Assembly: GCA_039030075.1 (NCBI GenBank)
Contig: JBCCEW010000039.1
Coordinates: 1-44,001 of the forward strand
From: Myxococcota bacterium
Lineage (GTDB): Bacteria; Myxococcota_A; UBA9160; SMWR01
DNA length: 44,001 nucleotides
Reading direction: 5' to 3'
The stretch's first letter is position 1, and the number at the start of each line of letters is the position of its first letter. Both the position numbers and the translations under genes were made by a program. Positions 1 to 44,001 of the stretch are shown one piece after another. The notes below the pieces were generated by a model. The model had not been told where the DNA came from, ran no database searches, and saw only the letters and a list, made by a program, of their open reading frames with translations.

Positions 1-100
1 AAACCCCTTCCGCATCGGCCGCTGCCAGCACGGCGCGCGTCAGCGCGGCCGCCGGCGCGCTCATGGCGGCCAACGGGTCGGGACGTTTCGACCGGCTCAT
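1..100 (-). CDS. Unidentified protein, N-terminal 33 residues only
   Basis: The window edge cuts this gene. On the minus strand an ATG at 100-98 overlaps the TGA stop of xerD (99-97) as ATGA, the same junction used by many neighbours. The frame stays open to position 1. It starts MSRSKRPDPLAAM; the second Met (position 64-62) is an alternative start, but it has no better ribosome binding site. The visible part is Ala-rich and shows no diagnostic motif, so no function is proposed. It is presumably the next gene of the pheA-to-xerD operon. Confidence 0.55.
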   Translation of the reverse strand, partial: MSRSKRPDPLAAMSAPAAALTRAVLAAADAEGV

Positions 101-1053
101 CGCGAGCGCCCCGATCCCCGGGGATGCTTCGCCTCGACCGTTTCCCGCAGGCGCGCCCGGCTCACGTGGGTGTAGATCTGGGTCGTCGAGAGATCCGCAT
201 GGCCGAGCAGCGTCTGCACGGCGCGCAGATCGGCGCCGCCCTCGAGCAGGTCGGTCGCGAAGGCGTGTCGCAGGACGTGGGGAGACACGCGGTCGGTGGG
301 AATCCCCGCGCGACGGGCGATCCCGCGCAGGCGCGTGAAGAAGTTCTGGCGGGTCATCGCCTTTGCGCGCTGGGTCAGGAAGAGCGCATCGGGATCGCGG
401 GGCGCGCGCTTCGCGAGCGCGGGGCGCGCCGTTTCGAGATAGGCATCGAGGGCCTCGAGGGCGAGCTCACCCAGCGGCACGACCCGCTCGACGTTCCCCT
501 TCCCCACCACGCGCAGCCAGCCTGCGCGGCGGTCCAGGGCCGAGGTGGGCAGCCCCACCAGCTCGCTCACCCGGAGACCCGCCCCGTAGAGCACTTCGAG
601 CATGGCGCGATCGCGCAGACCCAGCGGGCCTTCGGGCGCTCCGGCGGCCTCGATCAGTGCCTGGGTCTCGTCGTCGCGCAGCACCTTCGGAAGCGGCGCG
701 TCGAGCTTCGGCGAAGCGACGCCGCGAACCGGATCCTCGGCGAAGGCCGCTTCGGCCCCGGCGTGGCGCAGGAAGCGGCGGACCGCGACGAGCGCGCGTG
801 CGCGCGAGCGCGGCGCCAATCCCTGGGCCTGCAACGAGGCGGAGTAGGCCTGCAGCGCCGCGGGCGTCACCGCATCGGTGTGCGCGATACCCGCCCCGGC
901 CAGGAAACCGAGGAAGCGGCGCAGATCGCGACCGTAGGCCTCGATGGTGCGGGGCGAGAGTCCGCGCTCGAGGGCCGCATGACGTAGGTACGCCTCGACC
1001 CCTACCTCGAGCTCCGCTGCCGGGCGCCGCTTGCCAGACCGGGAAGCGCTCAT
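97..1053 (-). CDS. xerD: Tyrosine recombinase XerD
   Basis: Site-specific recombinase that, with XerC at dif, resolves chromosome dimers at the septum. The protein is 318 aa, close to the usual ~300. An N-terminal SAM-like core-binding domain (about 15-105) precedes the catalytic domain (about 125-305). All catalytic residues are visible: R161 in GAGLRVSEL, K185 in VGKGNVE, H259 and R262 in HVLRH, H285 in LLGH, and nucleophile Y294 in TQIYTHV. The TRQNFF and SPHVLRHAFATDLL segments resemble XerD more than XerC. The ATG overlaps the glnD stop by 4 nt (ATGA), so translation is probably coupled. The C-terminus ends in the usual HPRG tail. Confidence 0.93.
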   Translation of the reverse strand: MSASRSGKRRPAAELEVGVEAYLRHAALERGLSPRTIEAYGRDLRRFLGFLAGAGIAHTDAVTPAALQAYSASLQAQGLAPRSRARALVAVRRFLRHAGAEAAFAEDPVRGVASPKLDAPLPKVLRDDETQALIEAAGAPEGPLGLRDRAMLEVLYGAGLRVSELVGLPTSALDRRAGWLRVVGKGNVERVVPLGELALEALDAYLETARPALAKRAPRDPDALFLTQRAKAMTRQNFFTRLRGIARRAGIPTDRVSPHVLRHAFATDLLEGGADLRAVQTLLGHADLSTTQIYTHVSRARLRETVEAKHPRGSGRSR

Positions 1054-3731
1054 GACGCGCTTCCCAGGACCTCCAGCAGATCCCGCTCGAGTGCCGCGAG
1101 CGCCGCGTCGTCCTGGATCTTGCCGCCGTCGGCGTTCTTCAGGTAGAAGGCGTCGGTGACCTGGTCGAGCACCTTTCCGGCCTTGGAGATGTAGACCTCA
1201 TAGCCGTGCGCGGTGATCACCCGTGTGAGGTCGTGCAGCAGGCCGAGTCGGTCGTTCGCTGCGACGTCGACGATCGTGTAGAAATCGGATTCGTCGTTGG
1301 TGACCGAGACGGTCTCGACGCTCTTGACCGGCGTGGTGGTGACGCCCACCGGACGCCCGCGTCGCTTCAAGAGTGCGGCCACGTCCTCCTCTCCGCCGAG
1401 CACGCGGCGCAGAGAGGTCAGCAGATCGTTCCAGACTTCCTGGCGGGCGGTCGGGTCCCCCTTCGGCGTCGCGATCCGGTAGACCTCGAGCGCCATGCCC
1501 GCCTTCGTCGTGTACGCATGGGCGCCCAGAATGTTGATGTGGTGGGCCGTCAGCACCCCGGCCACGTTCGTGAACAGGCCCGGTGCGTCCTGCATGCACA
1601 GGATGAACTCGGTGAAGTCGCCGCGCATCTCGCGCACGCCATGGTGGAAGGGAGACTCCCGGTCCCAATCGAGGGCCACGCGCGCATGCCGCGCGATCTG
1701 GGACGGGGTGTGCGCCGTGAAGTAGCGACGCGGCAGCATCCCGAAGTAGTCCTCGATGATCACGTCCTCGACGCCCTGCTTGCGCAGCTCCTCACCGGCG
1801 GCAGCCCGACGCTTCTCGACGCGACGCTCGATCAGCTCCATCGCGCGCTTCGGATCGTCCGCGCCCGTCTCGAGCAGCTCGCTCGTGCGGGTGAAGAGTT
1901 CGAGGAGCAGGCGGCCCTTCCAATCGGTCCAGGCCTTCTTCGACGACGCGCGGATGTCGACGACCGTGAGCAGCAGCAGCAGGCGCAATCGCTCGCGGGT
2001 CTTGACTGTGCGCGAGAACTCGAGGATGAGCTGCGGGTCCGAGAGATCGCGGCGCTGGGCGATGTGGGACATCACGAGATGCTCGTCCACCAGGAAGACG
2101 ACCAGATCGATGAGTTCAGGGTCGGCCCCCATCCGCTCCAGACACGCCCGCGCGCGCACCGCACCCTTCGGCGAGTGGTCGCCCCCGAGGCCCTTGCCGA
2201 TGTCGTGCATCAGGCAGCCGAGGATCAGCGGCAGCAGATCGCCGGTGTCGCGCACGAGAGCCGTGGCGACCGGAAGCTCCTTCTCGAGGTCGCCCTTCCA
2301 CAGCCGACGCAGCTCCTCGACCAGGAAGATCGAGTGCACGTCGACGGTGTAGGTGTGATACATGACGTGCTGCCAGCGACAGACGATGTGGTCCCACTCG
2401 GGCAGATACGCACCCAGCAACCCGACCTCGTTCATCGTCGTCAGCGAACGCGTCACCCGGCGCTGATCGCGCAGGATCTTGAAGAAGGCCTCGCGCGCTT
2501 CGGGAAGCTGCCGAAATTCGTCGTCGACGAGGTCGAGATTCTCGCGAATCAGCCGGCGGGCCTTGCGGGTGATCGGGACATCGTAGTCCTGCGCCACCTG
2601 GAAGGTCCGCAAGAGCAGCAGCGGATCCTCTCGCAGCTGGCGCGAGTGGGGGATCTCGAGCTGACCGTCGGCGATCCGCAGCCCCTCCTCGACGTACTGG
2701 ACGCGGCGCCGGCGCGGGCGCCGGCGCACCCGTGCGAGGGACTGCTCCATCACCAGCGAGGCGCAGTTCAGGACGTTGCGCGCGTGGCGGTAGTACTCGC
2801 CCATCAGCTGTTCGACCGGCAGCTGGTGGCCGTGCTCCTGGAAGGAGAGCGCCTGGGCAACGTGTTCCTGCAGGTCGAAGCTCATCTGGTCGTGCTTGCG
2901 GCCGACCTGGAGGTGCAGCTCGTTGCGAATGCCCCAGAGGAAGTCGAGGGCCGTGTTGAGATCGCGGGTCTCCGTGTGGGTGAGCAAGCCCTGATGCAGG
3001 AAATCCTCGCGACTGCGCGCGCCCGGCACCGCCGCCTGCATCGCCCAGTAGGCCGCGTGGTAGTCGCGCAGCCCCCCCGCCCCTTCTTTCACGTTCGGTT
3101 GGAGCAGGTAGAGCGAATCCCCGAACTCGGTGTGTCGCTCGTGGGTCGCGACGATCTGCTGGGAGATGAAGCCCTCGGGACGGTTCAACAGCTTCGACTG
3201 CACCAGCCGCGCGAACTCGTGGAAGAGGATCCCGCTACCCGCCAGGAAGCGTGGAGCCAGGAGCGCGGTGCGCACCGTCGTGTCGTCGCGCGCGAGCTTG
3301 ATCGTTTCGGCGATCGTGCGCGTGGCGCCGCCGACGGTCACCTGGGAGTCCCAGAGCCACACCTGCAGGCGTTCGGCCACCGCCTTCACATAGGGGGTGA
3401 CCTTGTCGCGGTAGAGGAAGAGTAGATCCACGTCCGAATGGATGTTCATCTCGCGGCGGGCGTAGCCCCCCACGGCCACCACGCAGAACTCGCTCGGCCC
3501 CTCGCCGCCTTCGTGGAAGTACTGGCCTTCGGAGAGATCGAAGAGTCGGCGAATCAGGGCATCGACCTGGTCGCTGTGGGCCTCGTTGACGGCCGTACCG
3601 CCCGCGCCGCCGGCGTGGAGATCGCGCAGGTGGTCCTTCGATTTCGCCAGGAACTCGCGCGCGGCGATCGGCACCTCCTGCGGTGCGATGGCGATCGGGA
3701 GCCAGTCGTGGACGTCAGGCGAACTCACCAC
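1050..3731 (-). CDS. glnD: [Protein-PII] uridylyltransferase / uridylyl-removing enzyme
   Basis: Bifunctional nitrogen sensor that uridylylates PII when glutamine is low and removes UMP when it is high. At 893 aa it matches the family (~850-900). The domain order is canonical. The nucleotidyltransferase core has GGYARRE and SDVD at 88-102. A helical linker follows, then an HD hydrolase domain with MHDIGKG near 508. Two C-terminal ACT domains (about 703-770 and 813-890) bind glutamine. The start is one of two consecutive GTG codons (3731 or 3728). GAGGAG lies 3 or 6 nt upstream, so 3728 is slightly better spaced. The gene overlaps the amidase stop by 7 nt and hands over to xerD through ATGA. 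No glnB or amtB is in this window. Confidence 0.95.
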   Translation of the reverse strand: MVSSPDVHDWLPIAIAPQEVPIAAREFLAKSKDHLRDLHAGGAGGTAVNEAHSDQVDALIRRLFDLSEGQYFHEGGEGPSEFCVVAVGGYARREMNIHSDVDLLFLYRDKVTPYVKAVAERLQVWLWDSQVTVGGATRTIAETIKLARDDTTVRTALLAPRFLAGSGILFHEFARLVQSKLLNRPEGFISQQIVATHERHTEFGDSLYLLQPNVKEGAGGLRDYHAAYWAMQAAVPGARSREDFLHQGLLTHTETRDLNTALDFLWGIRNELHLQVGRKHDQMSFDLQEHVAQALSFQEHGHQLPVEQLMGEYYRHARNVLNCASLVMEQSLARVRRRPRRRRVQYVEEGLRIADGQLEIPHSRQLREDPLLLLRTFQVAQDYDVPITRKARRLIRENLDLVDDEFRQLPEAREAFFKILRDQRRVTRSLTTMNEVGLLGAYLPEWDHIVCRWQHVMYHTYTVDVHSIFLVEELRRLWKGDLEKELPVATALVRDTGDLLPLILGCLMHDIGKGLGGDHSPKGAVRARACLERMGADPELIDLVVFLVDEHLVMSHIAQRRDLSDPQLILEFSRTVKTRERLRLLLLLTVVDIRASSKKAWTDWKGRLLLELFTRTSELLETGADDPKRAMELIERRVEKRRAAAGEELRKQGVEDVIIEDYFGMLPRRYFTAHTPSQIARHARVALDWDRESPFHHGVREMRGDFTEFILCMQDAPGLFTNVAGVLTAHHINILGAHAYTTKAGMALEVYRIATPKGDPTARQEVWNDLLTSLRRVLGGEEDVAALLKRRGRPVGVTTTPVKSVETVSVTNDESDFYTIVDVAANDRLGLLHDLTRVITAHGYEVYISKAGKVLDQVTDAFYLKNADGGKIQDDAALAALERDLLEVLGSAS

Positions 3732-4885
3732 GAACTCCTCACCGCGAGCGCGGCCGTGTCGTCGCGGTACTCGACCAGGGCATCGGCGATGCCCTCCGCG
3801 ACGGCGTCGATGTAGCCCGGGTCGCGCAGCCGTTTCGACTCCCCGCGGTGGGTGACGAAACCCGACTCGACGAGCACCGCCGGCATCCCGGAAAGGAACA
3901 GCACATAGAACGGGCCCTTCTTGACCCCGAGATCTTCGACCGGGCGGTACTGCTTCGGCAACCCGGTGATCAGCTCGTTCTGCACGTGCTCGGCCAGCCG
4001 CTTCGAATGTGGCGACACCTCGGATACCCGCAGGCGCGCGAGGGTGCGCTGCAGATCGTTCACCTCGGATCGCGGTACGCCGTTCTCGCGCGCCGCCACC
4101 GTCACGCTGTGACGCTCGTAGTTCTGGTCGAGGTAGTAGGTCTCGATGCCGTTCGCCGACCGCCGCCGCGAGGCGTTCGCGTGCAGCGACACGAAGAGGT
4201 CGCCGCCAGCGCCCTCGGCGATCGCCGTGCGCTCCTCCAGGCTGAGCGCCTTGTCGCTGTCGCGGGTGTTCACCACCCGAAAGCCGCGCTCTTCGAGCTT
4301 CGGCTGCAGGGCCCGGGCGAGCTTCAGGGTGACGTCCTTCTCGCGCAGGCCCCCGATCCCGATCGCGCCGGGATCGCGTCCGCCGTGGCCCGCATCGAGC
4401 ACGATGGTGCGCACCTGGCGCAGATCGGTCGGGAGCCGCAGCCCTTCGTCGCGCAGCGATGCGTCACCCTTGCCGCGCCGTCCGTAGACGTCGATCACCA
4501 GTCGATCGGGGTGGCTCAGGAGGAGCACGCGGTGGCGCGCGTGGGTCTCGAGGTCGAGCACGACGCGAATCGCTGTCTTCGTGTTCTGACCGATCCGGAT
4601 CCCTTCGAGGAGCCCATCGCCGACGGGCCGCGCGTTCTCGTAGTCGCGTCCGACCCACACGCCCTCGAGGTCCATGTAGAGGCGCTCGGGTCGACCGTCC
4701 GCCGGCGGTAGCAGCCGGGCGTTTCGCTTGATCCGCACCTCGTCAGTGAGCTCGACGACGACGCGCGTGTAGTCCGGGTAGGACCAGTGTCGGAGCTCCG
4801 CCACGTCCGAGAGCCCGGGCGGCCGCTCGACGCCCAGACACAGGAGCGCCGCGAAGGTCAGGAGCGCGAGCCGCCCGGCCCTCAC
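3725..4885 (-). CDS. N-acetylmuramoyl-L-alanine amidase with AMIN domain (AmiC-type)
   Basis: Periplasmic Zn amidase that cleaves the peptide stem from MurNAc, typically during daughter-cell separation. The product is 386 aa. It has a signal peptide (about 1-25, hydrophobic LALLTFAALLCL), an AMIN domain (about 30-130) that usually targets the septum or Tol-Pal, and a C-terminal Amidase_3 domain. Zn ligands and catalytic residues are visible: His in LDAGHGGRDPG, Glu in GLREKDV, His in VSLHANA, and Glu in VLVESGFV. A much longer frame is open upstream, but the start is placed at GTG 4885-4883. That codon overlaps the mutS stop (GTGA) and sits 6 nt after a strong GAGGAGGA. AmiA, AmiB and AmiC types cannot be separated here, so no symbol is given. 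Confidence 0.92.
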   Translation of the reverse strand: MRAGRLALLTFAALLCLGVERPPGLSDVAELRHWSYPDYTRVVVELTDEVRIKRNARLLPPADGRPERLYMDLEGVWVGRDYENARPVGDGLLEGIRIGQNTKTAIRVVLDLETHARHRVLLLSHPDRLVIDVYGRRGKGDASLRDEGLRLPTDLRQVRTIVLDAGHGGRDPGAIGIGGLREKDVTLKLARALQPKLEERGFRVVNTRDSDKALSLEERTAIAEGAGGDLFVSLHANASRRRSANGIETYYLDQNYERHSVTVAARENGVPRSEVNDLQRTLARLRVSEVSPHSKRLAEHVQNELITGLPKQYRPVEDLGVKKGPFYVLFLSGMPAVLVESGFVTHRGESKRLRDPGYIDAVAEGIADALVEYRDDTAALAVRSSW

Positions 4886-7566
4886 GACGGTTCCTCCTCG
4901 GACAGCTGTTCGCGCCAGCGTGCCAGGAGCGTCAGCGCCTCGACGGGCGTGGTCTCGTCGACCGCGAGCGCGCGCAGCTCCTCGAGGACCGCGTCGGCCT
5001 TCGGGTCCGGGGCCGCCTCCTGGAAGAGTCCCAGCTGCGCGTCGGCCGATTTCGGCTCGGGGGCCAGGCGCGCGCGACCCGAGTTCTCGACGCCCGTCGA
5101 CTCGAGCTGCCCGAGGATCTCTCGCGCGCGCTCGAGCACGCGGCCAGGCAACCCGGCCAGGCGCGCGACCTGGATCCCGTAGGAACGACTCGCCCCGCCT
5201 TCGACCAGGCGGCGCAAGAACACCACCTCGTCGTTCCACTCACGCGCGGCGAAGTGGGCGTTCACGACGCGGGGGTGACTGGCAGGGAGATCGGTGAGCT
5301 CGTGGTAGTGGGTCGCGAAGAGTGTGCGGGCACCGACGCCCGGGGCGTCGTGCAAGTATTCGGCGACGGCCCAGGCGATCGACAGGCCGTCGTAGGTGCT
5401 GGTGCCGCGGCCGATCTCGTCGAGGATCAGCAAGCTGCGCGGCGACGCGTGCGCCAGGATCTCGGCGGTCTCGCGCATCTCGACCATGAAGGTCGACTCG
5501 CCCCGGGCCAGCCGGTCGCTTGCGCCGACGCGCGTGAAGACGCGATCGACCACGCCGATCCGCGCCGACTCGGCGGGAACGTAGGACCCGAGCTGAGCGA
5601 GCAAGACGATCAGCGCCACCTGGCGCAGGTAGGTGCTCTTGCCCGACATGTTGGGGCCGGTGAGAACCACGATCTGGCGCGTCTCCGGGTCGAGCTCGGT
5701 GTCGTTGGGGACGAAGGCCTCGTCGCCACGCGCCACCAGGAGCGGCTCGATCACCGGGTGACGACCGCCGTGGATCTCGAGCTGGGTCGTCTCGTCCACT
5801 TCGGGCCGCGTCCAGCCATCGCGCCGGGCCACCTCCGCCAGTGAGGCCAATGCGTCGAGCTCGGCGACGGCGTCGGCCGCGCGCCCGATCTCGTCCGAGG
5901 CCACCAGCACCGTCTGGCGCAGCTCCTCGAAGAGCTCGCGCTCGAGGGCGGCCGCGCGCTCGGTGCCGCCCCGCACCTCTTGCTCGATCTCGCGCAGGGC
6001 CGGTGTCGTGAAGCGTTCCGCGTTCGCCAGGGTCTGCTTGCGCTCGTAGTCGTCGGGCACGCGATCGAGGTTCGTCTTCGTGACCTCGATCGAGTAGCCG
6101 TGCACCGGGTGGAAGCGGATCTTCAAGTTGGCGATGCCCGTCCGATCGCGTTCGGCCGCCTCGTGCCCCGCGATCCAATCGCGTCCCTTGTGCACACCGC
6201 CGCGCAGGCCATCGAGCTCGGCTCGATAGCCGTCGCGGATGTACCCCGTCTCGAGCGCACCGCGAGAACCGCGCGGGAGCGGCGCGACTTCGTCGGCCAA
6301 CGCAGAGCGCAAGAGCCCCGCCACCTCCGGAAGCGCACGCGGCACCGGGAGCGCCGCCGGCCGCTCTCCTTCGAGGAGCGCATCCCCTTCACCCGCGGTG
6401 TCGGAGACCGCCGCTTCGAGGGCCGGGAGCGCTTCGAGCGACGCGCGCAGCGCCACGGCGTCGCGCGGGGTCGCGCCGGGGCGCGCCACCTTCGAGAGCA
6501 GGCGCTCCAGATCGCGCACGCCAGCGAGCGCGTCTCGCACGCGACCGCGCAACCGATCGCGATCCGCGAGAAACGCCACCGCATCCTGCCGCGCGCGAAT
6601 CCGCTCGGCGTTCACCAGTGGGTAGGCGAGCCAGCGGGCCAGACGACGCGCGCCCAGGGGCGTGCGTGTCTCGTCGATGCGGTCGAGGAGCGTGCGCGCA
6701 CGCGTCCCGTCCTCGCTGTTCTGCAGCAGCTCGAGGTGCGCGCGGGTGGCCTCGTCGAGCACCATCGCGTCGGTCAGGGCGTAGCGCCGCAGCCGCGAGG
6801 TCTGGCCCAGCACGAAGGGCTGATGCCGACCGACGTAGTGCAGGAGCGCCGCCGCCGCGCGGGAGGCCGGGTCCTCGGCATCGGCTTCGAGCCCTTCGGG
6901 ATGAGCGGGCGCCTGCGCCACCTCGTAGTCGACCGGCTCGCAGGGCGAGAAGGCCGCGTCGGGAAGCTCGCGGGCGAGCGCCGGTTCCACCTCGGGTCGG
7001 TCCGCCGGCACCAGCACCTCGCGGGGCCCGAGCCGGACGAGCTCTTCGCAGAGCGCCGCGGGGAGGGTCTCGCCGGAATCCGCCGCGACCTCGGTCGCCC
7101 GCAGGTCCCCGGTGGAGGCATCGAGCACGGCCAGGCCCGCCGGGTTGCCCGGCACGACCGCCGCCAGACACAGCTCCCGACTCGCTTCGATGCTCTGGGG
7201 GTCGCTCGAGAGGCCCGGCGTGACGACTTCGACGACGTCGCGCTTGACCAGCCGCTTCCCGCCCACCGACCGCGCGTCCTCGACCTGCTCGCAGATCGCC
7301 ACCCGATAGCCCTTGGACGCGAGCTTCGCGAGGTGCTGCTCGGCCGCGTGCACCGGGATGCCGCACATGGGCACCGCGTCTTCCTTGTTCTTGTCCCGGG
7401 TGGTGAGCGCGATGTCGAGCAGCGGCGCCGCGATCTCGGCGTCCTTGAGGAACATCTCGTAGAAGTCGCCCATCCGGTAGAACAGGATCTCTTGGGGATA
7501 GCGCGCCTTGATCGCCAGGAACTGGCGCATCATCGGGGTGTCGAGCGCCGACTTCGCCTTGCTCAC
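4882..7566 (-). CDS. mutS: DNA mismatch repair protein MutS
   Basis: Recognises mismatches and small loops and recruits MutL. The product is 894 aa (family ~850-880). The N-terminal mismatch-binding domain carries the F-x-E wedge motif as GDFYEMF (F35, E37). Connector, lever and clamp regions follow. The C-terminal ATPase has Walker A TGPNMSGKST (about 635-645) and Walker B LLILDEIGRGTSTYDG (about 715-730), with the expected helix-turn-helix tail. The GTG start overlaps the upstream lapB stop (GTGA), and its own stop overlaps the amidase GTG. mutL is not in the window. Confidence 0.97.
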   Translation of the reverse strand: MSKAKSALDTPMMRQFLAIKARYPQEILFYRMGDFYEMFLKDAEIAAPLLDIALTTRDKNKEDAVPMCGIPVHAAEQHLAKLASKGYRVAICEQVEDARSVGGKRLVKRDVVEVVTPGLSSDPQSIEASRELCLAAVVPGNPAGLAVLDASTGDLRATEVAADSGETLPAALCEELVRLGPREVLVPADRPEVEPALARELPDAAFSPCEPVDYEVAQAPAHPEGLEADAEDPASRAAAALLHYVGRHQPFVLGQTSRLRRYALTDAMVLDEATRAHLELLQNSEDGTRARTLLDRIDETRTPLGARRLARWLAYPLVNAERIRARQDAVAFLADRDRLRGRVRDALAGVRDLERLLSKVARPGATPRDAVALRASLEALPALEAAVSDTAGEGDALLEGERPAALPVPRALPEVAGLLRSALADEVAPLPRGSRGALETGYIRDGYRAELDGLRGGVHKGRDWIAGHEAAERDRTGIANLKIRFHPVHGYSIEVTKTNLDRVPDDYERKQTLANAERFTTPALREIEQEVRGGTERAAALERELFEELRQTVLVASDEIGRAADAVAELDALASLAEVARRDGWTRPEVDETTQLEIHGGRHPVIEPLLVARGDEAFVPNDTELDPETRQIVVLTGPNMSGKSTYLRQVALIVLLAQLGSYVPAESARIGVVDRVFTRVGASDRLARGESTFMVEMRETAEILAHASPRSLLILDEIGRGTSTYDGLSIAWAVAEYLHDAPGVGARTLFATHYHELTDLPASHPRVVNAHFAAREWNDEVVFLRRLVEGGASRSYGIQVARLAGLPGRVLERAREILGQLESTGVENSGRARLAPEPKSADAQLGLFQEAAPDPKADAVLEELRALAVDETTPVEALTLLARWREQLSEEEPS

Positions 7567-8618
7567 GACAGGAAGTCCCGCTGGAAGGTGCTCTTCTCAC
7601 TCCGCAGGAGTCCGCGCCGCTCGAGCACGTCGAGGAGCTCGGCCGTAGCCTTCGAGCTCTCGCTATCGCGGCGTTCGCTGATGAGGAGCCGGCCGAGCGC
7701 CGCCCGGGTCTCGAGATCGTCGGGGCTGCGCTCGAGGACGCGACGCAGCTCGGCCAGCGCCTCTTCCGTCTCGCCGCGCGCCGCCAGCGTGCGCGCCAGG
7801 GCGAGGCGGGCGTGGACGTCATCGCCACGTTCTTCGATCAGGCCGCGCAGGTAGGCCTCGTAGTCGCGGGGCTTGTCGAGCGCGGCGTAGGCCGACTCGA
7901 TCTGGGGGTAGACGAGTGCCGCGCTGCGCCGATCGATCGCCGGGACCTTCGACCAGGCGGCGAGCGCCGCCTTCGACTTGCCGCGCTCGGCCTCGAGCGA
8001 ACCCAACACGATCCAGCCCCGCACCGACTGGGGGTTGGTGCGCAACGCGCGCCGCACCGCCTTGCGCGCGTCGTCGTTCCGGCCCTCGGCGAGCGCCGCC
8101 TCGGCCATGTCGACCCAGAGACGCGCGCGCTCGACCGCGGCGTTCGTCTTGTCGAGCTTCGCGAGCCGCTTCTGGGCGGCCAGGGCGCGCGGGTAGTCGC
8201 GCACCGCACCCGCCAACGACACCAGCGCACGCAGCGACTCGACGTGCTTCGGATCTCGCGCCAGCACCTCTTCGTAGGAAGCGATCGCCCGCTGCAGGAA
8301 GCCGCCCTGACGGAAGTCGGCGGCCAGGTCGGCCATCGCCGTGATCGTCTGCTCGGGCGTCAGATCCTGACGCAACAGCAGGTTCTGGTGGACGCGGATC
8401 GCGCGGCCGATCTCACCCCGCATCCGATAGAAGCGCGCGAGCGCCAGGTAGGGCTCGACTCCCGTGGAGTCGAGTTCGACCACCTGGGTGAGCAGCTCCT
8501 CAGCGCGCTCGTGATCGCGATCGAGCACGGCGAGCAGCGCAGCTCGCGCCGCTTCGTCCGCGTCGCGCGGGAGACGCCGCCGGGGGCGCCTGCGAAACCA
8601 GTCCCGGACGGAAATCAG
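7563..8618 (-). CDS. lapB: LapB/YciM-like TPR protein (LPS assembly control), non-canonical start
   Basis: In E. coli LapB is a TPR protein that, with FtsH, tunes LpxC and so LPS synthesis. The RGEIGRAIRVHQNLL segment and the repeated 34-residue helical units match LapB, and the lapA-lapB order supports it. The first in-frame ATG or GTG (8528) would cut into the first TPR and has no ribosome binding site. The frame continues upstream with no ATG, GTG or TTG. The best candidates are CTG 8618-8616, overlapping the lapA stop as CTGA, or ATT 8615, both just after GGGAG. From CTG the protein is 351 aa. The N-terminal transmembrane anchor and the C-terminal rubredoxin-like CxxC zinc domain of E. 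coli LapB are both absent; the protein ends soon after the last TPR. Confidence 0.7.
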   Translation of the reverse strand: MISVRDWFRRRPRRRLPRDADEAARAALLAVLDRDHERAEELLTQVVELDSTGVEPYLALARFYRMRGEIGRAIRVHQNLLLRQDLTPEQTITAMADLAADFRQGGFLQRAIASYEEVLARDPKHVESLRALVSLAGAVRDYPRALAAQKRLAKLDKTNAAVERARLWVDMAEAALAEGRNDDARKAVRRALRTNPQSVRGWIVLGSLEAERGKSKAALAAWSKVPAIDRRSAALVYPQIESAYAALDKPRDYEAYLRGLIEERGDDVHARLALARTLAARGETEEALAELRRVLERSPDDLETRAALGRLLISERRDSESSKATAELLDVLERRGLLRSEKSTFQRDFLS

Positions 8619-8965
8619 CGACTCCCGTCGCCGGCGGCCGCGTCGGGCGCCGCCGGGGCACCAGAGCTGTCCTCGGCGAGGGGGAGGTTGCGCAGCTGGT
8701 GGATCTCGGACTCGAGCCCGCCCACGGTCTTGCGGTAGCGACGCTGGACCATGCCGGCGCGAACGCCGAAGAAGAACCAGCCGAGCCCCGCGAAAGCGAA
8801 GCCGAGCCCGAAGGCGCCGATCAGCGCCTGCCAGATCGGGATCTCGAGGATGCCCCAGAGGTAGTGCACCGCGACCCGGTTGGCGTTCTCCGAAGCGAAC
8901 TGCCAGCCGAGCACCATCACGGCGCCGATCAGGCCAAGACCGATCAGACGACGCACCCAGCGCAT
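8615..8965 (-). CDS. lapA: LapA-domain inner membrane protein
   Basis: Small membrane protein (116 aa) of the LapA (YciS, DUF1049) family. In E. coli it works with LapB in coordinating LPS synthesis and assembly. Two hydrophobic segments are visible (about 5-24 and 40-68, rich in Gly, Leu and Phe), followed by a charged, probably coiled stretch (QRRYRKTVGGLESEIHQLR) and a low-complexity Ala/Asp tail. The start is set at ATG 8965, because GGGAG lies about 11 nt upstream and overlaps the alternative GTG at 8977. The gene sits directly between ihfB and lapB, as expected for this family. Confidence 0.82.
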   Translation of the reverse strand: MRWVRRLIGLGLIGAVMVLGWQFASENANRVAVHYLWGILEIPIWQALIGAFGLGFAFAGLGWFFFGVRAGMVQRRYRKTVGGLESEIHQLRNLPLAEDSSGAPAAPDAAAGDGSR

Positions 8966-9005
8966 GGAAACGGTCACTCCCGGGGGGCGGAAGCGGAGAG
9001 CGGAA

Positions 9006-9317
9006 CTAGGAAGTGGGCGACTCCGGAGAAGAATGGCGCCCCACGTCCACCATCTCCTTCAGCTCCTTGCCCACTTTGAAGAACGGAGTCCGCTTGGCGG
9101 AGATGTGTACGGGCTCGCCCGTCTTCGGGTTCCGGCCCTCACGGGCCTCCCGCACCTTCACCTGGAAGCTCCCGAAACCGCGGATCTCGATGCGCTCGCC
9201 CTCCTTGAGAGCACTCGCCATCGAATCGAAGATCGTGTTGACGACGATCTCCGTGTCTTTCTTCGAGATGTGCGGCGTCCGTTCGGCCACCGCCTCGATC
9301 AGTCCGCTCTTCGTCAT
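9006..9317 (-). CDS. ihfB: Integration host factor beta subunit
   Basis: DNA-bending nucleoid protein of the HU/IHF family, 103 aa. The N-terminus MTKSGLIEAVA and the body GERIEIRGFGSFQVKVR with GRNPKTGEPV match IHF-beta better than HU. The Pro-containing beta-arm that intercalates DNA corresponds to RNPKTGEPV. The gene lies 6 nt downstream of rpsA. rpsA-ihfB is a conserved pair in proteobacteria, which supports ihfB over hup. A partner ihfA is not in the window, so a homodimeric role cannot be excluded. Confidence 0.88.
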   Translation of the reverse strand: MTKSGLIEAVAERTPHISKKDTEIVVNTIFDSMASALKEGERIEIRGFGSFQVKVREAREGRNPKTGEPVHISAKRTPFFKVGKELKEMVDVGRHSSPESPTS

Positions 9318-9323
9318 GTCGCT

Positions 9324-11036
9324 CTATTCCTCTCCGTCTGTGCCCTCGGTTCCATCGGTCTTCTGGGCAAGCTTTTCGGCGAGGAGGTCCCCCAGCGTGG
9401 TCGTCTGCGTCGCAGACTGCTGGGCCGCCAGCTTCTTCAAGGACTCTCGCTGTTCCTTATCGGTCAGCGCCTTGATCGACAGAGAGATCTTCTGCTCCAT
9501 CGGGTCGACGCGGGTGACGAGCGCCGTCACCTCCTGACCTTCGGAGACCACATCTGACGGGTTTTCCACCCGCTCCTGGGCCAGCTCCGAGCTGTAGATC
9601 AGCCCTTCGATGCCGTCCTCGAGTCGGACGAAGGCACCGAAGTCCGCCACGTTGGTGACGGCGCCGTTGATCTCACTGCCGACCGGGTACTTCTGCAGGA
9701 TCTCGTTCCAGGGGTTGTCCTGGAGCTGCTTGATGCCCAGAGAGAACTTCTCGTTCTCCTTGTCGATCTTCAGCACGGTCGCTTCGACCATGTCGCCCTT
9801 GTTGAACTTCTCGCTGGGGTGCTTGATCTGCTCCGTCCAGGAGATGTCCGACACGTGCACCAGACCGTCGATGCCCTCTTCGAGGCCGATGAAGACGCCG
9901 AAGTTGGTGACGTTGCGGACCGCGCCCGAGACCTTGGTGCCGACCGGGTACTTCTCCTCGATCACGCTCCAGGGGTTGGGCTCGATCTGCTTCATGCCCA
10001 GCGAGATCTTGCGATCGCGCTCGTCCACGTCGAGCACCACGGCTTCGACGCTGTCGCCCACGGCCACGACCTTCGACGGGTGCTTGATGCGCTTCGTCCA
10101 GGACATCTCCGAGACGTGGATCAGGCCCTCGATGCCCGGCTCGAGCTCGATGAAGGCACCGTACTCGGCGAGCGAGACGACCTTCCCTTCGATGCGCTTG
10201 CCGATCGGGTAACGCATCGACGCGTCGATCCACGGATCGGGCTGGATCTGCTTGAGGCCCAGCGAAACCCGCTCGTTCTCCGAATCGAACTTGAGGACCT
10301 TGACCTTGATCTCGTCGCCGACGTGGAAGAGCTCGCTCGGGTGGTTGACCCGGCCCCACGACATGTCCGTCACGTGGAGCAGGCCGTCGATGCCACCGAG
10401 GTCGATGAACGCGCCGTAGTCGGTGAGGTTCTTGATCACACCGTCGACGATCTGACCGGGGGCCAGCGTCTGCAGCGTGGTCTCGCGCATCTTCTTGCGC
10501 TCGCTCTCGAGGAGCGCGCGGCGCGACAGCACGATGTTGGCGCGTCGCTTGTTGAACTTGATGATCTTGAACTGGAGCTTCTGCCCGACCACGTGCTCGA
10601 GGTTGCGCACGGGTCGCAGGTCGACCTGGGAGCCGGGCAGGAACGCCTTGACGCCGATGTCGACGGCCAGGCCGCCCTTCACGCGCGATAGCACCGTGCC
10701 TTCGACGGGCTCGTCGGCCTTGTAGGCCTTGCTGATGTCGTCCCAGACCTTCAGCCGGTCGGCCTTCTCCTTCGAGATCACCACGCGACCGTCGTCGCCC
10801 TCGGCCTGCTCGAGCAGCACGTCCACTTCATCGCCGGGGCCGACGAGGACGGTGCCGTCGTCGTCCATGAACTCCCAGGCGGCGACCAACCCCTCGGACT
10901 TGAAGCCGATGTCGATCTGCACGTGGTCGTCGTCGATCGACAAGACGGTGCCCTTCACCACCTCGCCTTCCTTGATCGCTCGAATGCTGCTTTCGAACAG
11001 GTCGGCGAAGGACTCGCCGGTACTCAGGTTACTCAT
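9324..11036 (-). CDS. rpsA: 30S ribosomal protein S1
   Basis: RNA-binding ribosomal protein that recruits mRNAs with weak Shine-Dalgarno sequences. The 570-aa product has six S1 (OB-fold) repeats, starting about 22, 108, 194, 280, 367 and 454. The repeated pattern G-x-V-x-N-x-x-x-[FY]-G-x-F-[IV]-x-L and HVS[DE][MI]SW is clear in repeats 3 to 5. This is the full-length proteobacterial type. The C-terminal tail is acidic. The gene starts 6 nt after tyrA and is followed by ihfB. No cmk precedes it, unlike the usual cmk-rpsA order. Confidence 0.97.
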   Translation of the reverse strand: MSNLSTGESFADLFESSIRAIKEGEVVKGTVLSIDDDHVQIDIGFKSEGLVAAWEFMDDDGTVLVGPGDEVDVLLEQAEGDDGRVVISKEKADRLKVWDDISKAYKADEPVEGTVLSRVKGGLAVDIGVKAFLPGSQVDLRPVRNLEHVVGQKLQFKIIKFNKRRANIVLSRRALLESERKKMRETTLQTLAPGQIVDGVIKNLTDYGAFIDLGGIDGLLHVTDMSWGRVNHPSELFHVGDEIKVKVLKFDSENERVSLGLKQIQPDPWIDASMRYPIGKRIEGKVVSLAEYGAFIELEPGIEGLIHVSEMSWTKRIKHPSKVVAVGDSVEAVVLDVDERDRKISLGMKQIEPNPWSVIEEKYPVGTKVSGAVRNVTNFGVFIGLEEGIDGLVHVSDISWTEQIKHPSEKFNKGDMVEATVLKIDKENEKFSLGIKQLQDNPWNEILQKYPVGSEINGAVTNVADFGAFVRLEDGIEGLIYSSELAQERVENPSDVVSEGQEVTALVTRVDPMEQKISLSIKALTDKEQRESLKKLAAQQSATQTTTLGDLLAEKLAQKTDGTEGTDGEE

Positions 11037-11042
11037 AAGCGT

Positions 11043-11963
11043 TTACTTGGGTGTCTCCGTAGAGTCGCCGCGCGCCCGCGCGGCGTTGGGTACGTCGGAA
11101 CCAGCGGCCGGCTCCTCGAGGAGCGGCGCCGGGAACAGATGGGAACGGGCGGCGGAGAGTAGCCGGAAAAGTGCCTCCGCGTCGCCTGCTTCCAGCGCTC
11201 GGGCCAGGTCCTCGAGGGCCTGGCCGGTAGCGGCCACCGGGGCCGCCAGCGCCTTGTGATTCTGGGACAGGATATCGGCCCACAGGCCGGGATCGCTGCG
11301 GGCGATCCGGCTGAAATCCCGGAAGCCGGCCCCCGCCACCTCGGCGGCGGCGCCCGGTGCCTTCTCCAGGCTGGCCGCGTAGGCGTAGGCCAGCAGATGG
11401 GGCAGATGGCTGATCCAGGCCACCTCGGCGTCGTGGGCGGCGGGCCCGCGGCGCACCACCTGGGCGCCCAGGGCCTCCCAGAAACCCGCCACGCGCGCCG
11501 TTGCCTCCCCATCGGCCTCGGTGACGACGCACACGGCCCCGTCCAGGAGGTCGGGCCGCGCGTGCTCCATCCCGGTTTCGTGCCCACCGGCCATCGGGTG
11601 GGATCCGACGAACTGGGCACCCGGGGGGAGGATCCCAGGCAGGGTCTCGACGAGCGGGCCCTTCACGCTGCCGACGTCAGTGACCAGGCAGCCGGCGCCG
11701 AGGCTCGGCGCGAGGGACTCGAGGACCCGCGGCATTGCGCCCACGGGCGTCGCCAACACGACCAGGTCTGCGTCGCGGCCGGCGACGTCGAGCTCTGCGA
11801 TCGCATCGACCGCGCCGAAGCGCAGGGCCTGGGCGCGGGCGTTCGGGCTTCGCGTGGCGCCCACGACGTGGTTCGCCACCTCGCGCTGCTTCGCGGCCCA
11901 GGCGACCGAGCCCCCGAGGAGGCCCAGCCCGACCACGAGCAGTCGCTCGAAGGGCGCCGTCAC
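11043..11963 (-). CDS. tyrA: Prephenate/arogenate dehydrogenase TyrA
   Basis: NAD(P)-dependent oxidative decarboxylation of prephenate (or arogenate) toward tyrosine. The product is 306 aa. Rossmann motif VGLGLLGGS is at 11-19. The substrate-binding segment GSHPMAGGHETG and the helical HDAEVAWISHLPHLLAYA stretch carry the conserved active-site His residues. Strand beta-2 ends in VVGATRSPNAR, without the acidic residue typical of NAD-specific members; this suggests NADP use or mixed specificity (inference). No fused chorismate mutase or ACT domain is present, and the last 30 residues are low complexity. The GTG start overlaps the hisC stop (GTGA). Confidence 0.93.
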   Translation of the reverse strand: MTAPFERLLVVGLGLLGGSVAWAAKQREVANHVVGATRSPNARAQALRFGAVDAIAELDVAGRDADLVVLATPVGAMPRVLESLAPSLGAGCLVTDVGSVKGPLVETLPGILPPGAQFVGSHPMAGGHETGMEHARPDLLDGAVCVVTEADGEATARVAGFWEALGAQVVRRGPAAHDAEVAWISHLPHLLAYAYAASLEKAPGAAAEVAGAGFRDFSRIARSDPGLWADILSQNHKALAAPVAATGQALEDLARALEAGDAEALFRLLSAARSHLFPAPLLEEPAAGSDVPNAARARGDSTETPK

Positions 11964-13057
11964 GCTCCCTCCTCGCGCAAGCGAGCCAGGGTCTTCACCA
12001 GGCGCTCGTTCTCTTCGGGCAGCCCGATGCTCACCCGGATGTGGTTCGGCATGCCGAAGCCGGCGAGGGGACGCACGATCACGCCCTCACGCTGCAGCCG
12101 CTCGAAGGCGTCGGCGCCGGCCTCGACGAGCACGAAGTTCGCGTCGCTCGGCCAGACCCGACAGCCCAACGCGCCCAGCTCGCGGGTGAGGTAGGCGATG
12201 CCTTCGTCGTTCAGCGCGCGCGTGCGCTCGGCGTGGTCCTCGTCGTCGAGGGCCGCCACGGCGGCCGCTTCGGCGAGGCGGTTCACATTGAACGGGTGAC
12301 GCGCGCGGTTGAGGTAGTCGATCAGCTCCGGACCCCCGAGGCCGTAGCCCACACGCAGACCGGCGAGTCCGTAGATCTTCGAGAAGGTCCGCATCACGAG
12401 GGTTCCCGGCCGGCGCGCCACCCAGGACAGGGCGTCGGGGAAATCCTCGCGGCGCACGAACTCGCGATACGCCTCGTCGACGAAGAGCACCACGTCTTCG
12501 GGCAGCGAGGCGACGAAGGCGTCGAAGGCCTCTGCCCCCATGCTCGTGCCGGTGGGGTTGTTCGGGTTGCAGACGAACACCACGCGGGTGCGCTCGGTGA
12601 TCGCCGCGCGCATGGCGTCGAGATCGTGGGCGAAGTCGCCGTCGAGGGGCACGGCTACCGGCGTCGCGCCCATACCCTGGATCACGATCGGGTACATCGC
12701 GAACGACGGCCAGGCGTAGACGGCCTCGTCCCCGGGTCCGAGGAAGGACTTCGCGACGAGCTCGAGCACTTCGTCGCCACCGCAGCCGAATACGAACTGG
12801 TTCTGCGCCACACCGAAGTGCGCGGCCAGGCGCGCGCGCAGCTCGAAGCAGGCACCGTCGGGATAGCGGTGCGACTCCTCCAGGGCCTCACGGACGGCGG
12901 CGATCGCCTTCGGGGACGGTCCGAGCGGGCTCTCGTTCGACGCGAGCTTGATCGCGCCCTCGATCCCGAGCTCGCGCTCGAGCTCTTCGGGCGGCTTCCC
13001 CGGCTCGTAGGGCGCGAGCGCGCGGATGTGGGGCTTCACGACACGTTCGAGGGTCAT
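11960..13057 (-). CDS. hisC: Histidinol-phosphate aminotransferase (or aromatic aminotransferase)
   Basis: Fold-type I PLP aminotransferase, 365 aa. It has KLASNESPLGPS near the N-terminus, NPNNPTG at 164-170, VDEAY at 193-197, and the PLP-binding Lys K227 in RTFSKIYGLAGLRVGY. The sequence is HisC-like. In the pheA-hisC-tyrA context, however, such enzymes (HisHb type) often serve phenylalanine and tyrosine transamination as well. The frame is open far upstream, but the ATG at 13057 overlaps the pheA stop (ATGA) and begins the conserved family N-terminus, so it is taken as the start. Confidence 0.93.
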   Translation of the reverse strand: MTLERVVKPHIRALAPYEPGKPPEELERELGIEGAIKLASNESPLGPSPKAIAAVREALEESHRYPDGACFELRARLAAHFGVAQNQFVFGCGGDEVLELVAKSFLGPGDEAVYAWPSFAMYPIVIQGMGATPVAVPLDGDFAHDLDAMRAAITERTRVVFVCNPNNPTGTSMGAEAFDAFVASLPEDVVLFVDEAYREFVRREDFPDALSWVARRPGTLVMRTFSKIYGLAGLRVGYGLGGPELIDYLNRARHPFNVNRLAEAAAVAALDDEDHAERTRALNDEGIAYLTRELGALGCRVWPSDANFVLVEAGADAFERLQREGVIVRPLAGFGMPNHIRVSIGLPEENERLVKTLARLREEGA

Positions 13058-14211
13058 GCGACGCTCCCGGCGAGGGGGGTCCGAGCGCGCGGAAACGACC
13101 CGAGCACCCGTGACGTGTGGGCCACCTGCGACGCCACGTCCAGCGCGCGCTGGACGGCCGGATCGGATTGATGTCCCGCCCAATCGATGAAGAAGTAGTA
13201 CTCCCAAGGCCTCCCCTTGATCGGCCGGAGCTGGATGGACGTGAGGCTCACGCCCTCCTGCGCCATCGGCTCGATCAAGCGGAGGAGCCCTCCTGCTTCG
13301 TCGCGGCGGATCGTGAACACCGCCGAGGTGAGGTCGTGACCACTGGCCGCCGGCGGATCGCCGCCGATCACCAGAAACCGGGTGGTGTTGTCGTGTCGAT
13401 CCTCGATGCCTCGCGAGATCACCTCGAGGCCGTAGGTCTCGGCGGCCAGGGCAGTGCCGATCGCGGCGACGCTGCCGTCCTCGGCGGCCAGCCGGGCGGC
13501 GGCCGCGGTGCTCGCGGCCTCGACCCGCTCGGCGTCGGGCAGCGCCTCCTCGAGCCACCGCCGCGACTGGGCGAGGGGCTGCGGGTGCGACACCACCCGG
13601 CGTACGTCTTCGAGACGCCCGCTCTTCGAGACCAGCGTCAGCGACACGCGCACGACGCGCTCGGCGCACACCGGCACCTCGTGCTCGGTGAGCGCATCGA
13701 GGGTCTGGGTGACGACGCCCTCGGTGCTGTTCTCGACGGGCGCCATGCCGTGATCGACCCGCCCGCTCTCGACGGCGCGAAACACGTCGCCGATCGTCGG
13801 TACCGGGTGGTAGTCGACCATCGCGCCGAATTGTTCGCGCGCCGCGAGGTGAGAGAACGTGCCCTCCGGGCCCAGGAAGGCGACGCCGACCCGGGTCTCG
13901 AGGGAGCGGGTCCCAGAGATGATCTCGCGGAAGACGGGGCCGATCCCATCCGACGGAAACGGACCGGGGTTGCGCGACTCGAGGGCTTCGACGATGCGGC
14001 GCTCGCGGCTCGGTTCGTAGACCCCGGTGTTGTGGTTCTGCTTGAACTCGCCGACGCGCCCGACGAGGGTCGCTCGATCGTTCAACAGCGCGAGAATCGC
14101 GTCGTCCACGGCGTCGATGCGCGCGCGCAGGTCGGCGAGCGCCGACGCGGCGGGCGCGTCAGAGGCAGTGGGGGCAGTGGACTCTGCTGAAACCGGGTCT
14201 CGTCGAGACAT
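13054..14211 (-). CDS. pheA: Bifunctional chorismate mutase / prephenate dehydratase (P-protein)
   Basis: Converts chorismate to prephenate and then to phenylpyruvate. The product is 385 aa. An AroQ chorismate mutase domain (about 22-105: LRARIDAVDDAILALLNDRA, K57) is followed by prephenate dehydratase (about 107-285, with GPEGTFS and the catalytic NTTRF motif, TRF 277-279) and an ACT domain (about 295-370). The Phe-binding motifs of the ACT domain are altered: GGLL (307-310) replaces GALV, and QLRP (327-330) replaces ESRP. ATG 14211 is preferred; a TTG at 14232 would add 7 residues and has no ribosome binding site. This appears to be the first gene of the long minus-strand operon. Confidence 0.94.
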   Translation of the reverse strand: MSRRDPVSAESTAPTASDAPAASALADLRARIDAVDDAILALLNDRATLVGRVGEFKQNHNTGVYEPSRERRIVEALESRNPGPFPSDGIGPVFREIISGTRSLETRVGVAFLGPEGTFSHLAAREQFGAMVDYHPVPTIGDVFRAVESGRVDHGMAPVENSTEGVVTQTLDALTEHEVPVCAERVVRVSLTLVSKSGRLEDVRRVVSHPQPLAQSRRWLEEALPDAERVEAASTAAAARLAAEDGSVAAIGTALAAETYGLEVISRGIEDRHDNTTRFLVIGGDPPAASGHDLTSAVFTIRRDEAGGLLRLIEPMAQEGVSLTSIQLRPIKGRPWEYYFFIDWAGHQSDPAVQRALDVASQVAHTSRVLGSFPRARTPLAGSVA

Positions 14212-14566
14212 GGAGCCATCCGAGATCGCCAAGCGGAGACGACATGCCGCCGGGCCGCGACGGTCCAGGAGCCGAGCGCCCTGGCAAATGGAGGGCCGAG
14301 CCGCATCCGAAACGCCGATCGGGGCGCTAACCCCTTGAAAAACCAGGCGGGAAGGTAGTCGAGGCCCCTCCCCCTCGCAAACCGGGCTGCGTCGATTCCC
14401 GTTGCGTGTCAGGGACTTGGAGGCGTGTGCCGGCTCGCTCCCCGGGTCCGGAGTCGCCGGGGTGACTTCCCCTCGACTTTGGCGCCTCGTTGCACCTCGA
14501 GAACCCGGAAATCCGAGGCGGCAACGCGATCAAGGGCCGCTTCTGCCGGGTCGATAGGAGACCTGC
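14212..14566. other. Divergent intergenic region between pheA and diguanylate cyclase gene
   Basis: About 355 bp separate the divergent pheA and GGDEF genes. Apart from the candidate pheA promoter and the AGGAG ribosome binding site for the plus-strand gene (14556-14560), I see no convincing gene, repeat or hairpin. A serC gene, which precedes pheA in the Pseudomonas-type supra-operon, is absent. Confidence 0.6.
14352..14380 (-). promoter_or_regulatory. Candidate sigma-70-type promoter for pheA operon
   Basis: On the minus strand, TTGCGA (14380-14375) and TACCTT (14357-14352) are separated by exactly 17 nt. This is a reasonable match to -35/-10 consensus for a high-GC genome. Transcription would begin near 14345, leaving a leader of about 130 nt before the pheA ATG. 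It lies in the only long gap upstream of the operon. No leader peptide rich in Phe codons was found. Confidence 0.35.
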
Positions 14567-16147
14567 GTGGAAGGCGAGTCCGAGCCGGAAATCACCGAGA
14601 GCCAGCGCGAGGGCCGCCCGGCGGCGTTCGCGAGTCTGGCGCATCAGATCGTGGTGTTCGTGTTCACCGCGACGTTCGTCACCGCCATGCTCGCGAGCTG
14701 GGTCGCGATCCAGTCGAGCCGCAGCTCGCTCCGCGAGACCGCGGACCGGCTCTACGGCGTCTCGCTGCGACAGGCGAGCGAGCGAGTCGAGCCGTGGCTC
14801 GTCGCGATGCGTGCCGATCTGCGTTGTCCGCCGGCGGGCCAGAGCGCAACCCCGCAAGCACCGTGGGTGGGGCAGGCCTCGTTCTACACGGAACCGACGC
14901 CGACCGATGCCTGGGGCGAAGTGCCGCAAGGTGCGCAGGCGGCGCTCCGGGCCGACACGGGCATCGCGCTCGTGACGCTCGCCGACGGGCGCCTCGGCGT
15001 CGCCCTCGCGACGTTGCCCGCTTCCCGTGAACCGGGCTGCGTCGGGATCGCCCGCTTCGATGCGCTCGCCCCGGTGCTGGCCCTCGCCCTGCCGAGCGAC
15101 GACGCCGCCTTCGTCCTCACCGACGCGAGCGGCCGCGCGCTCCTCCAGACCGGCGACACTTCATTCCTCGGCAACGCCGAGCGACTCCCGATCGAGAACT
15201 GGGGCCAGGAGCGTCTCCGCGAGACGCGATTCGGTAGCGAGGAGATCCTCGCCGCCACGCGCAGTCTGGCGCCCTGGGGCTGGCGCATCGCCATCGTCGC
15301 TTCGACGCGTTCGCTCTACGCGCCCCTGGTGGCGTCGATCCAGCGCGTGCTCCTGATCGACGCGGTGGTCATCGCCTTGTTCTGCGTCTTCGCCTACCGG
15401 GTGACGTCGCGCGTGACCGGTCCGATCGGGCAGCTGTCGGCGGTGGCCCGTCGGGTCGCAGACGGCGAGACCGCCCTCGAGATCCCCGAACCGCCGCAGC
15501 GCGACGAGATCGGGATCCTCACCCGCGCCTTCAACGCGATGCTGCGTCGCCAGCGCGAGTACCAGACCGAGATCGAGTCGACGAACCGGCGCCTCCAGGA
15601 CCGCTACGCGGCCCTCCAGCAAGCGACCGAGGTGTTGAACCAGCTGTCCATCACCGACGGCCTGACCAAGCTCCACAACCACCGCTTCTTCCAGGATCAT
15701 CTGACCCGGGAGATCCGACGCGTCGAGCGCGCCCGAGAAGACCTCGCGATGTTGATCATCGACATCGACGACTTCAAGAAGCTCAACGACCAGTACGGCC
15801 ACGCGGGCGGTGACGAGGTGCTCGCGCGAATCGCGGGCATCCTGAACGCCGCCGTGCGCGGTGGCGACCTCTGCGCCCGCTACGGCGGCGAGGAGTTCGT
15901 GATCCTCGCCCCGAACACGGACATCGAAGGCGGCTACGCCCTCGCCGAGAAGACCCGCATGGCGATCGAAGAGACCGACTTCCTGATCGACGAGGCCTTC
16001 GAGGCGCTCAAGGTCACGGTGTCGATCGGCGTGGCCGCCTACCGGGGCGACCGCAAGGCGTTCTTCGGCAAAGCCGACCAGGCGCTCTACCAGGCGAAGG
16101 CCAACGGCAAGAACTGCGTCGTCGTTCACCCGGACGACCTCGCCTAG
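14567..16147 (+). CDS. Membrane diguanylate cyclase (sensor-HAMP-GGDEF)
   Basis: Predicted c-di-GMP synthase of 526 aa. Transmembrane helix 1 spans about 25-47. A periplasmic sensor region of about 210 residues with no family I can name follows, then helix 2 (about 258-281), a HAMP domain (about 282-335), a short coiled coil (about 335-365) and a GGDEF domain. The active-site motif is GGEEF (440-444). An RGGD I-site lies 5 residues upstream (431-434), so product inhibition is likely. DIDDFKKLNDQYGHAGGD carries the metal- and nucleotide-binding residues. The GTG start follows AGGAG at 8 nt spacing. The signal sensed and the downstream receptors are unknown; coaE follows 43 nt later. Confidence 0.92.
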   Translation: MEGESEPEITESQREGRPAAFASLAHQIVVFVFTATFVTAMLASWVAIQSSRSSLRETADRLYGVSLRQASERVEPWLVAMRADLRCPPAGQSATPQAPWVGQASFYTEPTPTDAWGEVPQGAQAALRADTGIALVTLADGRLGVALATLPASREPGCVGIARFDALAPVLALALPSDDAAFVLTDASGRALLQTGDTSFLGNAERLPIENWGQERLRETRFGSEEILAATRSLAPWGWRIAIVASTRSLYAPLVASIQRVLLIDAVVIALFCVFAYRVTSRVTGPIGQLSAVARRVADGETALEIPEPPQRDEIGILTRAFNAMLRRQREYQTEIESTNRRLQDRYAALQQATEVLNQLSITDGLTKLHNHRFFQDHLTREIRRVERAREDLAMLIIDIDDFKKLNDQYGHAGGDEVLARIAGILNAAVRGGDLCARYGGEEFVILAPNTDIEGGYALAEKTRMAIEETDFLIDEAFEALKVTVSIGVAAYRGDRKAFFGKADQALYQAKANGKNCVVVHPDDLA

Positions 16148-16190
16148 CGCAAGGGCGCGCGAACAGCGCGACGCCGAGGGGACGCGGGCT

Positions 16191-16838
16191 ATGCTCGTCC
16201 GCGTGAGCGTGGTCGTGGGATTGACGGGTGGGATCGGTTCCGGGAAGAGCACCGTGGCGCGGATGTTGGCCGCGCTCGGCGCCACCGTGATCGATGCCGA
16301 CGCGATCGTCCACGAGCTCCAGGCGCCGGGCATGCCGATGGTCGCCGAGCTCGCCGAAGCCTTCGGGCCCGGCATCCTCGACTCCGAAGGGGCCCTCGAC
16401 CGCAAGGCTCTCGGCGACATCGTGTTTCGCGACGAGGCGGCGCGCGAACGCCTCGGGCAACTCGTCCACCCGAAGGTCGGCCAGGAGTTCGCACGACGGC
16501 TGCAGGCGGCGCTCTCCGAGGGCGTGCCGCTCGTGGTGCTCGACATCCCGCTGCTCTACGAAGGGCGCGAATCAGGCCGCGGCAGTGGCGCCGCCTCGAG
16601 CGCCGAAGCGGTGATCGTCGTCTGGATCCCCGAATCGGTGCAGATCGAGCGCCAGATGAAACGCGACGGCTGTGATCGCGCCGAAGCCGAACGCCGGGTC
16701 GCGTCCCAACTCTCGCTCGAGCGCAAACGCGAACTCGCCGACCACGTGATCGACAACTCTGGCAGTCTCGAGGCCACCGAAGCGCAGGTGAAGGCGCTCT
16801 ACGCGCGGCTTACCGGAGCGGCGCCTTCAGCTCGCTGA
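16191..16838 (+). CDS. coaE: Dephospho-CoA kinase
   Basis: Final step of coenzyme A synthesis, phosphorylating the ribose 3'-OH of dephospho-CoA. The product is 215 aa, typical for the family. P-loop GLTGGIGSGKST is at 10-21. DADAIVHEL, HPKV and LDIPLLYE match conserved CoaE segments, as does the C-terminal DRAEAERRVASQ lid region. GAGGGGA lies about 10 nt before ATG 16191; an in-frame GTG at 16203 is an alternative. The last 29 nt overlap trpA, which is transcribed toward it. Confidence 0.95.
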   Translation: MLVRVSVVVGLTGGIGSGKSTVARMLAALGATVIDADAIVHELQAPGMPMVAELAEAFGPGILDSEGALDRKALGDIVFRDEAARERLGQLVHPKVGQEFARRLQAALSEGVPLVVLDIPLLYEGRESGRGSGAASSAEAVIVVWIPESVQIERQMKRDGCDRAEAERRVASQLSLERKRELADHVIDNSGSLEATEAQVKALYARLTGAAPSAR

Positions 16839-17604
16839 CGAAGGCCGCAGCCGCGTGCACCGCGGCGTCCGGACTGCTGGCCCGCTCGATGCGATCGACG
16901 ATGGCGCTGCCCACGACGACCCCGTCGGCGAAGCGCGCGACGTCGGCGGCGTGCTCGGGGGTCGACACCCCGAAGCCGACGCAGACCGGGATGTCGCTGT
17001 AGGCGCGCACCGCCTTCACCTCGCCCTCGAGGGACTGGGACATCGCGCCGCGCGCCCCCGTCACGCCGGTGAGGGAGACGAAGTAGAGGAAGCCACCGCT
17101 CTCGGTCGCCAGCTTCTCGAGCCGGTCCGGCTCGGTGGTGGGCGACGCGAGCAGGATCGGGTCGACGTCTCGCGCCCGAAGCGCCGCGTGGAAGCTCTCG
17201 CCCTCTTCCGGCGGCAGGTCGACGATGATCAGGCCATCCACGCCTGCCCCGTGGGCCGCTTCGGCGAACGCCTCTTCCCCCATCGAGACCAGATTGTTCG
17301 CGTAGCCCATCAACACGAGAGGGATCTCGAGATGCGGACGCACGCGCGCGACCAGCTCGAGCACCTTGCGCAGGGTGGTCCCGCCGGCGAGCGCGCGCTC
17401 GCTCGCGCGCTGGATCGTCGGTCCCTCGGCCATCGGGTCGGAGAACGGCACGCCCAGTTCGATCGCGTCGGCACCGGCCTCCGCCATCGCGACGATCAGG
17501 GCCCCCGTGGTCGCGAGGTCCGGATCGCCCGCGGTCACGAACGGCACCAGGGCCTTTTCGCCCCGTGCACGTAGCGTCGCGAAGCGTTCGGAGAGACGGC
17601 TCAT
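16810..17604 (-). CDS. trpA: Tryptophan synthase alpha subunit
   Basis: Cleaves indole-3-glycerol phosphate to indole, which is channelled to TrpB. The product is 264 aa, a TIM barrel of the usual size. Catalytic Glu and Asp lie in DAIELGVPFSDPMAEGP (equivalent to E. coli E49 and D60). The phosphate-binding GFGVSTPEHA and GVVVGSAIVDRIE segments are present. The frame is open further upstream, but ATG 17604, 13 nt after the trpB stop, begins the conserved MSRLSERFATLRARG. It is the last gene of the trp operon and overlaps coaE tail to tail. Confidence 0.96.
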   Translation of the reverse strand: MSRLSERFATLRARGEKALVPFVTAGDPDLATTGALIVAMAEAGADAIELGVPFSDPMAEGPTIQRASERALAGGTTLRKVLELVARVRPHLEIPLVLMGYANNLVSMGEEAFAEAAHGAGVDGLIIVDLPPEEGESFHAALRARDVDPILLASPTTEPDRLEKLATESGGFLYFVSLTGVTGARGAMSQSLEGEVKAVRAYSDIPVCVGFGVSTPEHAADVARFADGVVVGSAIVDRIERASSPDAAVHAAAAFVSELKAPLR

Positions 17605-17617
17605 CGCACGCCCCGCA

Positions 17618-18844
17618 TCACGACACGCTCGCGTCGCGCTGCCGCAGCAGATCGCGCACCTGGGGCGCGTCCTTGTCGCCACGACCGGACAGGTTGATGA
17701 GGATCTGCTGCTCGGGGCCGAGCTGCGGGGCGAGCTTGCGCGCGTAGGCGACCGCGTGGGACGACTCGAGCGCCGGGATCAACCCTTCCGTACGCGACAG
17801 GTAAAGGAAGGAGTCGAGCGCCTCCTCGTCGGTCGCGGTCACGTACTCGGCGCGACCGCTGTCGCGGAGGTGAGCGTGCTCCGGGCCGACGCCCGGGTAG
17901 TCGAGACCCGCCGAGATCGAATGGGCGGGAAATACCTGCCCGTCGTCGTCGAACAGCAGCAGGCTCTTCATCCCGTGCAGGACCCCCGGCTGACCGGCCT
18001 GGAGCGCCGCGCCGTGTCGCCCGGAAGAGAGGCCCTCCCCCGCCGCCTCGACGCCGATCAACCGCACGTCGGTGTCTGCCAGGAACGGATGGAAGATGCC
18101 CATCGCGTTCGACCCCCCACCGATGCAGGCCAGGATGACGTCGGGCAGGCGCCCGGTGATCTCGACCATCTGCGCGCGCGCCTCGATGCCGATCACGCGC
18201 TGGAAGTCGCGCACGATCGTCGGGTACGGGTGCGGTCCCATCACCGAACCGATGCAGTAGTAGGTGTCGCGTACGTTCGTCACCCAGTCGCGCAGGGCTT
18301 CGTTCGTGGCGTCCTTGAGGGTCTGGGAACCGCTCGTCACCGGCCGCACCTCGGCGCCCAGCAGCTCCATGCGGAAGACGTTGAGTGCCTGGCGCTCGAC
18401 GTCTTCCGCGCCCATGTAGACGACGCATTCCTGACCCAGCAGCGCGGCCGCGGTGGCCGTCGCCACCCCGTGCTGGCCGGCCCCGGTCTCGGCGATCACG
18501 CGCGACTTGCCCATGTAGCGGGCGAGCAGGCACTGGCCGAGCACGTTGTTGATCTTGTGCGCTCCCGTGTGGGCGAGATCCTCACGCTTCAGGTAGATGC
18601 GCGCGCCACCGAGGTCCGCGGTCATGCGCTCGGCGAAGCTGATCGGCGTCGGCCGTCCCGCATAGCTGGACAGCAGGGAATCGAGCTCGGACGTGAAGGC
18701 CTCGGTCGCCGTGATCCGGGGGTAGGCCTCGGTGAGTTCGTCGAGTGCGGCGATCAGCGTCTCGGGAACGAAACGCCCGCCGTAGTCTCCGAAGCGCCCG
18801 CGCGCATCCGCCTGACTGTCGAAACCCGGGTCCTTGCCGCTCAT
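17618..18844 (-). CDS. trpB: Tryptophan synthase beta subunit
   Basis: PLP enzyme joining indole and serine to give tryptophan. The product is 408 aa. The Schiff-base Lys is K97 in HTGAHKINN, the phosphate-binding loop is GGGSNAMG, and [15 protein letters not shown] at the N-terminus is typical of TrpB1, the TrpA-partnered form. The ATG overlaps the trpF stop by ATGA. It lies in the complete trpEGDCFBA cluster immediately before trpA. Confidence 0.97.
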
Positions 18845-19470
18845 TCTGCCTCGGGGGCCTCCGCAGTTCGCACCGCCTTCACGAAGCGGGCCAGCTTGTC
18901 GGGATCCTTGCGGTGCTCGGCGCCTTCGACCCCGGACGCCACGTCGACGCCCCAGGGCAGCAGGTCCCCGAGATCCCCCAAGGCCCCTCCCACGTTATCC
19001 GCGTCGAGGCCACCGGCCAGGATGACGTCGTGACCGCTCTCGAGCAGCGCCGAAGCGTCGGCCCAGTTCCAGGCCTTCCCCTGGCCTCCGCCTTGGGTCG
19101 GGTGGTCGAGCAGGAGCATGGTGCCCGGGAACTCGTCGGCCGCCTCGACATCGGCGCCGCGGATCGCCTTGATCACCGGCAGGTCGACGCCCTCCACTTC
19201 TTCTTCCGTCTCTTCGCCGTGAAACTGCAGGCGGTCCAGGTCGACCCGCCGCAGTACCCGATCGATCTCTTCGACCGGCGCGTTCTGGAAGACGCCCACC
19301 AGCTCCGCGCGGCCATCGACCCGGTCGGCGATCGCCGCCGCCGTGTTGAGGTCGAGGCAGCGCGGCGATTGAGGCACGAAGTTCAGACCGATCAGGTCCG
19401 CACCGGCCGCCACCGCCGCTTCGGCATCGTCCGGGTGCACCACGCCGCAGATCTTGATTCGAACGTTCAC
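18841..19470 (-). CDS. trpF: Phosphoribosylanthranilate isomerase
   Basis: Amadori rearrangement of N-(5-phosphoribosyl)anthranilate. The product is 209 aa, a TIM barrel. The catalytic general base Cys is in KICG (C8), and the general acid Asp is in [18 protein letters not shown]. Residues LQFHGEE and [11 protein letters not shown] are family hallmarks. The GTG start overlaps the trpC stop (GTGA), and its stop overlaps the trpB ATG. Confidence 0.95.
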
Positions 19471-20249
19471 GGGGTCCTCCGAAGCCGACGCAGCGCTTCC
19501 GCCACGTCGTCTTGACGCATCAGTGATTCTCCCACGAGAAACGCATGGGCACCGGCCGCCGCGAGCCGATCCCGGTCAGCGACGCTGGCGATCCCACTCT
19601 CGGCCACCAGCACGACGTCCGACGGCACCTTCGGAGCCAGCCGCTCGGTCACGGCGAGGTCGGTCACGAAGGTCCGCAGATCGCGGTTGTTGATGCCCAC
19701 GATCGTCGCGCCCGCCTCGAGCGCCACGTCGAGCTCGGCCTCATCGTGCACTTCGACGAGCGCGGCGAGCCCCAGCGCATGGGCCCGCTTCTGCAACGCC
19801 ACCAGCTCCGCGGGTGTCAGAGCCGCGACGATCAGGAGCACCGCGTCCGCACCGGCGACGCGCGCCTCGTCGATCTGGTAGGCGTCGATCGTGAAGTCCT
19901 TGCGCAGCAGCGGGCACGGTGCCTCGGCGCGTACCTGGGCCAGGTAGTCGAGGTGTCCGCCGAAGTACGGCTCGTCGGTCAGGACCGAGATCGCGGCGGC
20001 GCCACCCTCGGCATAGGCGCGAGCGCAGGCGGCCGGATCGAAGTCGGGGCGGATCTCGCCCTTGCTCGGCGAGCGGCGCTTCACCTCCGCGATCACGCGA
20101 GGTGTGGGCCCAGCCGCGAGGGCTTCCCGGAACGGGCGCGTCGGCTCGTCCATCGCCTCGGCGCGGGCCGCCAACGCATCGCGCGACTCGCGCGCCAGCG
20201 CCGCGTCCAGCTCGACCCGCTTCGTGGCCAGGATCTCATCGAGGATCAC
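19467..20249 (-). CDS. trpC: Indole-3-glycerol phosphate synthase
   Basis: Closes the indole ring in tryptophan synthesis. The product is 260 aa, a monofunctional TIM barrel not fused to TrpF. VIAEVKRRSPSKGEI, SVLTDEPYFGG, LLRKDFTIDAYQI and GINNRDLRTF contain the catalytic Lys and Glu residues. The start is GTG 20249 (begins ILDEILATKR), overlapping the trpD stop as GTGA. An open frame extends upstream but reads antisense-like Arg/Gly-rich sequence, so it is not used. Confidence 0.96.
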   Translation of the reverse strand: MILDEILATKRVELDAALARESRDALAARAEAMDEPTRPFREALAAGPTPRVIAEVKRRSPSKGEIRPDFDPAACARAYAEGGAAAISVLTDEPYFGGHLDYLAQVRAEAPCPLLRKDFTIDAYQIDEARVAGADAVLLIVAALTPAELVALQKRAHALGLAALVEVHDEAELDVALEAGATIVGINNRDLRTFVTDLAVTERLAPKVPSDVVLVAESGIASVADRDRLAAAGAHAFLVGESLMRQDDVAEALRRLRRTP

Positions 20250-21268
20250 GCCCGGCCCTCCGCGGTCGCCGCGACGAGCGCATCGAGCTTGGCGGCGGCG
20301 GCTCCCGAATCGATCGCGGACCCCGCGCTCGCGAAGCCTGCGGCCAGGTCCGACGCCACCCCCGCCACCCACAGCGCAGCCGCCGCGTTCAGCTGGACGA
20401 TGTCGCGGGTGGGTCCCTGCTCCCCGGCCAGCACGGCCCGGGTGATCCCCGCGTTCTCCTGGGCGTCGCCGCCCCGCAGCGCGTCGGCCGAGACGAGAGA
20501 GAGCCCGAGTTCGGTCGGGTCGATCTCGAAGCGGCGCACCTGGCCGTTCTCGAGCAGTGCCGCGTGGGTCTTGTCGGTGAGGGTCACTTCGTCGAGACCG
20601 TCCGCGCCGTGGACGACGAGCGCGCGCTCGGATCCGAGCGCCCCGAGGGCCTCGGCGAGCTTCGGCACGAGCGCCGCGTCATAGACGCCGATCAGCTGGT
20701 GCTTCACGCCCAGCGGATTCAGCAGCGGCCCCATGCAGTTCATCAGGGTGCGGATCCCGAGCTCGGCGCGCACCGGCGCGACGTGGCGCATCGCCGGGTG
20801 CGCCCGACGCGCGAAGAAAGGCGCCAAGCCGACCTTCTCGAGGACGGCGGCAGCCTGCTCGACGTCGAGTTCGATGCCGACGCCCAGCGCCTCGAGCACG
20901 TCGATGCTGCCCGAGCGGCTCGAGGCCGCGCGGTTGCCGTGCTTCGCGACCGGAACGCCGGCTGCCGCGACCACGAAGGCCGCGGTCGTCGAGATGTTGA
21001 AGGTGTCGGCGCCATCCCCGCCGGTGCCGCAGGTGTCGACGGTCCGTGGGTCGAGACACGGCGCGGTGACGGCCGCGGCGCGCAGTGCACGCGCGGCCCC
21101 CACGATCTCGCCGACCGTCTCGCCCTTGGTGCGCAGGGCGACCAGCAGCGCGGCCACGCTCACCGGCGTCGCCTCGCCCGCCGTGATCTCGGCGAACGCG
21201 GCTTCGAGCACCTCCGACGCCAGCTCCTGGCCGGCCACCGCCGTCTCGATCGCGGCGCGCACGCTCAC
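20246..21268 (-). CDS. trpD: Anthranilate phosphoribosyltransferase
   Basis: Transfers phosphoribose from PRPP to anthranilate. The product is 340 aa. Glycine-rich PRPP loop DTCGTGGDGADTFNIST, KHGNRAASSRSGS and the DGLDEVTL metal-binding segment are all present. The start is GTG 21268 (SVRAAIETAV), overlapping the trpG stop as GTGA. It is separate from trpG, unlike the fused enterobacterial gene. Confidence 0.96.
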   Translation of the reverse strand: MSVRAAIETAVAGQELASEVLEAAFAEITAGEATPVSVAALLVALRTKGETVGEIVGAARALRAAAVTAPCLDPRTVDTCGTGGDGADTFNISTTAAFVVAAAGVPVAKHGNRAASSRSGSIDVLEALGVGIELDVEQAAAVLEKVGLAPFFARRAHPAMRHVAPVRAELGIRTLMNCMGPLLNPLGVKHQLIGVYDAALVPKLAEALGALGSERALVVHGADGLDEVTLTDKTHAALLENGQVRRFEIDPTELGLSLVSADALRGGDAQENAGITRAVLAGEQGPTRDIVQLNAAAALWVAGVASDLAAGFASAGSAIDSGAAAAKLDALVAATAEGRA

Positions 21269-21855
21269 GACGCCGCCTCCACGCCGCAGCGATCCAGGAA
21301 GTTGCGCAGCAGGCGCTTCCCACTCTTCGTCAGGATCGACTCGGGGTGGAACTGGACCCCCTCGATGGGGAGCGTCTGATGACGCAGCCCCATGATCTCC
21401 TGGTCGGCCGTCCGCGCGGTGATCACCAGCGCGTCGGGGAGGCTCGCCTCGTCGACCACCAACGAGTGGTAGCGCGTTGCCTCGAGAGGCGACGGCAGGC
21501 CTTCGAACACCCCACTGCCATCGTGGGAGATCTCCGAGACCTTGCCGTGCATGATCGAGCGCGCCCGGCGGACCCGACCGCCGAAGGCCTCGCCGATCGA
21601 CTGGTGCCCGAGACACACGCCGAGCAGCGGCAGCGACGCCTTCGCGCAGGCGTGCACCGTGTCGAGCGAAATCCCCGCGCCCCCGGGCTCCCCGGGCCCC
21701 GGCGAGATCACCACGCCGGCCGGCCCTTCCTCGAGCAGGGTGTCGACGCTGACCGCATCGTTGCGGACGACCCGAACCTCGGCCCCGAGCTCCGAGAGGT
21801 ACTGCACGAGGTTGTAGGTAAAGGAGTCGTAGTTATCGATCATCGCGATGTGCAT
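21265..21855 (-). CDS. trpG: Anthranilate synthase glutaminase component
   Basis: Class I glutamine amidotransferase that supplies ammonia to TrpE; in some bacteria it is shared with PabB. The product is 196 aa. The oxyanion segment SPGPGEP, nucleophile Cys in LLGVCLGHQSIGEAFGG, and the catalytic His-Glu pair in QFHPESI are visible. ATG 21855 begins MHIAMIDNYDSFTYNLVQ, the invariant family N-terminus. It lies 11 nt after trpE. Confidence 0.96.
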   Translation of the reverse strand: MHIAMIDNYDSFTYNLVQYLSELGAEVRVVRNDAVSVDTLLEEGPAGVVISPGPGEPGGAGISLDTVHACAKASLPLLGVCLGHQSIGEAFGGRVRRARSIMHGKVSEISHDGSGVFEGLPSPLEATRYHSLVVDEASLPDALVITARTADQEIMGLRHQTLPIEGVQFHPESILTKSGKRLLRNFLDRCGVEAAS

Positions 21856-21866
21856 GACGCGCTCGC

Positions 21867-23354
21867 TCAGTCGACCCCCTCGCGCGCCATGTCGATCGCC
21901 TCGACCAGCGCGCGCCCCTTGTTGATGGTCTCCTGCCACTCGGCTTCCGGATCCGAGTCGGCCACGACGCCCGCGCCGGCGCGCAGGTAGATCTCGCCGT
22001 CCTTCACGAGCAGCGTGCGGATCGCGATCGCCGTATCCATGTTTCCCGAGTAGTCGATGTAGCCAACGCAGCCGCCGTAGGGCCCGCGCCGCAGCGTCTC
22101 GAGCTCGTCGATGATCTCCATCGCGCGGACCTTCGGCGCGCCCGAGAGCGTGCCCGCTGGGAAGGTGGCGCGGAGCAGGTCCAGCCAATCGAGCCCCTCG
22201 CGCAGCTTCGCCTGGACGTTCGACACGATGTGCATCACGTGGGAGTAGCGCTCGATGATGGCGTACTGGTTCACGTGGACGCTGCCGGTCTCAGCAACGC
22301 GCCCGACGTCGTTGCGGCCGAGGTCGACCAGCATCACGTGCTCGGCGAGCTCCTTCGGATCGGCCAGCAGCTCTTCTTCGAGAGCGAGGTCCTCTTCCGG
22401 CGTGCGTCCCCGCGGCCGCGTGCCCGCGATCGGGCGCACGTCGATGCGTCCGTCCTCGAGCCGCACCAGGATCTCGGGCGACGAGCCGATCAGTACGGGA
22501 CCTTCACAGCGTACGAAGAAGAGATAGGGACTCGGGTTGATCACGCGTAGGTGGCGGTAGATCGTGAAGGGGTCGACCTGGAGCGGGATCCGGAACTGCT
22601 GGGACAGGACGACCTGGAAGATATCGCCCGCCTCGATGTACTCCTTCGCCCGCTTGACGGCGTCGTGGTACTCCTCGCGCTCCATGCTGCGGTGCACGTC
22701 CATGGGCGCGCGCACGGGCCCGGTCCGCGGCTGGGCCGGCAGCGGTTCCCGCAGCGTGTCGACGACGGCGTCGAGCGCCGCGGTCACCTCCCGGTAGGCG
22801 GCGTCGCGGTCGGTGTCCGGGCCGACGGCCACCCAGCGCACGAGGGATGCCGTCTTGCGGACGTTGTCGACCACGACGACGGTCTCGGGCAGCACGAACC
22901 AGAGGTCGGGCATCTCGACTTCGTCGGGGTTCTCGTCTGGCACGGACTCGACGTGCCGGACCCAGTCGTAGCCCACCATGCCGACCGCACCGCCGAGGAA
23001 GCGCGGCAGCGGCGTGCCCTCGATGTGAGCGGGCTCCATCGCCGCGAGCTTCTCGCGCAGCACTTCGAGCGGGTCGCCGGGCGCCGTCACGCGCTCGATG
23101 CCGTCGTCGGTTTCCCACTCCACGTCGTGCCCGCGCGCGCGGAAGATGGCGCGCGCGCCGGTGCCGATGAAGCTGAAGCGTCCCCACTTCTCACCGCCTT
23201 CGACCGACTCGAAGAGGAAGCTCGTGCGGCCGTCATCCAGGCGACGGAACAGGGACAGCGGGGTGTCCATGTCGGCGAGAATCTCGCGCACGACCGGAAC
23301 CCAATTCCCCCTCTTCGCGAGTTCCTCGAAGGATTCTCTGGAGGGGCGAAGCAC
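21867..23354 (-). CDS. trpE: Anthranilate synthase component I
   Basis: Chorismate-utilising enzyme that makes anthranilate with TrpG. The product is 495 aa. The N-terminal FLFESVEGGEKWGRFSFIG corresponds to the Trp-binding LLES feedback site, so feedback inhibition is probably retained. The C-terminal catalytic half has PFTIYRHLRVINPSPY, PIAGTRPRG, LVDLGRNDVGRV and GTLSGAPKVRAMEI. GTG 23354 is chosen: an AGAGG lies about 7 nt upstream and the next residues match the family start. A longer frame would run into lptD. The 70-nt gap to lptD shows no Trp-rich leader or attenuator. Confidence 0.95.
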   Translation of the reverse strand: MLRPSRESFEELAKRGNWVPVVREILADMDTPLSLFRRLDDGRTSFLFESVEGGEKWGRFSFIGTGARAIFRARGHDVEWETDDGIERVTAPGDPLEVLREKLAAMEPAHIEGTPLPRFLGGAVGMVGYDWVRHVESVPDENPDEVEMPDLWFVLPETVVVVDNVRKTASLVRWVAVGPDTDRDAAYREVTAALDAVVDTLREPLPAQPRTGPVRAPMDVHRSMEREEYHDAVKRAKEYIEAGDIFQVVLSQQFRIPLQVDPFTIYRHLRVINPSPYLFFVRCEGPVLIGSSPEILVRLEDGRIDVRPIAGTRPRGRTPEEDLALEEELLADPKELAEHVMLVDLGRNDVGRVAETGSVHVNQYAIIERYSHVMHIVSNVQAKLREGLDWLDLLRATFPAGTLSGAPKVRAMEIIDELETLRRGPYGGCVGYIDYSGNMDTAIAIRTLLVKDGEIYLRAGAGVVADSDPEAEWQETINKGRALVEAIDMAREGVD

Positions 23355-23424
23355 GGAGGGGCCTCTGGGAGGGGCCGCGAGGGCCTGGGGGAGGAGAGCG
23401 CAAAACCCGCGTTCTTTCGAACGG

Positions 23425-25863
23425 TTACCAAAGGCCCCCAAAGCCGTCAAGCAAGCCTTCGCTGCGACGCACCGGGGTGTCACCGAAGCCCACCAGGCGG
23501 TAGACGAACTTCACGTCGACCCCGCGGGTGCGGTCCTCGGAGACCACGATGCCCGCCGCCCAGCACTCGCAGCGGGACAGGTATTCGAGGACGCCCCGGT
23601 TGGTCAGCACCAGGTCGCCCTCGATCGAGTACGCCATCTGGTACCGGAGGTTCCAGCGCGCCGTGAGGTCCAGCGAGACTCCGGCCTCGAGCTGCTGGAT
23701 GTGGTCGATCCGGGAACGCTCGTCGAAACGGTCCCCGGCGCCAAACGCCTCGAACACCTCGGGGATGTCGCGCGCCCAGCGGTACTCGCCCTGCAGCGAG
23801 ACCCCCACCGGATGGCTCCAGGTGGCCGAAGCCAGGGCCTCGTCCACGCGCCCTTCGTCGGGATCGAGGTCGCCGTGGAAGCGCAGGTCGAGCCCCTGCA
23901 GCGGGAACGCGCGGCCCTCGAGGATCAGGGCATCGAAGACTTCCTCCTCGATGTCGAAGAGCCCCTGCAGCGTGACGTCGGCGAGCAGGGACGAGCCGTC
24001 GCTGTCGTTCCTGTAGAAGCGGTTGTCGAACCCGAGCGTCGCGCGCTGGGCGCGCCGCACCCGGTCGGCGTCGTCGCGGACCACGGCGTCGAGGTCGAGG
24101 CCGCGCACCCGATCGAGGGGCACGGCGGTCGCGGGTCGGAACAGGGGATCGCGGCGCTGGGAGCTGCTCGCCACCAGCGCGTAGCCGGCGCGGGGCTCGA
24201 GCACGTGGCGCCAGCCACCGAAGTCGCGACTGAGACGGGTGGTCGCGTCGACGCGAGCGGTCGCGTAGCCGCGCTCCTGGAAGCCGCGCAGCCGACTGTC
24301 GTAGAGGCTCTGCCGCCAGCCCACCTCGGGCACGACCTGGATCCCGCGCCAGTCGAGGGGCGCGGCGATGCGCGGGTGCACGATCACGCGGTGCCCCCGG
24401 TCGGTGAGAGGTTCGCCTTCCTGGAAGCGACCATCGCCCTCCGAGCCACCCGTGGTCGCGAAGTCGTCGGTGTGATTGTCGGGCAGGCCACCCGGCTCGC
24501 GTGCGCCGGTGAGGCCAGCGATCCCGTTGGGCAGCGCGTCGATACCGGTGTCGAGGAAGAGCCCGCCCGGTCCGAGCACGGCGCTCGGCAGCTCGCCCTC
24601 GGCCCGCTCGCGGGCCTCGAACCACGCGTAGTCGACGTCGACGGAAGGCACCAGGAAGGGCGCACCGGGCAGCGCCACCGGCAAGAGGTCGACGCGAGCG
24701 GTGGGCCAGCGCTGCAACACGAAGCGATCGCGATCCAGGTCGTCGGGGCTCTGCAGGTCGTCGACGAACTGGGCGCCGACCGAGACCCCGAGCGCGTCGA
24801 GTTCCCCGAACCCCCGACCGAGCCGCGCTTCGGAACGCAGGTAGCGGTCCGAGCGGCGGCTGTTCAACTCGTCGAAATCGAAGGGCACCTGGTTGTCCGA
24901 CGCGAAGCCGAAGTCGGTCTCGAAGCGAAGGTCGCCGGGCAGCTTCCAGTCGTGCTCGCCCGACAGGCTCCAGCGGTTGCGGCCGAAGGGCTGCGCCGCC
25001 GTCTTGGCGTCGATGTCCTGGTCGCGGGTGAAGGCGGCGAGCACCTCGCCGCTCGACTCCTGACTCCAGGCGTAGTCGAAGAAGGCCGCCCCGCCGGCGC
25101 CCCGCTCGGTCGAGTAACGCGGGGTCAGGATGAGACCTGCCTCGTCGGCGATCGCCCAGAAGAAGGGCAGTCCGGCCGAGAAGCCGTTGAAGCTGCTGAA
25201 GGAGAACTCCGGGAAGAGCAGGCCCGACTGGCGCTCGGTCTTCACCGGGAACGCCAACCACGGGATCCAGGCCACGGGCACGCCGAGGATCTCGACGCTC
25301 GCGTTCTTCGCCGTGGCGTAGCCCTCGATCTGGAGGTCGGCCTCTTCCGCCGAGATCTCCCAGGGCACCCGCTCCTCCGGATCGGGACAACGACAGGTGG
25401 TGAAGCGGCCCTCGCGGAACCGGTAGGTGTCCGGTCCGGTCTTCTCGATCTCGGCGGCACCGGCGCGGAAGGGGGTGCTCTCGGCCTCCAAGGCGCCGCC
25501 GTAGAGGGTACCCGCGACCGTATCGAGTTCGAAGGCGACGAAGTCGGCGGTGACCACGTCTTCGCCATCGGCGAGCGACACGTTTCCGCTCGCCACGCCA
25601 AGGCCGGTGGTGCGGTTGAAGGCCGCCCAATCCGCTCGCAGGGTGCGCCCGTGCTGCACGATCTTCACGCGGCCACGCGCCACGTAGAGCTCGCGCTCCA
25701 TCTCGTAGGAGAGCGCGTCGGCGGTCAGCTCGAAGGGCTCGTTGCGGAGCTCTTCCGGGAGGTCTGCGACCGGCTGGGCACCCGCCGGGACCGCCGCCAG
25801 GGCCGCGATCCAAACACCCACGGCGCAGACTCCCGCGATCCAGACACGCACTTGCCGCGGCAT
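23425..25863 (-). CDS. lptD: LPS-assembly outer membrane protein LptD (OstA)
   Basis: Outer membrane translocon that inserts LPS, normally plugged by LptE. The product is 812 aa. It has a signal peptide ending near AGA-Q30, an N-terminal LptA/OstA-like beta-jellyroll (about 43-200: FELTADALSYEMERE, RGRVKIVQHG), then a large beta-barrel rich in alternating aromatic and charged strands. Two cysteine pairs are visible, CRC (157/159) and CEC (765/767). They match the interdomain disulfides known from E. coli LptD. The stop TAA lies 70 nt before trpE, so lptD is probably co-transcribed with the trp genes. Confidence 0.93.
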   Translation of the reverse strand: MPRQVRVWIAGVCAVGVWIAALAAVPAGAQPVADLPEELRNEPFELTADALSYEMERELYVARGRVKIVQHGRTLRADWAAFNRTTGLGVASGNVSLADGEDVVTADFVAFELDTVAGTLYGGALEAESTPFRAGAAEIEKTGPDTYRFREGRFTTCRCPDPEERVPWEISAEEADLQIEGYATAKNASVEILGVPVAWIPWLAFPVKTERQSGLLFPEFSFSSFNGFSAGLPFFWAIADEAGLILTPRYSTERGAGGAAFFDYAWSQESSGEVLAAFTRDQDIDAKTAAQPFGRNRWSLSGEHDWKLPGDLRFETDFGFASDNQVPFDFDELNSRRSDRYLRSEARLGRGFGELDALGVSVGAQFVDDLQSPDDLDRDRFVLQRWPTARVDLLPVALPGAPFLVPSVDVDYAWFEARERAEGELPSAVLGPGGLFLDTGIDALPNGIAGLTGAREPGGLPDNHTDDFATTGGSEGDGRFQEGEPLTDRGHRVIVHPRIAAPLDWRGIQVVPEVGWRQSLYDSRLRGFQERGYATARVDATTRLSRDFGGWRHVLEPRAGYALVASSSQRRDPLFRPATAVPLDRVRGLDLDAVVRDDADRVRRAQRATLGFDNRFYRNDSDGSSLLADVTLQGLFDIEEEVFDALILEGRAFPLQGLDLRFHGDLDPDEGRVDEALASATWSHPVGVSLQGEYRWARDIPEVFEAFGAGDRFDERSRIDHIQQLEAGVSLDLTARWNLRYQMAYSIEGDLVLTNRGVLEYLSRCECWAAGIVVSEDRTRGVDVKFVYRLVGFGDTPVRRSEGLLDGFGGLW

Positions 25864-25951
25864 GCGGGCGGCAGCCTAGCCCGAATCCCCCCTCCCCCGC
25901 CGCCGCAACGCGTCACGGGCCGGTTCGGGCCGTACGGCGAAAGAAAGCGCC

Positions 25952-26584
25952 CTAGGCCGCGTCCGACATCTCGAGGAACTGGTTCAGCGCCTCGGTGTCG
26001 GGCACCAGCAGCACGTCGTCCTCGAGCAGCGCCAGCTTGCGATCGAAGAGCTGATGCAGCGCGCGGTGGGCTTCGAGCATCGACAGGCCCGCCGACTGGG
26101 CGAGCTGGGCCAGCCGTGCATCGATGCGCACGCCGTGGTCGCCGTGGGCTTCCCCGTGGCGCATCAGGGCCCGGACCACCGGGCGCATCAGGTCGTCGAC
26201 CCCGAGCGCCGCGAGCCGGCGCTCGGCCTCGATCAGCCGCGAAACCAGCACGCGAATCATGCGGATCGCGATCACGGGCTCTTCCAGGCACATGCCCTCG
26301 AGCGTGTCCCGATCGAGGGCGATCACCCGGGTCGTGTTCACGGCGATGGCCCGCGCGTTACGGCGCTCGCCGAGCACCACGCCCAGCTCCCCGAAGAAGT
26401 CGCCGGGCCCCAGGCGCGCCACGACGCGCTCGCGGGCTTCGGTCTCGCGGATGAGCTCCACTTCCCCCGACTGGATCACGTAGAGCTGATCGCCGGGGTC
26501 ACCGGTCTCGAAGACCGTCTCGCCCGGTGACAGCGTGCGCTGGTAGTAGCGGCGTCCGCCCACGGACACGTTCTGCGCGGCCAC
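25952..26584 (-). CDS. CRP/FNR-family transcriptional regulator
   Basis: Cyclic-nucleotide-binding regulator, about 210 aa. The N-terminal beta-roll has FFGELGVVLGERRNARA, close to the phosphate-binding cassette of CRP. A dimerisation helix (about 105-130) follows. The C-terminal region LAQLAQSAGLSMLEAHRALHQL with LLEDDVLLVPD looks like a divergent winged helix-turn-helix. No FNR-type Cys cluster is seen. A TTG at 26626 is possible, but GTG 26584 has an excellent AGGAGG exactly 7 nt upstream and is preferred. The gene is 88 nt upstream of lptD; whether it controls lptD-trp is unknown. Confidence 0.85.
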   Translation of the reverse strand: MAAQNVSVGGRRYYQRTLSPGETVFETGDPGDQLYVIQSGEVELIRETEARERVVARLGPGDFFGELGVVLGERRNARAIAVNTTRVIALDRDTLEGMCLEEPVIAIRMIRVLVSRLIEAERRLAALGVDDLMRPVVRALMRHGEAHGDHGVRIDARLAQLAQSAGLSMLEAHRALHQLFDRKLALLEDDVLLVPDTEALNQFLEMSDAA

Positions 26585-26660
26585 GACCTGCCCTCCTCGG
26601 TTCGACGCCACGAGGCGACGCTCCAAGGACGCTTGTCGTCGGTCCCGCGGGCAGGCTTGA

Positions 26661-26681
26661 GGCCCCGCGCGTCGCGGGGCG
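26661..26681 (-). terminator. GC-rich hairpin after tlpA
   Basis: A perfect 8-bp stem GCCCCGCG / CGCGGGGC (26662-26669 and 26673-26680) with a 3-nt loop lies 12 nt beyond the tlpA stop. It sits between tlpA and the CRP-like gene. No proper T-tract follows on the minus strand, so termination is plausible but not certain. Confidence 0.35.
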
Positions 26682-26692
26682 GCCCGAGGTCG

Positions 26693-27262
26693 CTAGGAAC
26701 CGATCAGGTGGGCGATCGACTCCTCGACCTCCTGGGCGGTCTTCAGGCCCACGGTCACCGAGTCGACGTTGCCCTCGGGGCTGACGACGACCATCGCCGG
26801 GAACCCGAGGGCCCCGAAGCGGCGGGCGAGATCTTCGTCGGCGCCGGTCAACACCGGGTAGTCCGCGACCGCCTCGTTCTCCAAGCCCCACTCGCGCACT
26901 TCTTGCGGTGTGGCGCCGCCGATCTCGACCCCGACCACGACCAGGTCACCGCGCTCCCGGTGACTCTCGAAGACCTGGTTGAGCTCGGCCGGCTGGAACA
27001 CGCACGGCGCGCACCAGGTGGCCCAGAAGTCGATCACGACCGTTCGGCCGCGGTGATCGGCGAGGCGGAAGGGCTCGCCCCTCAGATCGGGATGGGTGAA
27101 GTCCGGCGCGTCGCCGGCCGGCGCCGCCGCGTCGGGCGCACCCGAATCCGCTGCAGACGGTGCCTCGGCCTCCGGTGCGCAGCCGGCCAGAACCCCGAAA
27201 AGCGCCGCCAGAGCCAGGGCCCCGCTGGCAGCAGGTGCGCGTCGGTGTGCTCGGTTCGTCAT
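26693..27262 (-). CDS. TlpA/ResA-like thioredoxin lipoprotein
   Basis: Envelope thiol-disulfide reductase, 189 aa. A signal sequence with lipobox LAGC (C28) suggests membrane anchoring. An Ala/Pro-rich linker (30-52) precedes an AhpC/TSA-type thioredoxin fold with active-site WCAPC (C84, C87) and the cis-Pro loop GFPAMVV. Such proteins reduce apocytochrome c or other substrates using electrons from CcdA. The ATG overlaps the ccdA stop (ATGA), which supports the functional pairing. Confidence 0.9.
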   Translation of the reverse strand: MTNRAHRRAPAASGALALAALFGVLAGCAPEAEAPSAADSGAPDAAAPAGDAPDFTHPDLRGEPFRLADHRGRTVVIDFWATWCAPCVFQPAELNQVFESHRERGDLVVVGVEIGGATPQEVREWGLENEAVADYPVLTGADEDLARRFGALGFPAMVVVSPEGNVDSVTVGLKTAQEVEESIAHLIGS

Positions 27263-28035
27263 TGGATGGCCTTCTCCGCGGCGTTGATGAAATCGTTCAA
27301 GAAACTGAAGTAGCGATTGAGGGCCGTGAACTGATCCGTCACCAGCAGGAAGCCGACGCCCACGAGCACGAAGCCCGACGCCAACTCCAGCTTGTGGAAA
27401 TGGTCCTTGATCTTCGCGAAGGCGCGGAAGAACCATTCGATGCTCCAGCCGGCCAGCAGAAACGGAATCGCCAGACCCGCCGAATAGACCAGCAGGAGCC
27501 CCACTCCCTGGAGCGCGGTTTCGCGTGCGCCCGCCACGGTGAGGATCGTCGCGAGGATCGGACCGATGCACGGCGACCAACCGAGGGCGAACCCCGAGCC
27601 GATCACCGCGGAACTCCAGAAGCTCCGCTTGCGCACGGAGAAGTTCATGCGCGTGTCTCGATACAGGGCCTGGATCGGCGACAGCCCCATCATGTGGAGC
27701 CCGAAGACGATCACGACGATGCCTGCGATCTGGCTCACGCCGATCTCGAGCCCGAAGAGTTCGAGGCGCCACGTGCGCACCACGTGACCGACGGCGACGG
27801 CGCCGACGCCCATCAACACGAACACGAACGAGAAGCCGGTCACGAACCCGAAACACGCCCGCATGACCCGCTTGCGCAGGTCCGCGTCCTCACTGCCGGC
27901 GCGCATCTCGTCGACGGAAATGCCCGAGATGAGCGACAGGTAGGCAGGCATCAGGGGCAAGACGCAAGGCGAGAGCACCGAGAGGAGCCCCGCCGCGAAG
28001 GCCAGGAAGATGTCCGGGCTTGCCGACGCCGCCAT
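27259..28035 (-). CDS. ccdA: CcdA-type cytochrome c biogenesis / thiol-transfer membrane protein
   Basis: Moves reducing equivalents from cytoplasmic thioredoxin across the membrane. The product is 258 aa with six predicted transmembrane helices. The two redox cysteines sit in SPCVLPL (C24) and GWSPCIGP (C156), the family signature. The start is placed at ATG 28035; a GTG at 28077 would add 14 residues, and neither has a strong ribosome binding site. It is coupled to tlpA. Other Ccs/Ccm components are not in the window. Confidence 0.9.
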   Translation of the reverse strand: MAASASPDIFLAFAAGLLSVLSPCVLPLMPAYLSLISGISVDEMRAGSEDADLRKRVMRACFGFVTGFSFVFVLMGVGAVAVGHVVRTWRLELFGLEIGVSQIAGIVVIVFGLHMMGLSPIQALYRDTRMNFSVRKRSFWSSAVIGSGFALGWSPCIGPILATILTVAGARETALQGVGLLLVYSAGLAIPFLLAGWSIEWFFRAFAKIKDHFHKLELASGFVLVGVGFLLVTDQFTALNRYFSFLNDFINAAEKAIQ

Positions 28036-28139
28036 AGTCGATGAGGAAAGCACCTGGCCCCAGCCAATGCCAACCACGCGGGGACCCTACCGGGCGGGCC
28101 TGTTCGCGCTTCGGGCCCCAGGACGAAGCCGAAACGAAG

Positions 28140-28178
28140 ACGGGCGACGAAGAGCCTCGAGAGCTCTCCGCCGCCCGT
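28140..28178 (-). terminator. Long hairpin upstream of ccdA
   Basis: A 16-bp stem (28140-28155 with 28163-28178) and a 7-nt loop form a hairpin. Read on the minus strand all positions pair, with two G-U wobbles; the plus strand would have two A-C mismatches. A pyrimidine-rich stretch follows. It lies about 90 nt beyond the stop of the small exported protein gene and before ccdA, so it probably terminates the upstream transcript. Confidence 0.5.
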
Positions 28179-28238
28179 TCTCGGAGGCGTATCCCGATCG
28201 ACCGGGAAGCGCTTCCAGCGCGCCTCACCGACCCGGGA

Positions 28239-28269
28239 GCCGGTGAGAAGCGCCGAGACCGTCACCGGC
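28239..28269 (-). terminator. Stem-loop immediately after the small exported protein gene
   Basis: The 8-bp arms GCCGGTGA (28239-28246) and TCACCGGC (28262-28269) pair perfectly around a 15-nt loop. The structure abuts the TAG stop at 28270-28272. No T-tract follows; it may stabilise the 3' end or act with the second hairpin at 28140-28178. Confidence 0.35.
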
Positions 28270-28662
28270 CTAGTAGTCTTCCTCGTAGAAGGTCGACTCG
28301 TCGACGGCCGCATGCTGGATCTCGCGGTAGCGCGGATCCTGACCGTAGAACTCGAGCCCTTCTTCCATGCGCAGGTGCGAGGGCGTGACCACGTAGTCAC
28401 CGCGCACCGACGCCGTCACGACGGCATCGAGCACTTCCTGATCGCCGCCCGCGAGGCCCCAGGCGATCCCGCCGAAGACCAGGCCGAGCGTGGCGTAGGT
28501 GAGCTTTGCCGGGCCGTAGATCAGCGTGCTGAGTGCGGAGAGCGCACCGAGGCCCGCCTCGTTGCCCAGGCTCGTGTCCTCTTCCGACCAGGCTGCCGTC
28601 GGTGCCGCGATCACGGCCAACGCCAGCGCGCCCGACAGCGCCCAACTTCGCGTTCGATTCAT
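28270..28662 (-). CDS. Small exported protein of unknown function
   Basis: 130-aa product with a clear signal peptide (MNRTRSWALSGALALAVIAA, cleavage near AAWS). A glycine-rich hydrophobic stretch (about 45-75, YGPAKLTYATLGLVFGGIAW) is probably membrane associated. The C-terminal half has ASVRGDYVVTPSHL and an acidic end. The ATG is preceded by GGGAGG at 8 nt. I recognise similar uncharacterised envelope proteins in deltaproteobacteria but no assigned function. The gene stands alone between a candidate promoter and two hairpins. Confidence 0.8.
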   Translation of the reverse strand: MNRTRSWALSGALALAVIAAPTAAWSEEDTSLGNEAGLGALSALSTLIYGPAKLTYATLGLVFGGIAWGLAGGDQEVLDAVVTASVRGDYVVTPSHLRMEEGLEFYGQDPRYREIQHAAVDESTFYEEDY

Positions 28663-28937
28663 TCGTCCAACCTCCCGATCGTCCCCGATCGTCTGGTGTT
28701 GTGCGGAACCGACGACCCCCCGCCGACGGTTCCCGGGTGGGCCCGAAACGATCCGCGCCGCGCAGCAGCCCGGAATCGCTTCCGATGCTCTCGCGCGGCT
28801 CCCGACGAAACCTGCCCCCCAGCAGGCGACCCGTCGGTGACGGCTCTCACGGGCCCTCACACGTCTTTCAACGTCGTCCCAGCGCGGTCTCCGACCCCCG
28901 TCCGGCCGAAATCAAACGCTGGTACCCCCCGCTGGGG

Positions 28938-28965
28938 AGAATGACTTCGCGCCTTCCCAAGTCAA
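28938..28965 (-). promoter_or_regulatory. Candidate promoter for small exported protein gene
   Basis: On the minus strand TTGACT (28965-28960) and CATTCT (28943-28938) are spaced by 16 nt. The -35 is a 5 of 6 match; the -10 is weak (3 of 6). The -35 hexamer lies within the loop of the TTCCCA/TGGGAA inverted repeat, which could be an operator. The leader would be about 270 nt, so the assignment is tentative. Confidence 0.25.
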
Positions 28966-29005
28966 GTGGGAATCGACGTTTTCCGCAGGGTTAGAAGCGT
29001 CTCTG

Positions 29006-29023
29006 CCGGCGCCGAAGCGCCGG
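29006..29023 (-). terminator. UUCG-capped hairpin after dtd
   Basis: On the minus strand CCGGCGC-TTCG-GCGCCGG forms a 7-bp stem with the extra-stable C(UUCG)G tetraloop, starting 7 nt past the dtd stop. No T-tract follows. Its position at the end of the dcd-dtd unit suggests transcription termination or 3'-end protection. Confidence 0.45.
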
Positions 29024-29030
29024 GTGCGCG

Positions 29031-29480
29031 TCAGAAGCGTCGCTGGGTATCGAGGAGCAGCGTCACCGGCCCGTCGTTGGTGAGGTGGACCTCCATGTGC
29101 GCGCGGAAGCGCCCGGTGACGACGTCCACCCCGGCCTCACGCGCCGCCTGAGCGACCGCCTCGACCAGGGGGGCGGCCAGTTCGGGTGCGGCCGCTTCGC
29201 CGAAGGACGGCCGGCGCCCCTGCCGCGCGTCGCCGAGCAGGGTGAACTGGGAGACCACGCCGAGCGTGCCGCCCGTGTCGGCCAGGGACCGGTTCATGCG
29301 GCCGTCCGGGTCGGGAAAGATCCGCAATCCCACGAGCTTGCGCGCCAGAGTTCGTGCGTCGCCCTCGTCATCGCCTGCCGCGACGCCCACCAGGGCGAGG
29401 AGCCCCTCGCCCATGCGCGCCACCTCGTCCCCCTCCACGACGACGGCGGCCCGAGACACCCGCTGTACGACCGCGCGCAC
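29031..29480 (-). CDS. dtd: D-aminoacyl-tRNA deacylase
   Basis: Removes D-amino acids (and mischarged Gly) from tRNA. The product is 149 aa, the standard length. The two family motifs are intact: SQFTLLGDARQGRRPSF (about 77-93) and the Gly-cisPro loop NDGPVTLLLDT (135-145). The GTG start at 29480 lies 5 nt after the dcd stop and begins RAVVQRVSRA, the usual N-terminus. A longer upstream frame is only read-through of the dcd region. Confidence 0.95.
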   Translation of the reverse strand: MRAVVQRVSRAAVVVEGDEVARMGEGLLALVGVAAGDDEGDARTLARKLVGLRIFPDPDGRMNRSLADTGGTLGVVSQFTLLGDARQGRRPSFGEAAAPELAAPLVEAVAQAAREAGVDVVTGRFRAHMEVHLTNDGPVTLLLDTQRRF

Positions 29481-29485
29481 GGGGG

Positions 29486-29998
29486 CTAGATCTGGTCCTG
29501 CCGGGCGAAGCGCCCCTCGTAGCGCGCCTCGCCATCCGTGTGCATCAAGACCAGCTGGCACAGGCGCACGCCGGCGTGGATGCGCAGCGGGTGACCCGCC
29601 ACGTTGCTCATCTCGAGCACCTGCCGGTTGTCGACACCGGGCTGCACGAACGCCGAGGTGACGTGGATCATCAGCCCGAGCCTTGCGAAGCGGCTGCGCC
29701 CTTCGAGAAATCCGCACAGGTTCCCGGGCAGCCGGATGCGCTCTCGGGTGATGCCGTGAATCGTGGAGCCGGGCTCGAGGACGTAGGGCTCGGCGAGAGT
29801 CCGGACCTCGGTGTGGTCGCGATAGTCCGTGTCCGCCAACAGATCGATGGGCCGTTCCGGATGCGCGAACACCCGGATCTCGTCGCCGAGCATCAGGTCG
29901 ATCGACGCCGCACCGAGCTGATCCGCTTCGAACGGCGTGATCACCAGACGCCCACTGTCGAGCTCGGCGCGAATCGCATCGCGCGTCAACACACTCAT
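29486..29998 (-). CDS. dcd: dCTP deaminase (possibly dUTP-hydrolysing type)
   Basis: Trimeric deaminase that converts dCTP to dUTP, or to dUMP in bifunctional members. The product is 170 aa. Motifs include GAASIDLMLGDEIRVF, EGRSRFARLGLMIHVTSAFVQPG and the catalytic Glu in QVLEMSN. ATG 29998 has GGGAG 6 nt upstream. It is divergent from the glycerophosphodiesterase gene with only 52 nt between the starts. Sequence alone does not separate mono- from bifunctional enzymes. Confidence 0.9.
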   Translation of the reverse strand: MSVLTRDAIRAELDSGRLVITPFEADQLGAASIDLMLGDEIRVFAHPERPIDLLADTDYRDHTEVRTLAEPYVLEPGSTIHGITRERIRLPGNLCGFLEGRSRFARLGLMIHVTSAFVQPGVDNRQVLEMSNVAGHPLRIHAGVRLCQLVLMHTDGEARYEGRFARQDQI

Positions 29999-30050
29999 GT
30001 CGCGCTCCCACCCCCGGAACTGTCGAGCGCGCGCATGATACCGTACGGCC

Positions 30051-30848
30051 ATGCCGCATCCGTTCTTCGACCTGCCGGGTCCGTTGGCGATCGGGCACCG
30101 CGGCTGTGCGGGCGAGCGTCCCGAGAACACGCTGGTCTCGTTTGCGAAGGCCTGTGAAGACGGAGCCCAGATCCTCGAGTCCGACGTCCACGTCACCCGC
30201 GATGGCGTGCCGGTGCTGCTCCACGACGACGATGTGTCACGGGTCAGCGACGGGACGGGTCAGGTGCGCGACCTCTCGCTCGCCGAGCTGCAGCGCCTCG
30301 ACGCCGGCCACCACTTCACCGCGCCCGATGGCACGCATCCCTTCCGCGGTCAGGGTGTGCAGGTTCCGGCCCTCGCGGAAGCCCTCGCCGCGCTGCCCGG
30401 CATGCGGTTCAACCTCGAGCTGAAGGAAGACCTGCCCGACCTGATCGAAGCCACGGTCGAGGTCGTGCGCGACGCCGACCGCGAAGCGCTCACCCTGCTG
30501 ACCGCCGCGGAAGATCCGCTGATGGCGCGACTGCGGAAGCACGTGGAGAGCGTCGGCAGCAGCGTTGCCCTCGGCGCCTGCACGGGAGAGGTGGCGGGCT
30601 TCGCTCTGGCCGCGCGGGATGGAACACCGCCGCCGGACGGACCGATGGCCCTGCAGATTCCCACCCACTTCGTGGGTCAGCCGCTGGTGACCCCGGCACT
30701 CCTCGATGCGGCCCATGCCGCCGGCGTCCAGGTCCACGTCTGGACGATCAACGAGCCCGACGAGATCGCGGCGCTGCTCGCGCTCGGGGTCGACGGGATC
30801 GTCTCCGACCATCCGGCGCGGGTCGTGGCGGCGCGCGCGGGAGCGTGA
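30051..30848 (+). CDS. Glycerophosphodiester phosphodiesterase
   Basis: Hydrolyses glycerophosphodiesters to glycerol-3-phosphate and an alcohol. The product is 265 aa, a TIM barrel of the GDPD family, with no signal peptide, so it is UgpQ-like and cytoplasmic. The active-site HRG (H16), PENT, ESDVHVTRDGVPVLLHD (E43, D45, H58) and the C-terminal HVWTINEPDEI and VDGIVSDHP are all present. Its stop overlaps the next GTG (GTGA), forming a two-gene unit with a methyltransferase. Confidence 0.92.
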   Translation: MPHPFFDLPGPLAIGHRGCAGERPENTLVSFAKACEDGAQILESDVHVTRDGVPVLLHDDDVSRVSDGTGQVRDLSLAELQRLDAGHHFTAPDGTHPFRGQGVQVPALAEALAALPGMRFNLELKEDLPDLIEATVEVVRDADREALTLLTAAEDPLMARLRKHVESVGSSVALGACTGEVAGFALAARDGTPPPDGPMALQIPTHFVGQPLVTPALLDAAHAAGVQVHVWTINEPDEIAALLALGVDGIVSDHPARVVAARAGA

Positions 30849-31393
30849 GCGAGCCGTCGGCCTTCGTCTGGGACGCGCGCGAAGCGCTCGCCGCCGCGGC
30901 CAACCGGGGCCCGGTCGTCGACCTCGCCTGCGGGCGTGGTCGCAACGCGCTGCCCCTCGCGAGGCATGGTGTCCGGATCGTGGGCTTCGACCGAAACGGG
31001 GACCATCTGGGGGAGCTCGCGGCCGCGGCGAAGGCGGAGGGCCTCCCGATCGAACTCGCCCAGGCCGACTTCGAGAACCCGACGTCGCTGCCGCTGGGGG
31101 CCGGGAGCTGCGCGGCGCTGATCGTCTGCCGCTACCTGCATCGGCCCCTGTGCCCAGCCCTGGTCGAAGCGCTCCAGCCCGGCGGCTGGCTGCTCTACGA
31201 AACCTTCACGCGGGACCAACCCAAACTCGGCTATGGGCCCAAGAACGAAGCCTTTTTGCTGGAGGCCGGCGAGCTCCCGCGACTCTTCTCGGGGTTGGAG
31301 ATGGCCCACCACTGGGAAGGCGTGACGGACGAGGCGAAACCCGCGGCCGTGGCCCAGCTGTGGGCGCGGAAACCCGAGCGGGGAGGCGCGTGA
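30845..31393 (+). CDS. Class I SAM-dependent methyltransferase (TehB-like)
   Basis: 182-aa methyltransferase of the Rossmann type. Motif I is VVDLACGRGRNALPLAR (24-40), the acidic ribose-binding residue is in VGFDRNGD, and YETFTRDQPKLGYGPKN follows strand 5. This last segment resembles the TehB-like group (tellurite or thiol methylation), but the substrate cannot be assigned. The GTG start overlaps the glycerophosphodiesterase stop. It ends 1 nt before the convergent dioxygenase gene. Confidence 0.85.
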   Translation: MSEPSAFVWDAREALAAAANRGPVVDLACGRGRNALPLARHGVRIVGFDRNGDHLGELAAAAKAEGLPIELAQADFENPTSLPLGAGSCAALIVCRYLHRPLCPALVEALQPGGWLLYETFTRDQPKLGYGPKNEAFLLEAGELPRLFSGLEMAHHWEGVTDEAKPAAVAQLWARKPERGGA

Positions 31394-31394
31394 G

Positions 31395-32231
31395 CTAGAA
31401 GCGCGAGACCGGGTCCACCAGGTCGACCGTGCCCAGGTAGCCACCTCCGACCGCGATCGCGTCGTGAGCGACGTAGCCCAGCAGCGCCTGGGAGCGCTCG
31501 GGCATGGCCTTCACCGCCTCGATCGGAACGCTCAAGTACTGGTTCTCTTCTGTCCGCAACCACCCGGCGCAGAAGGAGACGTGCATCCCGCGCCGGCCCC
31601 GTTCGGCCGACGTGTTCGCGCCACCCGCGTGGATCGTCGAGCCCAGGTAGAGCACCGCGCTGCCCGCCTCCATCTCGGCGACGGCGATCTCGTCTTCGGT
31701 GGGCTGGCGGTCGCGCGGCCACCGGTGGCTGCCGGGGACCACGCAGGTGCCGCCGTTCTCGCGGTCGAAGCGTTCGAGGGCGATCACCGAGGCGAGCTGC
31801 AGCTCGGGGTGCGGCTGGGGCACATGGGGCCAGACCTGCTCGTCACGGTGCAAGAGCTGTCGCTCGGCGCCCGGTCCGCGATCCATCACGTGGGCGGTGT
31901 TCAGGATCACCGAGCAGGCGCCCTCGCCGAGGATCTCCTCGCTGACTTCCGCGAAGAGATCGTCGGGCAGGATCTCGTGGGCGAAGACCTGGGAGTGGGC
32001 GGCGACCGCGGTCAGATGGCGGGTCTTCGCCCCGAAGAAGAAGGAGACGCCCGGGTTCACGAATTCCCGAGCCGGATCGAGACTTTCCATCACCGGGTCG
32101 AGTTCCTGGTTGAAGCGCTGCAGGCAGTCCGCATCCAGGAACCCCTCGACGATCACCGCACCGGATTCCCGAAGCGCAGGCACGACCTGGGACGCGTCGC
32201 GAGACGCGATGCGCGGAACCGATTCGGCCAT
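31395..32231 (-). CDS. Phytanoyl-CoA dioxygenase (PhyH) family protein
   Basis: Predicted Fe(II)/2-oxoglutarate oxygenase of 278 aa. The iron triad is H128-x-D130 in LLHRDEQVW and H201 in STIHAGGANTS, with Arg residues shortly after that could bind 2-oxoglutarate. VPGSHRWPRDR is the typical PhyH strand before the distal His. The natural substrate is unknown, since this family acts on fatty acyl, ectoine and secondary-metabolite substrates. ATG 32231 has GAGGAGG at 8 nt. It is convergent with the methyltransferase and has no obvious pathway partners. Confidence 0.88.
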   Translation of the reverse strand: MAESVPRIASRDASQVVPALRESGAVIVEGFLDADCLQRFNQELDPVMESLDPAREFVNPGVSFFFGAKTRHLTAVAAHSQVFAHEILPDDLFAEVSEEILGEGACSVILNTAHVMDRGPGAERQLLHRDEQVWPHVPQPHPELQLASVIALERFDRENGGTCVVPGSHRWPRDRQPTEDEIAVAEMEAGSAVLYLGSTIHAGGANTSAERGRRGMHVSFCAGWLRTEENQYLSVPIEAVKAMPERSQALLGYVAHDAIAVGGGYLGTVDLVDPVSRF

Positions 32232-32342
32232 CGAGCCTTCCTCCTCGCCGCGCGCCCGGAGAAGCGAGCGCCGGCGCGCGCATCTTCCCATACCCGAGGA
32301 GCCGCGTGAACGGGGCCGTCCGCGAAACCGGACCCGACCGAC

Positions 32343-33410
32343 TCAGCCCGACAGCTGGCCCAGGGCCCAACGCGCGTGCTCGGCGAGAACCGCATCGTCG
32401 CTCTGCAGATGGCGCTCGATCCACGGTCGCAGCTCCGGATCACGCGTGTTCCCGGCCGCGACCAGCGCGTTGCGCACGAGCCCCTGATAGCGGGTGCGGC
32501 GGAGCGCCGTCTTGCGGGTCGCCTCGCGCCAGCGCTCCTCGTCGAGTCCGAGCACCCAGGCCAGGGTGGGCGCCTGCCAGTCGGGACGCGGTGCGATCCG
32601 CGCGCGCAGTCCGTGGGGGTCCGGGGGAATCGGCCGTCGCTCGCGCTGGTTCCACGGACACACCTCCTGGCAGAGGTCGCAGCCGAAGCCCCAGTCGCCC
32701 TGCCCTGCGCGCATCGTTTCGGGGATCGGACCGCGCAATTCGATCGTGGTGTACGAGATGCAGCGCGTGGCATCGAGGACGTAGGGCTCGGGAAAGGCGT
32801 CGGTGGGACACGCATCGAGACACGCCCGACAGCTGCCGCAGTGGTCGGGCTCCGGCTCGCCGGCGGGCAGCCACCAATCGGTGAGGATCGCTCCCAGGAA
32901 GAGGTACGAACCGAGGCGCGGATGGATCAGGCAGGTGTTCTTGCCGACCCAACCCAGCCCTGCCGCCGCCGCATGGGCCCGCTCCTGCACCGGCCCCGTG
33001 TCGACGTAGCCGCGCGTGCGCACCGGCCGATCGGCGAGCGTCGGCAAGCCGGCCTCGAACGCCCGCAGGCGATCCACGAGCACGTCGTGGTAGTCGTCGC
33101 CGCCCGCGTAGCGCGCCACGCGAAACGGCGCGGCGTCGGCCGACGGACGCTCGCCCGGGTCGTATACGAAGCCCACGGCGATGACGCTCTGGGCCCGTTC
33201 GAGCAGTCGCCGCGGATCCTCGCGCTCCTCCACCCGGCGCCCGATGTAGTGCATCTCGCCGGCGTAGCCGCGCGCGAGCCACTCGCGAAGGAAGCGGGTC
33301 TGATCCGTGGGCTCGGCGGCTGCGATGCCGACCAGATCGAACCCGAGCGAGAGCCCGAGAGCTTCGACGCGGGCGGCGTCGGCGGGAGTGCCTCGGGGCG
33401 CTTCGCTCAC
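32343..33410 (-). CDS. queG: Epoxyqueuosine reductase
   Basis: Cobalamin and Fe-S enzyme for the last step of queuosine tRNA modification. The product is 355 aa. The cobalamin domain carries the conserved VDTGPVQER (D137). Two 4Fe-4S clusters are formed by CGSCRACLDACP (191-202) and CDLCQEVCPWNQ (244-255), plus C217 in RCISY. The C-terminal HEAT-like helices are present. The start is GTG 33410 with a poor ribosome binding site. It lies 31 nt downstream of the exosortase gene, with no functional link implied. Confidence 0.95.
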   Translation of the reverse strand: MSEAPRGTPADAARVEALGLSLGFDLVGIAAAEPTDQTRFLREWLARGYAGEMHYIGRRVEEREDPRRLLERAQSVIAVGFVYDPGERPSADAAPFRVARYAGGDDYHDVLVDRLRAFEAGLPTLADRPVRTRGYVDTGPVQERAHAAAAGLGWVGKNTCLIHPRLGSYLFLGAILTDWWLPAGEPEPDHCGSCRACLDACPTDAFPEPYVLDATRCISYTTIELRGPIPETMRAGQGDWGFGCDLCQEVCPWNQRERRPIPPDPHGLRARIAPRPDWQAPTLAWVLGLDEERWREATRKTALRRTRYQGLVRNALVAAGNTRDPELRPWIERHLQSDDAVLAEHARWALGQLSG

Positions 33411-33441
33411 GGGGCCACGCTGGGCCAGACCGTGGGGAGGG

Positions 33442-34293
33442 TCAAGCGGTGGCGGGCGGTGGCGCGATCGGGTCGCCGTCTTCGGTGAGCCGACGCAGCA
33501 GGCTGCCGAAGGCGATCACCAGCACCACGGCGAAGGCCGAAGTGAGCAGCCCCGCCATGTCGTGGAGCGTCCCGGTGGTGGCCCGCTCGATCCCCACCGC
33601 ATTGGCTGCGTAGACCGTCACGATCACGCGGATCGCGTTGCCGAGCAGCGCTGCCGGGACCACCGCGAGCACGATCGCCGCGCGACGCCAGAACACCTCG
33701 TCGGTGAAGCGCGCCAACAGGAACCCGATCGGGATCAAGCTGATCAGCGACGTGATCCCACTGCACGCCTCGGCCACGAAGAGCGAGCCGCCACCCGGCA
33801 GCCGGATGACGTTGCCGTCGCGCAGCACGGGCACGTCGAAGGCGTGGAGCACCGCCACCGCAGCCTGACTGGCGATCGTCTGCAGACTCACGATCAGCGG
33901 CGTCACCCAGCTGGTGGGCAGCGGGATCATGAACAGCAGGAAGCCGAGCGGGAAGGCGAAGGTGCGCAGGACACCCGGGCCGCCGCGGAACATCACGAGA
34001 CAAGTCACCGCCGCCACGAGCGCGAGGCCCTGGAGGCTCACCTGGCCGATCAAGAGGCCGAAGGCGTAGAGCCCGAGCGACAACCCGAGCCCAGCCAGGG
34101 CCGGCAGATAGCGCTGACTCGGCCCGAGCTTCTTCCAGAGCGGCTGCCCCGAGGCCAAGGCGACCAAGGGCACCAGGAAGCCGTGGTTGTAGTAGTCGTG
34201 GGCCTGCCAGTGTTCGGCCAGGCCCATGACGGCCGGGGCGAAGATGACCGCCAGCCCGATCCAGAGGACCGTCTCGAGTGTGAAGCGCTGCAT
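33442..34293 (-). CDS. Exosortase / archaeosortase family protein
   Basis: Integral membrane cysteine transpeptidase-like enzyme that processes PEP-CTERM-type sorted proteins. The 283-aa product has about eight hydrophobic helices. The catalytic triad is visible: C177 in VAEACSGI, R222 in LGNAIRV and H244 in TLHDMAG. ATG 34293 is chosen because the upstream frame is Arg-rich with no membrane character. No EpsI-like domain, PEP-CTERM substrate or exopolysaccharide cluster accompanies it here. It is divergent from the small PqqA-like gene. Confidence 0.92.
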   Translation of the reverse strand: MQRFTLETVLWIGLAVIFAPAVMGLAEHWQAHDYYNHGFLVPLVALASGQPLWKKLGPSQRYLPALAGLGLSLGLYAFGLLIGQVSLQGLALVAAVTCLVMFRGGPGVLRTFAFPLGFLLFMIPLPTSWVTPLIVSLQTIASQAAVAVLHAFDVPVLRDGNVIRLPGGGSLFVAEACSGITSLISLIPIGFLLARFTDEVFWRRAAIVLAVVPAALLGNAIRVIVTVYAANAVGIERATTGTLHDMAGLLTSAFAVVLVIAFGSLLRRLTEDGDPIAPPPATA

Positions 34294-34458
34294 GGGTGCC
34301 TGTGTGGGTAGGCGCTCGGGCCGCCGAAAGGTACATCGGTCTCGCGCTCGGCCCGCGGGAGCGGTAAAGGCGCGGGCGAAACAGGCCCGACGGGAGTTCC
34401 GGCCACCCCACCTCACCCCCCTCGCCCCGGCGCCCCGCGAAGTGCTAATTTTCCGGCC

Positions 34459-34605
34459 ATGGCAGCTTCCGACCCGACTCTCGACTCGATCGCTCAGCCC
34501 GAACCGGCACCGGCCGAAGCGCGCTACGAGCCGCCGCGCTTCGACGTGATCTGCCTGGCCTGCGAGATCTCGGCCTACGCGCCCGACGGCGACCCGCTCT
34601 TCTAG
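34459..34605 (+). CDS. PqqA-like RiPP precursor peptide
   Basis: A 48-codon gene with ATG at 34459 and TAG at 34603. The Pro/Ala-rich leader (1-22) is followed by the core EPPRFDVICLACEISAYAP. The core aligns by eye with PqqA peptides: a Pro, then I-C-x-x-x-E-[IV]-[ST]-x-Y, ending in a short acidic tail with a terminal Phe. E36 and Y40 have exactly the E-x-x-x-Y spacing of the residues that PqqE crosslinks to build pyrroloquinoline quinone. PqqA is usually 23-39 aa, so this one is longer. No ribosome binding site stands out, and no pqqB-F genes lie in the window. It is either an orphan pqqA or a precursor of a related peptide-derived cofactor. Confidence 0.7.
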   Translation: MAASDPTLDSIAQPEPAPAEARYEPPRFDVICLACEISAYAPDGDPLF

Positions 34606-34792
34606 CGGCGTACCGCGACGCGCATCCGATGTGCCGCCCGGCTCCCTCCCCGGTCCGAGCGGCGGGTAGCGACGTGGGTCTGGCTGAGGGGCCCTCCCCC
34701 CAAACCCGAGCCGCCGTTCGGTCGATGAGACACCCGGGTGGCACTCGCGCGGAACACCGCATCGGGACGCCGGCCCGGAAGGGGTGACCCAG

Positions 34793-35536
34793 GTGGCGGA
34801 ACGCCAGGCCGGATTCTGGAAGACGCTGCGCGAAGCGCTGCGGCGCTACTTCGTCGCCGGCATCCTCGCCTTCGCGCCGCTCGCCATCACGATCTGGGCA
34901 ATCGCCTGGATCATCCAGCGTCTCGACAATTTGCTGCTCCCCACCGTGCTCTCCTGGGTCTTCCCGAACCTGGAGGATCCGCCGCGCATTCCGCTGGTGG
35001 GCGCCCTCTTCACGCTCGTCGTGATCCTGTTGATGGGCGTGGTGGCCCGGCACCTGTTCGGCGGTGAGTTCATCCGCGCCTGGGAGCGCCTGCTCTCGCG
35101 CGTCCCGGTGGCGCGGAACATCTATGCCGGGGTGAAGCAGCTCTTCGAAGCGATCTTCCAGCGCAACGAGTCGCGCTTCAACCGCGTCGTGCTGATCGAG
35201 TACCCGCGCCGCGGCATCTACGCCATCGCCTTCACCACCGGCGACGCGCGGGGCACCGTCCAGGAGATCACCGAAGAGCGCGTCATCAACTGCTTCCTGC
35301 CGACGACACCGAACCCGACCTCCGGGTTCTACCTGCTGGTGCCCGAGTCACAGGTGCGAGACGTGGACCTGACCGTCGAGGACGCCTTCAAGCTCGTGAT
35401 GTCGGCAGGCCTGGTGACGCCCGAGAACGCCAATCAGATCCCGCTCCCGCTTTCGGACGCGGGATCGGAGCCGGCTATCGAGGCAACGGTGCCGACGTCA
35501 CCCGCGTCACCAGCGCGCGAAGGCCGGGGTGGCTGA
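34793..35536 (+). CDS. DUF502 membrane protein
   Basis: 247-aa protein of the DUF502 family (function unknown). Two transmembrane helices (about 21-42 and 68-86) are followed by a cytoplasmic or periplasmic domain containing VPVARNIYAGVKQLFEAIF, PRRGIYAIAFTTG and FLPTTPNPTSGFYLLVPE, all characteristic of the family. GTG 34793 has AAGGGG 8 nt upstream; GTG 34784 is an alternative three codons longer. The 3' end overlaps the convergent cvpA-like gene by 62 nt. Confidence 0.87.
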   Translation: MAERQAGFWKTLREALRRYFVAGILAFAPLAITIWAIAWIIQRLDNLLLPTVLSWVFPNLEDPPRIPLVGALFTLVVILLMGVVARHLFGGEFIRAWERLLSRVPVARNIYAGVKQLFEAIFQRNESRFNRVVLIEYPRRGIYAIAFTTGDARGTVQEITEERVINCFLPTTPNPTSGFYLLVPESQVRDVDLTVEDAFKLVMSAGLVTPENANQIPLPLSDAGSEPAIEATVPTSPASPAREGRGG

Positions 35537-36425
35537 GCAGCCCGACCGTATCGCCGTTCTGCACCATCGCGACGACCTGCGGGTCCTGAAGTAGCGCCTG
35601 GACCTCGGGATCGTTCTTCAGCCCGCGGAGCCGCGGAGACACCTGGTGCATCACGTCGGCGACGGCATCGTGGAACACCTGCCGGTTGCCGGCCGCTTCG
35701 GCGGGCACGAAGCCCAGGTTCGCGAAGCGCTGACGTAGGGCCTCGTCGCCGGAGAGCTTCTGGAAGCTGCCGCGGTTGAGGGCGGTGTCGACGTTGCCGT
35801 GCTCGATGTAGGTCCAGAACATCGTGTCGTTCTGGATCGACGCGATCGCCGGCGACTCGACCACGCTCTGCAGCTCCTCGAGCGCCATCGCCGGTCGCGC
35901 GGTGAAGCGCGCCGCCACCCGCGCCGACGGATCATCGCCGAGCGCCTGGGTGAGACCGCTCTCGACGACCTCGGCGGTCATCTCGGCCACCACCGAATCG
36001 CCCACCTCGGGCAGGGGCGGCTCGATGCCGGCCAGGCGCAGGCTATCCACCCAGCTCGCCAGGATCACGAGCAGCACCGACACCAGCGCGCCGCGCACGG
36101 CGCCGAAGCTGCCGCCCACGAAGCGGTCGCGCACGCTCCGGGCCGCATTCTTGCCCCCCAGGAACTTCTTCAGGATGGCGGAGGCGATCCCCAGAACCAC
36201 GTAGGTGCCGAAGAAGACGATCGTGCCGGCCACGGGCATCGCCCAGAGCGCGGGGACATCGAGGCGCTCGCCCAGAAGGGGCGCGAGCCCTGGAGCCAGC
36301 GTGAAGGCCGCGAGATAGGCGACGACGAGCGTGGCGAGGCCCAGGCCCGTGGCGAGGGCACCCCGCCAGGCCCCGAGGGCCACGAAGATCCCCATCACCA
36401 CGGCGACGAGCCCGTTCAGCCACAT
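35475..36425 (-). CDS. CvpA-family membrane protein with long C-terminal extension
   Basis: 316-aa product. The N-terminal half has four hydrophobic helices (about 3-20, 25-50, 60-85, 105-128) and GGSFGAVRGALVSVLLVIL, typical of CvpA (colicin V production). After residue 150 comes an extra domain of about 165 residues rich in short helices and ending in SPRLRGLKNDPEVQALLQDP and VALVTRV-type segments. CvpA alone is about 160-180 aa. In E. coli CvpA supports envelope robustness; the extension is of unknown role. It is divergent from pyk and overlaps DUF502 tail to tail. Confidence 0.82.
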   Translation of the reverse strand: MWLNGLVAVVMGIFVALGAWRGALATGLGLATLVVAYLAAFTLAPGLAPLLGERLDVPALWAMPVAGTIVFFGTYVVLGIASAILKKFLGGKNAARSVRDRFVGGSFGAVRGALVSVLLVILASWVDSLRLAGIEPPLPEVGDSVVAEMTAEVVESGLTQALGDDPSARVAARFTARPAMALEELQSVVESPAIASIQNDTMFWTYIEHGNVDTALNRGSFQKLSGDEALRQRFANLGFVPAEAAGNRQVFHDAVADVMHQVSPRLRGLKNDPEVQALLQDPQVVAMVQNGDTVGLLSHPGLRALVTRVTSAPLPR

Positions 36426-36583
36426 GGCCGCTGCATCGGAGGGACGGTTCGGGGGCTAAAGCCGGCCGGAATCGGCCCCGATCCAAGCAGTGCCGCCCCC
36501 TCCACTCGCGAGGGACGACATCCTGGGGTACTGAGTCGGCGGCCCCCCGAACAGCCAACCCACCGCTCGAGCTGGGAGCCGAC

Positions 36584-38017
36584 ATGCGCACGCGACCCGT
36601 CCGCAAGACCAAGCTGATCGCCACCATCGGACCGGCCTGCGAGAGCCTCGACACCGTCAAGGCCATGATCCACGCCGGCATGAACGTCGCGCGCCTGAAC
36701 TTCTCGCATGGCACCCATGCTACCCATCGCGAGCACGTCGAGCGGGTGCGGAAGGCCGCCACCGAGCTCGGCGCGAACGTCGCGATCATGCTCGACACGA
36801 AAGGCCTGCAGGTCCGTACGGGCCGCCTCCGGGAAGGCCCGGTCGAGCTCGAGACCGGCCAGACCTTCACGCTCCACACGGACGACCGCGACGGCGACGC
36901 CAGCGGCACCTCGATCTCCTACGCCGAGCTTCCCCACGAGGTGAGCGTCGGGGCGAAGGTCCTGATCGACGACGGCAAGCTCGAACTGCAAGTCGAGGAC
37001 GTCACGCCGAGCGAGATCCAGTGCCGGGTCACTCGCGGCGGGACGCTCAAGGAGCGCAAGGGCGTCAACGTCCCCGACACCGTGCTCCAGATGCCGGCGA
37101 TGAACGCCGAGAACCGCGCCGACATCGTGTTCGCGATCGAGAACCAGCTCGACTACATCGCGGCGTCCTTCGTGCGCGGCGCGCAGGACGTGCGCGAGAT
37201 CCGCCAGATCCTCGACGAACACGGCGCGAGCATTCCGATCGTCGCGAAGATCGAGGCCGCGATCGGCGTGCAGAACCTCGAGGAGATCGTCGCCACCGCC
37301 GACGGCACGATGGTCGCACGCGGCGACCTCGGCGTGGAGCTCTCGGTCCAGGAAGTGCCGATGGTCCAGAAGAAGATCATCCGCACCACCGTCATGAACG
37401 GGAAGCCGGTCATCACCGCGACCCAGATGCTCGACTCGATGACCGAGACGCCGCTGCCCAGCCGCGCCGAGGTGAGCGACGTCGCCAACGCGATCCTCGA
37501 CGGCACCTCGGCGGTCATGCTCTCGAACGAGACCGCAGCCGGGAAGTATCCCGTCGAAGCCGTGCGCACGATGGCCTCGATCGCCTTCGAAGCCGAGTCG
37601 GGTCTGCGGGAGTACGGACATCTCCAACACATCCTGTCGGGGCCGTCGCACGAGGTCACCGACGCGGTGAGCCAGGCGGCGATCACCATGGCCAACCACC
37701 TGAAGGCGTCGGCGATCATTGCGCTCACCGAGAGTGGCCGGACCGCCCGCTCGATCTCGAAGTACCGGCCGCGCTGCCCGATCCTCGGTGTGAGCAGCTG
37801 GCCCGAGGTGGTGCGCGCCTTCGCCATGAACTGGGGCGTGACCGGCATCTGCGTGGACTCGGACGACGCGTCCGGGAACGACGCGGTGGTCTCCTTCGCC
37901 CTGCGCCGCGCCAAAGAGCTCGGGATCGTGGAACGCGGCAGCCTCTGCGTGGTCACCGCCGGCACCAGCCGCGAGAGCGGCAGCACCAACATGATCCGGG
38001 TGGTGACGGCGGACTAG
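36584..38017 (+). CDS. pyk: Pyruvate kinase
   Basis: Last glycolytic step, phosphoenolpyruvate to pyruvate with ATP formation. The product is 477 aa. The N-terminal TIM barrel has KTKLIATIGPA and RLNFSHG, the catalytic Lys is K222 in VAKIEAAIG, the metal-binding loop is VARGDLGVE, and TATQMLDSM matches the family. A, B and C domains are complete, and TAGTSRESGSTN ends the allosteric domain. The segment usually reading DTKGPEIRTG is here DTKGLQVRTG. Gln76 thus occupies the Glu/Lys position linked to K+ dependence. GGGAG lies 5-6 nt before the ATG. It is convergent with the marR unit. Confidence 0.96.
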   Translation: MRTRPVRKTKLIATIGPACESLDTVKAMIHAGMNVARLNFSHGTHATHREHVERVRKAATELGANVAIMLDTKGLQVRTGRLREGPVELETGQTFTLHTDDRDGDASGTSISYAELPHEVSVGAKVLIDDGKLELQVEDVTPSEIQCRVTRGGTLKERKGVNVPDTVLQMPAMNAENRADIVFAIENQLDYIAASFVRGAQDVREIRQILDEHGASIPIVAKIEAAIGVQNLEEIVATADGTMVARGDLGVELSVQEVPMVQKKIIRTTVMNGKPVITATQMLDSMTETPLPSRAEVSDVANAILDGTSAVMLSNETAAGKYPVEAVRTMASIAFEAESGLREYGHLQHILSGPSHEVTDAVSQAAITMANHLKASAIIALTESGRTARSISKYRPRCPILGVSSWPEVVRAFAMNWGVTGICVDSDDASGNDAVVSFALRRAKELGIVERGSLCVVTAGTSRESGSTNMIRVVTAD

Positions 38018-38050
38018 GTCCGTCTCGGCCCGCGCGTTTCGAACCGCGCC

Positions 38051-38524
38051 TCACTCCATGTCCGATGCTCCAGGGCGATCGCGGTCGGCGTCGAGTTCGG
38101 TGCGGAGGCGGTCGAGCAACCGATGCAGCTCGGCGACGTCGCTGCGCTTCCAGCCGGAGAAGATCGTTTTCTGATCCGGGGCCAGCCGACCGCTCATCCG
38201 ATCACGCAGCCTCACCCCCGCTCGGTTCACCCGGAGCCAGCGAACCCGGCCGTCTCGAGGATCGGGGCGACTCTCGAGCAGCCCCAGGTCGAGTAGCTTC
38301 TTCACCTTCTTCGTCATGCCCGGCTGGCCGGTCTCGAAGGCGCGCGTGAGCTGGCCGACGGTCCACTCGCGATCGGGGTCGTGGCAAAAGTGACGTAGCA
38401 GCACGAAGAGGGGGTACGGCAACGGCTCGTCGGCAAGGATGCGATTGGCGCGTGTGCGGTTCAGCTGCGCCACCACCCCGCACCAGACCAGGATCTGCTC
38501 CTCTTGCGGGCGCTTCGGCCGCAT
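38051..38524 (-). CDS. MarR-family transcriptional regulator
   Basis: 157-aa winged-helix regulator. VGQLTRAFETGQPGMTKKVKKLLDLGLLESRPDPRDGRVRWLRV contains the recognition helix and the DxRxGR wing typical of MarR. Flanking helices would form the dimer. It lies 3 nt downstream of a lipoprotein gene and is probably co-transcribed. The pair has a strong double palindrome upstream (39038-39069), so autoregulation is likely. The ligand is unknown. Confidence 0.88.
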   Translation of the reverse strand: MRPKRPQEEQILVWCGVVAQLNRTRANRILADEPLPYPLFVLLRHFCHDPDREWTVGQLTRAFETGQPGMTKKVKKLLDLGLLESRPDPRDGRVRWLRVNRAGVRLRDRMSGRLAPDQKTIFSGWKRSDVAELHRLLDRLRTELDADRDRPGASDME

Positions 38525-38527
38525 GGC

Positions 38528-39019
38528 CTAGCGCCGCGGATCCAGCCGAAACACCCACGCCCCTTCCGAGTGCGCATCGCGATCGATCTCGTACTTCGCG
38601 ATGAGCGCATCGCGGGCGGCCTCGCGTTCGGCCGGATCTTCGACGCGAACCGCCAGGAGTTCGAAGACCGTATCGCCCGCACGCAGTCGGACCCGCGGAT
38701 CCCGTCCGACGTTCTCCACCCAGGTGCGCTCGGCCGGCACGTCGGTGCCGAGGATCAGCGACGTCGGGATGTAGAACTGGCTCTCGACAACGACCCCCCA
38801 GATGTTGATCGAGTGCGGGTCTTCGGGGTTGGTCTCGAGCTGGTAGTTCTCGATGTTGGCCCAGTTCGTCCAGGCACTCGGGAAGGGCTGCACGTCGCCG
38901 GCGAGGCGCCCGCCTGGAAACGGGCCGATCGGGCCGCAGCCGATCGCGCATGCCACGAGACCGAGCGCGAGACCGAGGCGAAGACGGAGGAGACGAGAAT
39001 CAGCCGCGAAGCATCTCAT
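38528..39019 (-). CDS. Lipoprotein with nitroreductase/FMN-split-barrel-like body
   Basis: 163-aa product. The N-terminal signal sequence ends in a lipobox (VACAIGC, C28). The body reads NIWGVVVESQFYIPTSLI, then RTWVENVGRDPRVRLRAGDTVFELLAVRV. The W-x-x-N-V-x-x-D/N-P-x-V-x-L-R pattern resembles the deazaflavin-dependent nitroreductase (split-barrel) group, but cofactor residues cannot be checked by eye. AAGGGG is 6 nt before the ATG. It is the first gene of a two-gene unit with marR and is probably controlled by it. Confidence 0.72.
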   Translation of the reverse strand: MRCFAADSRLLRLRLGLALGLVACAIGCGPIGPFPGGRLAGDVQPFPSAWTNWANIENYQLETNPEDPHSINIWGVVVESQFYIPTSLILGTDVPAERTWVENVGRDPRVRLRAGDTVFELLAVRVEDPAEREAARDALIAKYEIDRDAHSEGAWVFRLDPRR

Positions 39020-39037
39020 GGGGGACCCCTTCTTTGT

Positions 39038-39069
39038 ATTCCCAGGAATCTTATTACATTCCTAGGAAT
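39038..39069 (-). promoter_or_regulatory. Twin palindromic operator upstream of lipoprotein-marR
   Basis: Two 12-bp inverted repeats, ATTCCCAGGAAT (39038-39049) and ATTCCTAGGAAT (39058-39069), share ATTCC-NN-GGAAT and are offset by exactly 20 bp, about two helical turns. They lie in an AT-rich island just upstream of the lipoprotein ATG (39019). On the minus strand the spacer between them reads GTAATAAG, a possible -10. Two dimers bound on one DNA face would block this promoter. The neighbouring MarR protein is the obvious binder (inference). Confidence 0.7.
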
Positions 39070-39125
39070 GCACAAGCCGCGCGCTGCTAGAACCGTCGAG
39101 GTCCCTGCCTCATGATCTCCTGCCG

Positions 39126-40412
39126 ATGCACCCGAGCGAAGCAGGAACCCTCGAGCGAGAAGCGGCAGCGCTTCTCGGTGAAGCCCTGGAGAAGACTCCT
39201 GTCCTCCACCTGCCCGGCGTGCGCGACCGCCATCGGCAGCAGCTCGCGCAGGCCATCGAGTGTGCGGAGGCGGCCCTCGCTGGGGCGGACGGAACCCCCG
39301 GGACCACCGCGCTCGCCCGCGTCACGCTGGTGAGAGCCCACGCCGCTCGCGCGAAGGACGCGCGGCATGGCGCAGGACAGCTGTCGCGCAGCGCCCAGCG
39401 TGCTCCCACGCGAGCGGCGTGCGACGACGGCTGGAGGCGCGTCGAGGGGATCGTGGCGGGTGCGGAGGCGTCGGCGCGCGAGGCCACGCGCTCGGCGCGA
39501 GAGCTGGGAGACCCCTCTTCTCTCGAAGCGGCGTCCATCGCGCGCGAGGCGGCGCAGGCCGCGCGCCGGATCGTCGATGCGCGCAACCACGCCTACACGT
39601 TTCACGCCGATCCCGGTTTCTCGTTCGGGGAGGGCTGGTACCTGGCAGCCGCGGCGGTGCTGGCGAACGTCGCGATCCAGGTGGAGCCCGATCAGGCGCA
39701 GACACCCCAGGTCGAACGCTTCCTTCGAGATGCCGGTCTCTGGGAACGGGTCGTGCCCTACCGATCGCGCCCCCGCGCCAACAAGCAGCTCCCCGACCTC
39801 GTCGCCCACGCGTTTCGGGTCGATCCGCTCGCAGCCCAGGACGCACTCCGGTCGGCTTTCCTCGGTGAGGCGTCGACGCCGCAGCCGATCGCCGATTGGG
39901 CCGATCGCTCGCTGGCAGGCGCTTCCACCGGCAAGAAGGTCCTGCTCTGGGTGCGCAGCGGCGCCTATCACCCGCAGCGCAACACGAAGCCCGACGAGCT
40001 TCGGGAGCTGACCGAGCGATCCCGCGCGGCAGGGCTCCTACCGGTGTTCGTCGGCGACGCCCTCCCCGATGATCCCGCGCTGTCCGCGGGTGTCGACCTC
40101 ACTCTCTTCTGGAAGCACCCTCTGTTCCAGGGGCCCGACATGCGCCGCGCCCAGCTCCAGCTCTTCGAGTACTGGAAACGCGCCCACGGCCTGGTCGGTC
40201 AGCTCGGCGTCACCACTGCCGGGATGGACGGCCCCGCCCTCGTCGGCCTCCCGACCGCCTACCTGACTGACGAACCCAACGTCCGCCTGGGCGCCTGGGT
40301 CGGCGCCGTCCCCGGCTATCGCGAACTCGTGCGCCGCGAGGGCTACCTCGAACGCCTCAGCGAGACACTCGTCGCGTGGGCGGCGGACGATCCGAATCGC
40401 CACGGCGCTTGA
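39126..40412 (+). CDS. Unrecognised 428-aa protein, possible GT-B-like C-terminal half
   Basis: I do not recognise this family. The first ~150 residues are Ala/Arg/Glu-rich and helical (REAAQAARRIVDARNHAY). The C-terminal half looks like an alpha/beta enzyme: GKKVLLWVRSGAYHPQRNT, then AGLLPVFVGDAL, DLTLFWKHPLFQGPDMRR and LGVTTAGMDGPALVGLPTAY. The WVR-x-G-x-Y plus PVFVGD pattern is reminiscent of GT-B glycosyltransferases such as fucosyltransferases, but this is only a resemblance. The start lacks a clear ribosome binding site. Upstream is the operator region of the divergent lipoprotein gene. Confidence 0.7.
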   Translation: MHPSEAGTLEREAAALLGEALEKTPVLHLPGVRDRHRQQLAQAIECAEAALAGADGTPGTTALARVTLVRAHAARAKDARHGAGQLSRSAQRAPTRAACDDGWRRVEGIVAGAEASAREATRSARELGDPSSLEAASIAREAAQAARRIVDARNHAYTFHADPGFSFGEGWYLAAAAVLANVAIQVEPDQAQTPQVERFLRDAGLWERVVPYRSRPRANKQLPDLVAHAFRVDPLAAQDALRSAFLGEASTPQPIADWADRSLAGASTGKKVLLWVRSGAYHPQRNTKPDELRELTERSRAAGLLPVFVGDALPDDPALSAGVDLTLFWKHPLFQGPDMRRAQLQLFEYWKRAHGLVGQLGVTTAGMDGPALVGLPTAYLTDEPNVRLGAWVGAVPGYRELVRREGYLERLSETLVAWAADDPNRHGA

Positions 40413-40582
40413 CCGACTTCTCCAGCGCAGGGCTCGGGGGCGACGCCAGACTATGTCATCCTTCCACTCGACGACGGGGTAAGAGGCCTGGGCCAGTCGA
40501 GCCCGACGACAGCGATCCATGCAACGCGCTCCTTCGCGCGGGCGTGTGGTCCGCCGACGATCGGGAGCCATTCGGGGGTATC

Positions 40583-41101
40583 ATGAAGGAGACGTTCCAC
40601 CAGCAACAGCTGCTGACCTCCGGCGAGTGCGATGAGCTGATCTCGCTGTGGGGTCTCGATCAGGGACACGGCGGCGAGTACCACGAGAGCGAAGAGTACA
40701 TCTCGAAGCGCACCTCGATCATCGAGTACCCGCCGACGATCTACGAGAAGCTGCGCGATGCGGTCGACCGCGCCAATCGCGACAACTGGGGCTACGAAGG
40801 GGAGCTCTGCCGATCGGGCGAGCTCTACCGCTACGAACCCGGCGACTTCTTCGATTGGCACATGGACCTGGGCGACGGGCGCATCTCGAAGCGGAAGCTC
40901 TCCACGCTGATCCAGCTCTCACGACCGAGCGAGTACGAAGGGGGTCGACTCGAGATCTTCGGCAACGATGAGCACACGGCGAGCACCCGACGCGGCATGC
41001 TGATGATCTACCCCTCCTACATCATGCACCGGGTCACCGAGGTGACTCATGGCCTTCGCTTCTCGGTCGGCGGCGAAGTCCTCGGCGAACCGTTCCGGTA
41101 G
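40583..41101 (+). CDS. 2-oxoglutarate/Fe(II) oxygenase (prolyl 4-hydroxylase-like)
   Basis: 172-aa oxygenase with the P4Hc fold. The Fe ligands are H93 and D95 in FDWHMDLG and H149 in IMHRVTEVTHGLRFSVGGE; R159 probably binds 2-oxoglutarate. The HRVTEV-x-x-G-x-R segment resembles PKHD/PiuC-type hydroxylases. ATG 40583 has GGGGG 6 nt upstream; a longer frame begins inside the previous gene and is not used. The substrate is unknown. About 170 bp upstream show no gene. Confidence 0.87.
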   Translation: MKETFHQQQLLTSGECDELISLWGLDQGHGGEYHESEEYISKRTSIIEYPPTIYEKLRDAVDRANRDNWGYEGELCRSGELYRYEPGDFFDWHMDLGDGRISKRKLSTLIQLSRPSEYEGGRLEIFGNDEHTASTRRGMLMIYPSYIMHRVTEVTHGLRFSVGGEVLGEPFR

Positions 41102-41240
41102 CCGCTCTGACTAGGTGCAAGGAGACCGGCCGCGGGGAAAGACCTAGTGGGACTCACCTCGCTTTCGGCGGCCTTGCGACCCGCGGGGCAGAGGACGCGG
41201 GCTCCTGCAGAGTGTCAGTACGGCCGATCTGTCTAGGGTC

Positions 41241-42569
41241 GTGTTTCGAAGGGCTCTTCTGGCGCTCCTGTTCTCTATTGCACTACCCGTGGTGGCGCTT
41301 CCGTGCTGGATCGCCCTCAACAGCGGCGATCTGGACCACCTCGATGACGCCGACCTGGAGTTGACGCGCCCGCCTATCTCGCCGGCGGAGAACGGCTTCA
41401 CACTCTTGAAGACAGCTACGGCCCAGAGCGCCTCCCCCCTCGACGAGGTGGCTCAGGGTCGACTCGCGGCGATTCTGGCCCGAAGGGCGGCCGATCCAGA
41501 CTGGATCGACCAGCTCGCCAGCAAGAACGCCGGTGCCTTCGATCTGCTGGATGCCGCATTGGCGACCGAACGATTCCAGATTCCGGTCTTCGAAGCGCGA
41601 GCCAAGGACGCGTTCGACCCGTTCCTGCACGTCCAACACCTCGTCCGGGTCGCCGCCGCCCGCGCCCAGACCTTCGGCCAGCAGGGAATGACGGCGCCCG
41701 CACTACGGCATGCAACGCTCGGCATGCGAATGAGTCGGAAGCTCAGCGAGGCCACGGGAACCCACATCCTGGCACTGACCTTCGCCTGGGCGAGCCAGTC
41801 GATCAGTCTCGTCGCGATCGAGGAGTTGCTTCGAAGCGACCTCGAGCTCAGCCCAGCCGAATCACGCCAGTTCGCGCTCGAGCTCGAAGCGTATCGGAGT
41901 CGAGACAGCGACTGGGTGCGCGCGTGGGCGACGGAGTATCAGTGGACGAAGACGAACCTCCTCGCGGAAGCCCCCGAGGTGGAGGTCGACGATCGGACGA
42001 AGGAACTGTGGCGGGAGCTCGACGCGCACGCGCCTCCATCGGACTGGGTGATTCGCCACCTTCCCCAGGAGTATCTGTTTCATCCCAAGCGCACATTGGC
42101 GCGCTTCGCGGACATGTATCGACGACTGTCGCGTCGGAGCCAGCAGACATGCCTCGAGTGGAGGAACACGGCGGCTTCAGAAGCGAAGATCGAGGAGCCC
42201 ACCGAGTGGGAGACCTTCCGAGACCTTTTGCGCCCCAACTACGTGGGCTGGACCACCCTAGAACTGATCGAGCCGACGAACGGGCGCTTCCTCGTGCGAC
42301 GCTGCGTGATGGACACTCGCATCTCGCTGGTTCAAGCGCTCGCGGGGCTCAACGCTCATCTACACGCGACCGGTAGACTGCCCGACTCGCTCGAGGATCT
42401 CGTCCCCAGGTACCTGCCAGCGACGCCGAAGGATCACTTCGACGGGAGACCGCTCCGCTACTCGGCGGGATCAAGGACGGTCTATTCGATCGGAGACGAC
42501 TTCATCGACGATGGTCCCCCGACGGCCCCTTCGCAGATCGCCAGCGACGAACCCGCGATCCGCCTCTAG
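41241..42569 (+). CDS. Anchored/exported protein of unknown function
   Basis: 442-aa product with an N-terminal hydrophobic segment (ALLALLFSIALPVVALPCWIA), probably a signal anchor. The middle is helical and unassigned. The C-terminus has TGRLPDSLEDLVPRYLP, then DHFDGRPLRYSAGSRTVYSIGDD and an acidic end. This 'LP-x-SL-x-x-L ... P-x-x-D-x-F-D-G-x-P-L-R-Y ... YS-x-G-x-D' ending is shared by many exported proteins of unknown role and by some pseudopilin-like tails (recalled pattern, not searched). The start is GTG 41241 with a weak ribosome binding site. A strong hairpin terminator follows at 42601. Confidence 0.75.
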   Translation: MFRRALLALLFSIALPVVALPCWIALNSGDLDHLDDADLELTRPPISPAENGFTLLKTATAQSASPLDEVAQGRLAAILARRAADPDWIDQLASKNAGAFDLLDAALATERFQIPVFEARAKDAFDPFLHVQHLVRVAAARAQTFGQQGMTAPALRHATLGMRMSRKLSEATGTHILALTFAWASQSISLVAIEELLRSDLELSPAESRQFALELEAYRSRDSDWVRAWATEYQWTKTNLLAEAPEVEVDDRTKELWRELDAHAPPSDWVIRHLPQEYLFHPKRTLARFADMYRRLSRRSQQTCLEWRNTAASEAKIEEPTEWETFRDLLRPNYVGWTTLELIEPTNGRFLVRRCVMDTRISLVQALAGLNAHLHATGRLPDSLEDLVPRYLPATPKDHFDGRPLRYSAGSRTVYSIGDDFIDDGPPTAPSQIASDEPAIRL

Positions 42570-42578
42570 ACAGCTCTG

Positions 42579-42597
42579 GCGTTCGTGAAGCGAACGC
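42579..42597. repeat. Palindromic repeat copy 1 (GCGTTCG-N5-CGAACGC)
   Basis: A 7-bp perfect stem with loop TGAAG, 10 nt after the stop of the 442-aa protein. A second copy at 42756-42774 differs at one base, in the loop. The two copies bracket the region between the plus-strand gene and the antisense groEL end. Confidence 0.7.
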
Positions 42598-42600
42598 AGA

Positions 42601-42639
42601 AGAGCCCCGGAGCATCCGCTCCGGGGCTCTCTCTTTCTC
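42601..42639 (+). terminator. Rho-independent terminator
   Basis: A perfect 13-bp stem, AGAGCCCCGGAGC (42601-42613) with GCTCCGGGGCTCT (42618-42630), closes on an ATCC tetraloop. A pyrimidine/T-rich tail (CTCTTTCTC, 42631-42639) follows on the plus strand. It ends the 442-aa protein transcript, and the stem could also stop antisense transcription arriving from groEL. Confidence 0.85.
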
Positions 42640-42755
42640 GCGGCCCGAGAGCTGGGCCGGTGCGATCGAGCACCGCATCCCAGCCGAGCAAGCCGGACCC
42701 GGGCGGCGCGGCCTCGGGCTTCCCCGTGTGACCGCCACCGCCCGCTCGGCGCGCA

Positions 42756-42774
42756 GCGTTCGCGAAGCGAACGC
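42756..42774. repeat. Palindromic repeat copy 2 (GCGTTCG-N5-CGAACGC)
   Basis: Same 19-nt palindrome as 42579-42597, here with loop CGAAG. It begins 21 nt beyond the groEL stop on the minus strand, so it is positioned as a groEL 3' hairpin. Confidence 0.7.
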
Positions 42775-42794
42775 GGAGCCGAAGGCAGGCCTTC

Positions 42795-42857
42795 CTACAT
42801 CATCCCGCCCATGCCCCCCATGTCGGGCATGCCGCCGGGCATACCGCCACCGGCACC
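42795..42857 (-). CDS. groEL: Chaperonin GroEL, C-terminal 20 residues (truncated by junction)
   Basis: Reading the minus strand back from a TAG stop at 42797-42795 gives the unmistakable Gly/Met tail GGGMPGGMPDMGGMGGMM that ends bacterial GroEL. Going upstream the match stops at about 42857, and an in-frame stop appears ten bases further on. The rest of groEL (about 525 codons) is absent because the sequence changes to AT-rich foreign DNA. In an intact genome it would continue to the right and probably be preceded by groES. Confidence 0.88.
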   Translation of the reverse strand, partial: GAGGGMPGGMPDMGGMGGMM

Positions 42858-43783
42858 ACGTAGTTGTTACAAGCGGTGTACCACATGGTGGTGTATTAGG
42901 CCCGTTACTTTTCCTAATATGCTTTGGAAGTGTTGAGCTTCCTAATAATAGTAGTTTAAAGTTTGCTGATGACTAAAAAATTTGTATCAACACCAAGAGG
43001 AACCATTTCTAACTTACTTCAGTCCAATGTAATTGATTTTGTGCAAAGTTGTGCTAATATAGGTTTAGACGTTGCACCCCAGAAAACACAAGTGATGAAA
43101 TTTTCTACAACCAAAAACGCATGTAACTCGAAATATACAGTAGGTGATATTCAAATAGACTGGTAAATAAGGTTACTGATTTAGGAATTAAGTTTGACAC
43201 TGATTTAAATTTCAAATCACATTATCTTGAAAAATTGCAAAGGCGAATTCATTGAGTTTCAGGGTATTTAAAACATTTGCTTCGCGTGACCCCAGCCCAA
43301 TGTTTAGCATATTTAAGCAGTATATACGTCCAGGCATGGAATATGGTTCCACAGTTTGGAATCCACATCATACACAGGACATTTTAAAAGTAGAGGGTCC
43401 GCAAAGAAGATTTACTAAGCGACTAGAAGGGCTGGCAGGATTGTCTTATCTCAAAAGACTTGAAATTCTTAATGCTGAAACGTTGTTAGTAAGAAGATTA
43501 AAACTTGATCTAACTATGGTGTATAAGATATTTCATAACTATTGTATTGGCTCGGAATCTCTGCTTAACAAGTACTCGGGGAGGAGAAACAGAGGTCATA
43601 ACTATAAGTTAGTGAAAGAAATTACTAGAACGGACGCAAGATTATACTTTTTCTCCAACTGCGTAGTAAATGAATGGAACAATTTACGGGATTAGGTTGT
43701 TGAAGTTACCTCGTTGAAAATTTTTTTCCCGTGAGCTTGACAAGTTAGATTTCAACTGCGTTAATGATGAATATTTTGATTGA
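42858..43783 (+). mobile_element. Degenerate eukaryotic non-LTR (LINE, Jockey/CR1-like) reverse transcriptase fragment
   Basis: AT-rich DNA encoding the C-terminal half of a LINE polymerase in pieces. The palm motifs VVTSGVPHGGVLGPLLFLI and LKFADD (42860-42973) are followed by a frame change. FVQSCANIGLDVAPQKTQVM lies in 42963-43163, then VNKVTDLGIKFDTDLNFKSH (about 43163-43250). A third frame (43252-43695) has YIRPGMEYGSTVWNPH, QRRFTKRLEGLAGLSYLKRL and the end VVNEWNNLRD. The terminal ELDKLDFNCVNDEYFD stops at 43783. At least four frameshifts or stops show decay or sequencing error. The order matches non-LTR elements of invertebrate animals. It is not a bacterial group II intron RT, which has different thumb and maturase motifs. 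Confidence 0.87.
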
Positions 43784-44001
43784 ATTTTATCCTCATTGAG
43801 TTAAATACATTCTTCAAGACATTGAGTCACAATTTGAAAATCTCGGCTAAAAATATATTCAGTCGTAAAATTCTCACACTTGGTTTCCTCTTATTTCAAC
43901 AGTCAATTAATGCATGTTTTGTGTTTGTGTTTGCAATGCATTACTATGTTTATGTGTATGGGTTTGGGGTATATATGATTTGCGGTTATGTGCATTGTAC
44001 A
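43784..44001. other. AT-rich eukaryotic flank / LINE 3' region
   Basis: About 218 bp of AT-rich, TG/TA-rich sequence after the RT stop, with short TGTTTGTG repeats. No gene is visible. It could be the element's 3' UTR or host flanking DNA. No poly-A tail or clear microsatellite end is seen before the window edge. Confidence 0.5.

Follow-up and report, generated by a model that had tools for sequence, protein, structure and literature searches.

Pyrroloquinoline quinone (PQQ), a vitamin-like bacterial cofactor, is made from a short precursor peptide, PqqA, whose gene usually, though not universally, lies next to pqqB-E. In the described pathway PqqD presents PqqA to PqqE, PqqE joins a glutamate and a tyrosine of the peptide, a peptidase frees the pair, and PqqC is among the enzymes that finish the cofactor (PMC2294125, PMC12997753). 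Both the Glu and the Tyr are needed in PqqA (PMC2294125). A published search for pqq genes used those of Pseudomonas aeruginosa together with cluster software (PMC12124388). Our own search for a pqqA in Myxococcota found none in the literature covered.

Here we followed up a small gene in a stretch of 44,001 nucleotides (the window) from a member of the Myxococcota, for which a sequence-only reading had offered two possibilities: that it is a genuine pqqA sited apart from pqqBCDE, or that it encodes the precursor of a PqqE-like RiPP cofactor not yet described. As judged from sequence comparisons, the gene is very probably a divergent pqqA located in trans, which occupies an old locus, mostly upstream of a DUF502 gene, and has a form particular to its order.

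The peptide gene and its setting

The window corresponds to one contig (C39) of an assembly of 5.76 Mb in 55 contigs, estimated to be 95% complete. Its features are listed in Table 1. The frame and its translation (MAASDPTLDSIAQPEPAPAEARYEPPRFDVICLACEISAYAPDGDPLF) were re-derived and are exactly as first described, with Glu36 (codon 34564-34566) and Tyr40 (codon 34576-34578), the putative crosslink residues, at the spacing noted by the sequence-only reading. The EISAY at 34564 is the sole occurrence of E-[IVL]-[STN]-x-Y in the six frames of the whole window.

Table 1. Features of the peptide locus, with window coordinates
Feature	Position	Strand	Remarks
queG	32343..33410	-	TIGR00276, 330 bits; conserved neighbourhood
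Exosortase gene	33442..34293	-	Divergent upstream neighbour; TIGR02602, 139.6 bits (cut-off 105.55)
Extended -10 promoter-like element, TGC-TAATTT (TGCTAATTT)	34443..34451	+	Hexamer starts 13 bases before the ATG
pqqA-like precursor peptide gene	34459..34605	+	ATG at 34459; 48 codons; stop ends at 34605
Conserved core and C-terminal tail, P-x4-I-x-L-x-C-E-I-[ST]-x-Y-APD-x-D-x-PLF	34531..34602	+	30 intact homologues
DUF502 membrane protein gene (presumed)	34784..35536	+	Downstream neighbour, same strand

Of the two flanking genes named in the sequence-only reading, the exosortase is borne out by its curated model, while the DUF502 name is that reading's own and is kept here as an assumption. 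The exosortase is not thought to be more than a neighbour or to have any part in the role of the peptide. In many relatives queG lies within 9 kb of the peptide, which indicates that the locus is ancestral. A DUF502 homologue follows on the same strand, at most 600 bases downstream, in 21 of the 35 peptide loci of the order, and homologues of queG, the exosortase or CvpA are often nearby even where DUF502 does not follow. Since each of the two, DUF502 and the peptide, also occurs in genomes that lack the other, we rejected DUF502 as a functional partner. Elsewhere in the window a tryptophan biosynthesis cluster (16810-23483, minus strand) was recognised by eye from the translations; it is followed by an LptD-like gene (23425-25863), and the arrangement is ordinary.

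The promoter-like element recurs in the order: in 20 of 30 homologues TGCTA precedes the start codon by 15-17 bases, against a mean of 0.24 and a maximum of 3 in 2000 trials with shuffled upstream sequences. With this spacing transcription would begin at the ATG or close to it, so that the peptide mRNA is probably leaderless and made from a promoter of its own. In some relatives the motif lies 32-36 bases upstream, and several of these have a Shine-Dalgarno-like GGAG before the start.

No pqq biosynthesis gene lies beside the peptide, as originally noted; this holds locally, whereas elsewhere in the genome all four proteins that were to be searched for, PqqB, PqqC, PqqD and PqqE, score over cut-off. 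Contig C4 carries pqqB (TIGR02108, 315 bits, cut-off 245), a pqqCD fusion (TIGR02111, 282 bits, cut-off 240; TIGR03859, 47.9 bits, cut-off 46) and pqqE (TIGR02109, 453 bits, cut-off 381), overlapping or nearly so, and the CxxxCxxC motif of the PqqE translation reads CPLRCVYC. An acyl-CoA dehydrogenase-like gene (named by eye) precedes and overlaps pqqB. A gene for an M50-type metalloprotease-like membrane protein, also recognised by eye, runs opposite to pqqE and overlaps its 3' end (L015:8564-9253, minus strand). The 15 kb surrounding the cluster showed no pqqA-like frame. Two PQQ-dependent alcohol dehydrogenases score over cut-off, with three more related proteins below it; no PqqF over cut-off was found in the genome, only weaker M16-type matches, and other radical SAM genes are also present. 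The separation recurs across the order: none of the 35 peptide loci contains pqqB, pqqCD or pqqE, within flanking sequence that varies between tens of bases and about 9 kb on each side. In G017, a genome assembled as a single contig, about 180 kb separate the peptide from pqqE, assuming that the contig is circular.

Against Pfam and NCBIfam the window peptide gave no match, neither to PF08042, the model suggested for checking it, nor to TIGR02107. A PF08042 search of its genome gave none either, but carries no weight because the control genomes gave none as well. Two known PqqA sequences, used as positive controls, pass both models. Some homologues come close to the TIGR02107 cut-off of 20 with 14-17 bits (best 17.2), the match covering precisely the stretch expected. 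We regard a score over cut-off as an operational rather than a biological criterion for PqqA. These sub-threshold scores, together with a site away from where searches for pqq operons look, explain why annotation misses the gene.

Conservation and co-occurrence with PqqE

A single-sequence search of 17 genomes of the family yielded true homologues in seven, including the host genome; weak matches in three others (G006, G007 and G009) belonged to an unrelated, secreted-looking protein and were rejected. A profile built from the seven was run on 80 genomes of the order (one of them, L083, named UBA9160) and matched in 40 at E <= 3.4e-6, 39 of these at E <= 3.3e-10, with values down to 5e-25. The homologues share the same C-terminal 27 residues, and one of the 40 (G011) is a relic. 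No convincing member was found outside the order among 379 sampled genomes of the phylum (order included), where weak matches had E values of 0.001-0.01 and several contained internal stops.

P26, L33, C35, E36, Y40, P46 and L47 are invariant in the 30 intact homologues, and A41, P42, D43 and F48 are kept in at least 28 of them. The cysteine first described as extra, C35, is thus the invariant one, and C32, which had been taken for the conserved cysteine, is Ser in half of the homologues. A typical core reads W-x-x-P-x-[FV]-E-V-I-x-L-x-C-E-I-T-x-Y, which, at the level of sequence, is the same arrangement as in known PqqA. Lengths range from about 37 to 56 amino acids in the set, the N-terminal 20-25 residues being variable. 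In the comparison with the nearest relative, the core has a pN/pS of 0.18 and the N-terminal part one of 0.63; when all pairs are pooled, these become 0.51, probably inflated by saturation, and 0.95. Constraint on the protein sequence therefore appears to act on the core and hardly at all on the first 20-25 residues. With homologues in half of the genomes and a core under purifying selection, the frame is genuine.

The peptide and PqqE (counted if over cut-off, plus one truncated copy in G061) occur together in 37 of the 80 genomes, PqqE alone in 6, the peptide alone in 3 and neither in 34 (Fisher p = 9e-13). With each genus counted once, the numbers are 26, 2, 2 and 14 (p = 1e-7); both p-values ignore the kinship of the genomes. 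Genomes that lack both are spread over several families, suggesting that loss occurred repeatedly.

Most of the exceptions can be accounted for. Five of the PqqE-only genomes (G010, G055, G061, G070 and G074) lack both the DUF502 gene and a close copy of the sulfotransferase gene often found immediately upstream of the peptide, whereas relatives have them, which indicates that the pqqA locus is missing from these assemblies. For G055 and G061 (genus g34) only the sulfotransferase test counts, because DUF502 is not beside the peptide even in their relatives. In the sixth, G034, the DUF502 locus is assembled without the peptide; this is the sole PqqE-bearing genome with a checked, assembled DUF502 locus but no trans copy. 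It has a pqqA-like frame of its own, AWRKPVVEETACGCEINCYA, just upstream of pqqE (L094, around 5114-5250), which scores 18.5 bits with TIGR02107, just under the cut-off. On the simplest reading, pqqA would have been split from pqqBCDE once, ancestrally, at the base of the order, and G034 would have acquired or kept a different copy in cis. Among genomes with the peptide only, G044 has PqqB, so that its PqqE is probably missing from the assembly. G067 (a 93% complete MAG) has an intact peptide, with neither PqqE nor PqqB found, and is an exception to the co-occurrence. Its peptide appears at the ends of two contigs (C344:21-134 and C200:2956-3060), probably one locus split by assembly.

Two genomes without PqqE retain decayed copies. 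In G011, the third of the peptide-only genomes, which also lacks PqqB, a relic adjoins DUF502 with its start codon and promoter motif kept; it reads CEITAHAPDGNDPLF, with the Tyr replaced by His. In G003, which has kept PqqB, a remnant at the same place reads DCVVTADML, both Glu and Tyr being gone; as the match is weak (E about 1e-4), this reading rests on position and pattern.

Some further observations concern PqqB. It scores over cut-off without a PqqE over cut-off in G003, G033, G064, G066, G069 and G076, possibly reflecting another use of PqqB, decaying pathways or incomplete assemblies. In genus g34 (G054, G055, G056, G059, G060, G061 and G062) each genome has two PqqB homologues, one that scores about 400 bits and lies apart from pqqE, the other scoring about 170-200 bits beside it (for example G059:C16:111802-112710 and G059:C9:42074-42955).

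Proposed route and alternative readings

The reading as a true pqqA draws on the conservation of Glu36 and Tyr40, the co-occurrence with PqqE, the lack of another pqqA in the PQQ cluster, and the loss of Tyr, or of Glu and Tyr, in two PqqE-less genomes. Neither of the findings named beforehand as grounds for giving it up, a frame or a Glu36/Tyr40 pair left unconserved in related genomes or a genome devoid of PqqD/PqqE-like genes, was obtained, and the PQQ-dependent dehydrogenases that were to be looked for are present. The peptide would be expressed from its own promoter, far from pqqB-pqqCD-pqqE. On the model of known PQQ biosynthesis, binding of the peptide would fall to the PqqD domain of the PqqCD fusion and the joining of the Glu36 and Tyr40 side chains to PqqE; once a peptidase had released the joined pair, PqqB and PqqC would complete PQQ for the dehydrogenases of the genome. 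With a bona fide PqqE adjoining PqqB and PqqCD as the radical SAM partner, the second of the original proposals is unneeded; we are confident that no new RiPP cofactor has to be invoked and that the predicted function is the ordinary one of PQQ precursor. Against PqqA we count the missing matches to PF08042 and TIGR02107, the greater length, the conserved tail, genome G067 and the lack of a clear PqqF.

Some of these points would suit a precursor of some other RiPP or cofactor, as yet undescribed, with maturation by this PqqE-type enzyme or a further radical SAM enzyme: the unusual tail APD-x-D-x-PLF, the invariant Cys35 beside the Glu, the sub-threshold scores with curated PqqA models and the further radical SAM genes of the genome. 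We nevertheless consider it very unlikely, as the peptide co-varies with PqqE itself, which belongs with PqqB and PqqCD to a linked, full PQQ set, PQQ-dependent dehydrogenases are present, and the PQQ cluster would otherwise be without a precursor; no maturase distinct from PqqE emerged from the co-variation analysis, which profiled PqqE among the radical SAM families. As a guess, the tail may be a recognition element for PqqD/PqqE or for a peptidase. It is improbable that Cys35 and the PLF tail mark an altered maturation, such as an extra linkage made by PqqE or a dedicated protease that reads the tail, so that a variant of PQQ or a novel step of release would result.

The position directly upstream of DUF502 in 21 of 35 loci could also mean that the frame belongs to the DUF502 transcript, for instance as a regulatory upstream ORF, its likeness to PqqA being secondary. 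The frame, however, tracks PqqE rather than DUF502: it persists without DUF502 in other genomes, and PqqE-less genomes lack it upstream of DUF502, save for the two decayed copies. Its conservation, moreover, is at the amino-acid rather than the translational level, and we give this explanation scarcely any credence. Spurious frames are many in the window, yet a chance open frame in GC-rich sequence is refuted by the order-wide conservation, the purifying selection and the conserved promoter spacing, and its probability is practically nil.

Significance and comparison with known systems

If the gene is a pqqA, probable PQQ producers would be scored as lacking a precursor by any survey that expects pqqA next to pqqBCDE or depends on standard models. 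The family widens the PqqA profile and fills a gap in an order of uncultured bacteria, in which a RiPP precursor would have remained stably apart from its maturation genes. Its 30 diverse natural substrates with a conserved C-terminal tail could serve studies of PqqD/PqqE recognition and peptide release, and the pseudogene relics point independently to Glu and Tyr.

Like PqqA of Klebsiella pneumoniae and Methylorubrum extorquens (PF08042/TIGR02107), the peptides of the order are short, have an aromatic-x-x-P, a hydrophobic stretch and Glu-[IV]-[ST]-x-Tyr near the C-terminus, and occur with PqqB, PqqC, PqqD, PqqE and PQQ dehydrogenases. The window peptide is indeed longer than usual, as first noted, exceeding the 23-39 amino acids of the PqqA peptides in PMC2294125; the order's peptides as a group, with their variable N-terminus, have about 37-56 amino acids compared with 23-29 in these known PqqA. 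They add the APD-x-D-x-PLF tail and the invariant Cys before the Glu; the gene falls below model cut-offs, lies away from pqqBCDE and is probably transcribed as a leaderless mRNA. The cis gene of G034 has the same core pattern, with Cys-Glu and Tyr, but adjoins pqqE and lacks the PLF tail. MftA and other precursors of radical SAM/SPASM RiPPs resemble the order's peptides in being small and in going with a PqqE-like radical SAM enzyme and a PqqD-type recognition domain. Unlike in the MftA system, the partner here is PqqE (89 bits with the mycofactocin maturase model against 453 with that for PqqE), and the motif is Glu-x3-Tyr rather than the MftA C-terminus.
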